From Candidatus Woesearchaeota archaeon (GTDB lineage Archaea; Nanobdellota; Nanobdellia; Woesearchaeales; JAFGUC01), in assembly GCA_016938695.1 (NCBI GenBank), contig JAFGUC010000043.1:183213-247212 (forward strand): a stretch of 64,000 nt of DNA, given 5' to 3'. The translations under genes and the position numbers were made by a program. Every line of letters begins with the position of its first letter. The stretch's first letter is position 1. This document shows positions 1-64,000 of this stretch, one piece after another. The notes beneath the pieces are model-generated. The model saw only the letters and a program-made list of their open reading frames with translations, made no database searches and was not told the DNA's origin.

Positions 1-476
1 ACTGCTTGTGCTTCATCATCTAAATTGTGGCCCAAATATATTGACCCGTAGCCTAATGAAAATTTATTCAAAAGATTTCGTCTAAAAACACCACAAACAC
101 TACAAGGTTTCTCTCCCAACACCGATAAAGCAGTATCTAATGTCTGACCAAATTCTTTCGAAAAAGAAACAATATCATATTTAATATCAAAAGTTTTACA
201 AAAATATTTCAAATCTTCTATTGTTTTTTCTCGATATCCAAGAATTCCTTCATCAATTAACAAAGCCTTTGCTTTTCCAAAATATTTTTTGACAAGATAT
301 AAAGTTGTCAATGAATCTTTCCCACCACTAGTTGCAACTAAAGGAATATTAGAAGGAAACATTTCATATTTCTCAATTGTTTCAAAAACTTTTTTTTCAA
401 CATATTCAATAAAATGACTCTTGCACAAACTAGGAAACTCAGCTACAGCAACAGAATCACAAATAGAACATTTCAT
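1..476 (-). CDS. ttuA: TtuA/NcsA-type tRNA 2-thiolation enzyme (3' part outside window)
   Basis: About 158 N-terminal residues are visible; the gene runs off the left edge. The start reads MKCSICD, with a CxxC zinc pair, followed by the PP-loop ATPase motif SGGKDS, a C-x-x-C-G-x-x-RR segment and GHNLDDEAQ, the signature of the TtuA/NcsA/CTU1 family. These enzymes adenylate the wobble or T-loop uridine of tRNA and replace its C2 oxygen with sulfur. The ATG follows the stop of the ubiquitin-like gene directly upstream, so the two are probably co-transcribed and the small protein is the likely sulfur donor. Position 34 or 54 of tRNA cannot be told from the part seen. Confidence 0.88.
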   Translation of the reverse strand, partial: MKCSICDSVAVAEFPSLCKSHFIEYVEKKVFETIEKYEMFPSNIPLVATSGGKDSLTTLYLVKKYFGKAKALLIDEGILGYREKTIEDLKYFCKTFDIKYDIVSFSKEFGQTLDTALSVLGEKPCSVCGVFRRNLLNKFSLGYGSIYLGHNLDDEAQA

Positions 477-668
477 CTAACCACCAGAAACCACATTAAT
501 TAACAAAATAACATCACAATCCTGAAGCTTAGAATCAGATGTCAAAATTTCACCAAGTCTACTAACCAAAAATTCTTCTAAATTCAAGTCTAGCTTAACA
601 AATAAAGATTTAACAGTGCCAGTAAACTTCAACGTTTTACGCTCTCCAGATTCAAATACAACATCCAT
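477..668 (-). CDS. Ubiquitin-like sulfur carrier (TtuB/Urm1/SAMP-like)
   Basis: A 63-residue protein ending in Val-Val-Ser-Gly-Gly. A beta-grasp-sized chain with an exposed C-terminal GG is the hallmark of ThiS/MoaD/Urm1/TtuB sulfur carriers. Its stop codon abuts the ATG of the TtuA-like gene, so the pair resembles the bacterial TtuB-TtuA system: the carrier receives sulfur as a C-terminal thiocarboxylate and delivers it to tRNA. No E1-like activating enzyme is visible in the window. The family call rests on size, the diglycine end and the neighbour. A role as a SAMP-type protein modifier is also possible. Confidence 0.75.
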   Translation of the reverse strand: MDVVFESGERKTLKFTGTVKSLFVKLDLNLEEFLVSRLGEILTSDSKLQDCDVILLINVVSGG

Positions 669-722
669 TTTTAAAAAACCAACATAGTCATTTTTAATAG
701 TTTCTGTTTTTTCGCAAAAAAA

Positions 723-1064
723 TTAAAACTGCATCTCAAATTTCTTATCTTGAAGGTCTTTTTCAAGATTCTCCAAATCATCTTCATGACGTTTTTTCTT
801 CTTTTCAAAATCACTCAAGTTCAAACCATATACAAGCATGGTTGTTCCAACAATATCATAAAATAAAATAGGCAAGAAAAATTTCTTTGCATCCATAAAG
901 AAAAATATAATAGAACCCACAAAAAAAAACAAACCAAATGCAATTGAAATTGTTTTGTATGTAACAGTATCTCTATGATGAATCTGTCGCTGGTAAAATT
1001 TTCCAGCGTCTTCATTTTCAAGCATCGTTAAAGATGCATCATCATCGTCTCCCAACAAAAACAC
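723..1064 (-). CDS. Small membrane protein, paralog of the upstream gene
   Basis: 113 residues with two hydrophobic segments (about residues 36-55 and 63-82) joined by a D-A-K-K-F-F turn, then a charged probably coiled-coil tail. The stretch around DIVGTTMLVYGL matches DIVGATILVYAL of the next gene upstream, so the two are tandem duplicates. The start shown is GTG, one base after nothing but the stop of the upstream gene; an ATG at codon 14 (MLENEDAGK) is an alternative. No enzyme motif is seen. Function unknown. Confidence 0.6.
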   Translation of the reverse strand: MFLLGDDDDASLTMLENEDAGKFYQRQIHHRDTVTYKTISIAFGLFFFVGSIIFFFMDAKKFFLPILFYDIVGTTMLVYGLNLSDFEKKKKRHEDDLENLEKDLQDKKFEMQF

Positions 1065-1580
1065 CTAATTTATATCTTGATAATACCAATTTTTCTGTGC
1101 AATTCTTTCTTTAATTTCATCAATCTTCTCTTCATAAGACAATACTTGTTTATTATAACTTTGAATTTGTAACGCATAAACTAAAATCGTTGCCCCAACT
1201 ATATCACAAAACAACAAAGACATAAAAAATTTCTTTGAATCTAAAAAAAATAGAATAATAGAAGATACAAAGAAAAATCCACCGATAAAAAAAGAAATTA
1301 CAATAGACATCTGCATCTCCATATGCCATGATTCACGTAAATTCAAATTATCTAAATTAGTTCCATCACGGCTTAATCGTTCATCATAACTAACCTTAGA
1401 AATTCCAGTAAATAAAAATATAATCCCTGCTAAAGATATAACAATAGCCCAAAGAAATAATTCTTTTGAAATTATTAATAACGAAATCGAGATCACAAAA
1501 AAAATAAATCCAATCAAAACAGAACTAGCTTTACGTACAGAAACTACCTCTTTTTCAACATTGGTTTCAAATTCAACCAT
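1065..1580 (-). CDS. Membrane protein with four predicted TM helices, paralog of the downstream gene
   Basis: 171 residues: two hydrophobic helices near the N-terminus (about 20-37 and 41-58), a polar linker, a second pair (about 92-111 and 119-138) and a charged tail. The second half is clearly homologous to the 113-residue protein encoded next, including the S/A-K-K-F-F turn between helices. The ATG has a good AGAGGA Shine-Dalgarno sequence six bases upstream, and its stop abuts the next gene, so the two form an operon. Function unknown; paired membrane subunits are plausible. Confidence 0.65.
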   Translation of the reverse strand: MVEFETNVEKEVVSVRKASSVLIGFIFFVISISLLIISKELFLWAIVISLAGIIFLFTGISKVSYDERLSRDGTNLDNLNLRESWHMEMQMSIVISFFIGGFFFVSSIILFFLDSKKFFMSLLFCDIVGATILVYALQIQSYNKQVLSYEEKIDEIKERIAQKNWYYQDIN

Positions 1581-1621
1581 ATATCCTCTAAATACACAAA
1601 CAATAATTAAAACTTTTCTGT

Positions 1622-2326
1622 TTAAACTACATCAATATGGCTATCAAAATAGCTTGAAACAATCTTAATAATATCTTCTTCGTGACCAGCACCAACAACA
1701 GCCAGAACACGTCGATTTTTATGCATCAAAAAATATAATCGCCTAGCCATCAAATAATTTCTTTCTTCAACCAAAACAGAATAGATAGTCGGAAAATCAG
1801 ACTTCATCTTAAGCATTAATTCTCTAATCATATCTGAAGAAGGTACCTTAGATAAATCCAAACTAACTAACCCATATTTCTTTGCATACTGTTTTGGAAA
1901 AAATAATGAAAACAATAAATGTTTCACAAATCTAAACTTTTCTTTAAATGTTAATTTTTTAGATATCTTTGATAAAACCAATTCAAGATCAGAATCTATT
2001 AAACTTACAGGTATTTTTCGAGATCTTGCTTGAGTAAATGCTTCAAGCATATCTGAACCAGGTTTTATACCTAAACTCTTACCAATTTTATCTTGAACAG
2101 TTTTCGCAATCAATCCAAAAATAAAACCTTTAACTCCTACTTTGAAAATCATAGATAAAGAAAATTTTTTAGAAACCGCTTCAGGATGAAGTAAAGCATA
2201 CAGTCTTTTTTTATCTAATTCTATTGCAACTACATCAAAACCCAATTCTATTTCTGTCTGGATTTTTTTAACACTTTCACTAGAAACATGACTAGTTCCA
2301 ATAATCACAAGGTTTCTATACTCCAT
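1622..2326 (-). CDS. TraB/PrgY-family protein (soluble domain only)
   Basis: About 235 residues with the TraB/GumN-type signatures: GTSHVS near the N-terminus, an ELD/KRL segment (about 40-50), a central basic region, a VEERNYLMARRL helix and a C-terminal VVGAGHEEDI. The glutamate and histidine in these motifs are the putative metal ligands of this suspected metalloprotease-like family. Archaeal members often carry C-terminal membrane helices; none are present here. I place the start at the ATG reading MEYRNL; a longer reading frame begins only with TTG. Substrate unknown. Confidence 0.78.
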   Translation of the reverse strand: MEYRNLVIIGTSHVSSESVKKIQTEIELGFDVVAIELDKKRLYALLHPEAVSKKFSLSMIFKVGVKGFIFGLIAKTVQDKIGKSLGIKPGSDMLEAFTQARSRKIPVSLIDSDLELVLSKISKKLTFKEKFRFVKHLLFSLFFPKQYAKKYGLVSLDLSKVPSSDMIRELMLKMKSDFPTIYSVLVEERNYLMARRLYFLMHKNRRVLAVVGAGHEEDIIKIVSSYFDSHIDVV

Positions 2327-2380
2327 AAAACACAACAAAAGAGCTTTTATTTAAAAATACATAGTAAAAAAAAATAGTAA

Positions 2381-2442
2381 GCTATATAAATGAAGTAACG
2401 CTTCAATAATAATAAATTTAGGGATATTGGGGAGGAGTAAAA
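2381..2442 (+). promoter_or_regulatory. Promoter and leader of the PRC-barrel/DUF212 operon
   Basis: A TATA box (CTATATAAA, 2382-2390) is followed by a short stem-loop (TGAAG/CTTCA, 2391-2405) and a strong Shine-Dalgarno GGAGG (2431-2435) seven bases before the ATG at 2443. The transcript would have about 30 bases of leader, in contrast to the many near-leaderless genes of this window. Confidence 0.6.
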
Positions 2443-2709
2443 ATGCTTAAGATGAAAAGAATTCAAGAATGCTACGATATGAAAGTGTTTACTGATGCTG
2501 GAGATTACTTTGGTGACGTTGAAGAAGCAATTTTGAATACTAACAAAGTTTTCGGATGGAGAGTTAAAGCAACCAAAAACTCATATTTAAACAAAGTTCT
2601 TGGTAGTGCAAAGGGCGTTATTGTGCCACATCAACTTGTTAAAGCTACAGGGGACATAATGATTATTTCAAAATCTGCTGTACCTTCATACAATCCAGAA
2701 GAAGAATAA
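2443..2709 (+). CDS. PRC-barrel domain protein
   Basis: An 88-residue protein built from one PRC-barrel-like fold: M-K-V-F-T-D-A-G-D-Y-F-G-D-V at residues 13-26, then a V-I-V-P-H segment near 60. Archaeal proteins of this size are abundant small PRC-barrel proteins, some implicated in RNA processing or in archaeal cell division (CdpB family). Which subfamily this is cannot be told. The start is fixed by a strong GGAGG. The gene is followed two bases later by the DUF212 phosphatase-like gene, so the two are co-expressed. Confidence 0.72.
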   Translation: MLKMKRIQECYDMKVFTDAGDYFGDVEEAILNTNKVFGWRVKATKNSYLNKVLGSAKGVIVPHQLVKATGDIMIISKSAVPSYNPEEE

Positions 2710-2711
2710 GA

Positions 2712-3155
2712 ATGGAAATTAAACTTCTGATAATTCTTTTCCTTTCTGCTTTTATACCACAAGTAATTAAACTTAGTCTTGAAAAATACAAAGCTAAAAA
2801 AGACAAGAAGATAGAATTCTCATTATTCAAATCACTTGCTGAAACAGGTGGAATGCCATCAAGTCATGCAAGCATGATTACTGCGGTTGCAACAGGAATA
2901 TATCTTATTGAAGGAATTTCAATTTTGTTTGTTGTCACTCTTGCTCTTGCATTTATTGTAATAAGAGATGCTACCGGAGTTCGTTATGCTGTTGGAGAAC
3001 AAGCGCAAACACTAAATAGATTAATAGACAGTAAATTAATAAAATTTAAAACTCCTAAAAAAGTAAGAGTGGTTAAAGGTCACACAGTACCACAAGTCTT
3101 AGTCGGAATTGTTATTGGTTTTATTGTCGCAATAATTGTTTTCAAATTTTTTTAA
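2712..3155 (+). CDS. DUF212 / divergent PAP2-family membrane protein
   Basis: 147 residues with the divergent PAP2 (YuiD/DUF212) signature: G-G-M-P-S-S-H-A-S-M at about residues 48-57, then R-D-A-T-G-V-R in the second motif and a conserved K-G-H-T-V-P-Q segment near the end. Two to four hydrophobic helices surround these motifs. PAP2 enzymes dephosphorylate lipid phosphates, so a role in polyprenol or lipid phosphate recycling is inferred. The gene is two bases downstream of the PRC-barrel gene and overlaps the end of the convergent hypothetical gene by four bases. Confidence 0.85.
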   Translation: MEIKLLIILFLSAFIPQVIKLSLEKYKAKKDKKIEFSLFKSLAETGGMPSSHASMITAVATGIYLIEGISILFVVTLALAFIVIRDATGVRYAVGEQAQTLNRLIDSKLIKFKTPKKVRVVKGHTVPQVLVGIVIGFIVAIIVFKFF

Positions 3156-3634
3156 ATAGAATAATTTTCTGATTTCAATTTTGTCAAATCTTTAGAACTA
3201 AAATTAGAAACATCTGCAGATAAAACCTTAAGACCTTTAGCAGTTCCACCAACTAAATCGTGGCTAAACGGACAAAAAGCCCATAACTTTTGAATAGAAC
3301 CCGGATTTACAAAAAATACCTTTAAATTTCTAAAAACAACAAGTTTTTTCCAATTGTCAAAAATAACTTTTTGGTGATATGCAGTATTATAAAAAACTAA
3401 ATGAGATATTATAAAATCCTCTTTCTGCTTAGAATTAAATAATTCTACAATTGCATCAAAGTCACAGGAATCAAGAGATTGTTCAGAAAAGCCAAATTCT
3501 TTTGTAACTTTGCCCAATTTTGATTTTTCTACAGAAAAAGTATTGTCAGACAGCTTCTCAAGACCCTTAATACCATTATAATGCAAATCCTTTTGCTTCA
3601 AATAATGCATAAACCAATCAATTAATTCTGCCAT
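3152..3634 (-). CDS. Hypothetical protein, 160 aa
   Basis: Not recognised. The protein is soluble, with a charged N-terminal half and a hydrophobic beta-rich centre (residues about 85-120, including V-V-F-R-N-L-K-V-F-F-V-N-P), followed by C-P-F-S-H-D. No membrane helix, Walker or metal-binding cluster is evident. The frame is open from a normal ATG and ends four bases inside the convergent DUF212 gene. Codon use resembles the neighbours, so the gene is likely real. Confidence 0.55.
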   Translation of the reverse strand: MAELIDWFMHYLKQKDLHYNGIKGLEKLSDNTFSVEKSKLGKVTKEFGFSEQSLDSCDFDAIVELFNSKQKEDFIISHLVFYNTAYHQKVIFDNWKKLVVFRNLKVFFVNPGSIQKLWAFCPFSHDLVGGTAKGLKVLSADVSNFSSKDLTKLKSENYSI

Positions 3635-3696
3635 TCACATAAAATAATAACTAAAGTTTATAAAATTTAATAGCCACCAGACAATCAAGAAAACAA

Positions 3697-4593
3697 ATGA
3701 AAATAGGAAAATTAGACATAAAACCATTATTTGTAGCTCCAATGGCGGGTGTTTCAGACCCCGCATTTAGAACTCTTACAATAAGAAATGGATTTGGATT
3801 GGCTTTCACAGAAATGATTAGTGCTAACGCACTTTCTAGGCAAAATAATGCAACAATAAAACTTCTTGAAAGAACTCCTGAGGAAAAAATATTTGCACCA
3901 CAAATTTTTGGGCAAAATACTGAAAATATTGTAAAAGCTGCTAAGATATTAGAAGAAGAATATGACGCAAAATTAATTGATCTTAATTTTGGATGTCCTG
4001 CGTCAAAAATAATAAAACAAGGATCAGGATCTGCACTTTTAGAAAGACCAAACAAGATACGAGAAATCCTAAATGCAGTAGTTAAATCTAGCAATATTCC
4101 TGTAACTTGCAAAATAAGAACTGGAATTTCTAAAAACAAAATTAATGCTATTGAAATTGCAACAATTGCACAAGAAGAAGGCGTTTCTGCAATAACCGTT
4201 CATGCAAGAACGCAAAAGCAAGGATACAGTGGAACTGCAGATTGGAATATCATCAAACAAGTCAAAGAAAAAGTAAACATTCCAGTAATTGGCAATGGAG
4301 ATATCACAGGTCAAAAAGATATAGAAGCAATGACTGTGATGACTAAATGCGATGGTGTTATGATTGGAAGAGCAGCAATGAATAATCCTGCAATGCTAAT
4401 TGGAAAAAACAGCAATAACTTTGAAGAATACATAAAAATTATTGAAAAATATAATTTAGATATAAAATTTGCAAACATAAAAATTCATGCAATGTCTTTC
4501 TCAAAAGGTTTAAATCTTGGACCAAAAAGAAGACTAGAAATCACACAAGCAAAAACAATAGAAGAATTACAAGATTTACTCAGCAATTCCTAA
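3697..4593 (+). CDS. dus: tRNA-dihydrouridine synthase (Dus family)
   Basis: 298 residues forming the FMN TIM barrel of Dus enzymes: V-A-P-M-A-G-V-S-D at the N-terminus, L-N-F-G-C-P with the catalytic cysteine (about residue 100), K-I-R-T-G, V-H-A-R-T and G-N-G-D-I in the barrel, and M-I-G-R-A-A-M near the phosphate site. The helical RNA-binding domain follows. It reduces uridine to dihydrouridine in tRNA using NADPH and FMN. The final 18 bases overlap the convergent PHP gene. Confidence 0.93.
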   Translation: MKIGKLDIKPLFVAPMAGVSDPAFRTLTIRNGFGLAFTEMISANALSRQNNATIKLLERTPEEKIFAPQIFGQNTENIVKAAKILEEEYDAKLIDLNFGCPASKIIKQGSGSALLERPNKIREILNAVVKSSNIPVTCKIRTGISKNKINAIEIATIAQEEGVSAITVHARTQKQGYSGTADWNIIKQVKEKVNIPVIGNGDITGQKDIEAMTVMTKCDGVMIGRAAMNNPAMLIGKNSNNFEEYIKIIEKYNLDIKFANIKIHAMSFSKGLNLGPKRRLEITQAKTIEELQDLLSNS

Positions 4594-5271
4594 AAAGGAA
4601 TATAATTCTTCTAAATTATTATTTATTATTAAGTCAGGGGTCAATCCTATTCTTTCAGAATATAATTCAAGTTTAGAATCATCACCAATCTCGTGCAAAA
4701 AATGTGCATCAGAATTAACAATTACTTTTTTACCTTTTCTCTTAACTAAATCCAACATCAATTTCACATTTTCTACAGTCGAATCATTAAGATAAGACAA
4801 ATTTAATTCAGGTAAAATATTATGATCTAATGCAAACTCAACAACCTTCAAAAAATCAAAAGGCAATTTCAATGAATAAGGATGAGTAATTATTTTAACT
4901 GGATAATTTTTTAGAACTTCAATATAATTTTCAGTATTCTTCTCAAACCCATTATTACTTATTCCATTTGCATCTATATGTAGACCAACTAATAACAAAT
5001 CTAATTTGTTTAAAGCGCGTTCATTCAAATCAATTTTTCCATCATCAAGAATATTAGCTTCACAACCCCACAAAATTTTTAGATTATCAAAATGAGGTTT
5101 TCTAAAACCCATTAAAAAATTATGAATAGAAGTATAACCTAATGCAGGTCCGTGGTCAGTAATTGCAATTAATTTCAATTCTTTTTTTTGAGCTTCACTA
5201 ACAATATCGTAAAAACTACCATAAGCATGACCACTCATCAAACTATGAATGTGTAAATCTACATTTAACAT
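4576..5271 (-). CDS. PHP-domain metal-dependent phosphoesterase (YcdX-like)
   Basis: About 231 residues beginning with the PHP signature D-L-H-I-H-S, then A-I-T-D-H-G-P, a glutamate in W-G-C-E-A-N, I-T-H-P-Y and the final N-S-D-A-H. These supply the trinuclear metal site of PHP phosphatases (YcdX, HisK type). I take the ATG one base after the stop of the upstream gene, with GAGG about nine bases before it; the longer frame begins with TTG inside that gene. The tight junction indicates an operon with the Trm5-like gene. Substrate unknown. Confidence 0.85.
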   Translation of the reverse strand: MLNVDLHIHSLMSGHAYGSFYDIVSEAQKKELKLIAITDHGPALGYTSIHNFLMGFRKPHFDNLKILWGCEANILDDGKIDLNERALNKLDLLLVGLHIDANGISNNGFEKNTENYIEVLKNYPVKIITHPYSLKLPFDFLKVVEFALDHNILPELNLSYLNDSTVENVKLMLDLVKRKGKKVIVNSDAHFLHEIGDDSKLELYSERIGLTPDLIINNNLEELYSFLGIAE

Positions 5272-5272
5272 T

Positions 5273-7183
5273 TTATAAAACCTCAAAATCTACACAAACT
5301 CTATATGTGTGTGGAGCATGATCCCCACATTTGACCCAATCTAAAACCTTGAATTTAACTTTATTTCGTTCACAAGCCAGCTTAATCTTTAAGACAGCAA
5401 CGTCAGGAATTTCACCTAATTTCTCATTTAAAAAATCGTAAAAATGAACAACGGTTCCTTTCTTTGAAATTTTTAATGCGTCATCTAAAAAATCCTCTGC
5501 AGTCTTAGGTAAAGGCATTAAAACTCTATTAAATTTTTTAGGACCTAATTTTTGGTCTCTTAATTTACAAAATACCTCATAAGAATTTTGGTTTTCTGTA
5601 TACTCTTTAGAAAAATAATCCCACACTTCAATAACACCAAAATCAATAAAATTAATGACTTTAGATAAATCAATTATTCCTTTACCAATTTCACAAGCAT
5701 CTCTATCATCAGGATGATTTCCTGTGGTATCAGCAATATGAAAATACACATTAAAATATTTTTTAAATCCTTCAATAAGATGCTCAAAATATTCGTAATC
5801 TTGTTTTTTTGTTGGACAAAAATATTTAGAATAAATACAAGCATTAAATAAATGAACGATATCTAAAAGCATATTTTTTAATCCTGTTTTCTTTTGTATC
5901 TCTAAAAAGTCGTCTAAAGTTCTCAATGCACGTATTGAATTCTCAACGTACAAATACTGTTCAATATTATCTTTTTTATATTTCTTGAACAAATAAGAAA
6001 GATTTTTTACAACATTTTTCAAAAGCAAAGAGCATTCTTTTTCTGGCAAAACTGAACGTGATTGATTAGATAAATCATTTCCTTGCTTAAAATCATCAGC
6101 AATATGCAATCCAAAACCAACGACATTTCGTCGTTTGCATAAATCTAAAAATATTTTTATCTCTTCTTCAGTCGCTTTAAAATCATCCGCCGTCGTTCCT
6201 ACACCAATACTTTTATTCTTGAAAAAAGGAACGTGATGGAACATTACAAGCTTACCCAAAGATTCCAAATTATCACACGCTAAAAAAACATCAGATAATT
6301 TATTTTCCAATTCATCTGAAGATAATTGTAATTCTATTAGTTGAACTTCTGGATTCTTTTCCAGTACAATGTTTAAATTTGATAAACCACATTTTAATCC
6401 AACTGATAAGTTATTTAACTTAGGAACAAGATTTCTGACATCACCACAGTAAAGCTTCATATTTTTTATTTTATTAAGAGAAATATTTTCAACACCATAC
6501 AAATGCCCTTGAGGGTTTAATTCAATACCCATAACCGACTTTGCAGAAGTACTTTTGGAAATAACTAAAGAATATGGTGCACAACCAGAGAATAACTCCA
6601 TTACATCTTCATTTAGTTTAACTAATTCAGCAATACGCTTTCGTTCTGTCGATAATCTTGGAGAAAAATAAACATCCTCAACATTTAATTTCATTCGAAC
6701 ACCATTTTCTAGATAAACAGATTCTTTTGTATTTTCTCCTAAAACAAAATCCATGTTTTGTGTTCTAAATGTTCCAGAATGAATTCCTGATTTTTTTAGA
6801 ACTGTTTTAACATTCTTGTTGGTATCTAAAATTGCTTGAGCAATATGAATTGCACGATCATTAAATTTCTCATCAACTTCAATTATTGCAATAGAACCAA
6901 CAACATCAAATGCTAATTTTATTTCTGAAACTTCAGATTCATTAAAATGTTGCAATAAGATATCTTTGATATCAACAATTTTATTTTTTTTCTCAAATTC
7001 ACAATCAACTATTGAATAATTAAATTCAAAATTTAAAGAATCTAAAGAATAATTTTCAACTAAAGGAAAAGCAAAGCCATCATCTTGCTTTTGTGGAACA
7101 TACTCTAAATCCACCTGGTTTGAAGCAAATAATTTTCTCTTAAAATATTCAATATCCTTATACTCACATTTAAGACCATTCAT
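5273..7183 (-). CDS. Trm5/TYW2-type tRNA methyltransferase interrupted by a xylose-isomerase-like TIM barrel
   Basis: A 636-residue chimera. Residues 1-256 look like archaeal Trm5 (m1G37 methyltransferase): the N-terminal D1 domain, V-Y-F-S-P-R-L-S-T-E-R at 171-181, the AdoMet site E-L-F-S-G-C-A-P-Y and the acidic G-I-E-L-N-P, ending in D-V-R-N-L-V-P-K-L. Residues 545-636 resume Trm5 with F-N-R-V-L-M-P-L-P-K and the C-terminal strands. Between them, residues about 259-544 resemble an AP-endonuclease/xylose-isomerase TIM barrel (M-F-H-H-V-P, Y-V-E-N-S, D-I-V-H, H-I-A-D-T-T-G). The insert falls just after the fourth Rossmann strand, where ordinary Trm5 has a short loop. Methylation of G37 (or TYW2-like transfer) is inferred; the insert's reaction is unknown. 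No frame break is seen. Confidence 0.82.
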   Translation of the reverse strand: MNGLKCEYKDIEYFKRKLFASNQVDLEYVPQKQDDGFAFPLVENYSLDSLNFEFNYSIVDCEFEKKNKIVDIKDILLQHFNESEVSEIKLAFDVVGSIAIIEVDEKFNDRAIHIAQAILDTNKNVKTVLKKSGIHSGTFRTQNMDFVLGENTKESVYLENGVRMKLNVEDVYFSPRLSTERKRIAELVKLNEDVMELFSGCAPYSLVISKSTSAKSVMGIELNPQGHLYGVENISLNKIKNMKLYCGDVRNLVPKLNNLSVGLKCGLSNLNIVLEKNPEVQLIELQLSSDELENKLSDVFLACDNLESLGKLVMFHHVPFFKNKSIGVGTTADDFKATEEEIKIFLDLCKRRNVVGFGLHIADDFKQGNDLSNQSRSVLPEKECSLLLKNVVKNLSYLFKKYKKDNIEQYLYVENSIRALRTLDDFLEIQKKTGLKNMLLDIVHLFNACIYSKYFCPTKKQDYEYFEHLIEGFKKYFNVYFHIADTTGNHPDDRDACEIGKGIIDLSKVINFIDFGVIEVWDYFSKEYTENQNSYEVFCKLRDQKLGPKKFNRVLMPLPKTAEDFLDDALKISKKGTVVHFYDFLNEKLGEIPDVAVLKIKLACERNKVKFKVLDWVKCGDHAPHTYRVCVDFEVL

Positions 7184-7227
7184 AGCTACAAAAAATCTCG
7201 TTTGATTTAAAAAGATTTAGTTCTAGT

Positions 7228-8100
7228 TCAAAATATAAGCAACAATAACAAGCCAAGAAACATAATAACGCTTGATATCAATTTATGTAATAAATTCTTT
7301 TCATGAAATATCTTGCCACCCACAAAAGTCGTAATCAACTGAGAAGACCGTTTTATTGGGTTTATTATAGAAACAGGACCTAAAGATACAGCCCAGATGT
7401 AAAATAGACGTCTTAACAAGACAAAAAAAGAGATTCCAACAATACTTACTGTCGCTTTTCTATCTTTAAAAATAATAACAATATCTTTGTAAGAATATTT
7501 TAAACAAGTCAATAAAACAAAATACAGCGACAAAAAGAAATGCACAATAAATAAGTACGTAAAAAAGTCAGCTTTCATAACCAAGATTTTATCTAAAATA
7601 CTACAAATAGAAAATAACAATAATCCAAATAGAACAAACAAAACAAATTTTGATTTAAATGACGTTTTTATCGGCATTAAAAAATGTTTAAAACTATCTA
7701 ATTCTAATAAATAAGATCCTAATAACATTACAACAATTCCAACCCACTGCAAAGTGTCTAGCTTCTCACCAAGAAAGAATATAGCTAAAATAGAAGTAAA
7801 TGCAGGTCCTAGAATCACCAATGGACTTACAACTGACAATTCTAGGTGTCGTGTAGACTTCGTCAAAAGGAGTGTTGCTACAGCTCCAATAAAAGAAGCA
7901 ATTGCTACAGCAATAACAAAATTAGCAGTAAGTACTGAAAAATCAACTAGAAAAACAAATGGAATTAACATGAAAAAAGATAACAATGTTTGGACAGTAT
8001 TAAATTGCAAAGCATGCTCTGTTTTCAAAGAATTTTTTTCTGCAATAGTCGCAAAAGAATTAAAAAATGAACTTAATATTGCAAAAATTAACCATTCCAT
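7228..8100 (-). CDS. EamA-family (DMT superfamily) transporter
   Basis: 290 residues with about ten hydrophobic helices in two repeats of five, the layout of EamA drug/metabolite transporters. Recognisable pieces are G-P-A-F-T-S-I-L-A-I-F-F-L-G-E-K at the end of the first repeat and P-I-K-R-S-S-Q-L near the end of the second. A second EamA gene at about 32.1-33.0 kb shares the same ending (H-E-K-x-L-L-x-K), so the two are paralogs. Substrate unknown. Confidence 0.85.
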   Translation of the reverse strand: MEWLIFAILSSFFNSFATIAEKNSLKTEHALQFNTVQTLLSFFMLIPFVFLVDFSVLTANFVIAVAIASFIGAVATLLLTKSTRHLELSVVSPLVILGPAFTSILAIFFLGEKLDTLQWVGIVVMLLGSYLLELDSFKHFLMPIKTSFKSKFVLFVLFGLLLFSICSILDKILVMKADFFTYLFIVHFFLSLYFVLLTCLKYSYKDIVIIFKDRKATVSIVGISFFVLLRRLFYIWAVSLGPVSIINPIKRSSQLITTFVGGKIFHEKNLLHKLISSVIMFLGLLLLLIF

Positions 8101-8139
8101 TATAAAAATAATAAAATAGAACGTTAATAAAACTTTTGT

Positions 8140-9168
8140 TTAACCAAAAAAATCAGATAAAGATTTTTGTTTTTTAGAAAAATCAACTTTAGACAATTTC
8201 TCTAAAGCAATATCAACTCTATCGACGGAAAAGTTTCTCTCATCAACTAAAAATGATTTCAACTTATCTGCATCTACATTCGTCCAATCTAAAACATAAT
8301 CATCTGTCACTGGAATATTTTTGAAGATATTAAAAACATCTTTCCAAGAAAAATCAAAATTTTTATCCCATTCTACATAAGTAAACAAATCATCAAATTT
8401 ATCGCCAAATTCACGAACAAGTTTCAATCCTTTCATTGGACCTAAACCTTTAATTCCACCCCGATTGAAATCAGTTCCAATTAAAATACCCAAAACAATT
8501 AATTGATCTTGCGTCAATTTTAATTCAGATAATAATGTTTGTTGATCAATTGTTTTCAATGAAATAGATTCTAGAGTTCCTTTCTTCTTGGATTGTGACA
8601 AAGTTAGATTTCGTAATACTTGTGGAGCACCAAATAAAAATACATCAAAATCTTGGCTTACAACGTAATCTGCATCTCCTTTTTTTACAATATATGCACA
8701 CTGCGCTTCGCCCTCGCTTGGTGCTTGAACCACAGGTAAACCTAAAATTTCTAATAAACGCTTAGAATCATCTATTATTCCTTGATCAACTTTAGTTGTC
8801 ATTTGCGCATACTTACGCATATCAACTAAATCTCCTCTTTCTTTTGCAATCTCATATTTTTCTTGAGCAGTTTCCTTAACTTTTTTTCGTCTGTCACGTT
8901 CATCTGCTTTTAATTCTGGAGGCTTTCCATCAAAAACAAAAACTAGTTTCAATCCTTTTGAAATTAAGCCAGTTACTCTACTTAAGATACCAACTAAATG
9001 TGCAGTTATTCTTCCTTGATTATCAGCTAAAGGTTTTCCATCAGGCATTCGTAAAGTAGTAAGAAATTGATAAAGCATATTCATTGTATCAACAACTAAG
9101 ATTTTTCCTTTAAGTTCTGAAAAATCAAGTTCTTTTTGATCAACTAATTTTGATAATGAAATTCCCAT
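8140..9168 (-). CDS. fen: Flap endonuclease 1
   Basis: 342 residues, full family length. The N-terminal nuclease (V-V-D-T-M-N-M-L, F-V-F-D-G-K-P-P), the helical arch region, the internal nuclease core (S-E-G-E-A-Q-C-A, Q-D-F-D-V) and the helix-two-turn-helix G-I-K-G-L-G-P-M-K-G are all present, with the metal-binding acidic residues intact. The C-terminus Q-K-S-L-S-D-F-F is a PCNA-interacting PIP box. It removes 5' flaps from Okazaki fragments. It belongs to the replication-gene concentration around the origin at 15 kb. PCNA itself is not in the window. Confidence 0.96.
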   Translation of the reverse strand: MGISLSKLVDQKELDFSELKGKILVVDTMNMLYQFLTTLRMPDGKPLADNQGRITAHLVGILSRVTGLISKGLKLVFVFDGKPPELKADERDRRKKVKETAQEKYEIAKERGDLVDMRKYAQMTTKVDQGIIDDSKRLLEILGLPVVQAPSEGEAQCAYIVKKGDADYVVSQDFDVFLFGAPQVLRNLTLSQSKKKGTLESISLKTIDQQTLLSELKLTQDQLIVLGILIGTDFNRGGIKGLGPMKGLKLVREFGDKFDDLFTYVEWDKNFDFSWKDVFNIFKNIPVTDDYVLDWTNVDADKLKSFLVDERNFSVDRVDIALEKLSKVDFSKKQKSLSDFFG

Positions 9169-9178
9169 TTTTTAAAAA

Positions 9179-10096
9179 TCACTCCATTTTCTTTACAACA
9201 AAATTTGTAAATCTCGAAATAACCTCGGTTGCTTTTTTAGTTAAATCTCCTTGATGTAAAACGAGTGCAGGAAGTTTATCTAATGTTGCTTGAACAAAAA
9301 CTTTCGACAAATCAGAATCTGATAGTTTAGACTTACTATAAGCTTTTGCATAAAATTTGACACGACCAACTTGTGAAGGGACTAATAACTCATAACTAAT
9401 CTCTTTTCCTTTCTTATCAATTACTTGTTTTACAATTGCAATATTACTTGCATCTAAATAATCATGAACAAATTTTGAAAAATCATCATCTAAAGAAGAT
9501 ATTGGTTTTTGGAAATCCTTTACCTCTTTTTGACTTTCTGATTTTGCTGGTTTTGATTCTACAACCTCTTTTTTATGTTCAACTGGTTTTTGAATAATTT
9601 CTTCTTTGACTGGAATCTCTTCCTCTTTAGCAGGTTCTTCCTCTTTTTTAGATGTTCCTTCAACTAAAATTTTGATTTCAGAAACTGCTTCTGCATCACT
9701 TAAAAGATACCACTTCCAAAAAATTTCTTCATTATCACCAAACTTAACATTCAATGGTTTTGCAAAATCTTTTATTGAACGTAAACAAACCTGAACTAAA
9801 GGATTTTGATCTTTGTCACGCAAAACTTTTTTTTCTTTTATTATTTCAAAAGCTCTTGCATCCTTCTCATTCAAATAATTACGAAAATTTTGTAATTTTT
9901 CTAATTGATTTTCAGTATAGTATAATGGAGAACCACCGATTTTTACTGTAGAAATTTTAACTTTACCTGCTGCAGAAAGTTCAGACAAAACAGCACCGAT
10001 AAAAAAAGTATTTCCTCCTAATTCCCTCATTATGTCTATTGGAATTAAAGGACCTTTATTATTCACTAACTCAAACACCGTATCTTTTGTAATCAT
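9179..10096 (-). CDS. Hypothetical winged-helix protein with charged linker
   Basis: 305 residues, not assigned to a known function. Residues 1-60 look like a winged helix (P-I-D-I-M-R-E-L-G-G and a K-I-G-G-S-P-L-Y-Y wing). Residues about 150-200 are a Lys/Glu-rich linker. The C-terminal 100 residues form a separate alpha/beta domain with V-P-S-Q-V-G-R-V-K-F-Y and L-P-A-L-V-L-H-Q-G-D-L; by eye this recalls restriction-endonuclease-like folds without a clear catalytic set. It lies ten bases upstream of FEN1 in the same direction, so a link to DNA or RNA metabolism is plausible but unproven. Confidence 0.6.
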   Translation of the reverse strand: MITKDTVFELVNNKGPLIPIDIMRELGGNTFFIGAVLSELSAAGKVKISTVKIGGSPLYYTENQLEKLQNFRNYLNEKDARAFEIIKEKKVLRDKDQNPLVQVCLRSIKDFAKPLNVKFGDNEEIFWKWYLLSDAEAVSEIKILVEGTSKKEEEPAKEEEIPVKEEIIQKPVEHKKEVVESKPAKSESQKEVKDFQKPISSLDDDFSKFVHDYLDASNIAIVKQVIDKKGKEISYELLVPSQVGRVKFYAKAYSKSKLSDSDLSKVFVQATLDKLPALVLHQGDLTKKATEVISRFTNFVVKKME

Positions 10097-10123
10097 TTTA
10101 TTAACACACCAAAAACTAAAAAA

Positions 10124-10639
10124 TTAAGGTCGCTTCCAAGCAATCTCATAATATGTAACATCTGATTCTTCATCAACTAATCCAATAAGAAGTCTCTTTT
10201 TTGTTGAATGTGCTACTCTACTTTTTGCTGCAAAATCGTACCAACTAAATTTAGTTGTCTCACTGACTGGAAAAAGAATCCATTTTGCGTGGTCTTCTCC
10301 TGGTTTTACACCTTTATCATAAATCCTAAAATCAGCACCAAACTTCAAAGCAGTTTTTACAATATAACCTCTATCTCTCATATCTTTATATGCACAAAAT
10401 CTAGGCCATAAATCCTGATTTGCTTTTTTTGCTAATTTTAAAATATCATCAAATAACAATTCTTTCTCTTTTAATGAAAAAACCGTCAATTTCTTCTTAT
10501 ACATAAGATACAGGGCTTCTATATAGGATAAAACTAACTTTGTCTCTTCCTTTACACCCATTAAATTCTTAGAAAAAATTTTATTAGCGTCATCATCAAA
10601 ATCACAAATAATTCTTTCTTGAACAATATAACCTTTCAT
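10124..10639 (-). CDS. endA: tRNA-intron endonuclease EndA
   Basis: About 171 residues, the size of the homotetrameric archaeal enzyme. The catalytic domain shows the triad in order: tyrosine in F-R-I-Y-D-K-G, histidine in G-E-D-H-A-K-W and a lysine in A-H-S-T-K-K-R-L-L. It cleaves the bulge-helix-bulge motif of tRNA and rRNA precursors. I choose the ATG reading MKGYIVQ; a GTG two codons upstream is possible. An opposite-strand TATA (CTTTTTAAACC read on this strand, about 10662-10672) gives a short leader. Confidence 0.93.
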   Translation of the reverse strand: MKGYIVQERIICDFDDDANKIFSKNLMGVKEETKLVLSYIEALYLMYKKKLTVFSLKEKELLFDDILKLAKKANQDLWPRFCAYKDMRDRGYIVKTALKFGADFRIYDKGVKPGEDHAKWILFPVSETTKFSWYDFAAKSRVAHSTKKRLLIGLVDEESDVTYYEIAWKRP

Positions 10640-10726
10640 AACCACAATTAGTCCAAAACAGGTTTAAAAAGATTTCTATATAATTTTAGAAAATTTAATA
10701 AACAAAGTTCCAAGTAAAACACAATA

Positions 10727-11635
10727 ATGGAGCTAGTTTTTTTAGGGACATCAAGTATGGTCCCAACAAAAGATAGAAATGCAAGTAGTATCTTCTTAAA
10801 ATTCGAAAACGAAGGTATCTTGTTTGATTGTGGTGAAGGAACACAAAGGCAAATGAATATTGCTGGAATCAATAGAAATTCCGTTACCCTCATCCTAATT
10901 AGCCATTGGCATGGAGATCATGTTGGTGGATTAGTTGGACTTCTTCAAACATTAAGTAACGGTGAAGAAAATAAGACAATAAAAATTTTTGGTCCAATTG
11001 GAACTAAAGAACACTTTGATCATTTGCTAAAAATGTGTGTTTTCGAAAATAAAGTCAATGTAGAAATTACAGAATTAGAACCAAAAGAAAAAGAAGAAAT
11101 AACTGTAATAGATAAAGAAAAATTCCATATAACAACAGTAAAATTAGAACATTCTACTCCTTGCATTGGTTATTCTTTCTATGTTAAAGATAAATTAAGA
11201 ATAAGAAAAACAAAACTTGATGAACTAAATATTCCTGATGGACCACATTTACAAAAATTAATTGAAGGTCAGAATATAGAATACAAAGGAAAGAAAGTAT
11301 CATATAAAGACGTAACTTACATCGTCCAAGGTAAAAAGATTTCTTTCATATGGGATACCGGACTTTGCACTGGTTGCGATATTCTTGCAAAAGAATCCGA
11401 TATATTAATTTGCGAAGCAACACATCTAGATAATTTGGCAGAAAAAGCACACAAGTACAAACATTTAACAGCACAACAAGCTGCACAAATCGCATCAAGA
11501 AACGATGCTAAAAAACTGTACTTAACACACTTTTCACAAAGATATAATAGTGTTGAAGAGATACAAAAAGAAGCTCAAGATATTTTTCCAGAAACCGTTT
11601 GTGCTTTTGATTTCTTAAAAATTAAAAAATTTTAA
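10727..11635 (+). CDS. rnz: Ribonuclease Z (tRNA 3' processing)
   Basis: 302 residues, the short-form tRNase Z. The metallo-beta-lactamase motif H-W-H-G-D-H-V-G-G, the N-terminal F-L-G-T-S-S-M-V-P-T, the Asp-containing W-D-T-G-L-C and the final L-T-H-F-S-Q-R-Y are all present, giving a complete two-zinc site. It cuts the 3' trailer of tRNA precursors. It is divergent from EndA, so two tRNA-maturation nucleases share one intergenic region. Confidence 0.95.
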   Translation: MELVFLGTSSMVPTKDRNASSIFLKFENEGILFDCGEGTQRQMNIAGINRNSVTLILISHWHGDHVGGLVGLLQTLSNGEENKTIKIFGPIGTKEHFDHLLKMCVFENKVNVEITELEPKEKEEITVIDKEKFHITTVKLEHSTPCIGYSFYVKDKLRIRKTKLDELNIPDGPHLQKLIEGQNIEYKGKKVSYKDVTYIVQGKKISFIWDTGLCTGCDILAKESDILICEATHLDNLAEKAHKYKHLTAQQAAQIASRNDAKKLYLTHFSQRYNSVEEIQKEAQDIFPETVCAFDFLKIKKF

Positions 11636-11636
11636 T

Positions 11637-11966
11637 TTATTTGTAATCACCAAAAGGATTACCATACTTTCTAATGTTTTCAATCATTACTTTATTAGGT
11701 TCTGTTTCAACTCCACGTGCAACAAGTTTTTCCCTTTTTTTAATGATGTCAAAATCAATTGACATTGGACAACTAGTTGTACAAGCACCACACAAAGAAC
11801 ATTTATAATATATATCGTCGACAATTGCAAGTTTTTCTTTAATTGCTTTAGAACGTGGTGAATCTATTTCTTTTCCAGAACCAAAAATAATAGTACAAGA
11901 TTCTTTACATAAATTACACAAATTACATCTTTCTAGATTATCATTTATTATTCTTGTAATTACCAT
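11637..11966 (-). CDS. Ferredoxin-like subunit with two [4Fe-4S] motifs (GlcF/HdrC-like)
   Basis: About 109 residues with two clusters, C-N-L-C-N-L-C-K-E-S-C and C-S-L-C-G-A-C-T-T-S-C-P, each CxxCxxCxxxC. This matches the Fe-S domain that is fused to or partners FAD-linked oxidases (GlcF, HdrC). The ATG has AGGTG four bases upstream and lies just after the FAD oxidase stop, so the three genes from 14.0 to 11.6 kb form one operon. It probably passes electrons from the flavin to the CCG subunit. Confidence 0.82.
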   Translation of the reverse strand: MVITRIINDNLERCNLCNLCKESCTIIFGSGKEIDSPRSKAIKEKLAIVDDIYYKCSLCGACTTSCPMSIDFDIIKKREKLVARGVETEPNKVMIENIRKYGNPFGDYK

Positions 11967-11972
11967 TTTCAC

Positions 11973-13328
11973 CTAAAACAAATTATTTGTTTTTAATAGA
12001 GCGTCTTTTTTTGTTTGTCCTTTCTTTTGTTTAAATAATTCAAAACGAGTAATATCAATAACTTTATCATTATTTAATAAATTGTCATAATCAAATTTAT
12101 ATTTCTTCTCTGAAAAAGAATCTTTTTCTTCTTCTGTTAAATACTCTTTTTTCATTAGACCAATTCCATGTCCACCACTAACTAAACCATCATTTTCAAA
12201 AACAAAACTGTACATCTCATGTTCTAGATTGGACGAATTAGTATTAAATCGTGGATAGAAAATTCCATTTCCTAAGTCTGCTGTCAATGGAATTGCATTA
12301 ATTTCGCATAAACGTATAAAATCAAAATATTTTTCAGATGAAAATTTTGGATCATGAACAACAATGTATTTTCTTGAGACCAACAAAGATTCGACCTTTA
12401 AAAGTTCCTCATCTACTTTTTCAACTTCCAAAACATTCCAAGGATATTTCTGTGTATTATCAATCACAAAACCTAATGCCTTTTTTACAATAGACTTGGT
12501 TTTTAATACAAAATTATTTCCTTTACTTATTTCGTCATCCAATGAAATACCTGTAGTATCAAATTCAACAAATAAAGAATATCTTTGATTTGAAACGTAA
12601 ACAGATTTAGACACAAAATAAATAGATAATATTCTAGAAGAAAATTCTCCTTTCTTAATGTCATCTAATTTTTTCAGTAATTCTTTGATACTTTGAAAAT
12701 AATATCTGCCATAAGATCTTTTTTTGACAGATGCAACAATTTTTAATCGCAATTTTGTAATTATTGCCAACGAACCTTCAGAACCAAGTATATCCTTGTA
12801 AGAATTATTTTCATTAACATAAAAAATCTTACCTGTTCCATCTATATACTCCATACCTAGAACATAATCCTCAAGTTTTCCATATCTAAAACAATATTTA
12901 CTAACATATCCTGTTGAAACAAGTCCACCCAATGTTGCAACTTTATTATCTGATTCAAATGGAAAATAAAATCCTTTATTTTTTAGAATAGAATTCAACT
13001 TATCAACTGAAACAAATGGCTCTACTTCTATCCATTTATCTTTTGTATTCACAACCTTTACTTTATTAAAATAAGACATATCGACTACAACAGAATCATT
13101 TGCAGTTGCTGAACCTGTTTTAGATGTTCCTGAACCACGTAAAGTTAAAGAGAAATCAAAACGTCTAGCAAGACCTAATAAATCTCTTATCTGGTCTGTT
13201 GACTCAGGTCTAACTACAGCAACAGGAGAACCTGTATATAATGAAGCATCAAATGCAAAACAATCAATATCTTTATGAGTTGAATATATTTGGTCTTCTC
13301 TAAAGATTTTTCTTAATTTATCGATCAT
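11973..13328 (-). CDS. FAD-linked oxidase, GlcD/D-lactate dehydrogenase family
   Basis: About 451 residues. The N-terminal PCMH-type FAD domain carries V-R-P-E-S-T-D-Q-I and R-G-S-G-T-S-K-T-G, then A-T-L-G-G-L-V-S-T-G and G-S-E-G-S-L-A-I; the C-terminal domain ends with S-G-G-H-G-I-G-L, the GlcD histidine motif. A 2-hydroxy-acid such as glycolate or D-lactate is the inferred substrate. The start is the ATG reading MIDKLRK with GAGG ten bases upstream, overlapping the CCG gene by 11 bases. The longer frame starts with TTG. Confidence 0.85.
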   Translation of the reverse strand: MIDKLRKIFREDQIYSTHKDIDCFAFDASLYTGSPVAVVRPESTDQIRDLLGLARRFDFSLTLRGSGTSKTGSATANDSVVVDMSYFNKVKVVNTKDKWIEVEPFVSVDKLNSILKNKGFYFPFESDNKVATLGGLVSTGYVSKYCFRYGKLEDYVLGMEYIDGTGKIFYVNENNSYKDILGSEGSLAIITKLRLKIVASVKKRSYGRYYFQSIKELLKKLDDIKKGEFSSRILSIYFVSKSVYVSNQRYSLFVEFDTTGISLDDEISKGNNFVLKTKSIVKKALGFVIDNTQKYPWNVLEVEKVDEELLKVESLLVSRKYIVVHDPKFSSEKYFDFIRLCEINAIPLTADLGNGIFYPRFNTNSSNLEHEMYSFVFENDGLVSGGHGIGLMKKEYLTEEEKDSFSEKKYKFDYDNLLNNDKVIDITRFELFKQKKGQTKKDALLKTNNLF

Positions 13329-14037
13329 CTTTAACCTCAATACTGTTTTTGTTCAACTCTTCAACTAAGACCTCACTCAACTCATATACTCTATAATCAG
13401 AACTATTGTCCATGAAATGTTTATAACATTTTGGACACGCAGTCACAAGAACATCTGCCTGCAAAAAATCTGCTTGATATAATAATTTTTTAGCTGATGC
13501 ATCTGCAATCTCTGGAAAATTTTCTTTTAATCCTCCACAAGCACCACAACAAATTGCATCTTTTTTATTACTAAGAAATTCAATTATTTCATATCCTGCA
13601 GCTTTTAATATATTTCTTGGTTCATCATAAATACCTAATTTACGACCCAAATTACAAGAATCATGATATGCTATTTTCAAGTCCTTATGTTTAGAATCTT
13701 TCAAAAAACCTTTTTTCAAAAAAGCATTCAAGAATTCAGTTACATGAATTACTTCAAAAGGATAATTATTCTTCAAAGTATAAGCACATGTTGGACAATT
13801 TGTGACAATAGTATTAATTCCTTTCTTTGAAAATGCAATAACATTTTTATCAATTAAAGAACTAAAATCAGAAACATAGCCTGCTTCACGTGCTGGTGCA
13901 CCACAGCAACTAATTTCATCTAGATAAACGTAATTGACTTTTAAAAAATCAAAGATTTTTCTATAATTTTCAACAATCTCTGGAAGAAAGAATTTACTAT
14001 AACAACCTGGATAATATAATATAGTTCCAAAACTCAT
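13318..14037 (-). CDS. CCG-domain (HdrB/LldE/GlpC-like) Fe-S subunit
   Basis: About 239 residues with two CCG repeats: I-S-C-C-G-A-P with upstream Y-Y-P-G-C and downstream N-C-P-T-C, then H-D-S-C, A-I-C-C-G-A-C-G-G and T-A-C-P-K-C. This is the noncubane-cluster or quinone-site module of HdrB and the electron-acceptor subunits of lactate or glycerol-3-phosphate dehydrogenases. First gene of the redox operon. I use the ATG reading MSFGTILYYPGC; the extra upstream residues begin with GTG next to the TATA box (TTTATAAATAG on this strand, about 14087-14097). Confidence 0.85.
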   Translation of the reverse strand: MSFGTILYYPGCYSKFFLPEIVENYRKIFDFLKVNYVYLDEISCCGAPAREAGYVSDFSSLIDKNVIAFSKKGINTIVTNCPTCAYTLKNNYPFEVIHVTEFLNAFLKKGFLKDSKHKDLKIAYHDSCNLGRKLGIYDEPRNILKAAGYEIIEFLSNKKDAICCGACGGLKENFPEIADASAKKLLYQADFLQADVLVTACPKCYKHFMDNSSDYRVYELSEVLVEELNKNSIEVKDDR

Positions 14038-14130
14038 ATCTGTTAGACTCAAAAACAACCACCTATACCTACTCAAGAGAAACACTATTTATAAAAATTG
14101 TTATAATAAAGAAATAATAAGTAAAAAAAA

Positions 14131-14946
14131 TTAATGTTTAAGTTGTTGCAAAGGCTTCATATCCTTCCAAGCAAGTTCAAACAATTGTTCTAATGCTGTT
14201 GCGAAAAATTGAGTATTAACCCAAACTCCTGCATCATAACTAGGGTGAACTTGTTTATCATCCATTAACATAAACAAAACTTCTTTTGAATCAATAACAC
14301 AGAATCTTGCTGGTAAGTTTTCATTATGCCTTATTTCAGCAATTCCATCTAATTCTTCAGTAATATGTAATACTTCAGAAGTTAAAGGTGCAACAATTCG
14401 AATTGCAACGCCTCGTTTATGTGCTTTTTTCAAAGCAGGTTTAAACATTTCAAATTTTCTTAATAAACCTTCAGTTGAAGTAATTAATGTAATAGAAACT
14501 TCTGCACTTTTAATCATATAATCTAAGTGATTGTATAAAGAATCTCTTCCTTTAACAGAACCAGATATATCAGTTGGATCAACTAAATCAATACCTTGTT
14601 TATGTAAAAGTGTCAATTCGTCCAAAACATCAGATTCCCTAAGTTCATCAAGCATTCTAGCACTTATATCTGCATCTTCCTTGATTTTCTTTTTAACACG
14701 CTCTAGGACTTCCTCAGGAGGTACAGCAACATATTTTATTGGTTTTCCTAGTTTTACTATAATAAACCCTTTCTTTTCTAAACTCTCTAAAACATCGTAA
14801 CTTCTACTTCTTGGGACATTAGCAATATCAGATAATTCACCTGCTGTAGAAACTCCTCTAGAAAGCAAAGCCGTCCATAGTTTACTTTCATAACTATTTA
14901 GACCAAAATCTTTTAATTTGCTTAAAAAATCCTTTTGAACAATCAT
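14131..14946 (-). CDS. TrmB-like transcription regulator 1
   Basis: 271 residues. The N-terminal winged helix (residues about 10-75: L-N-S-Y-E-S-K-L-W, V-P-R-S-R-S-Y-D-V-L) is that of the archaeal TrmB family; a short helical linker leads to a phospholipase-D-like effector-binding domain (about 100-265). It is a close paralog of the regulator at 57.7 kb, with identical stretches such as V-P-R-S-R and L-G-K-P-I-K-Y. SD GAGG precedes the ATG. It lies between the origin and the FAD-oxidase operon, oriented with that operon, so redox or carbon control is a reasonable guess. Confidence 0.83.
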   Translation of the reverse strand: MIVQKDFLSKLKDFGLNSYESKLWTALLSRGVSTAGELSDIANVPRSRSYDVLESLEKKGFIIVKLGKPIKYVAVPPEEVLERVKKKIKEDADISARMLDELRESDVLDELTLLHKQGIDLVDPTDISGSVKGRDSLYNHLDYMIKSAEVSITLITSTEGLLRKFEMFKPALKKAHKRGVAIRIVAPLTSEVLHITEELDGIAEIRHNENLPARFCVIDSKEVLFMLMDDKQVHPSYDAGVWVNTQFFATALEQLFELAWKDMKPLQQLKH

Positions 14947-14991
14947 TGTGAAAACCTCATTCCGAACATATAAGAAGAAATACCATCAACT

Positions 14992-15030
14992 AGTATTTAA
15001 AGTTTTTCTTTTTGATACTATCACATAGTA
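14992..15030 (-). promoter_or_regulatory. TrmB1 promoter with palindromic operator candidate
   Basis: Read on the minus strand, a TATA-like ACTTTAAATAC lies at about 14992-15003. Just upstream of it is a perfect inverted repeat, TACTAT-CAC-ATAGTA (15016-15030). A palindrome abutting the BRE/TATA region is a typical archaeal repressor or activator site; binding by TrmB1 itself is inference. Confidence 0.45.
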
Positions 15031-15056
15031 ACAACTATTTAATTTAATCATATAAA

Positions 15057-15084
15057 GTGGGCACACCATCATTTCCAGTGGAAC
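15057..15084 (-). repeat. ORB2, inverted origin recognition box
   Basis: On the minus strand the core is GTTCCACTGGAAA (15084-15072), followed by GATGGTGTGCCC. It faces ORB1 across the AT-rich tract. The G-string is less perfect than in ORB1. Confidence 0.78.
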
Positions 15085-15130
15085 TTTCTTAATCATAATA
15101 AAAAGTCTTTCTTAGTTTTTTTTCCAATGA

Positions 15131-15186
15131 AATTATATTATATATATTATATTTCTATATTGAAAACAATATATATATATAATAAT
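15131..15186. other. Duplex unwinding element candidate
   Basis: A run composed almost entirely of A and T, with TATATATTATAT-type repeats on both sides of a short TTGAAAAC interruption. It lies midway between the two inverted ORBs. Confidence 0.65.
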
Positions 15187-15270
15187 ATCGAGAACAACAA
15201 AAAACAACAAATGAAATTTAAAAAAAACATGAAGAAGAAGCTCTAAGGACATCTTTTTTACATTTTGAAT

Positions 15271-15296
15271 GTTCCAGTGGAAACAAAGGGGTGTCC
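15271..15296 (+). repeat. ORB1, origin recognition box
   Basis: Core GTTCCAGTGGAAA (15271-15283) with the downstream GGGG string (15288-15291). It is the best match in the window to the Orc1/Cdc6 binding site. Confidence 0.85.
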
Positions 15297-15317
15297 TATA
15301 TGTGCATTTTCATAAAG

Positions 15318-15327
15318 CTTTAAATAT
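15318..15327 (+). promoter_or_regulatory. TATA box of orc1/cdc6
   Basis: GCTTTAAATA, centred about 26 bases upstream of the Orc1 ATG at 15349. With archaeal TATA spacing the transcript would start at or next to the ATG, so the mRNA is probably leaderless. Confidence 0.65.
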
Positions 15328-15348
15328 ACTTTGTGATTTGCAAAGTAT

Positions 15349-16557
15349 ATGGTTCAACGTGATTTAGATGGTTTTTTTGAAAGTTATCTTGAAAAAGATC
15401 CACTTTTCTTAAATAAAAAAATAATACAATCCAATTATACTCCTGAAGAAATACCACATAGAGATAAAGAGATTGACTCTGTTGCAAGTATACTAGCTCC
15501 TGCATTAAGATTAGATAGACCATCAAATATTTTCATTTATGGTAAAACAGGTACAGGTAAAACATTAACTGTAAAATATGTATTAACAAGATTAGGAACT
15601 TTATGCGAAAAAAAAAGCATAAATGTTAAGTTTGTTTATATTAATTGCAAATTAAAAAGAGTTGCAGATACGGAATATCGTCTAATAGCACAGATAATTA
15701 GAGAATTAGGTAGTGATGTTCCAGCAACAGGTCTTCCAACTGATGAAGTATATAAGTTATTTTTTGATATGCTTCCATCAAAAACACAACTTCTTATTTT
15801 AGTATTAGATGAAATTGATCAATTAGTAGGAAAAGCAGGAGATGAGATTTTATACAATCTAACAAGAATAAATTCTGATTTACATAATTGTCAAATTAGT
15901 TTAATAGGAATAAGTAACGATTTAGTATTTTCAAATAATCTTGATCCAAGAGTAAAATCGTCGCTATCTGAAGAAGAACTAGTATTTCCACCATATAATG
16001 CAGTTCAATTGCAAGATATTCTACGGCACAGATCCACTTTAGCATTTAGAGAAAATAGTATAGAGGATGGTGTAATAGAAAAATGTGCTGCTTATGCTGC
16101 AAGAGAACACGGAGATGCAAGACGTGCGCTTGAATTATTAAGAGTATCTGGAGAATTAGCAGAACGTCAAAATTCTAACAAGATAAAAATGAAGCATCTT
16201 GACATGGCTGAAGAAAAAATAGAAAGAGATAGATTAGTAGATATTATTTCAACTCAACCAAAACAACATCAAGTAGTATTATATTCAATAATCAAATTAT
16301 ATATAGATAGTAAATCAAAAAGTATCTTTACAGGAGATGCTTACGAATATTACAAAACAGTTGTGAAGAAAGTTCATCTAAGACCTCTAACACAAAGAAG
16401 ATTTTCTGATATTGTTGCAGAATTAGACATGTTAGGAATAATATGTGCAAGAGTTGTAAGTAAAGGTCGATATGGAAGAACAAAAGAAATCGGAATTGAT
16501 ATTCCAGAACAAAACTTAAAAGATATTGAAAAATTATTAGAAGATATATTCAGTTAG
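15349..16557 (+). CDS. cdc6: Orc1/Cdc6 replication initiator
   Basis: 402 residues. AAA+ domain with Walker A G-K-T-G-T-G-K-T (residues 65-72), Walker B L-V-L-D-E-I-D (about 151-157), sensor-1 I-G-I-S-N-D and sensor-2 G-D-A-R-R-A-L, followed by the C-terminal winged helix (about 300-400). It binds the two ORB elements directly upstream, melts the origin and recruits MCM. It is the only initiator gene in the window and begins a block of replication genes (DP1, DP2). Confidence 0.97.
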   Translation: MVQRDLDGFFESYLEKDPLFLNKKIIQSNYTPEEIPHRDKEIDSVASILAPALRLDRPSNIFIYGKTGTGKTLTVKYVLTRLGTLCEKKSINVKFVYINCKLKRVADTEYRLIAQIIRELGSDVPATGLPTDEVYKLFFDMLPSKTQLLILVLDEIDQLVGKAGDEILYNLTRINSDLHNCQISLIGISNDLVFSNNLDPRVKSSLSEEELVFPPYNAVQLQDILRHRSTLAFRENSIEDGVIEKCAAYAAREHGDARRALELLRVSGELAERQNSNKIKMKHLDMAEEKIERDRLVDIISTQPKQHQVVLYSIIKLYIDSKSKSIFTGDAYEYYKTVVKKVHLRPLTQRRFSDIVAELDMLGIICARVVSKGRYGRTKEIGIDIPEQNLKDIEKLLEDIFS

Positions 16558-16584
16558 TTAAGCTGAGCGCTCAAAAATAGTAAA

Positions 16585-18051
16585 ATGCCCTTTAAAGACC
16601 CTAAAGAAATACTTGTAAAGCAGATTGTATCAAAATTATTGCTCAAAGATTTTATGGTTGAAGAAGAACTAATAAATAAAATAAAATCTTATGTAGATAC
16701 AACATACGACAAGTATTCTGATTCAACAGTTCTAGTATCTTCTTTCGTTAATGAAATATTATATCCTAAACAGGAGGTAAGTAAGACACCAACATATTTT
16801 GTTAACATTATATCAAATTATACAAAGAAAACAACAAAAAAAGTTGAAGTAGCAACATTCTCAAAATATTTCAAAAACAGATTAAAAGAAATGAGAAAAA
16901 TTTTATCAGCAAGAGCTGAACTTGCAGCATTAACATCAATATCTAGAATTTTAGCAAAGCAAGAAAAAGAAGAAGTTGCAACAATAGGAATGATTTCAGA
17001 CATTTCAGAAACTAAAAACGGAAATTTGATGTTGACTTTAGAAGATGAAACAGCAGAAATTAAAGTTCTAATAAATAAAGACAAAGAAAATCTAAAAAAA
17101 TTTGGAGATGGATTAGTTTTAGATGATGTGATAGGCGTTTCAGGTAATTCAGGAGATAAAATTATTTTTGCAAACAACGTAATTTTACCAGAAGTTCCAC
17201 ATACAAAAGAATTCAAGAAGTTCAAAGAAGATGTTCATGCTTGTTTCTTAAGTGATATTCATGTAGGTTCAGACGTATTTTTAGGAAATGAATTCGAACG
17301 TTTTTTGAAATGGATTCGTGGTGAAGCAGGCGACGAAAACCAAAAAGAACTTGCAAAAAAAATAAAATATATTTTCATTGCAGGAGATTTAGTCGATGGT
17401 GTTGGTATTTATCCCGGCCAAGAAAAAGATCTAAAAGTTACAGATATTTTTGAACAATATGAACTTTGTTTTAATTATCTAGATAAAATACCAAAAGACA
17501 AAGCAATAATAATTTGTCCAGGAAATCACGACGCAGAAAGACTAGCAGAACCACAACCACCAATATTTGATTATTTTAGGAAGGGAGCAGATTTCTCAAA
17601 TTTCTTTTTTGTAAGCAATCCATCGATGGTTCAAATACATAAGACAGGTGATTTTGACGGATTTAATTGTTTACTATATCATGGTTATAGCTTTGATTAC
17701 TATGTAGCAAATGTTTCAGAAATTAGAAACAACGGTGGATACGATAGAGCAGATTTAATAATGAAATTCTTACTTCAAAGAAGACATCTTGCTCCAAGTT
17801 ATACTTCAACTCTATATTTAATGGATGAAGTAGAAGATCCATTAGTAATAAAAGAGTTGCCGGATTTTTTTTTAACTGGCCATATTCACAGAACTTCGGT
17901 TTCAACATATAAAAATATTACATTAATTTCAGGAAGTACGTGGCAGGACATGACTGCATTCCAAGAAAAATTAGGTCATAATCCAGAGCCATGCAGAGTT
18001 CCAATTGTAAATTTAAAAACAAGAGAAGTAAAAATACTAAAATTTAGCTAG
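16585..18051 (+). CDS. polB: DNA polymerase D small subunit DP1
   Basis: 488 residues. A helical N-terminal region and a linker are followed by an OB fold (about 130-210) and the calcineurin-like phosphoesterase domain. All metal motifs are intact: D-I-H at 224-226, G-D-L-V-D-G at 267-272, G-N-H-D at 313-316, H-G-Y-S, and G-H-I-H at 432-435, so the 3'-5' exonuclease should be active. The gene starts 27 bases after Orc1 and ends seven bases before DP2, giving one operon for initiator and polymerase. Confidence 0.96.
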   Translation: MPFKDPKEILVKQIVSKLLLKDFMVEEELINKIKSYVDTTYDKYSDSTVLVSSFVNEILYPKQEVSKTPTYFVNIISNYTKKTTKKVEVATFSKYFKNRLKEMRKILSARAELAALTSISRILAKQEKEEVATIGMISDISETKNGNLMLTLEDETAEIKVLINKDKENLKKFGDGLVLDDVIGVSGNSGDKIIFANNVILPEVPHTKEFKKFKEDVHACFLSDIHVGSDVFLGNEFERFLKWIRGEAGDENQKELAKKIKYIFIAGDLVDGVGIYPGQEKDLKVTDIFEQYELCFNYLDKIPKDKAIIICPGNHDAERLAEPQPPIFDYFRKGADFSNFFFVSNPSMVQIHKTGDFDGFNCLLYHGYSFDYYVANVSEIRNNGGYDRADLIMKFLLQRRHLAPSYTSTLYLMDEVEDPLVIKELPDFFLTGHIHRTSVSTYKNITLISGSTWQDMTAFQEKLGHNPEPCRVPIVNLKTREVKILKFS

Positions 18052-18058
18052 AGACAAA

Positions 18059-21000
18059 ATGGAAGCATCAGAAGAAATGAAACAATATTTTGCAAAGATA
18101 CAAGCAGATGTTAGATCTACTTTTGATATAGCTAAAATTGCACGTAAAAAAAATAAAGACCCGGTTTCTAATGTAGAAATAAGCCTGGCATCAAATATGG
18201 CTGAGCGAGTAGTAGGTCTTGTTTCAACAATTGCTCCACAGATAATTGATACAAAAATAGTTGATAGAATTATTGAATTAGAAAAACAATACGGAGCACT
18301 TGATTGGCGAGTTGCAATGGTAATCTCACTAGAAGTAGCTCAAGAAAAATTCTGCAAATTTAAAGATCAAATAGAAGCAATAGAAGTTGGAATTAGAATT
18401 GGTTTCGCGTATCAAACAGTAGGTGTTGTATCATCACCACTAGAAGGTTTTACAAATCTTGAACTAAAAGAAAGAAGAGACGGAAAAGGAAAATTCTTCT
18501 GTTTAAATTTTTCTGGCCCAATTAGAAATGCAGGTGGAACTGCAGCAGCAACCTGTGTGATGATTGCAGATTATGTTCGAGTAAATATGGGTTTTGTTGA
18601 GTATGATCCAGATGAAAAAGAGATTGCAAGATGTCATACTGAAGTTGTAGATTATCATGAACGTGTAACTAACTTACAATATTTTCCATCAAGAGAAGAA
18701 TCTGATTTTATGGTTACAAAATGTCCAATTGAAATTTCCGGAGATCCAACAGAAAAATTTGAAGTTTCAAACTATAAAGATTTACCAAGAGTTCCAACAA
18801 ACAAAATTAGAAGTGGATTTTGTCTTCTACATTCCAGTTGTCTTCCTCTAAAAGCAGAGAAGTTAAACAAAAAAATTCAAGCTTGGGGAAAAGAAATGGG
18901 GATGGAACACTGGAGTTTTTTAGAAGACTTCATTAAAATCAAAAAAAGTGTTCACGCAACAGACACAGGAAAAGAAACAAAGAAAGAAGAAACAGAAACT
19001 AAAGATATATATGCAAAAAATGGAATAATACCTAACAATACTTTCATTGCTGATCTTGTAGCAGGTAGACCTGTGTTTGCATATCCAATGCGTGATGGGG
19101 GATTTAGATTAAGATATGGTCGATCTAGAACAAGCGGATTTTCCGCTCAAAGTATTAATCCTGCAGCAATGCATGTAGTTTTAGATTTTATTGCGACGGG
19201 AACACAGTGTAAAATGGAGCGACCAGGTAAAGCAGCTGCTTTAAGTCCTTGTGATACAATTGAAGGACCAACAGTTCTTTTAGAAAATGGAGATGTTGTA
19301 CAACTTAATACAGATGCAGAAGGAAGAGAATTCAAAAAACAAGTTAAAAAAATATTATTTCTTGGTGATATTCTTCAAAATTATGGAGATTATTTAAACA
19401 GAGCTCACAAACTAGCTAAACCAGGATACTGTGAAGAATGGTGGATTCAAGAATTTGAAGAATCCGCAACAGAAAAATTTGGAATAGCAGACAAGATAAA
19501 AATTGCTTCTCTTTTGGACATGGATTCGGATAGAATAAAAACATTATTTGATGACTTTTTATACCAAAGACCAACAATAGAAGAATCATTAACAATTTCT
19601 GAAAAATTCAAAATTCCTTTACATCCAAAATATACACAGCATTACAGATTATCTTCAAAAGAAGATTTATTGTACTTCTTAGAAATTTTAAGAAAAGCAA
19701 AATATGAGACAGAAGATTTTTCATTAGAAAAAATAGTTATAGAAAATGATGAAAAATTCAAGTTGATTTTGGAAAATATTGGACTTCCACATAAATTAGT
19801 TCAAAATGAATTCATAGTAATTGAACATGATGAAGCAACGGCAATAACAAAACTATTAGGTTGCTTTGAACAAAAAGATATTCCTAAAATTATTGAGAAA
19901 GTAACGCCACTTGAAGGAAACTTCTTAGAAATTTTAGAACAGATTTCTTATATTAAAATACGAGATAAGAGCGGAGTATTTGTTGGTTCAAGAATGGGTC
20001 GTCCTGAAAAAGCAAAGATGCGAAAAATGCAAGGATCTCCTCACATGTTATTTCCTGTTGGTGAAGAAGGTGGAAGACTACGTTCATTCCAAGCAGCAAT
20101 AGAAAAAGGCTTCATAACCGCACAATCCGCAATATATATTTGTGAATCTTGTGGAAAGCAAGTATCAACACAAGAATGCATATATTGTGGTGGTTTAGCA
20201 AAACAAAAGAATTTTTGTCCAGTATGTAATAAATTAGTTGATGGCGAATGTGAGCAACATCAAGGACAAGAGAAATCAACTCAGATAGTAAAAATTCCGA
20301 TAAATGATTATATTAAATTCTATTCCGTCAAAATAAAAGATCTCGTGATTCCTGATTTAATAAAAGGAGTTCGTGGAACAACAAACGAAGGTTCATATTA
20401 CGAAAATTTCTTCAAAGGAATTCTTAGAGCAAAACACGATATTTATGTCAACAAAGATGGAACCATTCGTTATGATTGTAGTGAAGTTCCAGTAACTCAT
20501 TTTAAACCAAAAGAGATTCAAGCAAGTGTAAAAAAATTAAGAGAAATAGGTTACCTAAAAGACATCCATGGAAAAGATTTAGTAGATGATAATCAGATTT
20601 TAGAAATTAAGCCACAAGATTTGATAATACCGGCATGTCCAGATTCTCCAGATGAACGAGCAGATGATGTTCTATTTAGAGTATGTAACTATATTGACGA
20701 AATGCTAGTCAAATTATATGAGCAAGAACCATTTTACAATTTAAAAACAAAAGAAGATTTAATTGGTCACTTAGTTGTTGCACTAGCTCCACACACAAGT
20801 TCAGGTTCAGTTTGTAGAATTATTGGTTTTTCTAAAACTCAAACATTCTTATCGCATCCATACATGCACGCAGCAATGAGACGAGACTGTGATGGGGATG
20901 AAGGTTGTTTCTTTTTACTAATGGATGCATTCTTGAATTTCTCAAAAAAATATTTACCATCTTCACGAGGTTCAACAATGGATGCACCACTCGTATTAAC

Positions 21001-21640
21001 ATCAATTGTCAATCCTTCAGAAGTAGATGATATGGCTTTTGATATGGATATTGTATGGAAATATCCTTTAGAATTTTATAACGCTTGTTGTGATTTCAAA
21101 AATCCATGGGATATTAAGCTCAAGAAAATTGGTGATGTTTTAGGAACATCTGATCAGTTTGAAAATATGGGTTTTACTCACGATACAACAGATTTCAATG
21201 ATGGAATATTGTGTTCATCATACAAAACACTTCCAAGCATGAAAGAAAAATTAGACAATCAAATGCTTGTTGCAGAAAAATTACGGGCGGTAGATGAATC
21301 AGACGTTGCAAGGCTAGTAATTGATAAACATTTTTTAAAAGATATTAAAGGTAATTTACGAAAGTTTTCACAGCAAGAATTACGTTGTATTAACTGCAAC
21401 ACAAAATATAGGCGTCCACCATTATCACAAAAATGTAAGGTCTGTGGTTCAACAAGACTTGTTTTTACAATTGCACAAGGTTCAGTAATAAAATATCTTG
21501 AACCAAGTCTAGAGCTTATGAAAAAATATCATCTCCCACCATATATTTGTCAAACATTGGAATTACTAAAAGACAGAGTTGATAGTGTATTTGGGAAAGA
21601 TCCAGATAAGCAAGTAAGTTTAAATCAATTTTTTGCTTAG
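18059..21640 (+). CDS. polC: DNA polymerase D large subunit DP2
   Basis: 1193 residues, full length and without inteins. The catalytic region includes R-D-C-D-G-D-E at about residues 941-947, the metal-binding aspartates of the two-barrel polymerase core; most family members have N-C-D-G-D-E-D, so this is a slight variant. Zinc clusters are visible at C-E-S-C-G...C-I-Y-C-G-G...C-P-V-C (about 700) and C-I-N-C...C-K-V-C near the end. The C-terminus Q-V-S-L-N-Q-F-F is a PIP box for PCNA. It overlaps the convergent acylphosphatase stop by four bases. Confidence 0.97.
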   Translation: MEASEEMKQYFAKIQADVRSTFDIAKIARKKNKDPVSNVEISLASNMAERVVGLVSTIAPQIIDTKIVDRIIELEKQYGALDWRVAMVISLEVAQEKFCKFKDQIEAIEVGIRIGFAYQTVGVVSSPLEGFTNLELKERRDGKGKFFCLNFSGPIRNAGGTAAATCVMIADYVRVNMGFVEYDPDEKEIARCHTEVVDYHERVTNLQYFPSREESDFMVTKCPIEISGDPTEKFEVSNYKDLPRVPTNKIRSGFCLLHSSCLPLKAEKLNKKIQAWGKEMGMEHWSFLEDFIKIKKSVHATDTGKETKKEETETKDIYAKNGIIPNNTFIADLVAGRPVFAYPMRDGGFRLRYGRSRTSGFSAQSINPAAMHVVLDFIATGTQCKMERPGKAAALSPCDTIEGPTVLLENGDVVQLNTDAEGREFKKQVKKILFLGDILQNYGDYLNRAHKLAKPGYCEEWWIQEFEESATEKFGIADKIKIASLLDMDSDRIKTLFDDFLYQRPTIEESLTISEKFKIPLHPKYTQHYRLSSKEDLLYFLEILRKAKYETEDFSLEKIVIENDEKFKLILENIGLPHKLVQNEFIVIEHDEATAITKLLGCFEQKDIPKIIEKVTPLEGNFLEILEQISYIKIRDKSGVFVGSRMGRPEKAKMRKMQGSPHMLFPVGEEGGRLRSFQAAIEKGFITAQSAIYICESCGKQVSTQECIYCGGLAKQKNFCPVCNKLVDGECEQHQGQEKSTQIVKIPINDYIKFYSVKIKDLVIPDLIKGVRGTTNEGSYYENFFKGILRAKHDIYVNKDGTIRYDCSEVPVTHFKPKEIQASVKKLREIGYLKDIHGKDLVDDNQILEIKPQDLIIPACPDSPDERADDVLFRVCNYIDEMLVKLYEQEPFYNLKTKEDLIGHLVVALAPHTSSGSVCRIIGFSKTQTFLSHPYMHAAMRRDCDGDEGCFFLLMDAFLNFSKKYLPSSRGSTMDAPLVLTSIVNPSEVDDMAFDMDIVWKYPLEFYNACCDFKNPWDIKLKKIGDVLGTSDQFENMGFTHDTTDFNDGILCSSYKTLPSMKEKLDNQMLVAEKLRAVDESDVARLVIDKHFLKDIKGNLRKFSQQELRCINCNTKYRRPPLSQKCKVCGSTRLVFTIAQGSVIKYLEPSLELMKKYHLPPYICQTLELLKDRVDSVFGKDPDKQVSLNQFFA

Positions 21641-21888
21641 AACGTAATTTTAAAATCTTTAAAATTTGGATGTGATTCTTCAATTAAAATTTTATCTATG
21701 TTGCCTGGACTTTCGGACTTTATTTTTTGTAAAAAAATCTCGCTTTTTTCTGTGTCATTAAATTCTACAAGAACAGAACCATCCATTTCATTTCTTACAA
21801 AACCAAAAAGGCCGTATGCTCTTGCGACTCTAGAAACAAAATATCTAAACCCAACTCCTTGAACACGTCCAAAGATTTTTAGAATCAT
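21637..21888 (-). CDS. acyP: Acylphosphatase
   Basis: 83 residues with the acylphosphatase signature G-R-V-Q-G-V-G-F-R (catalytic arginine) and G-F-V-R-N with the catalytic asparagine. It hydrolyses acyl phosphates such as acetyl phosphate or carbamoyl phosphate. The true start is the ATG one base after the aIF2-beta stop. The frame stays open further upstream, but that part only shadows the aIF2-beta gene. The presence of Pta-AckA at 59 kb makes acetyl phosphate a plausible substrate. Confidence 0.92.
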   Translation of the reverse strand: MILKIFGRVQGVGFRYFVSRVARAYGLFGFVRNEMDGSVLVEFNDTEKSEIFLQKIKSESPGNIDKILIEESHPNFKDFKITF

Positions 21889-21889
21889 C

Positions 21890-22297
21890 TTAAAGAATTT
21901 TTCTGATAGGATGTCTTGAACCACAAGCAGCACATTGAATAAACAAGATACCGTCTTTTTTAATAATTTTAGTATCTGGTTTTTTACATTCTTTACAAAG
22001 AACAAATTCTTTAGCATAACTTTCAACCTTCTCATTAATTTGAGTAGATGTAAGTTTTCTATTTAGAATAAGTTGTGTCTTTTGTAACTCGCCTCTTGTT
22101 GCAAGTTCTTTTAATAAGTATTTTAAAAAATGCTCTGGCTCACGACTAAACGCATCAACTATCTCATTGAAGTTGCTAATAACAGTTTTGTTACCTTGCA
22201 AGTGACCTCTTACTTTTGGAATCTCGAATCTCTCATGATGCAAAGCAGAATCAGGTAACTGTTCGCGACCTTTTTTTAGCATTTCTTCGTAATTCAT
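21890..22297 (-). CDS. eif2b: Translation initiation factor aIF2 subunit beta
   Basis: 135 residues, typical archaeal length. The central domain has V-R-G-H-L-Q-G-N-K-T and the C-terminus has a four-cysteine zinc ribbon, C-K-E-C...C-A-A-C-G-S-R-H-P. It is part of the aIF2 heterotrimer that brings initiator Met-tRNA to the ribosome. On this strand a TATA (ATTTATAAAAG, about 22317-22327) lies 20-30 bases before the ATG, so the leader is very short. It forms an operon with acylphosphatase. Confidence 0.96.
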   Translation of the reverse strand: MNYEEMLKKGREQLPDSALHHERFEIPKVRGHLQGNKTVISNFNEIVDAFSREPEHFLKYLLKELATRGELQKTQLILNRKLTSTQINEKVESYAKEFVLCKECKKPDTKIIKKDGILFIQCAACGSRHPIRKIL

Positions 22298-22316
22298 ATT
22301 TTACCTTGTGAGTGTG

Positions 22317-22446
22317 TCTTTTATAAATATATCGGTTTTATAATGATAAAACACATTACAAATGCATTATAATGCGATGTGGGCCGTCTACATTCACGAT
22401 TAAAAAATAAAAAAGGTTTATAAACAAAAAGGTAGTTTTTACATAT
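22317..22446. promoter_or_regulatory. Divergent promoter region with a 12-bp palindrome
   Basis: Between aIF2-beta and the SpoIIM-like gene. TATA boxes face both ways (about 22317-22327 minus; GTTTATAAAC 22416-22425 plus, about 25-30 bases before the ATG at 22447). Midway lies a perfect palindrome GCATTATAATGC (22364-22375) with an outer CACAT...ATGTG pair (22352-22381). It may be an operator; nothing identifies the factor. Confidence 0.45.
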
Positions 22447-23280
22447 ATGGTATTAGAATCCATATTGGATCCAAAAGCTGCAGAAGATAAGCCAATAATT
22501 TTATCTGTTGTTGGTTTTTTGTACACATCCATTGCATTTCTAATTGGAAGTTTTATTTTTACTGGTGAAACAAGTATAATTTGTGTTTTTTTAATTGTGT
22601 TTGCAGCAGTTCCATTATTTTACAAAACTATGCTTTACGAAGAAAATAAAGATGAAAAGCATCTACCAGAAATAAAACTTTTAAAGGAACATTTTAAGGC
22701 ATTTAAGTTTTTTATCGCATTTTTTATTGGTGTTGCGCTATCCTATGCTTTCTTTTACATAGCTTTACCACAACAATATTTAATTCAATTATTCACTTCA
22801 CAAATGGATACGATTCAAAGTATAAATGGTAATCTAGTCGCAATAAATATTGCAATGCAACATTTTAATTCAATCTTGTTCAATAATATAAAAGTTCTAG
22901 CGCTATGTATTTTATTCGCTTTTATCTATGGAAGTGGTGCAATTTTTATTTTAACTTGGAACGCATCTGTTGTAGGTGTTGCAATAGGTGCAATGATGCG
23001 AGAAATTCTTGTAAAAATTGGTGGACCATTTGGATATTTTCAGGCAATCTCCTTAGGTTTACTTAGATACTTAATACACGGTATTCCAGAAATATTGGCA
23101 TATTTTGTAGCAGGTTTAGCAGGTTCGCTAATATCTTACGCTTCAGTCCGATATAACTTCAAAACAAAAAAATACCATTTTGTTTTATATGATGCATCTA
23201 TTCTTATCTTGATTTCAATAGCTTTATTATTTTTAGCAGCATTCTTAGAAGTATTTGTTACAGGAAATTTGTTCTATTAA
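22447..23280 (+). CDS. SpoIIM/DUF95-family integral membrane protein
   Basis: 277 residues with about six to seven hydrophobic helices. The segments L-T-W-N-A-S-V-V-G-V-A-I-G and H-G-I-P-E-I-L-A-Y-F-V-A-G-L-A-G are the conserved core of the stage II sporulation protein M family, which is widespread in archaea that do not sporulate. Its role there is unknown; membrane remodelling has been proposed for bacterial relatives. It is convergent with the RPA-like gene and overlaps its stop by four bases. Confidence 0.85.
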   Translation: MVLESILDPKAAEDKPIILSVVGFLYTSIAFLIGSFIFTGETSIICVFLIVFAAVPLFYKTMLYEENKDEKHLPEIKLLKEHFKAFKFFIAFFIGVALSYAFFYIALPQQYLIQLFTSQMDTIQSINGNLVAINIAMQHFNSILFNNIKVLALCILFAFIYGSGAIFILTWNASVVGVAIGAMMREILVKIGGPFGYFQAISLGLLRYLIHGIPEILAYFVAGLAGSLISYASVRYNFKTKKYHFVLYDASILILISIALLFLAAFLEVFVTGNLFY

Positions 23281-23999
23281 AGAACCTTAACTTTTCCTGG
23301 TTTTACTTCAAAAATATCTCCTTTTTCTAGAAGTCTGTTTAATTTTTTCTCGCAATCTTTAACATTTAATTTAGAAATTATTTCATCAACATAAACACCA
23401 TCGCCAGAATCCATTTCATTTATCAAATCTAAAATTGACTGTGGTTCTGATTCTGTAGCGGGTGTTTCAGAATCCATAACAATTTGTTCTTCAATAATTT
23501 CTTGTTTATTACTAATAGATTCTTCAATTACAACACGCTTAGGTTCAAACTTGTCAAATGATGCTTGTTGCATACTTGGTTTTTTTCTATCAATTTTTTT
23601 AGCTTTGGTATTAATTTTTTTTCTTAAATCTAGAAGTGTTTTTACATAGTTAATTCGTTCAATATTATTTACTTTTGAAATTAATTCTGGCATAATGTAA
23701 ATTCTTTCATTAAATTCTCTAGGTCTGCCAATAACGTTAATCGTGTCACCCACATCAGCATCACAAACAATTTCTTCAAATGATCTAATTTCTATCTCAC
23801 CAGTTGAATCATCAATTATGATTCTTCTTGGTTCTTTGACAGTAATTGTACCATACAAATTAACTCTTGAAACTTTTCCAAACTCAGTATCTAAATAATT
23901 TGGAGTCCATCCTTCTTGTTTAACATATTCAGAACTATTTAGTTCACTGATTTTTGCATATTTTGCCGTTTCTCTTTTGTATGAATTTTCTTCTGCCAT
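23277..23999 (-). CDS. RPA/OB-fold single-stranded DNA-binding protein
   Basis: 240 residues: one OB fold (about 35-115; V-N-L-Y-G-T-I-T-V, I-I-I-D-D-S-T-G-E-I-E-I-R), a charged low-complexity linker (about 120-190) and a C-terminal winged-helix-like region. This is the layout of the RPA32/RPA-associated family. It starts ten bases after the MCM stop in the same direction, which supports a role in protecting single-stranded DNA at replication forks. A larger RPA1/RPA41-type subunit is not seen nearby. Confidence 0.78.
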   Translation of the reverse strand: MAEENSYKRETAKYAKISELNSSEYVKQEGWTPNYLDTEFGKVSRVNLYGTITVKEPRRIIIDDSTGEIEIRSFEEIVCDADVGDTINVIGRPREFNERIYIMPELISKVNNIERINYVKTLLDLRKKINTKAKKIDRKKPSMQQASFDKFEPKRVVIEESISNKQEIIEEQIVMDSETPATESEPQSILDLINEMDSGDGVYVDEIISKLNVKDCEKKLNRLLEKGDIFEVKPGKVKVL

Positions 24000-24008
24000 T
24001 TTTAATCC

Positions 24009-26042
24009 TTAAATCTTTGAAATAGAGTCTCGGTCGGGTCTGTATAAATCTCCCTTCCTAATCATTTTCTCAACAATTTCTTCAGTTCTTTCTTTAGGAA
24101 TGCTTTTTGATTCACAAATCTGTAAGACTTCGTCATATGGAATTTTTTTACCGTGTTTCTTTTCTAAATCATCAATTACAACTCTGACAATTCCAATTTT
24201 ATTTCTTTCCGTAGATGTAATTCCTGACGTAATTTTATCAATGTCAATTTTACCTGAGTCTGGGTCAATACCCATGTTATTCAACCAGTACTGCATAAGT
24301 TCTGTTGCACGTACGCCATCTTGTTTTTCAACAACAGTAGAATATCTTAATTTTGCAGATGCTTCAGCCAACCTAACCATTGCTTCAAGCTGTCTTGCAG
24401 TGATAGGAATTGCTTGTTGAATTCCATCTTCATCCTTAGAACCAGAATTCCTCATTTTAAGATAATACTGTTTGATTTCTTCTAATGCTTCTGTAGAAAG
24501 TTCTGGTGCAAATGTCTTTCTTGCGTAAATTATGTATAATTTTAATGTTTCAGTATCAATTGCAGGTTCTTTAGTTGTATTTTCTTGATGCATATTCAAG
24601 ATAAAATCTGCAAGTCGTTCGTCAGCATCAGGTTTAGGAATATCTCTGATTGGAAATATTAAATCAAATCGTGAAATTAATGCAGGAGGTAAATCAATTT
24701 GTCTTGCAATATTACTAAAGGGATCAAACCGTCCAAATTTTGGGTTTGCTGCAGCAAGTACTGTAGTCTCACAGGTTAATGTCGCTTGGATGTTTGCTTT
24801 AGAGATTGTAACACTTTGTTGTTCAAGTGCTTCGTGCATCGCGCTTCTATCTTCTGGAGTCATCTTATCTAACTCATCAATTAAGCAAATACCTTTATTT
24901 GCAAGAACCAATGCTCCAGCTTCTAATGCCCAACCTTTCATGAATTCATCTCTTACAACGGCAGCAGTTAAACCTGCTCCAGATGCACCTTTACCAGAAA
25001 CATAACGTCCTTTAGGTGCAAGAACTTGTGCTCGTTTTAACAATTGAGATTTACCTGCTCCAGGGTCTCCTATAAGTAAAATGTGAATATCTCCTCTATT
25101 TTTTACACCATCTCCACGTTTTTTCTGGACTCCACCAACAAACTGCAAAAGAATTGCTTCTTTAACTTTCTCATGTCCATAAATTCCTGGTGCAAAAGAA
25201 TCAATAATCTTATTCATGACATCTGGCATCATAGAAATTTCAATTAACTCTTGCTCTTTTTCTTCACTAATTTCAATCTCACTATAATCTTCTTGAATAG
25301 ATTCAACAAAATTAGCCTCAAAGACTAAATCAAATCTTGTTAATTTTCCACCGTCCTTTGCAGGAATAGGAACTTCAGTAACAATGCCACATATTTTAAC
25401 TTTAGAACCAGGGTTAGTTTTCTTTTCAGATATTGGACTTACCAAATCATCTTTTAGAACAACTTGCATCCTTCTAGGTTGTTCTCCACCCTCAAGATTT
25501 TCAGTAGCTTCTTCTAAAACAAGACCTTGTAAATCAATCATTTCTTTATCAATTAATTTGAATTTACCTTTTCTTCCGCAAGCACATTTAGTTGGTTCAG
25601 AAAATTTTTGGTCTAATTGAATAATTGTTTGGATATTGCCACAACTAGGACATTCAAATTTAGCACTTGTAACTTGTGGTCTAACATCTCCTTTTTGTCG
25701 TATAGTTCCTTCAAGATTCAAAAGTTTACCAAGATGCTTTGAACGAACATTTTTAATTAAGACCTTTCTACTTGGTGGAAGATTAGAAAATCTAATTTTA
25801 AATTTCTTAATCTCATGAGAAAGTTGAATTTGTTCTATTGCAAGCTCAAAAGATTGGATTGTTTCAACAGGTTCTTCTAATACCTTATCAGATATCTCTG
25901 GAGAAAAACCCGAAAGTGTTGCAAAATCGATGACAATAAAATTTCTGTCATGCATAATCTGATTTTGAAGTTCTTCAAGGTAGAATATCTCTATGAATTC
26001 CTGAAACTTTTTCATGAGACTAACTAAATCCAACTTTTCCAA
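24009..26042 (-). CDS. mcm: MCM replicative helicase
   Basis: Up to 677 residues. N-terminal domain with a zinc motif (C131, C134, C153, C155), AAA+ core with Walker A G-D-P-G-A-G-K-S (325-332), Walker B I-D-E-L-D-K-M, arginine-finger S-R-F-D-L-I-F and a C-terminal winged helix. No intein. The start is uncertain: the frame opens with TTG only one base after GGGGG, another TTG lies three codons on at better spacing, and the first ATG is codon 10 (MKKFQEF), which is close to the usual MCM start. Confidence 0.96.
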   Translation of the reverse strand: MEKLDLVSLMKKFQEFIEIFYLEELQNQIMHDRNFIVIDFATLSGFSPEISDKVLEEPVETIQSFELAIEQIQLSHEIKKFKIRFSNLPPSRKVLIKNVRSKHLGKLLNLEGTIRQKGDVRPQVTSAKFECPSCGNIQTIIQLDQKFSEPTKCACGRKGKFKLIDKEMIDLQGLVLEEATENLEGGEQPRRMQVVLKDDLVSPISEKKTNPGSKVKICGIVTEVPIPAKDGGKLTRFDLVFEANFVESIQEDYSEIEISEEKEQELIEISMMPDVMNKIIDSFAPGIYGHEKVKEAILLQFVGGVQKKRGDGVKNRGDIHILLIGDPGAGKSQLLKRAQVLAPKGRYVSGKGASGAGLTAAVVRDEFMKGWALEAGALVLANKGICLIDELDKMTPEDRSAMHEALEQQSVTISKANIQATLTCETTVLAAANPKFGRFDPFSNIARQIDLPPALISRFDLIFPIRDIPKPDADERLADFILNMHQENTTKEPAIDTETLKLYIIYARKTFAPELSTEALEEIKQYYLKMRNSGSKDEDGIQQAIPITARQLEAMVRLAEASAKLRYSTVVEKQDGVRATELMQYWLNNMGIDPDSGKIDIDKITSGITSTERNKIGIVRVVIDDLEKKHGKKIPYDEVLQICESKSIPKERTEEIVEKMIRKGDLYRPDRDSISKI

Positions 26043-26107
26043 ACCCCCAATTTAATAAAACAAAATAAATTAAAACAAAAAAGAAATAAGAACTATAAAA
26101 AGTTTCC

Positions 26108-26653
26108 CTATTTAACTTTCGCAAGTCTTTCTTTTAGCTCATCAAGAGCATCATTAACTTGTTCTTCACTTTTTGTACCAGTACATACAATTTTACCGTT
26201 TGAGAAAAGCAAAAATGTTGCGCTAGTCTTGCTATTAATCTTATAGACAAGTCCAGGGAACTGCTCTGGTTCATATTCAGTGTTTGAAAGCTTCATAGCA
26301 AGCATGTTAAGATTCAAATCCATATCGATTGAACCAGATGCCACCATGTTTTGGATCGTTATTTTAGGTTTAATAGTTATTTTTATTCCTAATTTTCCAA
26401 CGTATTCAATTATTTTTTCAATTGAACGTTCAACTTCTTCTAAGTTCTTAGCACCTGTGCAAACAATATTACCGCTTGAGAATATCAGTGCAGTTGTTTT
26501 AGGCTCTTTAATTCTTATAACAAGTCCTGGAAACTGTTCTGGATTATACTCTGTATTGCTCAAAGTAGCAGCCATCTTCTCTAATGGTATATCGTGCTCT
26601 AAGCTAGAAGAAACAACAATATTAACAATTTTGACTTTATGTTTACTTTCCAT
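26108..26653 (-). CDS. tbp: TATA-binding protein
   Basis: 181 residues made of the two TBP repeats (about 8-90 and 97-178). Each holds L-S-N-T-E-Y-x-P-E-Q-F-P-G-L-V and a F-S-x-G-x-I-V-C-T-G strand, so both DNA-intercalating saddle halves are complete. It binds the TATA boxes seen throughout this window and recruits TFB and RNA polymerase. The ATG has an excellent GGGGGTG Shine-Dalgarno seven bases upstream. Confidence 0.98.
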   Translation of the reverse strand: MESKHKVKIVNIVVSSSLEHDIPLEKMAATLSNTEYNPEQFPGLVIRIKEPKTTALIFSSGNIVCTGAKNLEEVERSIEKIIEYVGKLGIKITIKPKITIQNMVASGSIDMDLNLNMLAMKLSNTEYEPEQFPGLVYKINSKTSATFLLFSNGKIVCTGTKSEEQVNDALDELKERLAKVK

Positions 26654-26660
26654 TCTAGTA

Positions 26661-26708
26661 CACCCCCAGCATACGATGCTGTTTAAAAAGGAAGTTTTAT
26701 TTATAAAT
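26661..26708 (-). promoter_or_regulatory. TBP promoter and leader with stem-loop beside the SD site
   Basis: On the minus strand, a TATA box (ATTTATAAAT, about 26697-26708) is followed by a leader containing a perfect stem-loop CAGCAT-CGT-ATGCTG (26681-26667) that runs directly into the Shine-Dalgarno GGGGGTG (26667-26661). Since TBP binds the promoter of its own gene and the hairpin touches the ribosome site, autoregulation is conceivable but not shown. Confidence 0.5.
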
Positions 26709-26817
26709 CTTTCTGGTTTTTTTTATAAATGTTTTTAAATGTTTTGATTTTGGCCTATTTTTCCAATTTATAAACATCAATAAGTTTTTAACTTTATATT
26801 TGATTCTAAATGATAAA

Positions 26818-27300
26818 ATGGTTTCAAAATTGATAGTAAAACAACTAGTTGAAGGTCTGGATAAAATTTCTTACAATACTGCTGGTGATGCAGGAATTGA
26901 TTTACGTGCATCCGGAATTTGGGTAATAGATTTAGATTCTGAAAAAAAAGAGATAACTCAAGAAGAATATGAATTAAGTCCTGGTGAAAGAATTTTAGCA
27001 AAAACAGGAATTCAAGTAGAGATTCCAACAGGTTTTTGGGGAAACATAAGAGATAGAAGTGGGATGGCATTTAAGTTTGGAGTACACAATCTTGCAGGAG
27101 TTATCGATGAAACATATCGTGGTGAGATTGGTGTTGTTATGGTGAACTTAGGTGAGAATCCATATGTTCTTAAAAAAAATGATAGAATTGCTCAAATGGT
27201 CATAACACCATATGAACAAGTTGAAATAGAATATACCAACGATGATTTATCTTCAACTCTTCGAAACGAAGGTGGATTTGGCTCGTCTGGAAAAAATTAA
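26818..27300 (+). CDS. dut: dUTPase / dCTP deaminase-family nucleotidohydrolase
   Basis: About 160 residues with all five dUTPase motifs: A-G-I-D-L, D-R-S-G, G-V-I-D-E-T-Y-R-G-E-I, R-I-A-Q-M-V and the C-terminal G-G-F-G-S-S-G arm. It converts dUTP to dUMP, keeping uracil out of DNA and supplying dTMP synthesis. I use the ATG reading MVSKLIVKQ; a TATA-like CTTTATATTT (26792-26801) about 20-25 bases upstream implies a leaderless transcript. A longer frame begins with TTG. Confidence 0.93.
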   Translation: MVSKLIVKQLVEGLDKISYNTAGDAGIDLRASGIWVIDLDSEKKEITQEEYELSPGERILAKTGIQVEIPTGFWGNIRDRSGMAFKFGVHNLAGVIDETYRGEIGVVMVNLGENPYVLKKNDRIAQMVITPYEQVEIEYTNDDLSSTLRNEGGFGSSGKN

Positions 27301-27346
27301 ATTGTTTATAAAAATATTTATAAACAATCACTCTATCTAAAATATT

Positions 27347-28099
27347 ATGCCTGATCAAGGGTTTAGTTTAGGAACTTATCATAAACATTTTAAGTTCGAC
27401 AAAAAAGAGGTAGCTATTGTTCTTATCGTTGCACTAGTTATTGGGTTCATTACATCTTTTACTAAATGGGGTTCAGATGCAACGCCTGATGTTGTTGTTG
27501 GATTATCAAATTTATTTATCAGCACAATAATCTCTCTTGTAATTTTACTAATGTTTATTTCAGTTACAAAGTTTACCGCAATAAAGAGAGGATATGATGT
27601 AAAAATAGAAACCTCTCCAATAATGATTTTTATTTCTATAATGGTTTCATTCATCAGTTATGGCGTTGTGTGGTTCTTTCCAATAATGGGACTCTCAATC
27701 TCTCATAATAAAAAATTACGATTAGGAATGTTCAGATATGAAGCAAACCTAAAAGAGATGTCTATGATTAGTTTCGTAGGTCCTTTTGCAATTTTATTAA
27801 TGTCTTTTTTCTTCAAGATATTTATGAACATGGCACAAATAGATTCCTTCTGGTTTGCAGAAAGTATAAAGATTGCAACATTCTTAGCAGTCTATACAAT
27901 GCTTCCGCTTCCAAAAATGAATGGCCTTCACATAATTTTTGATTCTAGAGAAAAATATTTTATGTATTTTGGTACTATAATTGGATTATCATTATCTGTA
28001 CTTTTAATTGATAATTTGTTGCTTGCACTAGTTATAGCAATTATTTTTTCAGGTCTATTTTTCTGGCTTGGAATGAAGTTACTAGAAAAAATCGCTTAG
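27347..28099 (+). CDS. Site-2-protease-like (M50) membrane protein lacking catalytic residues
   Basis: 250 residues, about six hydrophobic helices. The end of the second core helix, K-F-T-A-I-K-R-G-Y, and the late motif M-L-P-L-P-K-M-N-G match the frame of archaeal M50 site-2 proteases, where the corresponding places read H-E-x-x-H-K-x-x-A-x-x-x-G and L-P-x-P-x-x-D-G. Here the HExxH positions read F-I-S-V-T and the aspartate is Asn. It therefore looks like an inactive rhomboid/S2P-style pseudoprotease. It is 47 bases after dut and eight before the lipoprotein gene, so the latter pair is co-transcribed. Confidence 0.65.
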   Translation: MPDQGFSLGTYHKHFKFDKKEVAIVLIVALVIGFITSFTKWGSDATPDVVVGLSNLFISTIISLVILLMFISVTKFTAIKRGYDVKIETSPIMIFISIMVSFISYGVVWFFPIMGLSISHNKKLRLGMFRYEANLKEMSMISFVGPFAILLMSFFFKIFMNMAQIDSFWFAESIKIATFLAVYTMLPLPKMNGLHIIFDSREKYFMYFGTIIGLSLSVLLIDNLLLALVIAIIFSGLFFWLGMKLLEKIA

Positions 28100-28106
28100 A
28101 GGTTAA

Positions 28107-29402
28107 ATGAAAAAACAATTTAGTTTAGTTTTGTCTTTAATATTATGTGTGGTGTTTATTAGTTCATGTTCTACAAAAACAACTACTTTAATTGAAAATC
28201 AAACGCAAGAAAAAGTTTATTCTGAAGAGTTAAATATTATAATCCATCAATGGATGTTATCAAAATACAATTTTGAAGATGCTGCAAAAAATTTTGAATT
28301 AAATCACCCTGGAGTTAAAGTTTCAATAGACACAATGGATAACAAAGATCCAAATATATTACTTTATTCTTGGAGAAATGGCTCTGCGGAACACGATTTA
28401 GCTTTTGGTTGGGATGCAACATCACTAAAGAGTTATATTGAAGAAAATTTGTTATATTCTTGGGATAATTTAATAACTGAATATGGCCATGATAAATTTG
28501 TAAAATCTTTTCTAGATTTAGGAAAATCAGGAAATTCAATATTTGTAATTCCGATGACTGGGGAAGTGATGGCTGTAACAATTCGAAAAGATTTATTTAA
28601 ATCAGCAGGATTATTAGATGAAAACAATAATCCAATTCCACCAAAAACATGGGATGAATTTCTAGAATACGCTAAAAAACTAACAGTTGATTCTAATAAG
28701 GATGGTATACCTGAGACATATGGTGGATGTATTATGTCAACAGGACAATTCATCTCACAAAATTATATTTATGGATTACAATCTTCTTTTGGAAATATAC
28801 TCAATGTCGATTCAAACAATCTAGATTTTGAATCAAATTCTGTAAAGGAAATGTTAGGTATTTGGAAAGAGAGTATTGATAAAAAATATTTAGTAAACGA
28901 TACGTCTTTATGCAGAAACGGAATGAAGCAAGGAACTGTTGCAATGTTAGTTGCAACACATTCTCGTTGGCCAGAAGTAGAAAATGAAATAATTGTAGAT
29001 GGTTCAGAAATAACAATAATGCCTTGGTTTGGAAATAATTATGGTTCACTAGCATTTATGCATGGAATCTGGGCTCCAAAAAATTCAAAGAATATTGAAT
29101 TGGCAAAATCTTTTATTATTGAAGAAATATTAAATGATAATTTTTTGAAATGGAGTCAAGAAAACTATGGAAAAATGTCTCCATTAAAAAGCACATATAC
29201 TCAACTAAGTGATGCACGATGGAATTTACTATTAAGTGAAGCAGAAAATGCAATAAAAATTCCAGATTTTAATAATTATGCTAAGTTTAATGAAATAATG
29301 TTAATTGAAATGACTAATCTATTTAACGGTCACCAAACAGTCAATGAAACTTTAAATTCTATAACAATCAAATTAATTGAGGGAAAAATCTCAATAGAAT
29401 AA
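28107..29402 (+). CDS. Extracellular solute-binding lipoprotein (sugar family, SBP_bac_1)
   Basis: 431 residues. A signal peptide ends in the lipobox I-S-S-C with Cys21, so the mature protein would be lipid-anchored outside the cell. The body matches family 1 carbohydrate-binding proteins (for example W-D-E-F-L-E-Y-A-K-K-L-T and G-T-V-A-M-L-V near the hinge). No permease or ATPase subunit lies near it; instead the next gene is a histidine kinase. A sensory role, presenting ligand to the kinase, is more likely than transport. SD GAGG precedes the ATG. Confidence 0.85.
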   Translation: MKKQFSLVLSLILCVVFISSCSTKTTTLIENQTQEKVYSEELNIIIHQWMLSKYNFEDAAKNFELNHPGVKVSIDTMDNKDPNILLYSWRNGSAEHDLAFGWDATSLKSYIEENLLYSWDNLITEYGHDKFVKSFLDLGKSGNSIFVIPMTGEVMAVTIRKDLFKSAGLLDENNNPIPPKTWDEFLEYAKKLTVDSNKDGIPETYGGCIMSTGQFISQNYIYGLQSSFGNILNVDSNNLDFESNSVKEMLGIWKESIDKKYLVNDTSLCRNGMKQGTVAMLVATHSRWPEVENEIIVDGSEITIMPWFGNNYGSLAFMHGIWAPKNSKNIELAKSFIIEEILNDNFLKWSQENYGKMSPLKSTYTQLSDARWNLLLSEAENAIKIPDFNNYAKFNEIMLIEMTNLFNGHQTVNETLNSITIKLIEGKISIE

Positions 29403-29403
29403 A

Positions 29404-29535
29404 ATGGGTCGCCGTTTTATATCTCTAAAAACAAAATTAATCCTATTGGTATTAGGTATTTTATTAATTACACTAATAACTCATGCAACATTTAATATTT
29501 TTTCAGAAATCAATAAAATTAAAAGTGAGACTTGA
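29404..29535 (+). pseudogene. N-terminal fragment of the histidine kinase (before frame break)
   Basis: 43 codons starting one base after the lipoprotein stop: MGRRFISLKTKLIL then a hydrophobic helix (about residues 11-29) and F-S-E-I-N-K-I-K-S-E-T, stop TGA. This is the typical cytoplasmic start and first membrane helix of a sensor kinase. The sensor domain continues in another frame within a few bases, so one base appears to be missing between 29526 and 29535. Confidence 0.65.
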
Positions 29536-31082
29536 ATGAAGGTAAAGTATTTACCGAGATGAGTGCATCTTTTATCTTCGATGTTTCAGAGTGGAATATT
29601 GGTAAATATCTAAAACAAGAAATTCAAGATAAAGGAAAACAAATATTACAAGACATAATAGAAAAGAAACCAGATATAATTGAAATTAGAGAAATAAATA
29701 ATAATGGTGACGTATCTTTTTCTTATTCCGATACATCTTTAGCATATCCAAACGAAAGAATAAATCAAGAATTACTAACAAAAATATTAAATCAAACATT
29801 ATATTATGAAGATTTAGTATTAGATGATAAAAAAGTATATGATATCTATTATGTAACTCCTGATTTGAGTTCTGCAAGACGAGATGTTATTGAGTATTCT
29901 ACAGATAAAATCCGTGGAATAATAAACATAAAATACGAATATTCAAAAAAAATAAAAGTTGTAATAATTCAAAAAATATTAAATGAAATACTTATATTCT
30001 TAATTTTTTTGTTGATATCAACATTCCTTGTAGTAATATTTTCTGAAAAAATAACTCGTCCTATACTAAAATTTAAGGCAAAAACAAAAGAAATTGTAGG
30101 TGGAAAATATAATATTAAAACAAACATATCTTCAAACGATGAAATTGGAGATTTAGCAATTTCTTTTGATACTATGGCAGAAGATTTAAAGAAAAATCAA
30201 GAACAATTAAAACAATACAACGAAACTTTAGAAGAAAAAGTCAAAGACCGAACAAAAGAATTATCGTTGAAAGTTAGAGAATTAAACAAAGCTAAAAGAA
30301 ATATTGAACAGTTCAATAAAAATCTAGATTCTATGGTTAAAAAAAGAACTTCTGAACTTGAAAAAGCAAATATTCAAGTTAAAAATTTGCTAAATGTAAG
30401 ATCACAATTTATTAATCAAGTTGCACATGACTTACGAACGCCTTTAACACCTATAAGTCTATTGATACCTTTGGCTGTTAAAGATATAAAGAGCAGGAAG
30501 TATTCTGAAGCAGCAGGAAAGCTAAAAAGAGTTACAAATAATATTGAATATTTATCATATCTGGTAACTGAAACACTTAATATTTCAAAAATAGATTCTG
30601 GAAATTTACAATTAAATAAAGAAAAAATAGAATTACAAAAATTAATTTCTTCTGTAATAGAAGCAAATGAAACAACGCTAACTAATCAAAAAATAAAAGT
30701 TCATTTCGTTAAATCTTCAAAACCTGTGATGTTATTCATAGATAAAATGAGAATATATGAGGTGCTAAATAATCTTTTAATCAATTCAACTAAGTACATT
30801 GGTACAAAGAAAAAACAAATAACCTTTTCTATAACAGAAAAACGTTCCGATGTTGAAATATCTATTTCAGATACCGGAATAGGAATTGCAAAAGAAAATT
30901 TAAATAAGATTTTTGTAGAGTTTTTCAAAATAGATGATTCTCGTCATGATGCCGCAGCATCATCAGGATTGGGACTAAGTATTTGTAAGCGTTTAATTGA
31001 TTTACATCATGGTAAAATCTGGGCAGAATCAAAAGGCCTTGGAAAAGGTACTACTTTTTTTATAACATTACCAAAAAAATGA
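29532..31082 (+). CDS. Sensor histidine kinase (main part, downstream of frame break)
   Basis: 516 codons from the TTG at the frame edge. Extracellular sensor region (1-140), membrane helix (about 150-171), HAMP (172-225), a long coiled coil (220-290), HisKA with phospho-acceptor H299 in V-A-H-D-L-R-T-P-L, and a HATPase domain with N-x-x-x-N-S-T-K, D-T-G-I-G and G-L-G-L-S boxes (395-515). The first membrane helix sits in the upstream 43-codon frame. Together they form a complete two-helix kinase. The lipoprotein encoded just before is the probable ligand receptor. No response regulator is seen in the window. Confidence 0.85.
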   Translation: MNEGKVFTEMSASFIFDVSEWNIGKYLKQEIQDKGKQILQDIIEKKPDIIEIREINNNGDVSFSYSDTSLAYPNERINQELLTKILNQTLYYEDLVLDDKKVYDIYYVTPDLSSARRDVIEYSTDKIRGIINIKYEYSKKIKVVIIQKILNEILIFLIFLLISTFLVVIFSEKITRPILKFKAKTKEIVGGKYNIKTNISSNDEIGDLAISFDTMAEDLKKNQEQLKQYNETLEEKVKDRTKELSLKVRELNKAKRNIEQFNKNLDSMVKKRTSELEKANIQVKNLLNVRSQFINQVAHDLRTPLTPISLLIPLAVKDIKSRKYSEAAGKLKRVTNNIEYLSYLVTETLNISKIDSGNLQLNKEKIELQKLISSVIEANETTLTNQKIKVHFVKSSKPVMLFIDKMRIYEVLNNLLINSTKYIGTKKKQITFSITEKRSDVEISISDTGIGIAKENLNKIFVEFFKIDDSRHDAAASSGLGLSICKRLIDLHHGKIWAESKGLGKGTTFFITLPKK

Positions 31083-31088
31083 AATAAT

Positions 31089-31370
31089 TTAATCCATAAA
31101 AAATCCAAATAATATTTTCTGAATTAAATATAATAAAACAATATATCCAATAAAAGTACTTCCCCCAAAGAATGCAATAATCATGTAAAGTCCACAAACC
31201 ATGTCAATTATGCTTGCAAAATCTCCCCAGAATACCACTCCTTTTCCGATTAAGTATATTGCAGAGATGAATAATGGTCTAAAAAAAGGATCAATTAATC
31301 CAAATTGAACACCTGCAAAAATAATAACTGTCAGCAAATCCAAAAAACTCATTATTTTAAGTAAAAACAT
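31089..31370 (-). CDS. Small integral membrane protein, 93 aa
   Basis: Three to four hydrophobic helices (about 7-27, 32-48, 54-70, 72-90) with little else; glycine- and phenylalanine-rich. Not recognised. Two ATG codons are possible (codon 1 and codon 7), neither with a clear Shine-Dalgarno. Its interest lies in the leader: a cobalamin-riboswitch-like RNA ends about ten bases before the first ATG. If that element works, this protein could be linked to corrinoid uptake, salvage or a B12-sparing function. That is inference from position only. Confidence 0.6.
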   Translation of the reverse strand: MFLLKIMSFLDLLTVIIFAGVQFGLIDPFFRPLFISAIYLIGKGVVFWGDFASIIDMVCGLYMIIAFFGGSTFIGYIVLLYLIQKILFGFFMD

Positions 31371-31380
31371 TTAATTAACG

Positions 31381-31495
31381 CTTTCCCGAAGAAATCTCTA
31401 AACGGACATCTCCACGATCCAAAATATTTTGTAAGTATTCCGACTTTACGGCTGCGGGTCAGTGTAGGATTTTCACCTGGGCTTTCCTTACAAAT
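31381..31495 (-). promoter_or_regulatory. Cobalamin-riboswitch-like RNA in the leader of the small membrane protein
   Basis: On the minus strand the RNA carries the diagnostic cobalamin-riboswitch core in order: AAGGAAAGCC, GGTGAAAATCC, CTGACCCGCAGCCGTAA. An 8-bp closing stem TTTGTAAG (31494-31487) pairs exactly with CTTACAAA (31435-31428). CTGAC (31462-31458) pairs with GTCGG (31444-31440) around the conserved CCGCAGCCGTAAA loop. Downstream, a hairpin TTTC-TTCGG-GAAA (about 31393-31381) just before the ATG may be the expression platform. A TATA box lies at 31513-31524, placing the transcript start at the foot of the closing stem. Family membership is from the conserved sequence; ligand binding is untested. 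Confidence 0.75.
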
Positions 31496-31512
31496 AGAAA
31501 ATTAATAATTAC

Positions 31513-31524
31513 ACTTTAAAAATC
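31513..31524 (-). promoter_or_regulatory. TATA box for the riboswitch transcript
   Basis: GATTTTTAAAGT on the minus strand, about 25-30 bases before the first base of the closing stem at 31494. It overlaps nothing coding and follows the stop of the 189-aa gene. Confidence 0.5.
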
Positions 31525-31527
31525 TTT

Positions 31528-32097
31528 TCATGAAATTCTTAAAGAATCATTCTTAAAACATTTTTTAAAAAATCGTACAAAAATATGATCATCAATAGGA
31601 ATGTCTGCAAAAATGAATGCTTTTGCGAGTTTTGGTGCAACCTCCATTTCATTTCCATATTCTAAAAATCCAAATAATTTTTTCAAGGAATATGCACACA
31701 TAAAATCTGAATTCAGTTTTAATACAACTGATTTTTCATCATCAACATTGTATACTTTAATGTTGTTCAAATCAACTACAACATTTTTTAGAATGACTGA
31801 TTTTTTTTTAGTTCCTTTTTTTCCTTTATACTCTAAAAATCCAAATTTGTTTAATTCACAAAAAATTATTTCTTCAAGAATGTCTTTTGCTTTATTATCT
31901 TTAAAGAATTCATCAACATTTTTTTTGTATTTTTCTAAGATGAAATTTTCAAAATCTTTTTCTTCAACAAATGGAAATTGAAAAACCGGTCCTAAATATT
32001 TTGACGCTCCTTGTCGAGGTCCTTTTTTAGTCCACTTATTTTTAACAAGATACGCATACGGATTTCCATTGATGTTTTTTATTCTGATAAATGCCAT
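31528..32097 (-). CDS. Conserved-looking hypothetical protein, 189 aa
   Basis: Not recognised as an enzyme. The N-terminus (Y-A-Y-L-V-K-N-K-W, then K-K-G-P-R-Q-G-A-S-K-Y-L-G) recalls short beta-hairpin modules also found at the start of some transposase-like proteins, but no catalytic domain follows. The rest is a lysine-rich alpha/beta region. It starts one base after the EamA stop in the same direction, so the two may be co-expressed. Function unknown. Confidence 0.6.
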   Translation of the reverse strand: MAFIRIKNINGNPYAYLVKNKWTKKGPRQGASKYLGPVFQFPFVEEKDFENFILEKYKKNVDEFFKDNKAKDILEEIIFCELNKFGFLEYKGKKGTKKKSVILKNVVVDLNNIKVYNVDDEKSVVLKLNSDFMCAYSLKKLFGFLEYGNEMEVAPKLAKAFIFADIPIDDHIFVRFFKKCFKNDSLRIS

Positions 32098-32098
32098 T

Positions 32099-32992
32099 TT
32101 ACAACGCGATTAATACAACACCAATAAGCATTACTGCTGTTGCAATTCCTTTTTTCAACAAATGCTTTTCATGAAACATTAATCCCCCAAAAATAGACGC
32201 AAACAATGTTGAGGTTCGTCTAACAGGAATTACAAGACTAACATTTGCAGTAGGAATAGCAAGTGCCGATAAGACAAATAATGAGGATATATTTGTAATA
32301 ATTCCGACAAATAGTCTTTCTTTTGTGATTGCAGTTTTAATTAAATCCAATTTTTTAGTAAATGCTAATTGAGCAAACAAGAAAATAATCATAACAACAG
32401 ATGTCCAGAAAAGATTTGTTGCAATATTATTTCCAGCAATAAATATTTTTTTATCAGAAATTCCAGTAATGCTGATTAAAAATAACATAAGAACTGCCAT
32501 TCCAATTGTTTTCCAATTAAGTTTCTTGAGCATCTCTAGATGTTTTTTATGTGGATTGTCATGTGAATGGTGATTAATGTTAACCTCTAGAACATATGTT
32601 GAAAGTATTATTAATAAAATTCCAAGAATTTGTAAAACAGACGGATTTTCTTGTAAAAATACTGATGAAAGTATGATTAAAAAGACCGGACTAAGATTAG
32701 TAAGTGGACTAATTAGTGAGATCTCATATGTCTCTAAAAGTTTAAAATAAAAAAATGTAAAACAAAATAATGTAAAACATTTCAAGATAAATATACTAAA
32801 GCTAGATATAATTGCGCCAAAATCAATTCTTGTAAATCCAAAAATAAGAACTCCTACAAGAAGGACTAAGTATTCAATAAATATCAATTGATACGGATCA
32901 GTTTTGTTGTTTAGAACTTTTTTTGAAAGTATGTCTTTAGCTCCACAAAATACTGCAGAAATCAATGCCAACAGAATCCATAACTCAATCAT
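32099..32992 (-). CDS. EamA-family transporter 2
   Basis: About 297 residues, ten hydrophobic helices in two EamA repeats; a histidine-rich loop (H-H-S-H-D-N-P-H-K-K-H, near residue 140) divides them and could bind metal. The C-terminal repeat ends with R-R-T-S-T-L-F-A-S-I-F-G-G-L, H-E-K-H-L-L-K-K, like the transporter at 7.2-8.1 kb. The ATG reading MIELWILLA is chosen over a TTG six codons upstream that overlaps the preceding gene. Substrate unknown. Confidence 0.85.
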   Translation of the reverse strand: MIELWILLALISAVFCGAKDILSKKVLNNKTDPYQLIFIEYLVLLVGVLIFGFTRIDFGAIISSFSIFILKCFTLFCFTFFYFKLLETYEISLISPLTNLSPVFLIILSSVFLQENPSVLQILGILLIILSTYVLEVNINHHSHDNPHKKHLEMLKKLNWKTIGMAVLMLFLISITGISDKKIFIAGNNIATNLFWTSVVMIIFLFAQLAFTKKLDLIKTAITKERLFVGIITNISSLFVLSALAIPTANVSLVIPVRRTSTLFASIFGGLMFHEKHLLKKGIATAVMLIGVVLIAL

Positions 32993-33000
32993 ATCAATAA

Positions 33001-33420
33001 TTACCGCCAAGAAAATTTAAAAATCTTCTGTTTTAGTGAAGGCTTTGCTTGCTCTTTAATAATGGTTGGTTTTTCAATAGGATACTCAATAAAATTACCA
33101 AATTTAATGCTATTATATGATGCATATGTTAATGTTGATGCAAATGTAAAAACTTCATTACATTCCAATATTTTCATTTCTTCAAATGCTCGTCTATAAC
33201 AAGAAAATATTGCAACCTCAGAATCTCTTTTGCCTGGATTGTATTCTTCAGATCCAAACAGGATCTCGGTATTTAGATATGTTGCAGCAATATGGCTGAA
33301 CTTGTCAAGATTAAAATCCGTAGGAAGATTAAATGTTGATATAATTCCTACAAGTCCTTCTTTGATTACTTCTGCATTATGTTTAATTTCCTTCTCAAGT
33401 TTTTTGATATTGCTTTTCAT
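33001..33420 (-). CDS. Hypothetical protein, about 139 aa
   Basis: Not recognised. Soluble, mostly helical, beginning M-K-S-N-I-K-K-L-E-K-E-I with a C-terminal basic tail (K-P-S-L-K-Q-K-I-F-K-F-S-W). The ATG at 33420 is supported by a TATA-like TTTAAAAATAG on this strand about 22-32 bases upstream, implying a leaderless mRNA; the longer frame begins with TTG. It heads the run of minus-strand genes toward the EamA transporter. Confidence 0.55.
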   Translation of the reverse strand: MKSNIKKLEKEIKHNAEVIKEGLVGIISTFNLPTDFNLDKFSHIAATYLNTEILFGSEEYNPGKRDSEVAIFSCYRRAFEEMKILECNEVFTFASTLTYASYNSIKFGNFIEYPIEKPTIIKEQAKPSLKQKIFKFSWR

Positions 33421-33529
33421 AATTTGCAAACTTAGTATTCTATTTTTAAACTTAACGATTTTTGACAATCACAACCCACAAGACATATGTTGGTAACAAT
33501 TATAAAGTAAACTTGTAATTATTTATTTC

Positions 33530-35665
33530 ATGAAACCACGGCTTTACCAAGAAAAAATACTTGCAACAGCAGCTATGAAGAATACTCTTGTAGTTTTACC
33601 AACTGGCCTTGGTAAATCTCTGATTGCAAAACTTCTTGCAGAGCACAGGCTTCAAAAACGTCCAGGAAGCAAGATTGTTATTTTCGCTCCAACTAAACCC
33701 TTAGCAGCCCAACACCTTAAATTATTTGATGATGCAATTTTGCTAACTGGAACCGTAAAACCTGAAAATAGAGTTAGATATTATGAAGAATCGCAAGTAA
33801 TAATATCTACTCCTCAAGGTTTTGAAAATGATTTAATTAACAAAAGAATTTCATTAGATAACATTTCTTTAATGGTCTTTGATGAAGCACATCATGCAAC
33901 AGGAAATTATGCTTATACTTTTATTGCAAGTGAATATCGAAAAGTAAAAGACCATTTAATACTTGGATTAACTGCGTCTCCTGGTTCAAATCAAGAATCA
34001 ATAGAAGAAATTCTTGAAAACCTCGGAATTGAATCCATTGAATATAGGACTCAAAATGATCCTGACGTAAAACCATATGTTCAAAGTAGTGATGTTACAT
34101 ACCTAGAAGTAAGATTTCCAAAAGATTTTGAGGAAGTTAAATTAGCATTTGAGAGAGTATCAAAAACAAGACTTGATAGACTTAAGGCATTAAATGTTTT
34201 TACAAATAAAAAATATGTAACAAAAAAAGATTTAATAGCTGCTCAAAAACAATTGCAAGGTATCCTAGGTAAAGGCGATGCACGACCAGAACACTATGTC
34301 ATAATCTCAACATTAGCTGAAATCACAAAAGTGCAACATGCACAAGAACTTCTAGAAACTCAAGGAATAAAACAACTTCATGATTACGTTGAAAAGATTT
34401 GCAGTAAAGACACTAGTAAAGCTGCAAAAAATCTAGTACTTGATTCTGATTTTAAATTTGCAAGATTATTAATTCAAAGATTAAACGATGCAGGAACAAA
34501 ACATCCTAAGTTAGAAAAACTTAGTGAATTAATTGAGCAGACAAAAACTCCAACATTTAAAGCAATTGTATTTACTCAATTCAGAGATTCAGCAAAAGAA
34601 ATAATTACAAAATTAAACATGATAAATGAAATTAACGCAAAACTATTTGTAGGTCAAGCAAAAAAAAATGGTTCTGGTCTTTCTCAAAAAGAACAAATTC
34701 AAATGCTTAAAGATTTTTCAGAAGGTAAATTTAATGTTCTAGTTTCTTCTTCTGTTGGCGAAGAAGGTCTTGATATTCCTGCAGTAGATGAAGTTATTTT
34801 TTATGAACCCGTTCCTTCCGCAATTCGAGCAATCCAACGTAGAGGAAGAACAGGAAGGTTAGAAGAAGGAAAAGTTTTCATCCTAACAACAAAAGGAACA
34901 AGAGATGAAGCATATCGTTGGAGTGCACATCAAAAAGAAAAAAATCAATATTCTATTCTTGCAAAAATAAAAGGAAAACCAATTGTAAAAGAAAATCCTA
35001 AACCACAAAAAACGTTAGATGATTATGATTCAATAATAATTACTGCTGATTATAGAGAGAAATCTTCTGCCATCTTTAAGAATCTTTTAGATGAAGGTGC
35101 ACAAGTAAGATTAGAAAATCTTGAAGTTGGCGATTATATCGTTTCTGAAAAAGTTGGTATTGAATTTAAGACACGAAAAGATTTTGTAGATTCATTAATT
35201 GATGGACGATTAATTGAACAAGTAAAAAATCTAAAATCTAATTTCGCAACACCGGTTTTAATTGTTGAGGGTGAAGACGATTTATATGGATTAAGACAAA
35301 TTCATCCAAATGCTATACGTGGTTTAATCACATCAATAACTTTGGGTTTTAACATAAATATTGTTTACACAAAAGATCCTAAAGATACTGCACTAATGAT
35401 TTATCAAATAGCCCGTCGTGAAAAACGTTTAGGTTCATCGCCAAATTTTCATATGAACAAACAAAAACGTTCAGATGATGAAGAACTAGAATACTTATTA
35501 ACTGCAATTCCAGGAATTGGAATTCATACTGCAAGAGAACTTTTACAAAATTACAAATCCATAAAAAATATTTTCAATTCCAACGAATTATCAAAAACGA
35601 AAGGAATAGGAAAAGATACTGAAAATAAAATTCAAGAAATATTTTCTAGAGAATATAAAAAGTAA
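33530..35665 (+). CDS. hef: Hef-type helicase-nuclease (XPF/FANCM family)
   Basis: 711 residues. Superfamily-2 helicase with Walker A L-P-T-G-L-G-K-S (24-31), D-E-A-H, the T-A-S-P motif and R-R-G-R-T-G-R in motif VI; a Hef-specific helical insert lies between. The C-terminal ERCC4 nuclease follows (about 495-640) and then a helix-hairpin-helix pair. The nuclease signature reads E-F-K-T-R-K-D rather than the usual E-R-K-x-x-x-D, with acidic residues and lysine kept. It processes stalled forks and fork-like DNA. Its position beside primase fits the replication island. Confidence 0.94.
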   Translation: MKPRLYQEKILATAAMKNTLVVLPTGLGKSLIAKLLAEHRLQKRPGSKIVIFAPTKPLAAQHLKLFDDAILLTGTVKPENRVRYYEESQVIISTPQGFENDLINKRISLDNISLMVFDEAHHATGNYAYTFIASEYRKVKDHLILGLTASPGSNQESIEEILENLGIESIEYRTQNDPDVKPYVQSSDVTYLEVRFPKDFEEVKLAFERVSKTRLDRLKALNVFTNKKYVTKKDLIAAQKQLQGILGKGDARPEHYVIISTLAEITKVQHAQELLETQGIKQLHDYVEKICSKDTSKAAKNLVLDSDFKFARLLIQRLNDAGTKHPKLEKLSELIEQTKTPTFKAIVFTQFRDSAKEIITKLNMINEINAKLFVGQAKKNGSGLSQKEQIQMLKDFSEGKFNVLVSSSVGEEGLDIPAVDEVIFYEPVPSAIRAIQRRGRTGRLEEGKVFILTTKGTRDEAYRWSAHQKEKNQYSILAKIKGKPIVKENPKPQKTLDDYDSIIITADYREKSSAIFKNLLDEGAQVRLENLEVGDYIVSEKVGIEFKTRKDFVDSLIDGRLIEQVKNLKSNFATPVLIVEGEDDLYGLRQIHPNAIRGLITSITLGFNINIVYTKDPKDTALMIYQIARREKRLGSSPNFHMNKQKRSDDEELEYLLTAIPGIGIHTARELLQNYKSIKNIFNSNELSKTKGIGKDTENKIQEIFSREYKK

Positions 35666-35698
35666 ACCTTTATAATTTTAGAATAAATTCTGTCTAAT

Positions 35699-37141
35699 AT
35701 GGCTGAATCTGAGAATATAATTGAATACTATAATCAAGATTTTGTAAAAAATGCAATTGTTGAATTAGCTGAAGGCAAAGAAGCAGTAGGTTCATACAAC
35801 AATAAAGGATTTGCAAAACGTCCTGAAATGATTCAATACCCTCAAGATGTAGTTGAATTTGCAAAAAAAGGAATTACTAGTTTTCATATTTCCGAAGAGA
35901 CTTGGTCTAATCCACTGTTACTACAAACAGGACTTAGAAAAAAAGAATTAGACTCCTTACGAGATGGTTGGGATCTAATATTAGATATCGATTGTCCAGA
36001 ATTTGAATTCTCAAGAATTGCAGCAGAATTAATTATTGAACTGCTACGATATTTAGTTGATGAATCGTGTATTACTGCAAAGTTTTCAGGAAATCATGGA
36101 TTTCACATTGCAATACCGTTTGAAGCATTCCCAACAGAAGTCAATGGAATAAACATTAAAGATTTATTTCCAGAAAGTCCACGAAAGATTGCATTATACT
36201 TAACACACGAGATAAATGATTTGTTGATTCAAGAATTTCAAACTCGTCTAGGCAAAAACTATTTAGAAATAATTTCCCAGAAAATAAAAAAACCAATAAA
36301 CAAATTTGCAAAAAATAACACTATTCTAGTCGATGAAATTTTAGAAATTGATACGGTGTTAATTTCATCAAGACATTTATTCAGATCAGTTTTTTCAATT
36401 AACGAAAAAAGCGGATTAGTAAGCATTCCTGTTGATATTCATAAAATAAAAGATTTCCAAAAAACTGATGCAGAAATAAGTAACGTAATTAAGAATGAAA
36501 AACAATTTGAAAATATAAAATTCATGAATCGTAATGTAGAAAAAGATTTAGCAAAAAATCTTTTCATCAAAGCGTACGATTATAATGCTGCAGAAGAAAA
36601 TAACGTGTATAAAGATGTTCTAGAAGAAAAAAAGAATTTTGAGAAATCTTCAATGAATAATCAGTTTGAAGATGATTCTGGCGAAATACTGCCTCAAGAA
36701 TCATTTCCGCCTTGTATCTTGTGCGGATTAAATGGTCTTAAAGATGGTAGAAAACGTTTTGCATTTATTCTAAGAAATTTTCTCACTTATTGCAACTGGC
36801 CCAAAGAAGAATATGCAAAATTATTCAATAAGTGGAATGATTTCAATTTAGAAAAATTGAGGCAAACAGATATAGATGTACAATTAAGATATATGACAAA
36901 GCAAGTTCTTCCACCAAATTGTGATAGAAAGGAGTATTATCAAGATTTAATGATATGTCATCCAGATGGTTTATGCAAGAAAATAAAAAATCCTGTTGCG
37001 TATGCTAAAAAGAAAGCCTTCTTTATAAGAAAAGAGCAAGAAGATGCTGAAAAACAGGCCCTAAAAGACAAGAAAAAACAAGAAAAAGAAGAAGCTAGAC
37101 GTCTGAAACTTGAAAAATTAAAAAAAACCAACACTAATTAG
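35699..37141 (+). CDS. priS: DNA primase, PriS fused to the PriL Fe-S domain
   Basis: 480 residues. Residues 1-270 are the archaeal primase small subunit: D-I-D at 96-98, F-S-G-N-H-G-F-H-I at 129-137 and the S-S-R-H-L-F-R-S segment (223-230). Residues about 335-440 look like the PriL C-terminal iron-sulfur domain: F-P-P-C-I at 336-340, G-R-K-R-F-A-F-I-L-R-N-F, P-P-N-C (408), C420 and C426, then N-P-V-A-Y. A lysine-rich coiled tail ends it. Separate PriS and PriL are usual; a single-chain primase is known from Nanoarchaeum. No separate priL is seen here. Confidence 0.88.
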   Translation: MAESENIIEYYNQDFVKNAIVELAEGKEAVGSYNNKGFAKRPEMIQYPQDVVEFAKKGITSFHISEETWSNPLLLQTGLRKKELDSLRDGWDLILDIDCPEFEFSRIAAELIIELLRYLVDESCITAKFSGNHGFHIAIPFEAFPTEVNGINIKDLFPESPRKIALYLTHEINDLLIQEFQTRLGKNYLEIISQKIKKPINKFAKNNTILVDEILEIDTVLISSRHLFRSVFSINEKSGLVSIPVDIHKIKDFQKTDAEISNVIKNEKQFENIKFMNRNVEKDLAKNLFIKAYDYNAAEENNVYKDVLEEKKNFEKSSMNNQFEDDSGEILPQESFPPCILCGLNGLKDGRKRFAFILRNFLTYCNWPKEEYAKLFNKWNDFNLEKLRQTDIDVQLRYMTKQVLPPNCDRKEYYQDLMICHPDGLCKKIKNPVAYAKKKAFFIRKEQEDAEKQALKDKKKQEKEEARRLKLEKLKKTNTN

Positions 37142-37156
37142 TAATAAAATAGAAAC

Positions 37157-37352
37157 CTTTATAAAGCGGCACTTTCTCCATGACCTTAATTGAATGTAAT
37201 TGTACTTTCAAGATATATAGATAGCCTGAAAAGACACAGTTTTTCAGTACGACTATTGTTCGTTTCTGAAAAAAAATCGCGTGTCATCAATAGGTTAGTG
37301 TTGGGGTAGTAAATATCCGGCTAATTCTATTGACATTTTCAAGTATAGGCTA
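37157..37352 (+). promoter_or_regulatory. Promoter and structured leader of the ribosomal-protein operon
   Basis: TATA box CTTTATAAAG (37157-37166) predicts a start near 37190 and a leader of about 180 bases before L3, unusually long for this genome. The leader can fold: TAGCCT (37222-37227) with AGGCTA (37347-37352) as an outer stem; hairpin CTGAAAA/TTTTCAG (37226-37232 with 37241-37247); and a long hairpin TCAATAG/CTATTGA (37287-37293 with 37327-37333) extended by TTAG/CTAA (37295-37298 with 37321-37324). An autoregulatory r-protein site is a likely role. No known RNA family was recognised. Confidence 0.55.
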
Positions 37353-37370
37353 CTCGACAAAGGATTAAAA

Positions 37371-38366
37371 ATGGGAAAAAGACATTCACCAAGACGAGGA
37401 AGTATGCAGTATTGGCCTAGGGCAAGATCCAAAAGACCATTTACGAGTGTATCCGCAAGGGCAAGCGCTAGCGAGGCGAAACCCCTAGAATTTGCAGGTT
37501 ATAAGGCAGGTATGACACACATAGTTGTCAAAGACAATGGCAAAAATTCAATGACTAAAGGTCAAAACATAACAGTTCCAGTAACTGTAATCGAATGCCC
37601 ACAACTTAAAGTTGCTGGTGTACGATTTTATGGACCAGAAGGTTACGGAATCAAAGTTGTTACAGAAGTTCTAAACTCAAAATTTGACAAAGAATTATCA
37701 AGAACTTTAGATTTGCCAAAGAAACAAATCGATTTTGAGAAACAAATCTCAACTATTCCTGAAGGAGCAGACGATTTAAGAGTTCTAGTTTATACTGAAC
37801 CTAAAAAAGCTGGTATTGGTAAAAAAAGACCAGAAGTTTTCGAAATGGCTCTAGGCGGAAAGATTGAAGATAAAATCGAATACGTTAAAGCTCATGCAGC
37901 ACAAGGTATCGTAGTATCGGATGCTTTCAAAGCAGGAGAATACATTGACGCTCACGCAGTTTCCATCGGAAAAGGTTTCCAAGGAGCTGTTAAAAGATTT
38001 GGTGTTGACATTAGACAAAGAAAATCTGAAAAAACTAAACGTGGAACAGGTTCTCTTGGTCCTTGGACATCACAAGGTCATATAATGTATAGAGTGCCAT
38101 CGGCAGGAAAGATGGGATACCATTCTAGAGTTGACTATAATAAGAAAATAATGCTTATTTCAGACAAACCTGAAGATGTCAATGTAAAGGGTGGCTTTAT
38201 ACGGTATGGAGAAGTTAAAAGTACTTTTGTACTAGTTAAAGGATCTGTACCTGGGCCTAAAAAAAGACTGGTAAGACTTGTTGGAGCAATAAGGCTTAGC
38301 CCTAAGATTGAAAAAATCGCACCACAGGTTACAAAAATAGTTAAAGAATCACCACAGGGATGCTAA
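37371..38366 (+). CDS. rpl3: 50S ribosomal protein L3 (uL3)
   Basis: 331 residues, archaeal/eukaryotic-type L3. It begins M-G-K-R-H-S-P-R-R-G-S-M and contains F-A-G-Y-K-A-G-M-T-H, G-K-G-F-Q-G and the conserved loop H-I-M-Y-R-V-P-S-A-G-K-M-G-Y-H that reaches the peptidyl-transferase centre. First gene of the cluster, preceded by AGGA. Its stop codon is followed at once by the C box of the C/D sRNA. Confidence 0.97.
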   Translation: MGKRHSPRRGSMQYWPRARSKRPFTSVSARASASEAKPLEFAGYKAGMTHIVVKDNGKNSMTKGQNITVPVTVIECPQLKVAGVRFYGPEGYGIKVVTEVLNSKFDKELSRTLDLPKKQIDFEKQISTIPEGADDLRVLVYTEPKKAGIGKKRPEVFEMALGGKIEDKIEYVKAHAAQGIVVSDAFKAGEYIDAHAVSIGKGFQGAVKRFGVDIRQRKSEKTKRGTGSLGPWTSQGHIMYRVPSAGKMGYHSRVDYNKKIMLISDKPEDVNVKGGFIRYGEVKSTFVLVKGSVPGPKKRLVRLVGAIRLSPKIEKIAPQVTKIVKESPQGC

Positions 38367-38420
38367 ATGATGAAGTTATTCCCGGCTGAAAAATACGTGA
38401 TGAGCGGAAGTAACTGCTGA
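38367..38420 (+). ncRNA. C/D box sRNA between the L3 and L4 genes
   Basis: All four boxes of an archaeal C/D guide RNA are present with canonical spacing: C box ATGATGA (38367-38373), 12-base guide, D' box CTGA (38386-38389), 7-8 base spacer, C' box GTGATGA (38397-38403), 13-base guide, D box CTGA (38417-38420). The guides are AGTTATTCCCGG and GCGGAAGTAACTG. Such RNAs bind L7Ae, Nop5 and fibrillarin and direct 2'-O-methylation of the target base paired five nucleotides upstream of each D box. It fills the only long gap inside the L3-L4 junction and would have to be cut from the mRNA. Targets could not be assigned. Confidence 0.82.
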
Positions 38421-38425
38421 TAAAA

Positions 38426-39235
38426 ATGAAAATCGGACTATATAACAAAACAGGAGAACGAAGCGAAGAGTTTGAGCTTCCTAAACAGTTCGACGAAGTC
38501 TTACGAACAGATCTTATTAAGAAGGCTGTTCTAGCAGTAGAGAGCAATAACAGACAACCATACGGTGCTTACAAAGAAGCAGGTAAGGAAGTTAATGCAA
38601 AACTATCAAGAAGAAGACACGACTACAAGGGTTCATACGGATTCGGAATCTCCAGAGTTCCTCGAAAAATTCTTTCAAGAAGAGGAACACGAATGAATTG
38701 GGTAGGAGCATTTGCACCAGGAACAGTTGGTGGAAGAAGAGCACATCCTCCTAAGGCAGAAAAGAATTGGAATTTGAAAATCAACGCAAAAGAAAAAAGA
38801 TTTGCAATAAGAAGTGCAATATCTGCAACAGTTGATACAGAACTTGTTAAGGCAAGAGGACATATTATTCCTTCAGAATATCCTTTAGGTTTTGCATCTG
38901 ACGTAGAAGATGTTGTTAAATCTGCTGATCTAATGAAGCTTTTATCAAAACTTGGTTTCGATGATGAATTGGGACGAGGCGAAGATAAGAAAGTCCGAGC
39001 AGGTAAAGGTAAAATGAGATCACGACCTTTTAAAGTTAAAAAGAGTTTGTTGATCGTTGTATCTCAACCATGTAAGCTTTCAAAAGCAGCAGCAAATCTA
39101 CCTGGTGTTGATATTATAGAAGCAAGGAAACTTAATGCACAAATTTTGGCTCCAGGAACTCATCCAGGACGAGCAACTTTGTTCACTAAGAACGCGATTG
39201 AAGAATTAGCAAAGAATAATCTGTTCATGAAATAA
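38426..39235 (+). CDS. rpl4: 50S ribosomal protein L4 (uL4)
   Basis: 269 residues, archaeal L4/L1e type. The exit-tunnel loop region shows G-S-Y-G-F-G-I-S-R-V-P-R and R-R-A-H-P-P-K-A. The ATG lies five bases after the D box of the C/D sRNA and lacks a clear Shine-Dalgarno; its translation may depend on sRNA processing or coupling. Confidence 0.96.
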   Translation: MKIGLYNKTGERSEEFELPKQFDEVLRTDLIKKAVLAVESNNRQPYGAYKEAGKEVNAKLSRRRHDYKGSYGFGISRVPRKILSRRGTRMNWVGAFAPGTVGGRRAHPPKAEKNWNLKINAKEKRFAIRSAISATVDTELVKARGHIIPSEYPLGFASDVEDVVKSADLMKLLSKLGFDDELGRGEDKKVRAGKGKMRSRPFKVKKSLLIVVSQPCKLSKAAANLPGVDIIEARKLNAQILAPGTHPGRATLFTKNAIEELAKNNLFMK

Positions 39236-39236
39236 A

Positions 39237-39509
39237 ATGGCAACCGAACAATCAATGGAAACAGTAATACTTTTTCCTCTTTCAACAGAGAAAAGTATGA
39301 GACTTATCGAGTCTGAAAACAAATTGGTCTTCGTAGTTGACAGAAGAGCTTCAAGACAACAGATTAAATCTGCACTTGAATCGCTTTACAATTTGAAGAT
39401 TAAGAAAATTAATGTTTTAATCAACAGAGAAGGAAAGAAACAAGCATTTGTGAAATTATCAGATGACAGTTCCGCATTAGACGTAGCAACTGATTTGGGG
39501 ATAATGTAA
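39237..39509 (+). CDS. rpl23: 50S ribosomal protein L23 (uL23)
   Basis: 90 residues: F-P-L-S-T-E-K-S-M-R at the N-terminus and the C-terminal V-L-I-N-R-E-G-K-K-Q-A-F-V-K-L typical of uL23. It lies at the polypeptide exit of the large subunit and binds SRP and SecY. It starts one base after the L4 stop. Confidence 0.96.
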   Translation: MATEQSMETVILFPLSTEKSMRLIESENKLVFVVDRRASRQQIKSALESLYNLKIKKINVLINREGKKQAFVKLSDDSSALDVATDLGIM

Positions 39510-39510
39510 A

Positions 39511-40224
39511 ATGGGAAAGAGAATCATCGCACAAAGACGGGGATCCGGAAGCACAGCATATCGTGCCCCAAGTTTCAGATTTAAAGGAGATGCTAGACAC
39601 AAATCTTACTCTAAAGAAATTCAAAAGGGTATGGTTCTAGATCTTATTTCATGCCAAGCACATACAGCACCTTTGGCAGTTATAGAGTTTGAAGATGGAG
39701 AAAGAACTCTTATGATTGCTCATGAAGGCGTTGCTGTTGGCGAAATGGTTGAAGTTAATGACGCTGAAGCAAAGGTTGGAAATACTGTTCCACTAATTAG
39801 AATTCCTGAAGGTACTTCTGTATTTAATATTGAAGGAATCCCAGGAGACGGTGGAAAATTTGTAAGAGCATCAGGTACTTTTGCAAAGATCCTTTCACAA
39901 CAAGGAACAAGTGTTGTAATTCAACTTCCATCAAAAAAGAAAAAAGTTTTTGACGGAAACTGTAGAGCAACAATTGGTGTTGTTAGTGGAAGTGGACGAC
40001 CTGAAAAACCTTTACTAAAAGCAGGAAATTCATATTATAAAATGAAAGCAAGGAACCACTTGTGGCCTAAGGTATCTGGAAGCGCAATGAACGCTGTAGA
40101 CCACCCATTCGGTAACAAGAGAACTTTAAGAAAGTCTAAAGCAAAACCAACTTCAAGACATGCACCACCTGGACGAAAGGTAGGATTAATTGCAGCAAGA
40201 AGAACTGGTAGGAAGAAAAGGTAA
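39511..40224 (+). CDS. rpl2: 50S ribosomal protein L2 (uL2)
   Basis: 237 residues, full archaeal length. Conserved C-terminal W-P-K-V-S-G-S-A-M-N-A-V-D-H-P-F-G holds the histidine required for peptidyl transfer assembly; G-R-K-V-G-L-I-A-A-R-R-T-G-R follows. It starts one base after L23. Confidence 0.97.
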   Translation: MGKRIIAQRRGSGSTAYRAPSFRFKGDARHKSYSKEIQKGMVLDLISCQAHTAPLAVIEFEDGERTLMIAHEGVAVGEMVEVNDAEAKVGNTVPLIRIPEGTSVFNIEGIPGDGGKFVRASGTFAKILSQQGTSVVIQLPSKKKKVFDGNCRATIGVVSGSGRPEKPLLKAGNSYYKMKARNHLWPKVSGSAMNAVDHPFGNKRTLRKSKAKPTSRHAPPGRKVGLIAARRTGRKKR

Positions 40225-40229
40225 ACAAA

Positions 40230-40607
40230 ATGGTAGTTAAAATTTTCAAATTCCACGGTAAGACTGCTGATGAAGTTAAGAATTTATCTGAGGATGAATT
40301 CTTAAAATTAATTCCTTCACGATCAAGAAGGAGTATACTTCGAGGTCTTTCAGACGAACAACAAGCTTTCATGAGAAAACTTGAGAAAGGAAAAGACAAT
40401 ATTGAAACACATCTTAGAGATTTAGTTGTCGTTCCTAAAATGATTGGAAAAACTATCAAAATTCACAACGGTAAAGAATTCGTTCCAGTGTTAATTTTGC
40501 CAGACCACTTAGGTTACTTTTTTGGTGAGCTTGCATTAACAAGAAAGAAAGCAAATCACAGCAAGACTGGAGTCGGTTCAAAGAAAAAAGTTTCAATAAG
40601 AAAGTGA
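40230..40607 (+). CDS. rps19: 30S ribosomal protein S19 (uS19)
   Basis: 125 residues of archaeal S19 type (S15 of eukaryotes). The conserved I-K-I-H-N-G-K-E-F-V-P-V, P-D-H-L-G-Y-F-F-G-E-L-A and a terminal basic G-V-G-S-K-K-K are present. It lies in the head of the small subunit. Standard order between L2 and L22. Confidence 0.96.
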   Translation: MVVKIFKFHGKTADEVKNLSEDEFLKLIPSRSRRSILRGLSDEQQAFMRKLEKGKDNIETHLRDLVVVPKMIGKTIKIHNGKEFVPVLILPDHLGYFFGELALTRKKANHSKTGVGSKKKVSIRK

Positions 40608-40614
40608 GTTTACA

Positions 40615-41154
40615 ATGACAAAATATAATTACGCACTAGAAAAAAAGGACGAGCTTGCAGTTGCGGTAGGTAGAGATCTTCAAATTTCAACTAAGCACTC
40701 CATTGAAATCTGCAACTACATTAGAGGAAAAAAACTTGCAAGAGTTATAAAATTCCTTGAAAATGTTATTGAAGAAAAGGAAGCAGTTCCTTTCAAAAGA
40801 TTCAATATGGATGTTGGTCATAGACCAGGAATTGGTTCTGGTAGATTTCCAAAAAATGCAGCAGAAGCAATTTTGAAAATTGTTAAGTCCGCACAAAGCA
40901 ATGCTAAGTTCAAGAATATGGATGAGAACTTATTAGTACTTGTTCATGTATTGTCACAAAAAGCTTCAACTCCTATGAGATCAGGAAGACAAGGACGACG
41001 TGAAACTAAAAGAACACACATCGAAGTTGCTCTTAAAGAAGTAGAGAAAAAAGAAACTAAGAAGCCTGCTAAAAAAGAAGCTACAAAAACAACTGTTAAA
41101 GCAAAACCTGCAGTTGAGAAAAAAGAAGCAAAAGTAGAGGACAAAAATGATTGA
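40615..41154 (+). CDS. rpl22: 50S ribosomal protein L22 (uL22) with long basic tail
   Basis: 179 residues. The L22 domain (about 1-145) includes the tunnel hairpin region M-R-S-G-R-Q-G-R-R-E-T-K-R-T-H-I-E. Beyond it is a lysine/alanine/threonine-rich tail (K-K-P-A-K-K-E repeats, about 145-179) not needed for the fold. Similar tails occur on L24, L32e and L14e of this cluster. It overlaps S3 by eight bases. Confidence 0.95.
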   Translation: MTKYNYALEKKDELAVAVGRDLQISTKHSIEICNYIRGKKLARVIKFLENVIEEKEAVPFKRFNMDVGHRPGIGSGRFPKNAAEAILKIVKSAQSNAKFKNMDENLLVLVHVLSQKASTPMRSGRQGRRETKRTHIEVALKEVEKKETKKPAKKEATKTTVKAKPAVEKKEAKVEDKND

Positions 41155-41872
41155 ACGAAAAATTGTTGCTCACAAGTTAAAAGAATTCCAAATTAAAGAA
41201 TTCATTGCAGGAGAATTTAGAAACGCAGGAATTTGTGCAATCAACTTGAAAAAAACTCCATTAGGAGACAAAGTTGTTATTTCAACTTCAAGACCAGGTT
41301 TAATTGTAGGTAGAAAAGGTAAAAATATCAAACAATTAACTACAACTTTGAAGAACAAATTCAATCTAGATAATCCAGAATTGGAAATAAACGAAATCAA
41401 AGACATTTACTTAAACGCAATTATCGTAAGTAATACTATTGCTTCATCACTTGAAAAATTTGGTTCCCAAAGATTCAAAGGAGTAGCACACACAGCAATG
41501 CAACATGTACTTGAAGCAGGTGCTAAAGGTGTCGAAATTTTAGTTGCAGGAAAAGTTCCAAGTGCAAGAGCAAGAGTTTGGAGATTTTATCAAGGTTACT
41601 TGAAGAAGTCCGGCGATGCTGCAGTAACTCAAGTAGATATTGCTTATTCCAGAGCAGAACTAAAAACAGGAACTGTTGGAATCAAAGTAAGTATTATGCC
41701 AGGAGATGCAGTACTTCCAGACGCAGTAGATTTCCTAGACGTTAAAAAAGTTGAAGAAATAGTCGATGAAGAAATTCAGAAAGACGTTTTGACAAAATCA
41801 CAAGATGTTGAAGTAAAAAAAGAAGAGCCACTTCCAGAAGCTGAAGTAGAAAAAGCAGAGGGTGAAGAATAA
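41147..41872 (+). CDS. rps3: 30S ribosomal protein S3 (uS3)
   Basis: 241 residues. The KH domain motif G-L-I-V-G-R-K-G-K-N-I (about 47-57) is present and the C-terminal domain shows R-V-W-R-F-Y-Q-G-Y-L-K-K. The last 35 residues are strongly acidic. It helps form the mRNA entry site. Translation is probably coupled to L22 by the eight-base overlap. Confidence 0.96.
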   Translation: MIERKIVAHKLKEFQIKEFIAGEFRNAGICAINLKKTPLGDKVVISTSRPGLIVGRKGKNIKQLTTTLKNKFNLDNPELEINEIKDIYLNAIIVSNTIASSLEKFGSQRFKGVAHTAMQHVLEAGAKGVEILVAGKVPSARARVWRFYQGYLKKSGDAAVTQVDIAYSRAELKTGTVGIKVSIMPGDAVLPDAVDFLDVKKVEEIVDEEIQKDVLTKSQDVEVKKEEPLPEAEVEKAEGEE

Positions 41873-41873
41873 A

Positions 41874-42080
41874 ATGAAAGCTAAAGAATTAGTACAAAGT
41901 AACGTTTCAGATCTTCAGGCAAAACTTAAGGAACTTCAAAAAGAACTTGTAAAGCACAACGCGCAAGTCGCTTTAGGAGCTAATGTAAAAAATTCAAAAG
42001 CTCTTAAGACAATCAAAAAAGACATTGCAAGAGTGCTCACGATCCTAAAACAAAAGGATGGAGATTCGAAAGAACAATGA
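41874..42080 (+). CDS. rpl29: 50S ribosomal protein L29 (uL29)
   Basis: 68 residues, two helices with the L29 pattern L-K-E-L-Q-K-E-L-V-K-H-N-A-Q and I-K-K-D-I-A-R-V-L-T-I-L. I take the ATG one base after the S3 stop with GGTG about eight bases before; the longer frame starts with a GTG inside S3. It lies next to L23 at the tunnel exit. Confidence 0.95.
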   Translation: MKAKELVQSNVSDLQAKLKELQKELVKHNAQVALGANVKNSKALKTIKKDIARVLTILKQKDGDSKEQ

Positions 42081-42394
42081 GTGAAATTTGCCCGAAATGT
42101 GGATTACCTCAGGAACTTTGTGTTTGTGAGACGATCGCAAAGGAGAGCCAAAATATCGTTATAAAAACGATCAAAAAAAAGTTCGGCAAAAAGTACACGG
42201 TTATCGAAGGTATCGAGGGTAAAGACATCGACATTAAGGACCTAACAAAGCAATTAAAAAACAAATTTGCTTGTGGTGGTACTGCAAAAACAGGTGTCGT
42301 TGAACTTCAGGGCGATCATGTCCAGAATGTTAAAAAATTCCTCGTATCACTTGGTTTTCAGGAAGAAACCATTCAAATCGTAAACAGCTTTTGA
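42077..42394 (+). CDS. sui1: Translation initiation factor aIF1 (SUI1)
   Basis: 105 residues: a short N-terminal zinc-like motif C-P-K-C-G-L-P-Q-E-L-C-V-C, then the SUI1 fold with K-N-K-F-A-C-G-G-T-A-K and V-E-L-Q-G-D-H. It monitors start-codon pairing in the 30S P site. Its ATGA start overlaps the L29 stop by four bases. Confidence 0.95.
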   Translation: MSEICPKCGLPQELCVCETIAKESQNIVIKTIKKKFGKKYTVIEGIEGKDIDIKDLTKQLKNKFACGGTAKTGVVELQGDHVQNVKKFLVSLGFQEETIQIVNSF

Positions 42395-42396
42395 AA

Positions 42397-42645
42397 ATGT
42401 CAAGAACCAAAGAGCAAACAAACATGAATTTGTTTGGAGAGTCAATGGTTGTAACTGATTCAAAAGATTCAACTTTGGTTGGAACGCACGGTTTCGTTGT
42501 TGACGAAACAAGAAACACATTTGTGCTTGCAACTCCAAAAGGTTTGAAAACTGTTTTAAAAGAACGGATAACATTTGTAACACAAAATAAAAAACATCAT
42601 GGTATAAATTTCATGAAAACAATTGAAAATCGTATTCAAAGGTGA
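42397..42645 (+). CDS. rnp1: RNase P protein component 1 (Rpp29/Pop4)
   Basis: About 82 residues with the Rpp29 beta-barrel: G-T-H-G-F-V-V-D-E-T-R-N-T-F and I-T-F-V-T. It is one of the archaeal RNase P protein subunits that help the RNA cut tRNA 5' leaders. Its usual place is here, between aIF1 and S17. The ATG two bases after the aIF1 stop is preferred to the overlapping TTG. Confidence 0.93.
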   Translation: MSRTKEQTNMNLFGESMVVTDSKDSTLVGTHGFVVDETRNTFVLATPKGLKTVLKERITFVTQNKKHHGINFMKTIENRIQR

Positions 42646-42648
42646 AAA

Positions 42649-43002
42649 ATGGCAGAAGTGAAAAACATTGGTTTTGGTATCCCATCACCAGAAAAGGGAT
42701 GTGAAAATGATAGTAAGTGTCCTTTCCATGGTGACATAACTGTTAGGGGAAAGATTTTAACAGGTAAAGTGCTGTCTGCCAAAACAGCAAAAAATGTCAC
42801 TGTTGAGATTGCATCCAGAAAATACATATCTAAATATGAAAGATATGTTCCAGTTAGGACTAAAATTAAAGCTCATAACCCTGATTGCTTGAAAGCAAAA
42901 GAGGGAGATGTTGTAAAAATTGCAGAAACAAGACCTCTTAGTAAAACTAAAAGTTTTGTTGTTGTTCAAATTGTAAGTGGAGTTCAAGATGCAAGCAATT
43001 AG
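42649..43002 (+). CDS. rps17: 30S ribosomal protein S17 (uS17)
   Basis: 117 residues of the archaeal S17 (S11 of eukaryotes) type. The N-terminal C-P-F-H-G, the OB-fold V-R-G-K-I-L-T-G-K-V, and Y-E-R-Y-V-P-V-R-T and E-T-R-P-L-S-K-T-K motifs are complete. It overlaps L14 by fourteen bases. Confidence 0.95.
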   Translation: MAEVKNIGFGIPSPEKGCENDSKCPFHGDITVRGKILTGKVLSAKTAKNVTVEIASRKYISKYERYVPVRTKIKAHNPDCLKAKEGDVVKIAETRPLSKTKSFVVVQIVSGVQDASN

Positions 43003-43390
43003 TTCAAGAGTAACAAGAGGAATTCCTACTAATGCAGTAATTCCAACATGCGACAATAGTGGAGCAAAAGAACTTAGAGTTATGTCAGTTAAAGGCATGA
43101 CAACAGTTAAAGGAAGATACCCTGCAGCAGCTGTAGGAGATATGATTGTTGCATCAGTTAAGAAAGGAAAAGCAGATATGAGAAAAAAAGTAGTGTATGC
43201 AATCCTTGTTAGACAAAAGAAAGAATACAGAAGAGCAGACGGAACAAGAGTTCAGTTTGAAGACAATGCTGCTGTTGTACTTAAAGATGAAAAAGGAAAC
43301 CCAAAAGGTACTATCTTTAAAGGTCCAATTGCAAAAGAAGTTGCAAAAAGATGGCCAGCAGTTGCAAAGGTTGCAAGTATTATATTATAA
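42989..43390 (+). CDS. rpl14: 50S ribosomal protein L14 (uL14)
   Basis: 133 residues with the L14 core: T-R-G-I-P-T-N-A-V-I, C-D-N-S-G-A-K-E-L and the C-terminal G-P-I-A-K-E-V-A-K-R-W-P. The ATG is preceded by GGAG with six bases spacing; the frame could extend to a GTG four codons earlier. Confidence 0.96.
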   Translation: MQAISSRVTRGIPTNAVIPTCDNSGAKELRVMSVKGMTTVKGRYPAAAVGDMIVASVKKGKADMRKKVVYAILVRQKKEYRRADGTRVQFEDNAAVVLKDEKGNPKGTIFKGPIAKEVAKRWPAVAKVASIIL

Positions 43391-43403
43391 GTAGGGAGTT
43401 AAA

Positions 43404-43847
43404 ATGAAGACATTTTCAAAAAACTGGATTTCGAGTAAGAACCCAAATAAGCAAAGGAAATATAGATTCAACGCTCCGTTGCACATAAAAAGAAAGCTAT
43501 TATCATCACCATTGTCAAAAGACTTACGAAATAAGTACGGTCGACGAGCAGTCCCTGTAGTTAGAGGAGATAAAGTCAAAATTATGACAGGTAGCTTTAA
43601 AGGAAAGACTGGTACAGTATCAGAAATTATGGTAAGTCACTTCAAGATTTTTGTTGATTGTGCTTTCACAACAAAAAAATCTGGTTCAAAATCATTTTAT
43701 CCAATGGATGCTTCAAATGTAATGATTATTGAATTGAATACTAAAGACTCTGTAAGAGAGAAGTCAATAGTTAAAGAAGCGCCAGTTGTAAAAAAAGTAA
43801 CAACTAAAAAAACAACTACAAAGGCTAGCGAGGCTAAAGAGGAATAA
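43404..43847 (+). CDS. rpl24: 50S ribosomal protein L24 (uL24)
   Basis: 147 residues, archaeal L24/L26 type. K-Y-G-R-R-A-V-P-V-V-R-G-D-K-V begins the KOW domain (K-G-K-T-G-T-V-S). The last 30 residues are a Lys/Thr-rich low-complexity tail like that of L22. It is a primary assembly protein near the tunnel exit. Confidence 0.95.
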   Translation: MKTFSKNWISSKNPNKQRKYRFNAPLHIKRKLLSSPLSKDLRNKYGRRAVPVVRGDKVKIMTGSFKGKTGTVSEIMVSHFKIFVDCAFTTKKSGSKSFYPMDASNVMIIELNTKDSVREKSIVKEAPVVKKVTTKKTTTKASEAKEE

Positions 43848-43849
43848 AA

Positions 43850-44539
43850 ATGGTAAAATTTCACTTAAAAAGACTTTCAGTTCCTAAAACTTGGCAAATT
43901 GGAAAAAAAGCAGCTAAGTTCGCAGTAAGACCAAACGGTAGTGGTCACGTGCTAAGCCAAGGAATTCCAATTGTTAATGTATTTAGAGATTTGTTAAAAA
44001 TCGCTGATAACACTAGAGAAGTTAGATATATGTTATTCAACAAAAACGTTCTTGTTGACGGAAGAAAAATCAAAAGTCACAAGTTTTTAGTTGGTTTGTT
44101 TGATGTAATATCTCTTCCTGACTATGATATTAATTACAGAATGATTTTGACAGACAAAAATAAAATTGATGTTACTGAAATCGATAAGAAAGAAGTAGGA
44201 ATCAAATTAAAAACTGTTGTCAAAAAAACTGTTATTGCTGGAGGAAAGATCCAGTTGAACTTCAATGATGGTTCAAACATAATTAGTGACGTAAAATGTG
44301 CTGTAGGAGATTCAGTACTTTTTGAAATCGGAACTAAAAATATCAAAGAAGTTCTTCCTGTAGCTGAAGGAGCACCAGTTGTGCTTCTAGAAGGTCAATA
44401 TGCAGGTAAGCAAGGTACTATAGAAAAAGTTGCTGAAAACACAAGTGTCTTTGTAAAACTTGATGACAAGTCTTACGAAACATCAAAAGACAAACTTTTC
44501 GTTTTAGGCAAAACAAAATCTGCAATTAAAACAGCTTAA
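43850..44539 (+). CDS. rps4e: 30S ribosomal protein S4e (eS4)
   Basis: 229 residues with K-F-H-L-K-R-L at the N-terminus, W-Q-I-G-K-K, the S4 RNA-binding region with L-V-D-G-R, D-V-I-S and the KOW motif G-Q-Y-A-G-K-Q-G-T-I. Found only in archaea and eukaryotes. It follows the L24 stop by two bases. Confidence 0.95.
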   Translation: MVKFHLKRLSVPKTWQIGKKAAKFAVRPNGSGHVLSQGIPIVNVFRDLLKIADNTREVRYMLFNKNVLVDGRKIKSHKFLVGLFDVISLPDYDINYRMILTDKNKIDVTEIDKKEVGIKLKTVVKKTVIAGGKIQLNFNDGSNIISDVKCAVGDSVLFEIGTKNIKEVLPVAEGAPVVLLEGQYAGKQGTIEKVAENTSVFVKLDDKSYETSKDKLFVLGKTKSAIKTA

Positions 44540-44550
44540 GGTTAATCAAA

Positions 44551-45060
44551 ATGACTAACGCAATGCAAAAAATAAGGATTGAAAAAGTAACACTTAATGT
44601 AGGTGCTGGTAAAGACCCTGTTAAGTTAGAAAAAGGTATAAAACTCCTTAAAGATATTACTGGAATCGATCCTGTTAAGACTATAACTAATAAAAGACTT
44701 CCAGCTTGGAACTTAAGGCCGGGACTCCCAATTGGTTGTAAAATTACTTTGAGAGGAGCAAAAGCAGACGAAGTTTTAAGAAATGTTCTTGCAGGAAAGA
44801 ACAATACTTTAAAGGCAAAACAATTTGATAAAGGTGGAAACCTTGCATTTGGTATTCACGAATACATCGATATTCCATCTCTTAAGTATAATCCAGAAAT
44901 TGGAATTATGGGTTTTGAACTCTGTGTTACTTTCGAAAAACCAGGTTACAGACTTAAGAAAAGAAAAATCAGGCCTGCTAAGATTGGAATAGCTCAACAC
45001 GCAACCAAAGAGGAAGCAATTGCTTTCATGACAGAAATCTTTGGTGTGAAAGTCGAATAA
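44551..45060 (+). CDS. rpl5: 50S ribosomal protein L5 (uL5)
   Basis: 169 residues with L-N-V-G-A-G-K-D, L-R-P-G-L-P-I-G-C-K-I-T-L-R-G and F-G-I-H-E-Y-I-D-I-P segments. It binds 5S rRNA and the P-site tRNA. Standard place between S4e and S14. Confidence 0.96.
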   Translation: MTNAMQKIRIEKVTLNVGAGKDPVKLEKGIKLLKDITGIDPVKTITNKRLPAWNLRPGLPIGCKITLRGAKADEVLRNVLAGKNNTLKAKQFDKGGNLAFGIHEYIDIPSLKYNPEIGIMGFELCVTFEKPGYRLKKRKIRPAKIGIAQHATKEEAIAFMTEIFGVKVE

Positions 45061-45071
45061 AGGTGAATTAA

Positions 45072-45302
45072 ATGACAGTTAGCTTTTATAAAAAAATACT
45101 AAAACAGCTTAAATCAAAACCAGTCAAGGCTAAAAAGTTTTTGAAACATAGCGCACCTAAAAAAAGGAGCTGTGGACAAAATAACTTCAAGTGCCGAAAT
45201 TGCGGAAGAACTGGAGCTCATATAGGCAGCTATGGTCTACACTTGTGCAGACAGTGTTTTAGAGAAAATGCAACCAAACTAGGTTTCAAGAAATACAGGT
45301 GA
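45072..45302 (+). CDS. rps14: 30S ribosomal protein S14 (uS14), zinc type
   Basis: 76 residues. The C-terminal 50 are the zinc-binding S14 (C-R-N-C-G-R...L-C-R-Q-C-F). Archaeal S14 is usually about 50-56 residues, so the N-terminal 25 residues ([10 protein letters not shown]) are an extension. An SD-like AGGTG lies before the ATG, supporting this start. Confidence 0.94.
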
Positions 45303-45308
45303 ACATAA

Positions 45309-45701
45309 ATGACTATGAATGATCCATTGGCAAGTGCGCTATCAAAGATAAATAATGCGGACAAAGTTGGAAAGAAACAAGTTACTATTTACCCTGTTTC
45401 AAAAGTAATTAAAGGTGTCTTAGACATCATGAATAGGGAAGGATATGTCGGAACTTACGAAGAAGTTGAAGACAGTAAAGGAAATCATTTAGTCCTTAAC
45501 TTGTTAGGTAATACCAACGAGTGCGGTGCAATTAAACCACGATACTCAGTACAATTAGAAGACTTTTTGAAATTCGAAAAGAGATTCTTAAGAGCTAAAG
45601 ATTTTGGAGTACTTTTAGTAAGTACATCAAAAGGCCTTATGACTCACGTCGAAGCAAAAGAGAAAAAATTAGGTGGAGTGCTATTTAGCTACTGTTATTA
45701 A
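45309..45701 (+). CDS. rps8: 30S ribosomal protein S8 (uS8)
   Basis: 130 residues, full length: D-P-L-A-S-A-L-S-K-I-N-N-A near the N-terminus and the C-terminal S-T-S-K-G-L-M-T-H-V-E-A motif with L-G-G-V-L-F-S-Y-C-Y at the end. It binds helix 21 of 16S rRNA and in bacteria is the spc-operon regulator. Confidence 0.96.
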   Translation: MTMNDPLASALSKINNADKVGKKQVTIYPVSKVIKGVLDIMNREGYVGTYEEVEDSKGNHLVLNLLGNTNECGAIKPRYSVQLEDFLKFEKRFLRAKDFGVLLVSTSKGLMTHVEAKEKKLGGVLFSYCY

Positions 45702-45702
45702 A

Positions 45703-46248
45703 ATGAAAGTCGAAAATTTAACATTAAAGGTACCTATACCAAATGGTGTACAGGTTAGTGTAGAAACAGGAATTTTTACTTTTAAAGGTCCTAAAGGAGA
45801 ATTAGTTAGAGATTTACAATCTACTAAATTACACTATTCTGTTGAAGGTTCCGAAGTTGTACTAGTAGCTCCTAAAGCAACAAAGAAAGAAAAAGCACTT
45901 ATTTACACTATGGTAGCTCACATTAAAAACTGCCTAAAAGGTGTAGTTGAAGGTTTCGTTTACAAATTAGCAATTTGTTCAGGTCACTTCCCAATGACTG
46001 TCGCTTATAACAATGGCGAGATTACAGTTAAAAATTTCATTGGTGAAGCAGTTCCACGAAAAGCTAAACTTCCAGAAAACGTAGACGTAAAAATCGACGG
46101 AAAAGATATAACTTTGACAGGAATTGATGTTGAAAAAGTTGGTCTTTGTGCAAGTAGAATTGAAAAACTAACTGGTAGAACTGGCTTTGATAAGCGAAGA
46201 TTCCAGGACGGTATATATATCGTTGATAAAAACGGTAAATTAATGTAA
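45703..46248 (+). CDS. rpl6: 50S ribosomal protein L6 (uL6)
   Basis: About 181 residues, two L6 repeats. V-K-G-P-K-G-E-L-type strand in repeat one, and N-F-I-G-E-A-V-P-R-K-A-K and the C-terminal R-F-Q-D-G-I-Y motif of archaeal L6. The ATG one base after the S8 stop is used; the longer frame opens with a GTG inside S8. Confidence 0.96.
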   Translation: MKVENLTLKVPIPNGVQVSVETGIFTFKGPKGELVRDLQSTKLHYSVEGSEVVLVAPKATKKEKALIYTMVAHIKNCLKGVVEGFVYKLAICSGHFPMTVAYNNGEITVKNFIGEAVPRKAKLPENVDVKIDGKDITLTGIDVEKVGLCASRIEKLTGRTGFDKRRFQDGIYIVDKNGKLM

Positions 46249-46258
46249 GGGTGTCAAG

Positions 46259-46771
46259 ATGAGCAAACAATTTTTAAGACAATCAGTCCATAAGAAAAAA
46301 AGGCTTGAAGCTAAATGGAGAAGACCAAAAGGACTTCAATCTAAATTAAGAAAAGCACAAGCAGGTCACTCAAAAGGTGTATCGTCTGGTTACGGTAAAT
46401 CAAAAAGTGAGAAAGGAACAGTCAAAGGAAAAGAAGTTGTCATGGTTTCATCCTTAAAAGATTTGGAATCTATTAAATCAGACTTACAAGTTGCAATAGT
46501 TGCTTCAAAATTAGGTGCTAAGAAAAAAATCGAAATTTTGAGCAAATGCAAAGAAGCAAAAATTGTTGTTTCAAACATTAGAGATGTTGAAGCTTTCATA
46601 AAAGCTGTAGTAGACAAAAAAGCTGCAAATAAAAAACGAAGAGAAGCTAAAGCAAAAGCTAAAGTTGAACCTGAGAAAAAACCAGCAGCAAAGAAAACAA
46701 CAAAAAAAGCGGATAAATCTGAAGAAACTAAAGAAGAAACTAAAGAAGAATCCAAAGAAGAAGATAACTAA
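46259..46771 (+). CDS. rpl32e: 50S ribosomal protein L32e (eL32) with charged tail
   Basis: 170 residues. The L32e domain (F-L-R-Q-S-V-H-K-K-K-R-L, W-R-R-P-K-G-L-Q-S-K-L-R) occupies about 1-125; residues 125-170 are a Lys/Glu/Ala-rich tail that ends acidic. It is an archaeal/eukaryotic protein. SD-like GGGTG precedes the ATG. Confidence 0.94.
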   Translation: MSKQFLRQSVHKKKRLEAKWRRPKGLQSKLRKAQAGHSKGVSSGYGKSKSEKGTVKGKEVVMVSSLKDLESIKSDLQVAIVASKLGAKKKIEILSKCKEAKIVVSNIRDVEAFIKAVVDKKAANKKRREAKAKAKVEPEKKPAAKKTTKKADKSEETKEETKEESKEEDN

Positions 46772-46803
46772 ACTCATATGTATAAATGATATAGGTAATC
46801 GAA

Positions 46804-47256
46804 ATGAACTTAAAAACAAAGAAACGGATTGCAGCAAGAGTATTGAAATGCTCACCTAACAAGGTAAAGCTAGATAGTGGATCCTTTGAAAAAATTGGTG
46901 ATGCTATAACTCGAGCAGACATCAAAGCACTAATCTCAAAATCAGCAATAACTAAAGAGCAGGATGCTGGAGTTTCCAGATTTAGAGCTAAAGCACGAGC
47001 TGCTCAAAAAAGAAAAGGTCGAGGAAAAGGACCTGGTTCTAGAAAAGGACGAGCAACTGCACGACTCCCTGCAAAATTAGCTTGGATGAACAAGATAAGA
47101 TCACAAAGAGAATTGCTTAACAATTTAAGGACAGCAAATAAAGTCTCAAAAGAAACTTTTAGAGATTTGTATTTGAAAGCAAAAGGTGGATTTTTCAGAA
47201 GTAAAAGACACATTAACCTTTATATTGACGAGCACGAACTAATAAAGAAGGATTAA
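46804..47256 (+). CDS. rpl19e: 50S ribosomal protein L19e (eL19)
   Basis: 150 residues: M-N-L-K-T-K-K-R-I-A-A-R-V-L, the G-R-G-K-G-P-G-S-R-K-G-R-A loop and W-M-N-K-I-R-S-Q-R. Archaeal/eukaryotic only. Usual order L32e-L19e-L18. Confidence 0.95.
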   Translation: MNLKTKKRIAARVLKCSPNKVKLDSGSFEKIGDAITRADIKALISKSAITKEQDAGVSRFRAKARAAQKRKGRGKGPGSRKGRATARLPAKLAWMNKIRSQRELLNNLRTANKVSKETFRDLYLKAKGGFFRSKRHINLYIDEHELIKKD

Positions 47257-47257
47257 A

Positions 47258-47764
47258 ATGGCACGAAAAAAAATGAAGAGAGTTCTTTTCAGAAGAAAAC
47301 GAGAGAACAAAACTAACTACTACAAAAGGTTAGACCTACTTAAGTCATCAAGTCCAAGATTAGTTGTAAGAGTATTTTCAAATTCAATTACAATCCAATT
47401 AGTTGCTTTCGAGCACAAAGGAGATAAGGTTTTGGCAAGTGCATGTTCAGCAGACTTAGTAAAATTAGGTTGGACTCATAAACCAAATAACACACCTGGT
47501 TGTTACTTAACTGGCCTTCTTTTAGCAAAAAGAGCAAGTAAAGATGTAACCGCAATTGCAGATTTTGGATTTCAAACAACAAGTTCAAGACTTTATGCAG
47601 CATTAAAAGGTGTTGTTGATGGTGGATTAACTATCCCTGTAGGAGAAGGAATTTTCCCATCCGAAGATAGAATCAAAGGTTCACACATCGCAGGTTACGT
47701 AGCAAAATCAGCTTCAATCGAAAAAGATTTTGAAGACATGAAAAAGAAAATTGACGGTCAATAA
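47258..47764 (+). CDS. rpl18: 50S ribosomal protein L18 (uL18)
   Basis: 168 residues, archaeal L18 (L5 of eukaryotes) type with F-R-R-K-R-E-N-K-T-N-Y-Y-K-R-L, S-P-R-L-V-V-R and Y-L-T-G-L-L-L-A-K-R-A. It binds 5S rRNA with L5. It begins one base after L19e. Confidence 0.96.
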   Translation: MARKKMKRVLFRRKRENKTNYYKRLDLLKSSSPRLVVRVFSNSITIQLVAFEHKGDKVLASACSADLVKLGWTHKPNNTPGCYLTGLLLAKRASKDVTAIADFGFQTTSSRLYAALKGVVDGGLTIPVGEGIFPSEDRIKGSHIAGYVAKSASIEKDFEDMKKKIDGQ

Positions 47765-47766
47765 AA

Positions 47767-48510
47767 ATGAGACAAGAACAACAAGATTCCAGTGAGTGGA
47801 TACCTAAAACTAGTATAGGTAGAAAAGTCAAAGCAGGAGAAATTACTGACATTGACGACATCTTAGATAAAGGTATAAAAATTCTTGAACCTGAGGTTGT
47901 CGAAACACTTTTACCAAATATGGAAAACGAACTATTAATGATAGGTCAGTCCAAAGGTAAATTTGGTGGCGGTCAACGAAGAGTTTTTAGACAAACTCAA
48001 AAGAAAACAAAAGAAGGTAATGTTCCTTCATTTTCAACTTATGCTGTAATTGGTAATAAGGATGGTTATGTAGGAATTGGTTTTGGTAAAAGTAAAGAAA
48101 CTGTTCCAGCAAGAGAAAAAGCAATCCGAAATGCTAAATTGAACATCTTCAAAATTAGACGAGGAACTGGTTCCTGGGAAGATGCAGCAAAAGAAGCACA
48201 CAGTATTCCTTTCGAAGTAGAAGGTAAATGTGGTTCAGTTAAAGTTATTTTAAGACCAGCTCCAAAAGGAACAGGTCTATGTTGTGAAAAAGAAGTAGGA
48301 AAAATCTTAGCAGCATGTGGTATTAAGAATGTTTGGTCAAAAACATTTGGTGCAACAGATGCAAAGATCAACTTAGTTAAAGCAACAGAAAGTGCATTAA
48401 GAAAACTGATGTCAACAAAAATTAGACCAGAACACGTTAAAACACTTAACATTGTTGAAGGAAAACTACCTGCTTTATCACGAAATGACGAGGTTGAAGA
48501 CAATGAGTAA
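47767..48510 (+). CDS. rps5: 30S ribosomal protein S5 (uS5)
   Basis: 247 residues, archaeal length with an N-terminal extension. The double-stranded RNA-binding fold shows G-Q-R-R-V-F-R-Q and G-Y-V-G-I-G-F-G-K-S-K-E; the C-terminal domain shows K-G-T-G-L-C. It contributes to mRNA entry and decoding accuracy. It overlaps L30 by eight bases. Confidence 0.96.
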   Translation: MRQEQQDSSEWIPKTSIGRKVKAGEITDIDDILDKGIKILEPEVVETLLPNMENELLMIGQSKGKFGGGQRRVFRQTQKKTKEGNVPSFSTYAVIGNKDGYVGIGFGKSKETVPAREKAIRNAKLNIFKIRRGTGSWEDAAKEAHSIPFEVEGKCGSVKVILRPAPKGTGLCCEKEVGKILAACGIKNVWSKTFGATDAKINLVKATESALRKLMSTKIRPEHVKTLNIVEGKLPALSRNDEVEDNE

Positions 48511-48874
48511 AATCGCAGTAATAATGGTTCGAGGTTTTGTTGGAATTGACGGCGAAATCCGAGAAGCACTTAGAAGATTAAACATTGTAAAGAAACATGG
48601 TTGCGTAGTTGTTGAAGATACTCCTTCAGTTAAAGGAGCAATTAACAAAGTAAAAGATTTCACAACTTTCGGTCCAATCGACGAAGAAACATATGCTCTT
48701 TTAGTTGAAAAACGAGGAGAAAAAGACGTCGAAGGAAATCTTAAACCAATGTTTAGACTTCATCCTCCAATTGGCGGTTTTGAAAGAAAAGGAATCAAAA
48801 AACCATTCACTGTTGGCGGAGTTCTAGGAAATAGAAAAAGCGCAATCAATGAATTAATCAAAAAGATGCTTTAG
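48503..48874 (+). CDS. rpl30: 50S ribosomal protein L30 (uL30)
   Basis: 123 residues: I-A-V-I-M-V-R-G-F-V-G-I-D at the N-terminus, then V-K-D-F-T-T-F-G-P-I-D and H-P-P-I-G-G-F-E-R-K-G-I-K, typical of the long archaeal L30 (L7 of eukaryotes). The ATG reading MSKIAV overlaps the S5 stop; the longer frame runs back into S5. Confidence 0.95.
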   Translation: MSKIAVIMVRGFVGIDGEIREALRRLNIVKKHGCVVVEDTPSVKGAINKVKDFTTFGPIDEETYALLVEKRGEKDVEGNLKPMFRLHPPIGGFERKGIKKPFTVGGVLGNRKSAINELIKKML

Positions 48875-48881
48875 GTGTTTA

Positions 48882-49370
48882 ATGATGGCAAAATTTAAAG
48901 ATAAAAAAGCTAAGAAACAACGAGGCTCGAAAACCCACGGTTGGGGATCAATGAAGAAACACAGAGGTGCAGGTCACCGAGGTGGAAGAGGAAACGCTGG
49001 TTCCGGTAAACGTGGAGACGCGAAAAAACCAACTTACCAACAAAAATTCAAAGGAAAATACTTTGGTAGAATCGGTTTTACTTCCGTGCATGCTTCAAAA
49101 GACTTGTCAGTAAATTTAACTTATGTAAATTGCTCCATTGAAAAATGGGTAGAATCTAAAAAAGCTGAGAAAAAAGGCGATACTTACGTAATTGACTTAG
49201 CAAGATTAGGTTACGCAAAACTACTAGGAACAGGTTCAATTTCAGTAAAGATTGAAGTAACTGTTCCAGAAGCTTCTGCAAAGGCAATTGAAAAAGTTGA
49301 AAGCGCAGGCGGAAAAGTAATTTTTCCAGAATCCTCTGCATCCGAAGATGTAGAAGAGAAGGAAGAATAA
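48882..49370 (+). CDS. rpl15: 50S ribosomal protein L15 (uL15)
   Basis: 162 residues. R-G-S-K-T-H-G-W-G-S-M-K-K-H-R-G-A-G-H-R-G-G-R-G-type glycine-rich N-terminus and a C-terminal L-L-G-T-G-S-I-S-V motif of archaeal L15 (L27a). AGGTG precedes two adjacent ATG codons, either of which may be used. The tail is acidic. It is the last r-protein before the SecY promoter. Confidence 0.95.
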   Translation: MMAKFKDKKAKKQRGSKTHGWGSMKKHRGAGHRGGRGNAGSGKRGDAKKPTYQQKFKGKYFGRIGFTSVHASKDLSVNLTYVNCSIEKWVESKKAEKKGDTYVIDLARLGYAKLLGTGSISVKIEVTVPEASAKAIEKVESAGGKVIFPESSASEDVEEKEE

Positions 49371-49417
49371 ATTTTTTTTAAAATTTTATTTTTATTAAAC
49401 CCAAATCTTTTTAAATT
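49371..49417 (+). terminator. Oligo-T termination signal after L15 and promoter of secY
   Basis: T-rich runs directly after the L15 stop (about 49371-49396) resemble archaeal oligo-T terminators. They are followed by a TATA box CTTTTTAAATT (49407-49417) placed about 55 bases before the SecY ATG. SecY can therefore be transcribed separately from the r-protein operon. Confidence 0.5.
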
Positions 49418-49469
49418 ACAACATTTCTTTTTGGCATAAAGCAATTAATATTTATTAGTGTGAAGAATA

Positions 49470-50807
49470 ATGAAAGGCCTAATTAACAATCTTCCGGAAG
49501 TAGAGCACCCAACAGAAAAGAGGTTGCCATTTAATACAAAATTAAAGTGGACTTTAATTGTTTTAGTCGCATACTTTGTATTAGGTATGATCCCTCTTTT
49601 TGGAGTAGACTCATCAAGAATGATGCAGTTCGAACAAATGGCTATGCTATTGGGTGCAGAGATGGGTACACTTCTTTCTCTTGGTATCGGTCCAATCGTT
49701 ACCGCATCAATCGTTTTACAATTATTAGTTGGAGCAGGTATTTTAAAATTTAATACTGCTACATCTGAAGGAAAAAGATTTTTTCAAGGAGTACAAAAAC
49801 TTCTAGGAATTGGCTTTATTATCTTCGAAGGTTTCATCTATGTTTTCATGGGTGGATTACCTGCAGTAACTACATCAAGTAATCTTTTACAGATGCAGTT
49901 GTTGATAATATTCCAGTTGATATTAGGTGGAATTCTTGTTATGTTAATGGATGAAGTAATTAGTAAATGGGGCTTTGGTTCCGGTATTAGTTTATTCATT
50001 GCGGCAGGTATTTCAAAATCATTATTCATTAGAGCATTTAGTTGGTTCCACGTTCAAGAAGGAGCAAAAGCATTTATTGGAGCAATTCCTGAGTTATTCC
50101 GAGCATTATCAGTCGGTGATTCAATTGCAGCAGTAATTAGTATTGCAGCAATCGTTGCAACAGTTGTTGTTTTTGGAATCGCAGTATTTGCACAAGCAAT
50201 GAAAATTGAAATCCCATTATCTTTTGGTAGAATAAGAGGTCATGGTGTAAGATGGCCATTAAATTTCATCTACACTTCAAACATTCCAGTTATTTTAGTT
50301 GCAGCATTATTATCAAACATTCAAATGTTTATTATGATGTTTAACAAAACAAATCCTGACGCAATTATATCTTGGATATCAGGACCAAATATTGTTTACA
50401 ATTTAATTACTGGAACAGTAGTACCTTTAGACTTTGCAAAGGCATTAGTTTACATGCTAATTATGATTGGTGGTTCAGTATTGTTTAGTTTCTTCTGGGT
50501 TCAAACTTCAGGAATGGACGCAAGAAAACAAGCAGAACAAATCATGCAGTCTGGTTTCCAACGAGCAGGTTTCAGACGAGATCCACGAGTTATGGAAAAG
50601 TTGTTAGAAAGATACATCGGACCACTAACTGTTATGGGTGGAATGACTGTTGGTTTCTTAGCGGCTCTTGCAGATTTAAGTGGTTCGTTAGTTAGAGGAA
50701 CTGGTATCTTACTTACAGTTATGATTATTTACAAATTGTATGAAGATATTGCAAGACAACATATGATGGACTTAAACCCTGCAATGAAAAAGTTCATGGG
50801 TAAATAG
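49470..50807 (+). CDS. secY: Preprotein translocase subunit SecY
   Basis: 445 residues, ten membrane helices. The plug region (L-F-G-V-D-S-S-R), the P-I-V-T-A-S-I-V-L-Q-L-L helix 2b and the cytosolic loop S-G-M-D-A-R-K-Q-A-E-Q are archaeal SecY (Sec61-alpha) features. It is the protein-conducting channel for secreted and membrane proteins made in this cell. Position after L15 is standard. Confidence 0.97.
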   Translation: MKGLINNLPEVEHPTEKRLPFNTKLKWTLIVLVAYFVLGMIPLFGVDSSRMMQFEQMAMLLGAEMGTLLSLGIGPIVTASIVLQLLVGAGILKFNTATSEGKRFFQGVQKLLGIGFIIFEGFIYVFMGGLPAVTTSSNLLQMQLLIIFQLILGGILVMLMDEVISKWGFGSGISLFIAAGISKSLFIRAFSWFHVQEGAKAFIGAIPELFRALSVGDSIAAVISIAAIVATVVVFGIAVFAQAMKIEIPLSFGRIRGHGVRWPLNFIYTSNIPVILVAALLSNIQMFIMMFNKTNPDAIISWISGPNIVYNLITGTVVPLDFAKALVYMLIMIGGSVLFSFFWVQTSGMDARKQAEQIMQSGFQRAGFRRDPRVMEKLLERYIGPLTVMGGMTVGFLAALADLSGSLVRGTGILLTVMIIYKLYEDIARQHMMDLNPAMKKFMGK

Positions 50808-50812
50808 ATAAA

Positions 50813-51628
50813 ATGACTAATTTTTTATCTAATTTTTTACTCTCTTTGGATCCTTTCATTAGCATATTTTTAGTTAGTTTATTCATTTCTTTATTATCTA
50901 CTTTAGCTTTCAAGTTTTTTACAAATCAAAAAGAAATGAAACGTCTTCGTGATGAAGCTAAAGAGCATCAAAATAAAGCTAAAGAACACCAAAAAAAAGG
51001 TAATCAAAGTGAAATGCTTCGAGAACAACAAGAAGCAATGGATTTGAGTATGCAAACATTCAAGCACTCAATGAAACCAAGTTTGATTACAATGCTTCCA
51101 ATAATTTTTATTTTTGGTTGGATGAATGTTAATATGGCTTTCATGAATATTGAGCCTTCAGCAGATTTTTCTGTTTTTGCAGTGTTTGATGAAATTGGTG
51201 GAACTGTTCTAATGGAGATTCCAGATGAATTGACATTATTGACAAATGCTTCTCAAGATGTTAAAGCAATTCAACTAACTGATGACGCTCGTGATACTCT
51301 TATCGATAAAAATCGTGCATTATCTGACATCAAGAAAAAAGATTCTTATAACGTAGCTATTTGGCGTTTAAATGGGCCTGCAGGTACATACAACTTAACA
51401 ATACATTACGATAATTTAACTGTGACAAAAGATCTGATTATTTCTGAAACAAGACATTATGCAAATCCAGTCAAGGTTGTAAAATCATTTGGAATGCATT
51501 CCATAATAATTGGTAATGAACGAATTATATTCAACGTTTTGGGATTGAAAATAGGTTGGTTAGGAACTTATATTATTCTGTCTTTAGTATTTGGAAATGT
51601 TTTGAGAAAGTTATTGAAGGTTGCTTAA
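50813..51628 (+). CDS. DUF106/EMC3-like membrane insertase (archaeal YidC homolog)
   Basis: 271 residues: a first membrane helix (about 13-33), a charged coiled coil (R-L-R-D-E-A-K-E-H-Q-N-K-A-K-E-H-Q-K, about 40-75), helix two (about 90-107) and a C-terminal helix (about 248-262). Between helices two and three is an extracytoplasmic beta domain of about 110 residues. This matches archaeal DUF106 proteins, relatives of EMC3, TMCO1 and YidC that insert membrane proteins. It follows SecY by five bases, so translocase and insertase are co-expressed; adk, often placed between them, is absent. Confidence 0.85.
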   Translation: MTNFLSNFLLSLDPFISIFLVSLFISLLSTLAFKFFTNQKEMKRLRDEAKEHQNKAKEHQKKGNQSEMLREQQEAMDLSMQTFKHSMKPSLITMLPIIFIFGWMNVNMAFMNIEPSADFSVFAVFDEIGGTVLMEIPDELTLLTNASQDVKAIQLTDDARDTLIDKNRALSDIKKKDSYNVAIWRLNGPAGTYNLTIHYDNLTVTKDLIISETRHYANPVKVVKSFGMHSIIIGNERIIFNVLGLKIGWLGTYIILSLVFGNVLRKLLKVA

Positions 51629-51636
51629 AAAGTTAA

Positions 51637-52104
51637 TTATTCAAAAATAGATATTTTTTGTCTATTTTGTACTCCATCACATTTTAAACAATGCAAATTT
51701 GTTTTGAACAATTTCTTCGCATCTGTATGTTCTCTGCTAACTTTCAATTTAGGAGAACGTGGTTTTGTGACAACAATTCCATATATTATTGATTTGGGTG
51801 AAAGATTCTCTTTAATCAAACCGTAGGTATTAACTATTTGTGAAAGAGCTTTTTTTTCATCTCGACCTTTTAATTCCAAAAGAATAATGTGATTTGTATT
51901 TGTATAAATAATTCTGTCGCATCTCTCTTCATTTTCAGAAGATCGTTCAGGACAGGAATCAAATTCACACGAATTAATTATTAAATTCTTGTCATTTTCC
52001 AAATAATATTTTGTTTTAGAATTTGCTTTTCGATCAACAAAAAGAGTTATTTTTTTTGCATGATTTTCATGTTTACTGCATTTTGATTTACTATTACAAT
52101 TCAA
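51637..52104 (-). CDS. PD-(D/E)XK-nuclease-like protein with Cys/His motif
   Basis: 155 residues. C-D-R-I-I-Y at 62-67 and L-L-E-L-K-G at 75-80 give D63, E77 and K79, the D...ExK core of PD-(D/E)XK nucleases; Q89 follows on the next helix. Cysteines and histidines cluster at the N-terminus (C3, C9, H12, H15), at C46/C51, and at C139-x-x-C142, suggesting zinc binding. The start is TTG, five bases after a strong AGGTG overlapping the stop of the ATPase gene, so the two are translationally linked. A role as the effector nuclease of a two-gene defence-type system is inferred. Confidence 0.55.
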   Translation of the reverse strand: MNCNSKSKCSKHENHAKKITLFVDRKANSKTKYYLENDKNLIINSCEFDSCPERSSENEERCDRIIYTNTNHIILLELKGRDEKKALSQIVNTYGLIKENLSPKSIIYGIVVTKPRSPKLKVSREHTDAKKLFKTNLHCLKCDGVQNRQKISIFE

Positions 52105-52112
52105 AAAATCAC

Positions 52113-53351
52113 CTAATCGTCAAATTTAACAAGTTTATCGTGCAAGTCCGATTCATCATCTGATGTTGCATCTATATAATCATAGTTTATGAAATCTTTT
52201 TCAATGACATCAATAATTTTTCCATCTTTAGTAAAGAACGCATTAAGTTGTTTGGGATGTATTATTAATTTTTCATCTAAAACCTTTTTTAGTTCTTCTT
52301 TTTTTGTAATGCTAATCTTTTCCATTAAATTTCCTGCATAAAGTAGGTTATTTGTTTTTTGTAATAAATATGGACTATGAGTTGTGATTAAAACTTTGTT
52401 ACCTTTGATATTAATAAATAACACAAATAACTCTAAAATTTTCGATTGAGCATCAGTATATAAGTGTGATTCGGGCTCTTCACATAGAACTATATATTTT
52501 ATTCGTTCTCTATAATACATAAAGAATTTTAATAAATGCAAAACTAAACTTGATTCCCTTTGGCCTGATGATGCTGATGCTAAATCAATTTCTTTTCCAT
52601 TATTAAATACTATTTTGTATTTATCTTGTTTTACAAGAAATTCTCCTTTCAGTATGTTCTTAATTCTATCATTTGTAAGTGCAAATAAATTTCCATCATT
52701 TTTAAATTCTTTATCTAAATCAATATATGATTTAACAAATCTTTTTGTTATAAGCTTAATGTAATAACTAAAAGAATTAACAATTTTATCTTCTTTCAAA
52801 CTTAGATTTGCTACATCTAAAAATTGGCTACGATCTGCTGGAATAAATACAACATCTTTATCTAAATCAAAAATTTTTTGAAATTGTCTATATTTTGTTC
52901 CTACAAGAGTTTGAATCTCACTTACACCAATATCTTCACTATTATGAATTGTATTTTTAAAAAAAGCGTATTCTTCTTTTAAATTATTCTCTAACTCATA
53001 GGAAAATGATATACTTATTTTTTTTAAATTTTTTATCTTTATTTCATAAGATTTGTTATTCGAAATTGAATAAATAAGTTTAGTATTTTTATTAATGAAA
53101 CACAAGTCAAATAGTTGAAAGAATTCTTGAGTTAAAACATCTTCAATGGCTTCTAAATAAGTTCGATTTTTTTTACTTTCAAAATCAAGAAATGCTTGAA
53201 GAACAAAGTCTTTCATCATCAAAAGAAAGTATGTTGCTTTGAGTATTGTGCTTTTACCTGATGCTTGTGAACCTGTAATAATAGTTATGTCTTTTAAATC
53301 AAATTCAGCATTTTCAATGGGACCTAATGACGAGATACTTATTTTGTGCAT
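52113..53351 (-). CDS. OLD/AAA_21-like ABC-type ATPase
   Basis: 412 residues. Walker A G-S-Q-A-S-G-K-S at 27-34 right after an N-terminal beta sheet, an ABC-signature-like S-A-S-S-G-Q-R-E (about 260-267), Walker B I-V-L-C-E-E-P-E-S-H-L, and an H-loop T-T-H-S-P-Y-L-L. The insert between Walker A and signature is helical. Such overcoming-lysogenization-defect (OLD)-like ATPases pair with nucleases or Toprim proteins in antiphage systems such as Gabija, Septu or PARIS. No Toprim domain is fused here; the neighbour is a small nuclease-like protein. A TATA-like TTTAAATATT upstream gives its own promoter. Confidence 0.8.
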   Translation of the reverse strand: MHKISISSLGPIENAEFDLKDITIITGSQASGKSTILKATYFLLMMKDFVLQAFLDFESKKNRTYLEAIEDVLTQEFFQLFDLCFINKNTKLIYSISNNKSYEIKIKNLKKISISFSYELENNLKEEYAFFKNTIHNSEDIGVSEIQTLVGTKYRQFQKIFDLDKDVVFIPADRSQFLDVANLSLKEDKIVNSFSYYIKLITKRFVKSYIDLDKEFKNDGNLFALTNDRIKNILKGEFLVKQDKYKIVFNNGKEIDLASASSGQRESSLVLHLLKFFMYYRERIKYIVLCEEPESHLYTDAQSKILELFVLFINIKGNKVLITTHSPYLLQKTNNLLYAGNLMEKISITKKEELKKVLDEKLIIHPKQLNAFFTKDGKIIDVIEKDFINYDYIDATSDDESDLHDKLVKFDD

Positions 53352-53414
53352 ATAATCTATTTATTTAGTGAATATTTAAATTTTATGCACTTTTTGTGGC
53401 GATATCAACCAAAA

Positions 53415-53472
53415 CTTTTATAAACCCCACCCATTTCAACCCATTAAATAATATACTTTGGAGATATAAAAA
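53415..53472 (+). promoter_or_regulatory. Promoter and RBS of the L34e gene
   Basis: TATA box CTTTTATAAA (53415-53424), about 48 bases before the ATG, and a Shine-Dalgarno GGAG (53460-53463). The ATPase-nuclease insertion separates L34e from DUF106, and this promoter restarts transcription. Confidence 0.6.
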
Positions 53473-53745
53473 ATGGTTCAGGGATCCAGAAAGTCAAGAA
53501 CTATGAGAAGAGTGCACAGAAAAGTAACTAGTGGTTCCAAAGTAGTCTATGAGCTAAGAAAGCCTTCAAGACCAATCTGCGGTAATTGCGGAGCAGTCTT
53601 AAACGGAGTTCCTCACGAACGACCAAAGGCTATGCAAAAGCTTCCAAAGACTCAAAAAAGACCACAACGACCTTTTGGCGGTGTACTTTGCTCAAGATGC
53701 CATAGAGATTTGGTATTGCTTGAAGCCCGGGACAACAACGAGTAA
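53473..53745 (+). CDS. rpl34e: 50S ribosomal protein L34e (eL34)
   Basis: 90 residues: S-R-T-M-R-R-V-H-R-K-V at the N-terminus and a zinc ribbon C-G-N-C-G-A...C-S-R-C-H-R. Archaeal/eukaryotic protein. In many archaea cmk and L14e follow; here cmk is missing and about 110 bases of structured sequence precede L14e. Confidence 0.95.
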   Translation: MVQGSRKSRTMRRVHRKVTSGSKVVYELRKPSRPICGNCGAVLNGVPHERPKAMQKLPKTQKRPQRPFGGVLCSRCHRDLVLLEARDNNE

Positions 53746-53856
53746 ATCTCATTTGATTGAATATGAAGCTGTTATGGCGACAAACAGTGGATGAGGTTGA
53801 ATGGAGGTTAGGAGTTTACGGATTTCTAATCTTACAATAATACACGAGGAAAAAAA
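53746..53856 (+). promoter_or_regulatory. Structured spacer before L14e, with a 25-codon ORF
   Basis: Two stems can form: CTGTT/AACAG (53769-53787 region) and GGTTAGGA with TTCTAATC (about 53807-53814 and 53824-53831), the second with two G-U pairs. A small frame runs from ATG 53763 to TAA 53840 (MKLLWRQTVDEVEWRLGVYG and five more residues). Either an RNA leader or a short peptide is possible. GAGG (53845-53849) is the RBS for L14e. Confidence 0.4.
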
Positions 53857-54213
53857 ATGGTACTAGAAATAGGACGTGTATGCGTTAAGCTTGCTGGTAG
53901 AGATGCGGGACTTAAATGTGTTATTGTAAAGAATCTTGACAATAACTACGTACTTGTCGACGGACAAACTAGAAGACGAAAAGTCAACAAGGCTCATTTG
54001 GAACCTCTAGCATTAACAATTAAGATTTCAGAAGATGCATCTAACACAGATGTTGTAAAAGCATTATCTGAAAAAGGAATTGCATGTGAAGAGAAAAAAG
54101 CTAGCGAGAAAAAAGCTACTGAAAGACCAAAGAGACTTAAGGTTAAAAAGACTGTAAAAGAAGCACCTAAGAAAAAATCAGCACCAAAAAAGAAAAAAGG
54201 TGATGAAGAATGA
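53857..54213 (+). CDS. rpl14e: 50S ribosomal protein L14e (eL14)
   Basis: 118 residues. The KOW-like N-terminal domain (E-I-G-R-V-C-V-K-L-A-G-R-D-A-G and V-L-V-D-G) fills residues 1-75; the rest is a lysine-rich tail of low complexity. Overlaps the next gene by four bases. Confidence 0.93.
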   Translation: MVLEIGRVCVKLAGRDAGLKCVIVKNLDNNYVLVDGQTRRRKVNKAHLEPLALTIKISEDASNTDVVKALSEKGIACEEKKASEKKATERPKRLKVKKTVKEAPKKKSAPKKKKGDEE

Positions 54214-54404
54214 GTGTAGGAGTTCTTAGACGAGAAATAATCGTTAAAAACGGTCGAAATAGAAAACCTAGACCTAAAACTTTCAAAACTGAAGATGCAG
54301 CAAAAGCATACGCAGCAAAAGAAGGTCTAAAAGACTTTGTCATTCAAAATCTTAGAAACGAAGTAAGTACTAAAAACAAGTACAGAATTGTTTCCAAGAA
54401 TTAA
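54210..54404 (+). CDS. Small basic protein downstream of L14e, 64 aa
   Basis: Not recognised with confidence. It is basic, starts M-S-V-G-V-L-R-R-E-I and ends K-Y-R-I-V-S-K-N, with one likely helix (T-E-D-A-A-K-A-Y-A-A-K-E-G-L). The four-base ATGA overlap with L14e implies translational coupling, and a ribosome-associated role is plausible. Other archaea usually have truB here. The length and sequence do not fit L31e or L39e. Confidence 0.6.
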   Translation: MSVGVLRREIIVKNGRNRKPRPKTFKTEDAAKAYAAKEGLKDFVIQNLRNEVSTKNKYRIVSKN

Positions 54405-54470
54405 TTATTTTTTAATTAATTTTATATATTAGTTCTATAACATTTTTAATATGTTTAAGGTGCTTTTCTA
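54405..54470 (+). terminator. Terminator after the L14e pair and promoter of pheST
   Basis: A T-rich AATTATTTTTTAATTAATTT run follows the stop, then TATA-like TTATATATTAG (54422-54432) and a GGTG Shine-Dalgarno (54459-54462) before the PheS ATG at 54471. Confidence 0.5.
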
Positions 54471-55985
54471 ATGTCTATACTAGACCAATTGACAAATTTG
54501 GAATTAAAAGTCCTGCCTGTAATAGGCAAGGATACGCTAGTTACAGCTATAGTAGAAGAAACTAATCTAAAAGATATTGAAGTTATGAGAGCAGTTCAAT
54601 GGCTTTCAAATAAAAATTTAGTAACAATTCGCGAAGAAGTCAAAGAGTTAATTGATTTAGATAGTAACGGAAATGATTATGCTAAAAATGGTCTTCCAGA
54701 AAGACAACTTCTAATTAAGATAAAAGACGAAGCAAAAACAATCCAACAATTAGAAGCTCAAGGATTATCAAAAGAAGAAATTAATATCTCAATTGGTCAA
54801 CTAAAAAAGAAAGTAGCAATTAATTTAACTAAAACTCCCGATCTTACATTCGAAATAACTGCTCAAGGAAAAAAACTTCTAGAAAAAGAATCCTTAGAAG
54901 AACAATTTCTAAAACACAAATTTCCTTGTGAATTAAAAGATCTTAAACCAGAAGAATTATTTGCATACAAAGAACTTCTTTCAAGAAAACAAATAATTAA
55001 ACAAGACACAAAAAAATTAGTCTACGTTACAATTACTGAAGAAGGAAAAAGTATTGATACAAGTAATGTCAAAGAAAAAATTGACAAGTTAACACCAGCG
55101 ATGATTAAATCTGGTGCTTGGAAAAATAAAGAATTCCGTTCATTTGACATTGAAAGTAAAGTTCCAAAAGCATATCACGGAAAATCTCATTTCGTAAATC
55201 AAGCAATAAAATACATTAAACAAATCTGGCTTGAGATGGGCTTTGAAGAAATGACTGGTAATCACGTTCATACTGCGTTTAGAGATTTAGATGCACTTTT
55301 CGTTCCTCAAGATCATCCAGCTAGAGAGATGCAAGATACTTTTTATATTGCAGATCCAAAAGAAGGAACACTACCAACTGCATTGCACAAAAAAGTAAAA
55401 GCAATGCATGAGCATGGTGGCGACACAACATCAAAAGGATGGCAATGTAAATTTTCAGACGATATCGCAAAACAAAATTTACTTAGAACTCACACCACTG
55501 TTCTTTCAGCAGAAACAATTGCAAATCTGAAAATAGAACAACTACCAAAAAAATTCTTCGCAGTTGGAAAAGTTTATCGAAACGAAGCATTGGATTGGAA
55601 ACATTTATTTGAATTTCATCAAGTAGAAGGAATTGTAATTGACCCAAATGCAACATTAAAACATTTAATTGGGTACTTAACAGAATTCTACAATAAAATG
55701 GGATTTGAAAAAGTAAGAATTAGACCAGGTCACTTTCCATATACTGAACCAAGTTTAGAGGTTGAAGTATTTCACCCCGTTAAGAAACAGTGGGTTGAAT
55801 TAGGCGGTGCTGGAATTTTCAGACCAGAAGTTGTAATACCTTTGTTAGGAAAAGACGTTCCAGTTTTAGCGTGGGGTCAAGGAATGGAGCGAGGAATCGT
55901 CGAATATTTTAATTTCACTGATCTCAGAGATCTTTACAAGAATGATATTAAACAAATGCGGGAAATGAAATCCTATATGAAATAA
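54471..55985 (+). CDS. pheS: Phenylalanyl-tRNA synthetase alpha subunit
   Basis: 504 residues of archaeal/eukaryotic type: N-terminal winged-helix repeats (about 1-200), then the class II catalytic core with motif 2 V-G-K-V-Y-R-N-E-A-L-D and motif 3 G-Q-G-M-E-R-G-I, and the F-R-P-E-V aminoacyl site. It charges tRNA-Phe as a heterotetramer with PheT, encoded one base downstream. Confidence 0.97.
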   Translation: MSILDQLTNLELKVLPVIGKDTLVTAIVEETNLKDIEVMRAVQWLSNKNLVTIREEVKELIDLDSNGNDYAKNGLPERQLLIKIKDEAKTIQQLEAQGLSKEEINISIGQLKKKVAINLTKTPDLTFEITAQGKKLLEKESLEEQFLKHKFPCELKDLKPEELFAYKELLSRKQIIKQDTKKLVYVTITEEGKSIDTSNVKEKIDKLTPAMIKSGAWKNKEFRSFDIESKVPKAYHGKSHFVNQAIKYIKQIWLEMGFEEMTGNHVHTAFRDLDALFVPQDHPAREMQDTFYIADPKEGTLPTALHKKVKAMHEHGGDTTSKGWQCKFSDDIAKQNLLRTHTTVLSAETIANLKIEQLPKKFFAVGKVYRNEALDWKHLFEFHQVEGIVIDPNATLKHLIGYLTEFYNKMGFEKVRIRPGHFPYTEPSLEVEVFHPVKKQWVELGGAGIFRPEVVIPLLGKDVPVLAWGQGMERGIVEYFNFTDLRDLYKNDIKQMREMKSYMK

Positions 55986-55986
55986 A

Positions 55987-57654
55987 ATGCCATCAGTAAA
56001 ACTTAGCAAAAAAACTGTACTTGATTTAGTAGGAAAAAAACTTACAGATAAAGAATTGACTGAAAGAATTCCTATGTTAGGAACAGATTTAGATGAAGTA
56101 ACAGATACAGAAATCAGTGTAGAAATATTTCCAAATAGGCCAGACTTATTATCTGAGCAAGGTTTTGCAAGAGCACTTTCAAGTTTCTTAGGAATAAACA
56201 TTGGTCTTAGAAAATACGTAGCAAAGAAAAGTAATTATAAAATGATTATCGAATCATCTGTGAAAACAGTTAGACCTTATACTGCGTGTGCAGTTGTAAA
56301 AAATTTAAAATTCAACGATGAAAAAATCAAAGAGATAATTCAAATTCAAGAAAAGCTTCACGTAACATTCGGAAGAAATAGAAAACGTGCAGCAATTGGA
56401 ATTTATCCAATGGAGCACATTAAATTTCCAATTTACTTTAAAGCTGATGATCCAAATAAAATAAAATTTCAACCTTTAGAATATCCTAGAGAATTAACTG
56501 CATTGCAAATACTATCAATGCACCCAACAGGAAGAGACTACGGTCATTTGTTAGAAGGGTTAGATAAATTTCCATACTTTATTGATGCAAATAATAATAT
56601 TCTTTCACTTCCACCAGTAATTAACTCACACAATACTGGAAGAATAACAGATAACACTTCAGAAGTTTTTATAGAATGTTCTGGTTTTGAAAAACACGTA
56701 TTAAACAAATGTTTGAATATGATAGTCACTGCATTAGCAGATATGGGTGGAGAAATCTACGAAATAACTGTTGAAAACAAACATGAAAAATCAGAATACA
56801 TTTTACCAGATTTAAAGCCCGAAGAAATGACATTAAATTTAGAATACACAAACAAAGTATTAGGATTAAACCTAACAAAAACCCAAGCAAAAGAATGCTT
56901 AGAAAAAATGGGTTATGGCGTAACTAAAGATACTGTTTTAGTTCCTGCATACAGGTCTGATGTAATAGATAATATTGATTTAGTTGAAGATATTGCAATA
57001 GCATATGGTTTTGAAAATTTTGAACCAATAATTCCAAAAGTTTCAACAATTGGAAAAGAAGATCCTATTGAAATATTCAAGCAAAAAATACGAGAAGTTT
57101 TAGCTGGCTTTGGATTGTATGAAACAAAAACGTACAATATTAGTTCTTCAGCAATGCAGACAGAATACATGAACGTAGAAATTCCAATAATTAAATTAGC
57201 AAACTCATTAACAATTGATTTTGATTGTCTAAGGGCATGGGTAACACCATCATTAATGGCAATCTTAAAACAAAATAAAAGTTATGAATATCCACAAAGT
57301 TATTTTGACTTTGGACGAGTTTTTAAAAAAACTGGCGAAGGCGAAACAGGAATAACTGAAAGTGAGCGTTTATCTGTAGTATTATGTGGTCCTGATTTTG
57401 ATTTCACAAAAATTAAACAAATCTTGGATGCAATTTTTGTAGCATTAGGAAAAGAATATGATATGAAATCAACAAAACACGATTCATTCATTCCGGGTAG
57501 AGTGGGAAGAGTTTCTTACGAGAACAAAGAAATTGCATATATGGGTGAGATTCATCCACAAATATTAGAAAACTTTGAATTGGAAATGCCGGTTGCAGCT
57601 CTAGAACTAAACATTACTGATTTATTTGAATTAGTAAAAGAAGAATTCTATTAA
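55987..57654 (+). CDS. pheT: Phenylalanyl-tRNA synthetase beta subunit
   Basis: 555 residues, the compact archaeal form. The B3/B4 editing domain (about 80-260), B5 (I-P-K-V-S-T-I-G nearby) and the catalytic-like domain ending with F-I-P-G-R-V-G-R-V and M-G-E-I-H-P are present. It edits Tyr-tRNA-Phe and builds the heterotetramer. Same operon as pheS. Confidence 0.96.
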   Translation: MPSVKLSKKTVLDLVGKKLTDKELTERIPMLGTDLDEVTDTEISVEIFPNRPDLLSEQGFARALSSFLGINIGLRKYVAKKSNYKMIIESSVKTVRPYTACAVVKNLKFNDEKIKEIIQIQEKLHVTFGRNRKRAAIGIYPMEHIKFPIYFKADDPNKIKFQPLEYPRELTALQILSMHPTGRDYGHLLEGLDKFPYFIDANNNILSLPPVINSHNTGRITDNTSEVFIECSGFEKHVLNKCLNMIVTALADMGGEIYEITVENKHEKSEYILPDLKPEEMTLNLEYTNKVLGLNLTKTQAKECLEKMGYGVTKDTVLVPAYRSDVIDNIDLVEDIAIAYGFENFEPIIPKVSTIGKEDPIEIFKQKIREVLAGFGLYETKTYNISSSAMQTEYMNVEIPIIKLANSLTIDFDCLRAWVTPSLMAILKQNKSYEYPQSYFDFGRVFKKTGEGETGITESERLSVVLCGPDFDFTKIKQILDAIFVALGKEYDMKSTKHDSFIPGRVGRVSYENKEIAYMGEIHPQILENFELEMPVAALELNITDLFELVKEEFY

Positions 57655-57675
57655 AAAAAATTAAAATAAAAAAAG

Positions 57676-58494
57676 TTAATTTAACTTAACTTTTTCAAAA
57701 GGTTCCATATCGTTCCATGCAAGTTCAAATAATTCTTCTAATGCACTTGCAAAGAATGGTGTGTTAATCCAGATTCCAACATCATATGTAGGATGAACCT
57801 TCATATCATCAAGAACCATAAATACCATTTCTTTTTTATCGACGACTACAAACCTTGCGTTTGTTTTAGCATGTCTAACTTCGGCAACTTCAGATAAGTC
57901 TTTAGCAGCAGCCAAGTTTTCTTTTGTAATTGGAGCAGCAACTCTAACAATAACGCCTCGTTTTTTGACTTGTTCAATTACTGGTTTTAAACCTTCAACC
58001 TTTCTAATCAAACCTTGTGCAGTTGTCATAATTGTTACAGTATTTTCTGCACCACGAATTGTTAATTCAAGATGATTGTACAAGTTATGTCTTCCTTTAA
58101 GAGATGCTGAAAGTTCTGATGGTTCAACTAATTCAACACCTTGTGAGTGTAATGAATTTAATTCATCAATAATTTCTGTATCTTTAAGGTCATCTAATCT
58201 TGTAATTCTTTTTTTAGAATCTTGCTCAATATTTTTCTTTACTCTTTCAATAACTTCAGTTGGTGGAATTGCTATATACTTAATTGGTTTTCCCAATTTC
58301 ATTACAACAAAACCTTTCTTTTCCAAAGTTTCAAGAACATCGTAACATCTACTTCTTGGAACATTTGCAATGTCGGACAACTCTCCTGCTGTGGAGATTC
58401 CCCTGGATATAAGCGCAGTCCAGATTTTAACCTCGTATAGATTTAAGGCAAAATACCTCCTGAGCTTGCTAAGAAATTCTTCTTTGACAATCAT
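57676..58494 (-). CDS. TrmB-like transcription regulator 2
   Basis: 272 residues, closely related to the regulator at 14.1 kb over the whole length: N-terminal winged helix with V-P-R-S-R-C-Y-D-V-L, linker, and C-terminal effector domain with V-H-P-T-Y-D-V-G-I-W-I-N. It is divergent from pta-ackA and is the natural candidate to control acetate metabolism. The ATG has GAGGGGG eight bases upstream. Confidence 0.85.
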   Translation of the reverse strand: MIVKEEFLSKLRRYFALNLYEVKIWTALISRGISTAGELSDIANVPRSRCYDVLETLEKKGFVVMKLGKPIKYIAIPPTEVIERVKKNIEQDSKKRITRLDDLKDTEIIDELNSLHSQGVELVEPSELSASLKGRHNLYNHLELTIRGAENTVTIMTTAQGLIRKVEGLKPVIEQVKKRGVIVRVAAPITKENLAAAKDLSEVAEVRHAKTNARFVVVDKKEMVFMVLDDMKVHPTYDVGIWINTPFFASALEELFELAWNDMEPFEKVKLN

Positions 58495-58554
58495 TTTACA
58501 ACCCCCTCTTTTTTGTGTCTAACGGTGTGTTCGACAAGGAATAGAACTTATACT

Positions 58555-58588
58555 ACTTAATAAATGTTATGTTTTTTATTTATTGAGT
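58555..58588. promoter_or_regulatory. Inverted repeat in the trmB2-pta intergenic region
   Basis: ACTTAATAAAT (58555-58565) and ATTTATTGAGT (58578-58588) match in inverse orientation at ten of eleven positions around a 12-base spacer. It overlaps the likely TrmB2 promoter, so an operator is plausible. Confidence 0.45.
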
Positions 58589-58611
58589 AATGGTTAAAAC
58601 TTAGTCGATGG

Positions 58612-58718
58612 TAGTGATTGTTTGTCATCATTTTCAAGATTAAAAGATGATTCGTTTATTGTAATAGTGATTCTCGTCAAATTTTATTAAATATATACTC
58701 GGCGTAATCTTTAAATAG
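58612..58718 (+). promoter_or_regulatory. pta promoter with direct repeats
   Basis: Two copies of TAGTGATT (58612-58619, 58665-58672), each followed within a few bases by GTC, lie 53 bases apart, about five helical turns. The TATA box CTTTAAATAG (58709-58718) is 20-30 bases before the pta ATG at 58739. The repeats could be regulator sites. Confidence 0.45.
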
Positions 58719-58738
58719 TTTCAAAAAATTTTTTATGT

Positions 58739-59716
58739 ATGGCATTTATTGATGACATTTATCAAAGAGCAAAAACAAATCTGAAAAGAATTGCTCTTCC
58801 TGAAAGTACTGACGAACGTATACTCAGAGCATCAGTTCAAATTAAAGAGCAAGGAATTGCAATTCCAGTTCTTGTTGGAAACAGAAATGATATACAAAAT
58901 AAAGCTAATGAATTAAATCTTAATATCCGTGAAATAGAAATTTTTGAACAGAGTGAAGAACACTTCAATAAATTCTCAAACGATTTATACGAACTAAGAA
59001 AAGACAAAGGAATGACGCTAGAAAAAGCAAGAGAAGAACTAAATGATGGGGCTTGTTTTTCAATAATGATGCTTCATAATAATTTAATTGATGGTGTTGT
59101 GTCTGGAGCAGTTCATTCAACAGCAAATACATTAAGTCCTGCATTAAAAATAATCAAAACAAAACCAGGAATCAAAACTGCATCAAGTTTCTTCTTCATG
59201 TTACAAAATGAAAAGATATACTTATTCTCCGATTGTGGTTTTGTAATAGATCCAACTTCAGAACAATTAGCAGACATTACAATGTCAACAGCAACTTCAG
59301 CAAGAGAATTTGGAATAGAACCAAGAGCAGCATTATTATCATTTTCAACAATGGGAAGTGCAACACACGAAAAAGTAGACAAAGTAAAAGAAGCAGTAAA
59401 AATTCTAGAACAAAGAAATCCTGATTTTACATTTGACGGAGAATTACAATTAGACGCTGCAATAGTTCCAAAAGTTGCGGAACTAAAAGCACCAAACTCC
59501 AGAGTGAAAGGAGATGCAAACGTCTTAATCTTTCCAGACTTAAACGCAGGAAACATAGGATATAAATTAGTGCAAAGGTTTGGTGGAGCAACTGCATTAG
59601 GTCCAATCGTTCAAGGATTAAATAAACCCGTTAATGACTTATCAAGAGGATGCAGTTCTCAAGATGTTGTTGACGTAGTTGCAATTACTTCAATTCAAGC
59701 TCAGTTGACACAATAG
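58739..59716 (+). CDS. pta: Phosphate acetyltransferase
   Basis: 325 residues, single-domain bacterial-type Pta: A-L-P-E-S-T-D-E-R, V-S-G-A-V-H-S-T-A-N-T, A-A-L-L-S-F-S-T-M-G-S-A and the C-terminal D-L-N-A-G-N-I-G-Y-K. It interconverts acetyl-CoA and acetyl phosphate. With AckA downstream it lets the cell make ATP from acetyl-CoA and excrete acetate. The Pta-AckA route is rare in archaea, which mostly use ADP-forming acetyl-CoA synthetase, so bacterial origin is likely. Confidence 0.95.
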   Translation: MAFIDDIYQRAKTNLKRIALPESTDERILRASVQIKEQGIAIPVLVGNRNDIQNKANELNLNIREIEIFEQSEEHFNKFSNDLYELRKDKGMTLEKAREELNDGACFSIMMLHNNLIDGVVSGAVHSTANTLSPALKIIKTKPGIKTASSFFFMLQNEKIYLFSDCGFVIDPTSEQLADITMSTATSAREFGIEPRAALLSFSTMGSATHEKVDKVKEAVKILEQRNPDFTFDGELQLDAAIVPKVAELKAPNSRVKGDANVLIFPDLNAGNIGYKLVQRFGGATALGPIVQGLNKPVNDLSRGCSSQDVVDVVAITSIQAQLTQ

Positions 59717-59746
59717 TTTTAGAAAAGATAAAGTGAGGAAGAAAAA

Positions 59747-60931
59747 ATGAATATTTTTGTTATAAACTCAGGTAGTTCATCTTTGAAGTACCAGATAATA
59801 AATCCTGATGAAGAATCAGTTTTATGTAAGGGTCAAGTTGATAGAATAGGAATAGGTCCAATTCTTATTTACAAATATACTAAAGACGGCGAGAAAAAAG
59901 AACTTGAAGAAAACATCCAAGCGGACAATCATGAAGAAGCTCTTAAAGAAGTTATTAAAAAAATAACAGATCCAAACATCGGTGTTATAAAATCCTTAGA
60001 TGAAATTCATGCAATTGGTCATAGAGTAGTTCATGGTGGTGAGGTATTCAAAGAATCTGTTGTAATTGATGACCAAGTAATTGAAGGAATAAAAGCATGT
60101 ATTCCATTAGGTCCATTACACAACCCCGCAAACCTGGCAGGAATTACGGCTTGTTTTGATTTATTCCCAAATAAAAAACAAGTTGCAGTTTTCGATACAA
60201 CATTCCATCAATCAATGCCAGAAAAAGCATTCTATTATGGAATTGACAAAGATTATTATGATAAATACAAAATAAGGCGATACGGTTTTCATGGAACTTC
60301 ATATAAGTTCATAACACAAGAAGTTGCAGAAAAGTTTCCCGATGTAAAAAAAATGGTTGTATGTCACCTTGGAAACGGAGCAAGTGTTTGTGCAATTGAC
60401 AATGGAAAAAGTATTGATACAAGTATGGGCTTTACTCCATTAGAAGGTCTTATGATGGGAACAAGATCCGGTGACTTAGACCCTGCAATAATTCACTTCT
60501 TATGCAAGAATGAAAACATTTCAACTGATGAAATGGATTCAATTTTGAATAAAAAATCGGGATTAGGAGCATTTTCAAAAATAAGCTCAGACATGCGTGA
60601 CTTATGGGGAAAAGAAAATGAAGGTGACGCAAGAGCAAAGCTAACAATAAACTTATTTTCCTATAGAATTATGAAATACATCGGTTCATACATCGCAGCA
60701 TTAAATGGTGTTGATGCGGTAGTATTTACTGGTGGAATTGGAGAAAAAGCATATTATGTTAGAGAACGAGCATTGTCTGGTTTTGGATATCTAGGTTTAA
60801 AATTAGATTCAGAAAAGAACAAAGCTTGTGAAGAAGTAATTAGCGCAGACGATTCAACAGTTAAAGTACTTGTCTTAGGAACTAACGAAGAATTAATGAT
60901 TGCTAAAGAAACTGAAAATCTAACCAAATAA
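59747..60931 (+). CDS. ackA: Acetate kinase
   Basis: 394 residues, full length: N-S-G-S-S-S-L-K-Y, G-H-R-V-V-H-G-G with catalytic arginine, F-D-T-T-F-H-Q-S-M-P with catalytic aspartate, G-F-H-G-T-S, H-L-G-N-G-A-S, T-R-S-G-D-L-D-P and F-T-G-G-I-G-E. It transfers phosphate between acetyl phosphate and ADP. GAGGAAG precedes the ATG 30 bases after pta, in one operon. Confidence 0.96.
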   Translation: MNIFVINSGSSSLKYQIINPDEESVLCKGQVDRIGIGPILIYKYTKDGEKKELEENIQADNHEEALKEVIKKITDPNIGVIKSLDEIHAIGHRVVHGGEVFKESVVIDDQVIEGIKACIPLGPLHNPANLAGITACFDLFPNKKQVAVFDTTFHQSMPEKAFYYGIDKDYYDKYKIRRYGFHGTSYKFITQEVAEKFPDVKKMVVCHLGNGASVCAIDNGKSIDTSMGFTPLEGLMMGTRSGDLDPAIIHFLCKNENISTDEMDSILNKKSGLGAFSKISSDMRDLWGKENEGDARAKLTINLFSYRIMKYIGSYIAALNGVDAVVFTGGIGEKAYYVRERALSGFGYLGLKLDSEKNKACEEVISADDSTVKVLVLGTNEELMIAKETENLTK

Positions 60932-60975
60932 TTTTTTTTGTTTTATTTTAATACGCTAAAATATTAGTATTTTAG
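60931..60975. terminator. Bidirectional terminator between ackA and pelota
   Basis: A T-rich run follows the ackA stop (60932-60950), then a perfect hairpin CTAAAATA-TTAG-TATTTTAG (60956-60975) that overlaps the end of the convergent pelota gene. Confidence 0.5.
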
Positions 60976-62021
60976 TATCTTTTTATTGATGCAATTCCAC
61001 CCAAACCATTTAGTTTCTTTCCACCTTCATGTTCAAAACTAATTATGTGGACTTTACCACCCGTACTTTCAACAGTCTTGATAATATTTTCAATTTTTAA
61101 GAATTTTCCTTCTTCTCGAGTTTTTTGTACAAATTTATCTGTTAACAATAAATCTTTGATTGCTCCCATATTTGCAGCATTTTCTGTTTCATGTAAACCA
61201 TAAGTTGCAAGTTTGTCTTTACTAATATTCTCAAGTAATTCCTCAACAAGTGATATCTCTTCAGCACTAATTGAATTTTGCAAAACCTTTTTTAGTTCAG
61301 TGTTTGACAAAATTTCTTTAATACCATTCTCACCAACAGCATTACAAACAGCCAAAGTGACTTTAGAATTAATTTTAGTTTTAGATAAACTATTTTGAAG
61401 ATACGTGTGCCAAAATTGTGGACTTGCAACAACAATTTTATCATAGTTGTTTCTAGAATCTTCTTCTTCTAATGCTTTAGAAACTTCAACAAAAAAATCG
61501 GATGCTTTTTCTTCAAGTAAATCTTTTTTTTGGACATTGCCTTTAAGTTTTGAGACAATTTCATAACCAAATGAAAATAATCTAAATATTGTTGCACTTC
61601 CTCTATCTAAGGTACAAATCAAGATGCTATCTCTTTTCTTAGAATGTTCTTCAATTTTTTTGACTTGATAATTAAGAAGTTCTTTTTTCCTAACACTTAA
61701 GTCCATTCCTGGTTCAATTGTTATGGTGTGATAAGACCCAGAACTAATGTCTTCTTTTCCTTCTAAGATTTTACCAGATAAACGTAAATTGTTAGTGTAC
61801 TTATGAAATTCAATTTTTTCTAGGACAACATCTAATACAATTTTCTTCTTTATAATCTGGGTTTTCCTTTCATCTCCATTTCCTAATTTAATCTTCCTTT
61901 CAGTAACTGCGCGTATAGTGTCACCTACATCGACTACTTGAGAAAGGACCCACAAATCATCAAGATTCTCAGGAACAACTTTCAGTTCTTTTTTTCTTCT
62001 ATCAAGGTTAAGTATTTTCAT
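60972..62021 (-). CDS. pelA: Pelota (Dom34-like) ribosome rescue factor
   Basis: 349 residues in three eRF1-like domains: the Sm-like N-terminal domain (1-130; L-W-V-L-S-Q-V-V-D-V-G-D), a central domain (about 135-255) and a C-terminal L7Ae-like domain (A-T-Y-G-L-H-E-T-E). It lacks the GGQ loop, as Pelota does. With aEF1A/ABCE1 it splits stalled ribosomes. Its ATG overlaps the upstream radical SAM stop by four bases. Confidence 0.95.
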   Translation of the reverse strand: MKILNLDRRKKELKVVPENLDDLWVLSQVVDVGDTIRAVTERKIKLGNGDERKTQIIKKKIVLDVVLEKIEFHKYTNNLRLSGKILEGKEDISSGSYHTITIEPGMDLSVRKKELLNYQVKKIEEHSKKRDSILICTLDRGSATIFRLFSFGYEIVSKLKGNVQKKDLLEEKASDFFVEVSKALEEEDSRNNYDKIVVASPQFWHTYLQNSLSKTKINSKVTLAVCNAVGENGIKEILSNTELKKVLQNSISAEEISLVEELLENISKDKLATYGLHETENAANMGAIKDLLLTDKFVQKTREEGKFLKIENIIKTVESTGGKVHIISFEHEGGKKLNGLGGIASIKRY

Positions 62022-63052
62022 TTTAAATTCAATTTTTCAAACACAAAACGTTTGACTGCTCTTAACGGTTTAATTATTAATTTTTTAATAATTTTTCTTG
62101 GAGCTTTTCTAATAAATTTCACAGTTCTTTTTAATGCTTTTGTTGTACGTTTTTTTACGATATTTACTATATTTTCTGGTAATATTTGTTGTAACCACAT
62201 CAAATTGAATTTGTCTAAGCCATCTGTATTCTTATCAAATTTGAAGTTATCTTTTTCATATTGATAAAATGGACATTTACATTTTTTGAAAGGGCAAATC
62301 GTCCAATTTTTTGTAAATTCAATTTTTTCTTCTATATTTGAAAGTTTGTATCCTTTTGAAACCATAAAATTAAAGCATCTATATATGTTTCCTTCACAAT
62401 CACAAACAAGAACTTTGCTTCCAGCAGGACAAATTTCATTACGTGATGAATAAAATTCTTTAACGTTTTTAAGTCTAAATTTTTTTAATTCTTCGTTAGA
62501 ATATTCTTTAGGATATTTTTTCCCGTTATACTCGCCAAAAAATGGAACAATTGAATATCCAATACTATTTTTATCGAATAAATCTAAATAATAATCGAAC
62601 TTATCAAGATAACCCGGATACGCGACAATATTGCATGCGAGATTGAATCCTTTTTTTCTTCCATATTTGTGATATGAAATAAATTTATCCATTAAATTTC
62701 TTTTTTCAAGTTCGAAAAAATGTGCAGATGAAACAATAACAACTCGTGAAGGATCAATTTCATCAAAAAATCTAATTATTTTTTCAACTGAAAGATTAGT
62801 TATGAGCACAAGATAATGTTTTTTAGTAATTTCTTTACAAACTTCTACAATATTTGGAATTATAAGAGGTTCTCCTCCAGATATTATAACTTTTATGGTC
62901 TTATTAATTTTATTCAAAGAATCTGTAAACTTGTGAATATCAACAGGTAAAATTGGTCCTTTTGTTTTATGATTTTTCCCCGCAATACAATATTCACATT
63001 CAAAATTGCATGCTGAGTGAATTGACCAGTCTAAAACTCCTTCATACTTCAT
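62018..63052 (-). CDS. Radical SAM protein with C-terminal cysteine cluster and basic tail
   Basis: 344 residues. C15-x-x-x-C19-x-x-C22 binds the [4Fe-4S] cluster, and I-S-G-G-E-P (57-62) binds AdoMet. Later cysteines (C-P-A-G, C-D-C-E-G-N-I-Y-R-C, then C-P-F-K-K-C-K-C-P-F) resemble a SPASM/twitch auxiliary-cluster region. Residues about 300-344 are a basic helical tail. The substrate is unknown. Co-transcription with pelota by a four-base overlap is odd and could point to ribosome- or tRNA-related chemistry, but this is only context. Confidence 0.85.
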   Translation of the reverse strand: MKYEGVLDWSIHSACNFECEYCIAGKNHKTKGPILPVDIHKFTDSLNKINKTIKVIISGGEPLIIPNIVEVCKEITKKHYLVLITNLSVEKIIRFFDEIDPSRVVIVSSAHFFELEKRNLMDKFISYHKYGRKKGFNLACNIVAYPGYLDKFDYYLDLFDKNSIGYSIVPFFGEYNGKKYPKEYSNEELKKFRLKNVKEFYSSRNEICPAGSKVLVCDCEGNIYRCFNFMVSKGYKLSNIEEKIEFTKNWTICPFKKCKCPFYQYEKDNFKFDKNTDGLDKFNLMWLQQILPENIVNIVKKRTTKALKRTVKFIRKAPRKIIKKLIIKPLRAVKRFVFEKLNLK

Positions 63053-63210
63053 ACATTCACCACAAAAATTTTCCAGATTATATTAATAATACAACAAACT
63101 TTATAAACAAAAACTCTATTATTTTTAAAGTAATAGAGCTTTATAATTATTACATATCAGGCGTTATGCTTAAAAAGCTTTTCAAATTTTGTACAAAAAA
63201 AGGTGTATTG

Positions 63211-64000
63211 ATGTTTAGAAAATGTAAAAAAGGTGCTGAAGTTCCATCAAGTCCTGCAACCATCTTTGGAATAATAACTCTTCTTGTCGTAATGTATGTT
63301 ATTTTAATACCGCCAAGTTTTAGAGAAGAACTTCTTAATGGAAATGGAACAACGTGGGATGAGAATGGAGTTAGTAGCGATTACAAGGTAACTTTCTTTT
63401 CAGAAGAACCAGGATACTGGTCCTACCTATCATACAAAAATTTTGAACACGATTTAAATTCATTTAATCTTCTTTCAAGAACCGAAGCTTCAGAACTTTT
63501 CATAGCAAATCAAATATCCTCAAAATATACTGCTTTTTCAAAAAATACGGGATCTTTCAAATTTACAGTATCTAACATTGGAACTTTAGATAATTTCTTC
63601 ATAAATTACAAGATAAGTTCTCAAAATGGACCAGTTTCATTAATTGTAAACGGCAATACTGTAAAAGAAATAACTCCAAATACTAGAGAAGATGTAGTTT
63701 CAATAAACAAGAAATACATCAATGTTGGCGAGAACGAAATAGAATTTGTTCCAAAAAATGTGGGTTTTGAATTCTGGTCATACAATTCAATTGTTGTGTC
63801 TCAAGCAAAAGTGTTTGCAGACGTTACTGATTATTCAAACTTAGAAAATTCACAATCATTTTGGGTATCTGAAGACGAATTCAAAAATCTTGAAGATGGT
63901 TATCTAAGATTCTTTGTGGATTGCGAAGTTGCTTCAGCAGGAAAAGTTGATATCTCGATAAATGATAATAAAGTGTTCTCAGGAATTCCTGATTGTGGAA
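63211..64000 (+). CDS. Membrane-anchored surface protein (3' end outside window)
   Basis: Open frame running off the right edge, at least 263 residues. After a basic start with K-C-K-K-G-A-E-V-P-S-S-P-A there is one membrane helix (T-I-F-G-I-I-T-L-L-V-V-M-Y-V-I-L), then a beta-rich extracellular domain with repeated asparagines and glycines. The start is either the ATG at 63211 with an AGGTG Shine-Dalgarno six bases before it, or an in-frame ATG at 63166 placed about 25 bases after a TATA box (CTTTATAATT, about 63139-63148). No enzyme motif; a surface or secretory role is likely. Confidence 0.7.
   Translation, partial: MFRKCKKGAEVPSSPATIFGIITLLVVMYVILIPPSFREELLNGNGTTWDENGVSSDYKVTFFSEEPGYWSYLSYKNFEHDLNSFNLLSRTEASELFIANQISSKYTAFSKNTGSFKFTVSNIGTLDNFFINYKISSQNGPVSLIVNGNTVKEITPNTREDVVSINKKYINVGENEIEFVPKNVGFEFWSYNSIVVSQAKVFADVTDYSNLENSQSFWVSEDEFKNLEDGYLRFFVDCEVASAGKVDISINDNKVFSGIPDCG

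Follow-up and report, generated by a model that had tools for sequence, protein, structure and literature searches.

In the 64,000-nucleotide stretch of woesearchaeotal DNA analysed here (the window), a gene for a Trm5-type tRNA methyltransferase encloses a TIM barrel of the AP_endonuc_2 superfamily, placed in a loop that is short in other Trm5 proteins. Trm5 is an essential enzyme of translation fidelity, and it is unusual to see a second enzyme domain nested in it that passes between species at a single site without the host enzyme moving along. We consider with moderate confidence that the barrel is an accessory metal-dependent (phospho)hydrolase that has spread among trm5 genes of some tiny, uncultured archaea by homologous recombination. 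Such a gene would allow the origin, spread and decay of domain insertions, selfish or adaptive, to be studied, and it hints at a new hydrolase step in DPANN archaea that is connected with tRNA. In the open-access literature that we searched, no description of a barrel in Trm5 was found. New here are the conflicting trees, a mosaic gene, empty syntenic relatives and decayed metal sites.

A TIM barrel nested in Trm5

Positions 5273-7183 of the window, on the minus strand, form a single uninterrupted open reading frame of 636 amino acids with an ATG start. The outer parts of the protein match Pfam TRM5-TYW2_MTfase (PF02475; 4.8e-37, in two stretches) and TYW2_N_2 (PF25133; 5.9e-15), and Foldseek aligns the whole model with P. 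abyssi Trm5b (5yac; 2.8e-26), so that both the TRM5/TYW2 methyltransferase domain and the N-terminal D1/D2 domains of a Trm5 are present. The sequence relatives of these parts in the PDB are 5yac, 5wt1 and 2yx1. The best NCBIfam match is Trm5b (1.9e-56), with 191.6 bits against an equivalog cutoff of 600, and Taw22 scores 163 bits against a cutoff of 550, so that neither is reached. We read the protein as a Trm5-type m1G37 tRNA methyltransferase (residues 1-256 and 549-636) enclosing a barrel of about 290 residues. The N-terminal part (residues 1-256; 6416..7183, minus strand), defined by the Pfam, Trm5b, PDB and Foldseek matches just given, holds a D1-like domain and the first half of the class I methyltransferase fold. 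The barrel occupies about residues 257-548 (5540..6415, minus strand), as placed by PF01261, the fold model, Foldseek and the PDB profile of 5zhz. The C-terminal part (residues 549-636; 5276..5539, minus strand) begins with strand 4, whose MPLPK motif corresponds to NPPY, takes in the remainder of the methyltransferase domain, and is delimited by separate matches to 549-636 in barrel-less relatives and by the 5yac alignment. A first-pass annotation, made from the window sequence, had put the insert at residues 259-544; the barrel itself stands and its limits have shifted slightly. The protein resembles archaeal Trm5b and Trm5a/Taw22 (5yac, 5wt1, 2zzn) in its D1-like, D2 and class I methyltransferase domains, its catalytic-region residues and its single copy, whereas the solved Trm5 structures are without a 290-residue barrel before strand 4.

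Taken alone, the insert of the window copy matches AP_endonuc_2 (PF01261) at 1.6e-5 and 25.2 bits, below the gathering cutoff of 31.1 bits, and the same profile is matched by 15 of 19 homologous inserts (best 2.4e-12). Given aligned sequences of 19 relatives with the barrel and 13 without it, AlphaFold2 modelled the whole chain with a mean pLDDT of 91.6 and a pTM of 0.83, and the barrel modelled alone reached a pLDDT of 86.7. Two folds are predicted at high confidence, and a single novel fold across all residues was not seen. By fold and profile, the barrel is a member of the AP_endonuc_2/xylose-isomerase-like superfamily. PF01261, Foldseek and the alignment of relatives thus uphold the earlier view that a barrel of the AP-endonuclease or xylose-isomerase type lies in frame inside the Trm5 Rossmann domain, at a normally short loop.

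A survey of relatives confirmed the insertion point: in 22 of 22 aligned fused sequences the insert lies in the same loop, flanked by the GDV(K/R)xxxP helix and the FDRIxMPLPK strand; 32 aligned barrel-less Trm5 proteins have only 2-8 residues (about 3) at this place. Matches in the 60 relatives searched either span the whole length (fused, with frames of 535-647 aa) or fall into two parts, 1-257 and 549-636, with few residues separating them. In the class I methyltransferase topology, strand 4 is preceded by a loop on the side of the sheet that faces away from the SAM site. A complete metal-dependent barrel nested there would find room as a folded domain, since the loop would lie opposite the SAM and target face of the Rossmann sheet.

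The barrel profile was matched in 28 of 353 genomes of the same order, 26 times within Trm5 and twice in free-standing form (G301 and G330); two of the 26 (G412 and G413) are present as fragments, lying at the ends of contigs or spread over different frames. A narrower profile search of genome contigs gave six barrel loci, all from Woesearchaeota/Nanoarchaeota, and the named relatives are metagenome-assembled genomes of these groups. One Trm5-like match each was counted in the window's genome (G000) and in the fused genome G010, a single contig of 1.3 Mb, and the gene appears to encode the sole Trm5-type enzyme of the cell. The window's genome is a draft of 85 contigs with an estimated contamination of 5.4%, which might raise the thought of an assembly or binning artefact; we regard this as next to impossible, given that identical architecture and junction are found in more than 20 independent assemblies, including G010. 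The recurrence rules out an assembly join or chance, and the frame can be read through as a real domain insertion, as the first-pass annotation had it.

The predicted metal site of the barrel, and its relatives

Residues K264, E284, H317, H360, E414, D441, H482, G516, E519 and E530 are invariant across 19 barrels, and H444 is nearly so. In barrel alignments (all positions on the minus strand), K264 lies at the end of barrel strand 1 (6392..6394), E284 in strand 2 (6332..6334) and E530 in the C-terminal barrel helix (5594..5596). The predicted metal ligands, with their counterparts in endonuclease IV (Nfo), are H360 (6104..6106; H109), E414 (5942..5944; E145), D441 (5861..5863; D179), H444 (5852..5854; H182), H482 (5738..5740; H216), E519 (5627..5629; E261) and, assigned by motif, H317 or the neighbouring H316 (6233..6235; H69), one alignment placing the same His one column off. 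Seven of the nine Nfo ligand positions are thus matched by motif, and the D229/H231 pair only partly, with a different loop spacing; an extra His, Asp or Glu near the strand-7 loop is usual in the fused copies, also at a different spacing. The conserved set is common to fused barrels, two free-standing archaeal barrels and one free-standing bacterial barrel: in these shallow alignments K264, E284, H360, E414, D441, H482, E519, E530 and the strand-3 His are kept in all three. In close pairs of family f7 (f-numbers are anonymous codes for families) the dN/dS of the barrel is 0.15-0.26, within the range of the flanks, and by this measure the barrel is under purifying selection. Because the metal-ligand residues are conserved, a second catalytic function in the barrel is plausible; to this extent the earlier proposal of a bifunctional enzyme holds, although the step in wyosine chemistry offered with it is not supported. 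Cleavage of nucleic acid by the barrel is possible.

The ligand set is not kept everywhere. In the Trm5 proteins of G021 (L048:1494-3254, minus strand) and G303 (L127:1758-3413, plus strand) a barrel-like insert is retained and most metal ligands are lost, and these two decayed barrels, the only such copies in the set examined, show that some lineages can dispense with barrel activity. They are what would be expected if the barrel were mainly structural or tRNA-binding, its catalysis no longer relevant, but the remaining fused copies that were examined have kept nearly all of the ligand residues, and we find this explanation quite improbable.

Within the superfamily, the profile of endonuclease IV (5zhz) matches the barrel at 9.6e-5, and Foldseek with the barrel alone places UVDE (3bzj) first, followed by xylose isomerases, which together with sugar epimerases make up most of the list. 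NCBIfam matches among the barrels are to CbiR in four members (best 5.3e-9), nfo in three and uvde in one. All are far below the family cutoffs: for CbiR (NF041277), the two members with printed bits score 21.7 and 24.7 against a cutoff of 105, and for endonuclease IV (TIGR00587; cutoff 129.65 bits) the best barrel member has an E-value of about 1e-3. Consequently, the barrel appears to belong inside the superfamily, yet in none of the nfo, uvde and CbiR families. It resembles the phosphodiesterases (endonuclease IV, CbiR and UVDE) more closely than the sugar isomerases. With endonuclease IV and UVDE, its nearest PDB matches by profile and by structure respectively, it shares the fold and, by motif, the His/His/Glu/Asp/His/His/Glu ligand positions; it differs from both in the invariant Lys of strand 1 and Glu of strand 2, in the spacing of the strand-7 ligand loop, in its low family scores and in being fused into an RNA methyltransferase. 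CbiR, which also belongs to this superfamily, is a metal-dependent, cobamide-remodelling phosphodiesterase with a cofactor as its substrate (PMC7733943); it provides the best NCBIfam match among the barrels, although those with printed bits fall well short of its cutoff.

The prevalence of xylose isomerases and sugar epimerases in the Foldseek list, the annotation of the bacterial free-standing relative as a sugar phosphate isomerase/epimerase, and the action of CbiR on a cofactor would all agree with a small-molecule enzyme, either a sugar or sugar-phosphate isomerase/epimerase or a CbiR-like hydrolase, for which Trm5 is only the carrier. We consider this unlikely, though deserving of some weight, since the added ligands H317, H360 and H444 are those of the endonuclease IV/UVDE type, the sequence matches favour phosphodiesterases, and the insertion occurs in a single tRNA enzyme, which points to a functional link. 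A barrel that replaces a missing endonuclease IV was rejected: most genomes give weak Nfo-like matches whether or not they have the barrel, and the nfo cutoff is passed in 1 of 60.

According to the hydrolase reading that we prefer, a single Trm5-type polypeptide would methylate N1 of G37, and possibly also imG-14, while its barrel would work as a metal-dependent hydrolase. A phosphodiesterase or phosphatase is the likeliest kind, its probable substrate being a phosphate ester of tRNA, of a tRNA-derived molecule or of a nucleotide held by the same chain. The barrel would bring a conditional benefit, would pass between species through homologous recombination of the flanking trm5 sequence, and would be lost or decay where it is not needed. 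Counted against this explanation are the split of fold similarity between nucleases and sugar isomerases and the distance of the named-family matches from their cutoffs.

The free-standing relatives of the barrel are at L051:4168-4899 (minus strand, G301), L110:1501-2280 (minus strand, G330) and L133:4983-5762 (plus strand, a Pontibacillus megaplasmid). They are not adjacent to trm5, so that the substrate of the barrel need not be tRNA. The archaeal ones lie within a few kb of histidyl- and valyl-tRNA synthetase-like genes, named from sequence. Elsewhere in the window's genome (contig C20), L057 (64-2022, plus strand) encodes a 652-aa protein with the AP_endonuc_2 profile in two far-apart pieces, which suggests another barrel with a large internal insertion; and in G046, whose Trm5 is barrel-less, an Nfo-like barrel match (G046:C41:7382-7762) falls in an open frame of 637 aa, possibly a different barrel fusion.

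Apparent gain, exchange and decay of the barrel

Presence of the barrel is patchy: filled and empty Trm5 copies are mixed within families and even within genera. In family f42, G314 and G160 are filled, and the barrel is missing from G240, G127, G420 and G041, the last of which shares its genus with G314. Filled and empty copies lie at the same locus, in the order EndA-wHTH-FEN1-EamA-Trm5, the genes upstream of trm5 being named from sequence only.

The histories of barrel and host enzyme disagree. The barrel of G314 is 75% identical to f41 barrels and 30% identical to that of G160, whereas the methyltransferases of these two genomes share 62% identity in the N part and 75% in the C part and group together with support of 100/99. 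Forcing the G314 and G160 barrels to be sisters was rejected (AU p 5e-15); the converse constraint, which joins the G314 methyltransferase with f41, was not (AU p 0.15), as expected if part of its flank came from f41. The barrel and methyltransferase topologies also reject each other (delta lnL 188 and 351; AU p 2e-6 and 1e-8), and this conflict disfavours a single-origin, vertical-only history.

G314, the one gene in which recombination was worked out in detail, is a mosaic, being f42-like over residues 1-163, f41-like over 164-498 and f42-like again from 535 to the end. Informative sites switch at about residue 164 and revert between 498 and 535, with a permutation value of 1 of 2000 that is optimistic because test sites and criteria were picked after sliding-window identities had been seen. 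By these sites the tract is a transferred barrel with about 80 residues of its left flank, and binning does not account for it, since the mosaic lies inside one gene on one contig. Judged from such comparisons, the barrel acts like a cassette that can be exchanged within an essential gene, and appears to have been repeatedly gained, swapped and left to decay between relatives by within-gene recombination.

Part of this pattern recalls inteins and homing elements, with which the barrel shares a fixed site in an essential gene, a patchy distribution, transfer with flanks and decayed copies. Unlike them, it stays in the mature protein. An intein or intron was rejected, as the frame is kept in fused copies, the junctions are not of the splicing type (KLNNL and KKFNR in the window copy, similar in others) and there is no Pfam match to a HINT domain. 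A viral, phage or plasmid origin was also set aside: no relative of the barrel was found in viral contigs or phages, neither PHROG nor PADLOC gave a match to the barrel (a mad2 match in PADLOC is to the methyltransferase fold), and one distant free-standing relative is on the Pontibacillus megaplasmid.

A selfish nuclease that drives its own copying into trm5 alleles without a barrel, the filled allele serving as repair template and the flanks being co-converted, and that stays unspliced in a tolerated loop, would explain the single fixed site beside a conserved motif of an essential gene, presence and absence within family and genus at a syntenic locus, the G314 transfer with flanking DNA, repeated acquisition as indicated by the tree tests, the intact, decayed and empty states side by side, and the nucleases among the nearest folds. 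Ordinary homologous recombination with selection gives the same pattern, however; the ligands are retained through long vertical stretches (f7 and f69), the solo relatives stand away from trm5, no viral or phage relatives were found, and we know of no homing endonuclease of this fold. We therefore hold homing-like behaviour to be improbable, and slightly more so in its specific form, a non-spliced mobile domain in which an endonuclease-IV-fold nuclease occupying a permissive Trm5 loop invades barrel-less alleles by cleavage and co-conversion. If it were true, a full cycle of gain, decay and loss would be visible among living species.

The methyltransferase and the wyosine question

In the window copy, the METHYLTRANSFERASE looks intact, and comparison with relatives indicates that Trm5-invariant residues are retained. 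P557 (5513..5515, minus strand) aligns with P260 of P. abyssi Trm5a/Taw22 (5wt1), where M. jannaschii Trm5b has N265; in the bifunctional Trm5a/Taw22 this proline leaves space for imG-14 (PMC7761594). The Pro that replaces N265 in the strand-4 motif, a feature shared with Trm5a/Taw22, is therefore present, as a single feature in a protein that falls short of the Taw22 equivalog cutoff, and it is invariant in 32 relatives, fused and unfused alike. Since relatives share P557 whether or not they are fused, and since the window's genome has Taw1, this Trm5 could have dual m1G37/imG2 activity, which would then belong to the methyltransferase and not to the barrel.

The suggestion that the barrel adds a wyosine-related step was not supported. 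Taw1 above cutoff occurs in 7 of 9 barrel-bearing genomes as against about 40 of 51 barrel-less ones, and was not found above cutoff in the fused genomes G040 and G015; the barrel does not track with Taw1, which most relatives have with or without it, and the residue relevant to wyosine, P557, sits in the methyltransferase.

Downstream of trm5 in the window, and overlapping its end by about 14 bases, is a PHP-type phosphoesterase-like open reading frame (4576-5286, minus strand), named from sequence; the overlap suggests co-transcription of the two genes. The PHP-type frame was not seen downstream of trm5 in the f42 loci inspected. Relatives in the order have MPLPK in Trm5 instead of MNLPK/NPPY (window 5513-5515), a hint that many of these DPANN archaea may have a dual specificity like that of Taw22.
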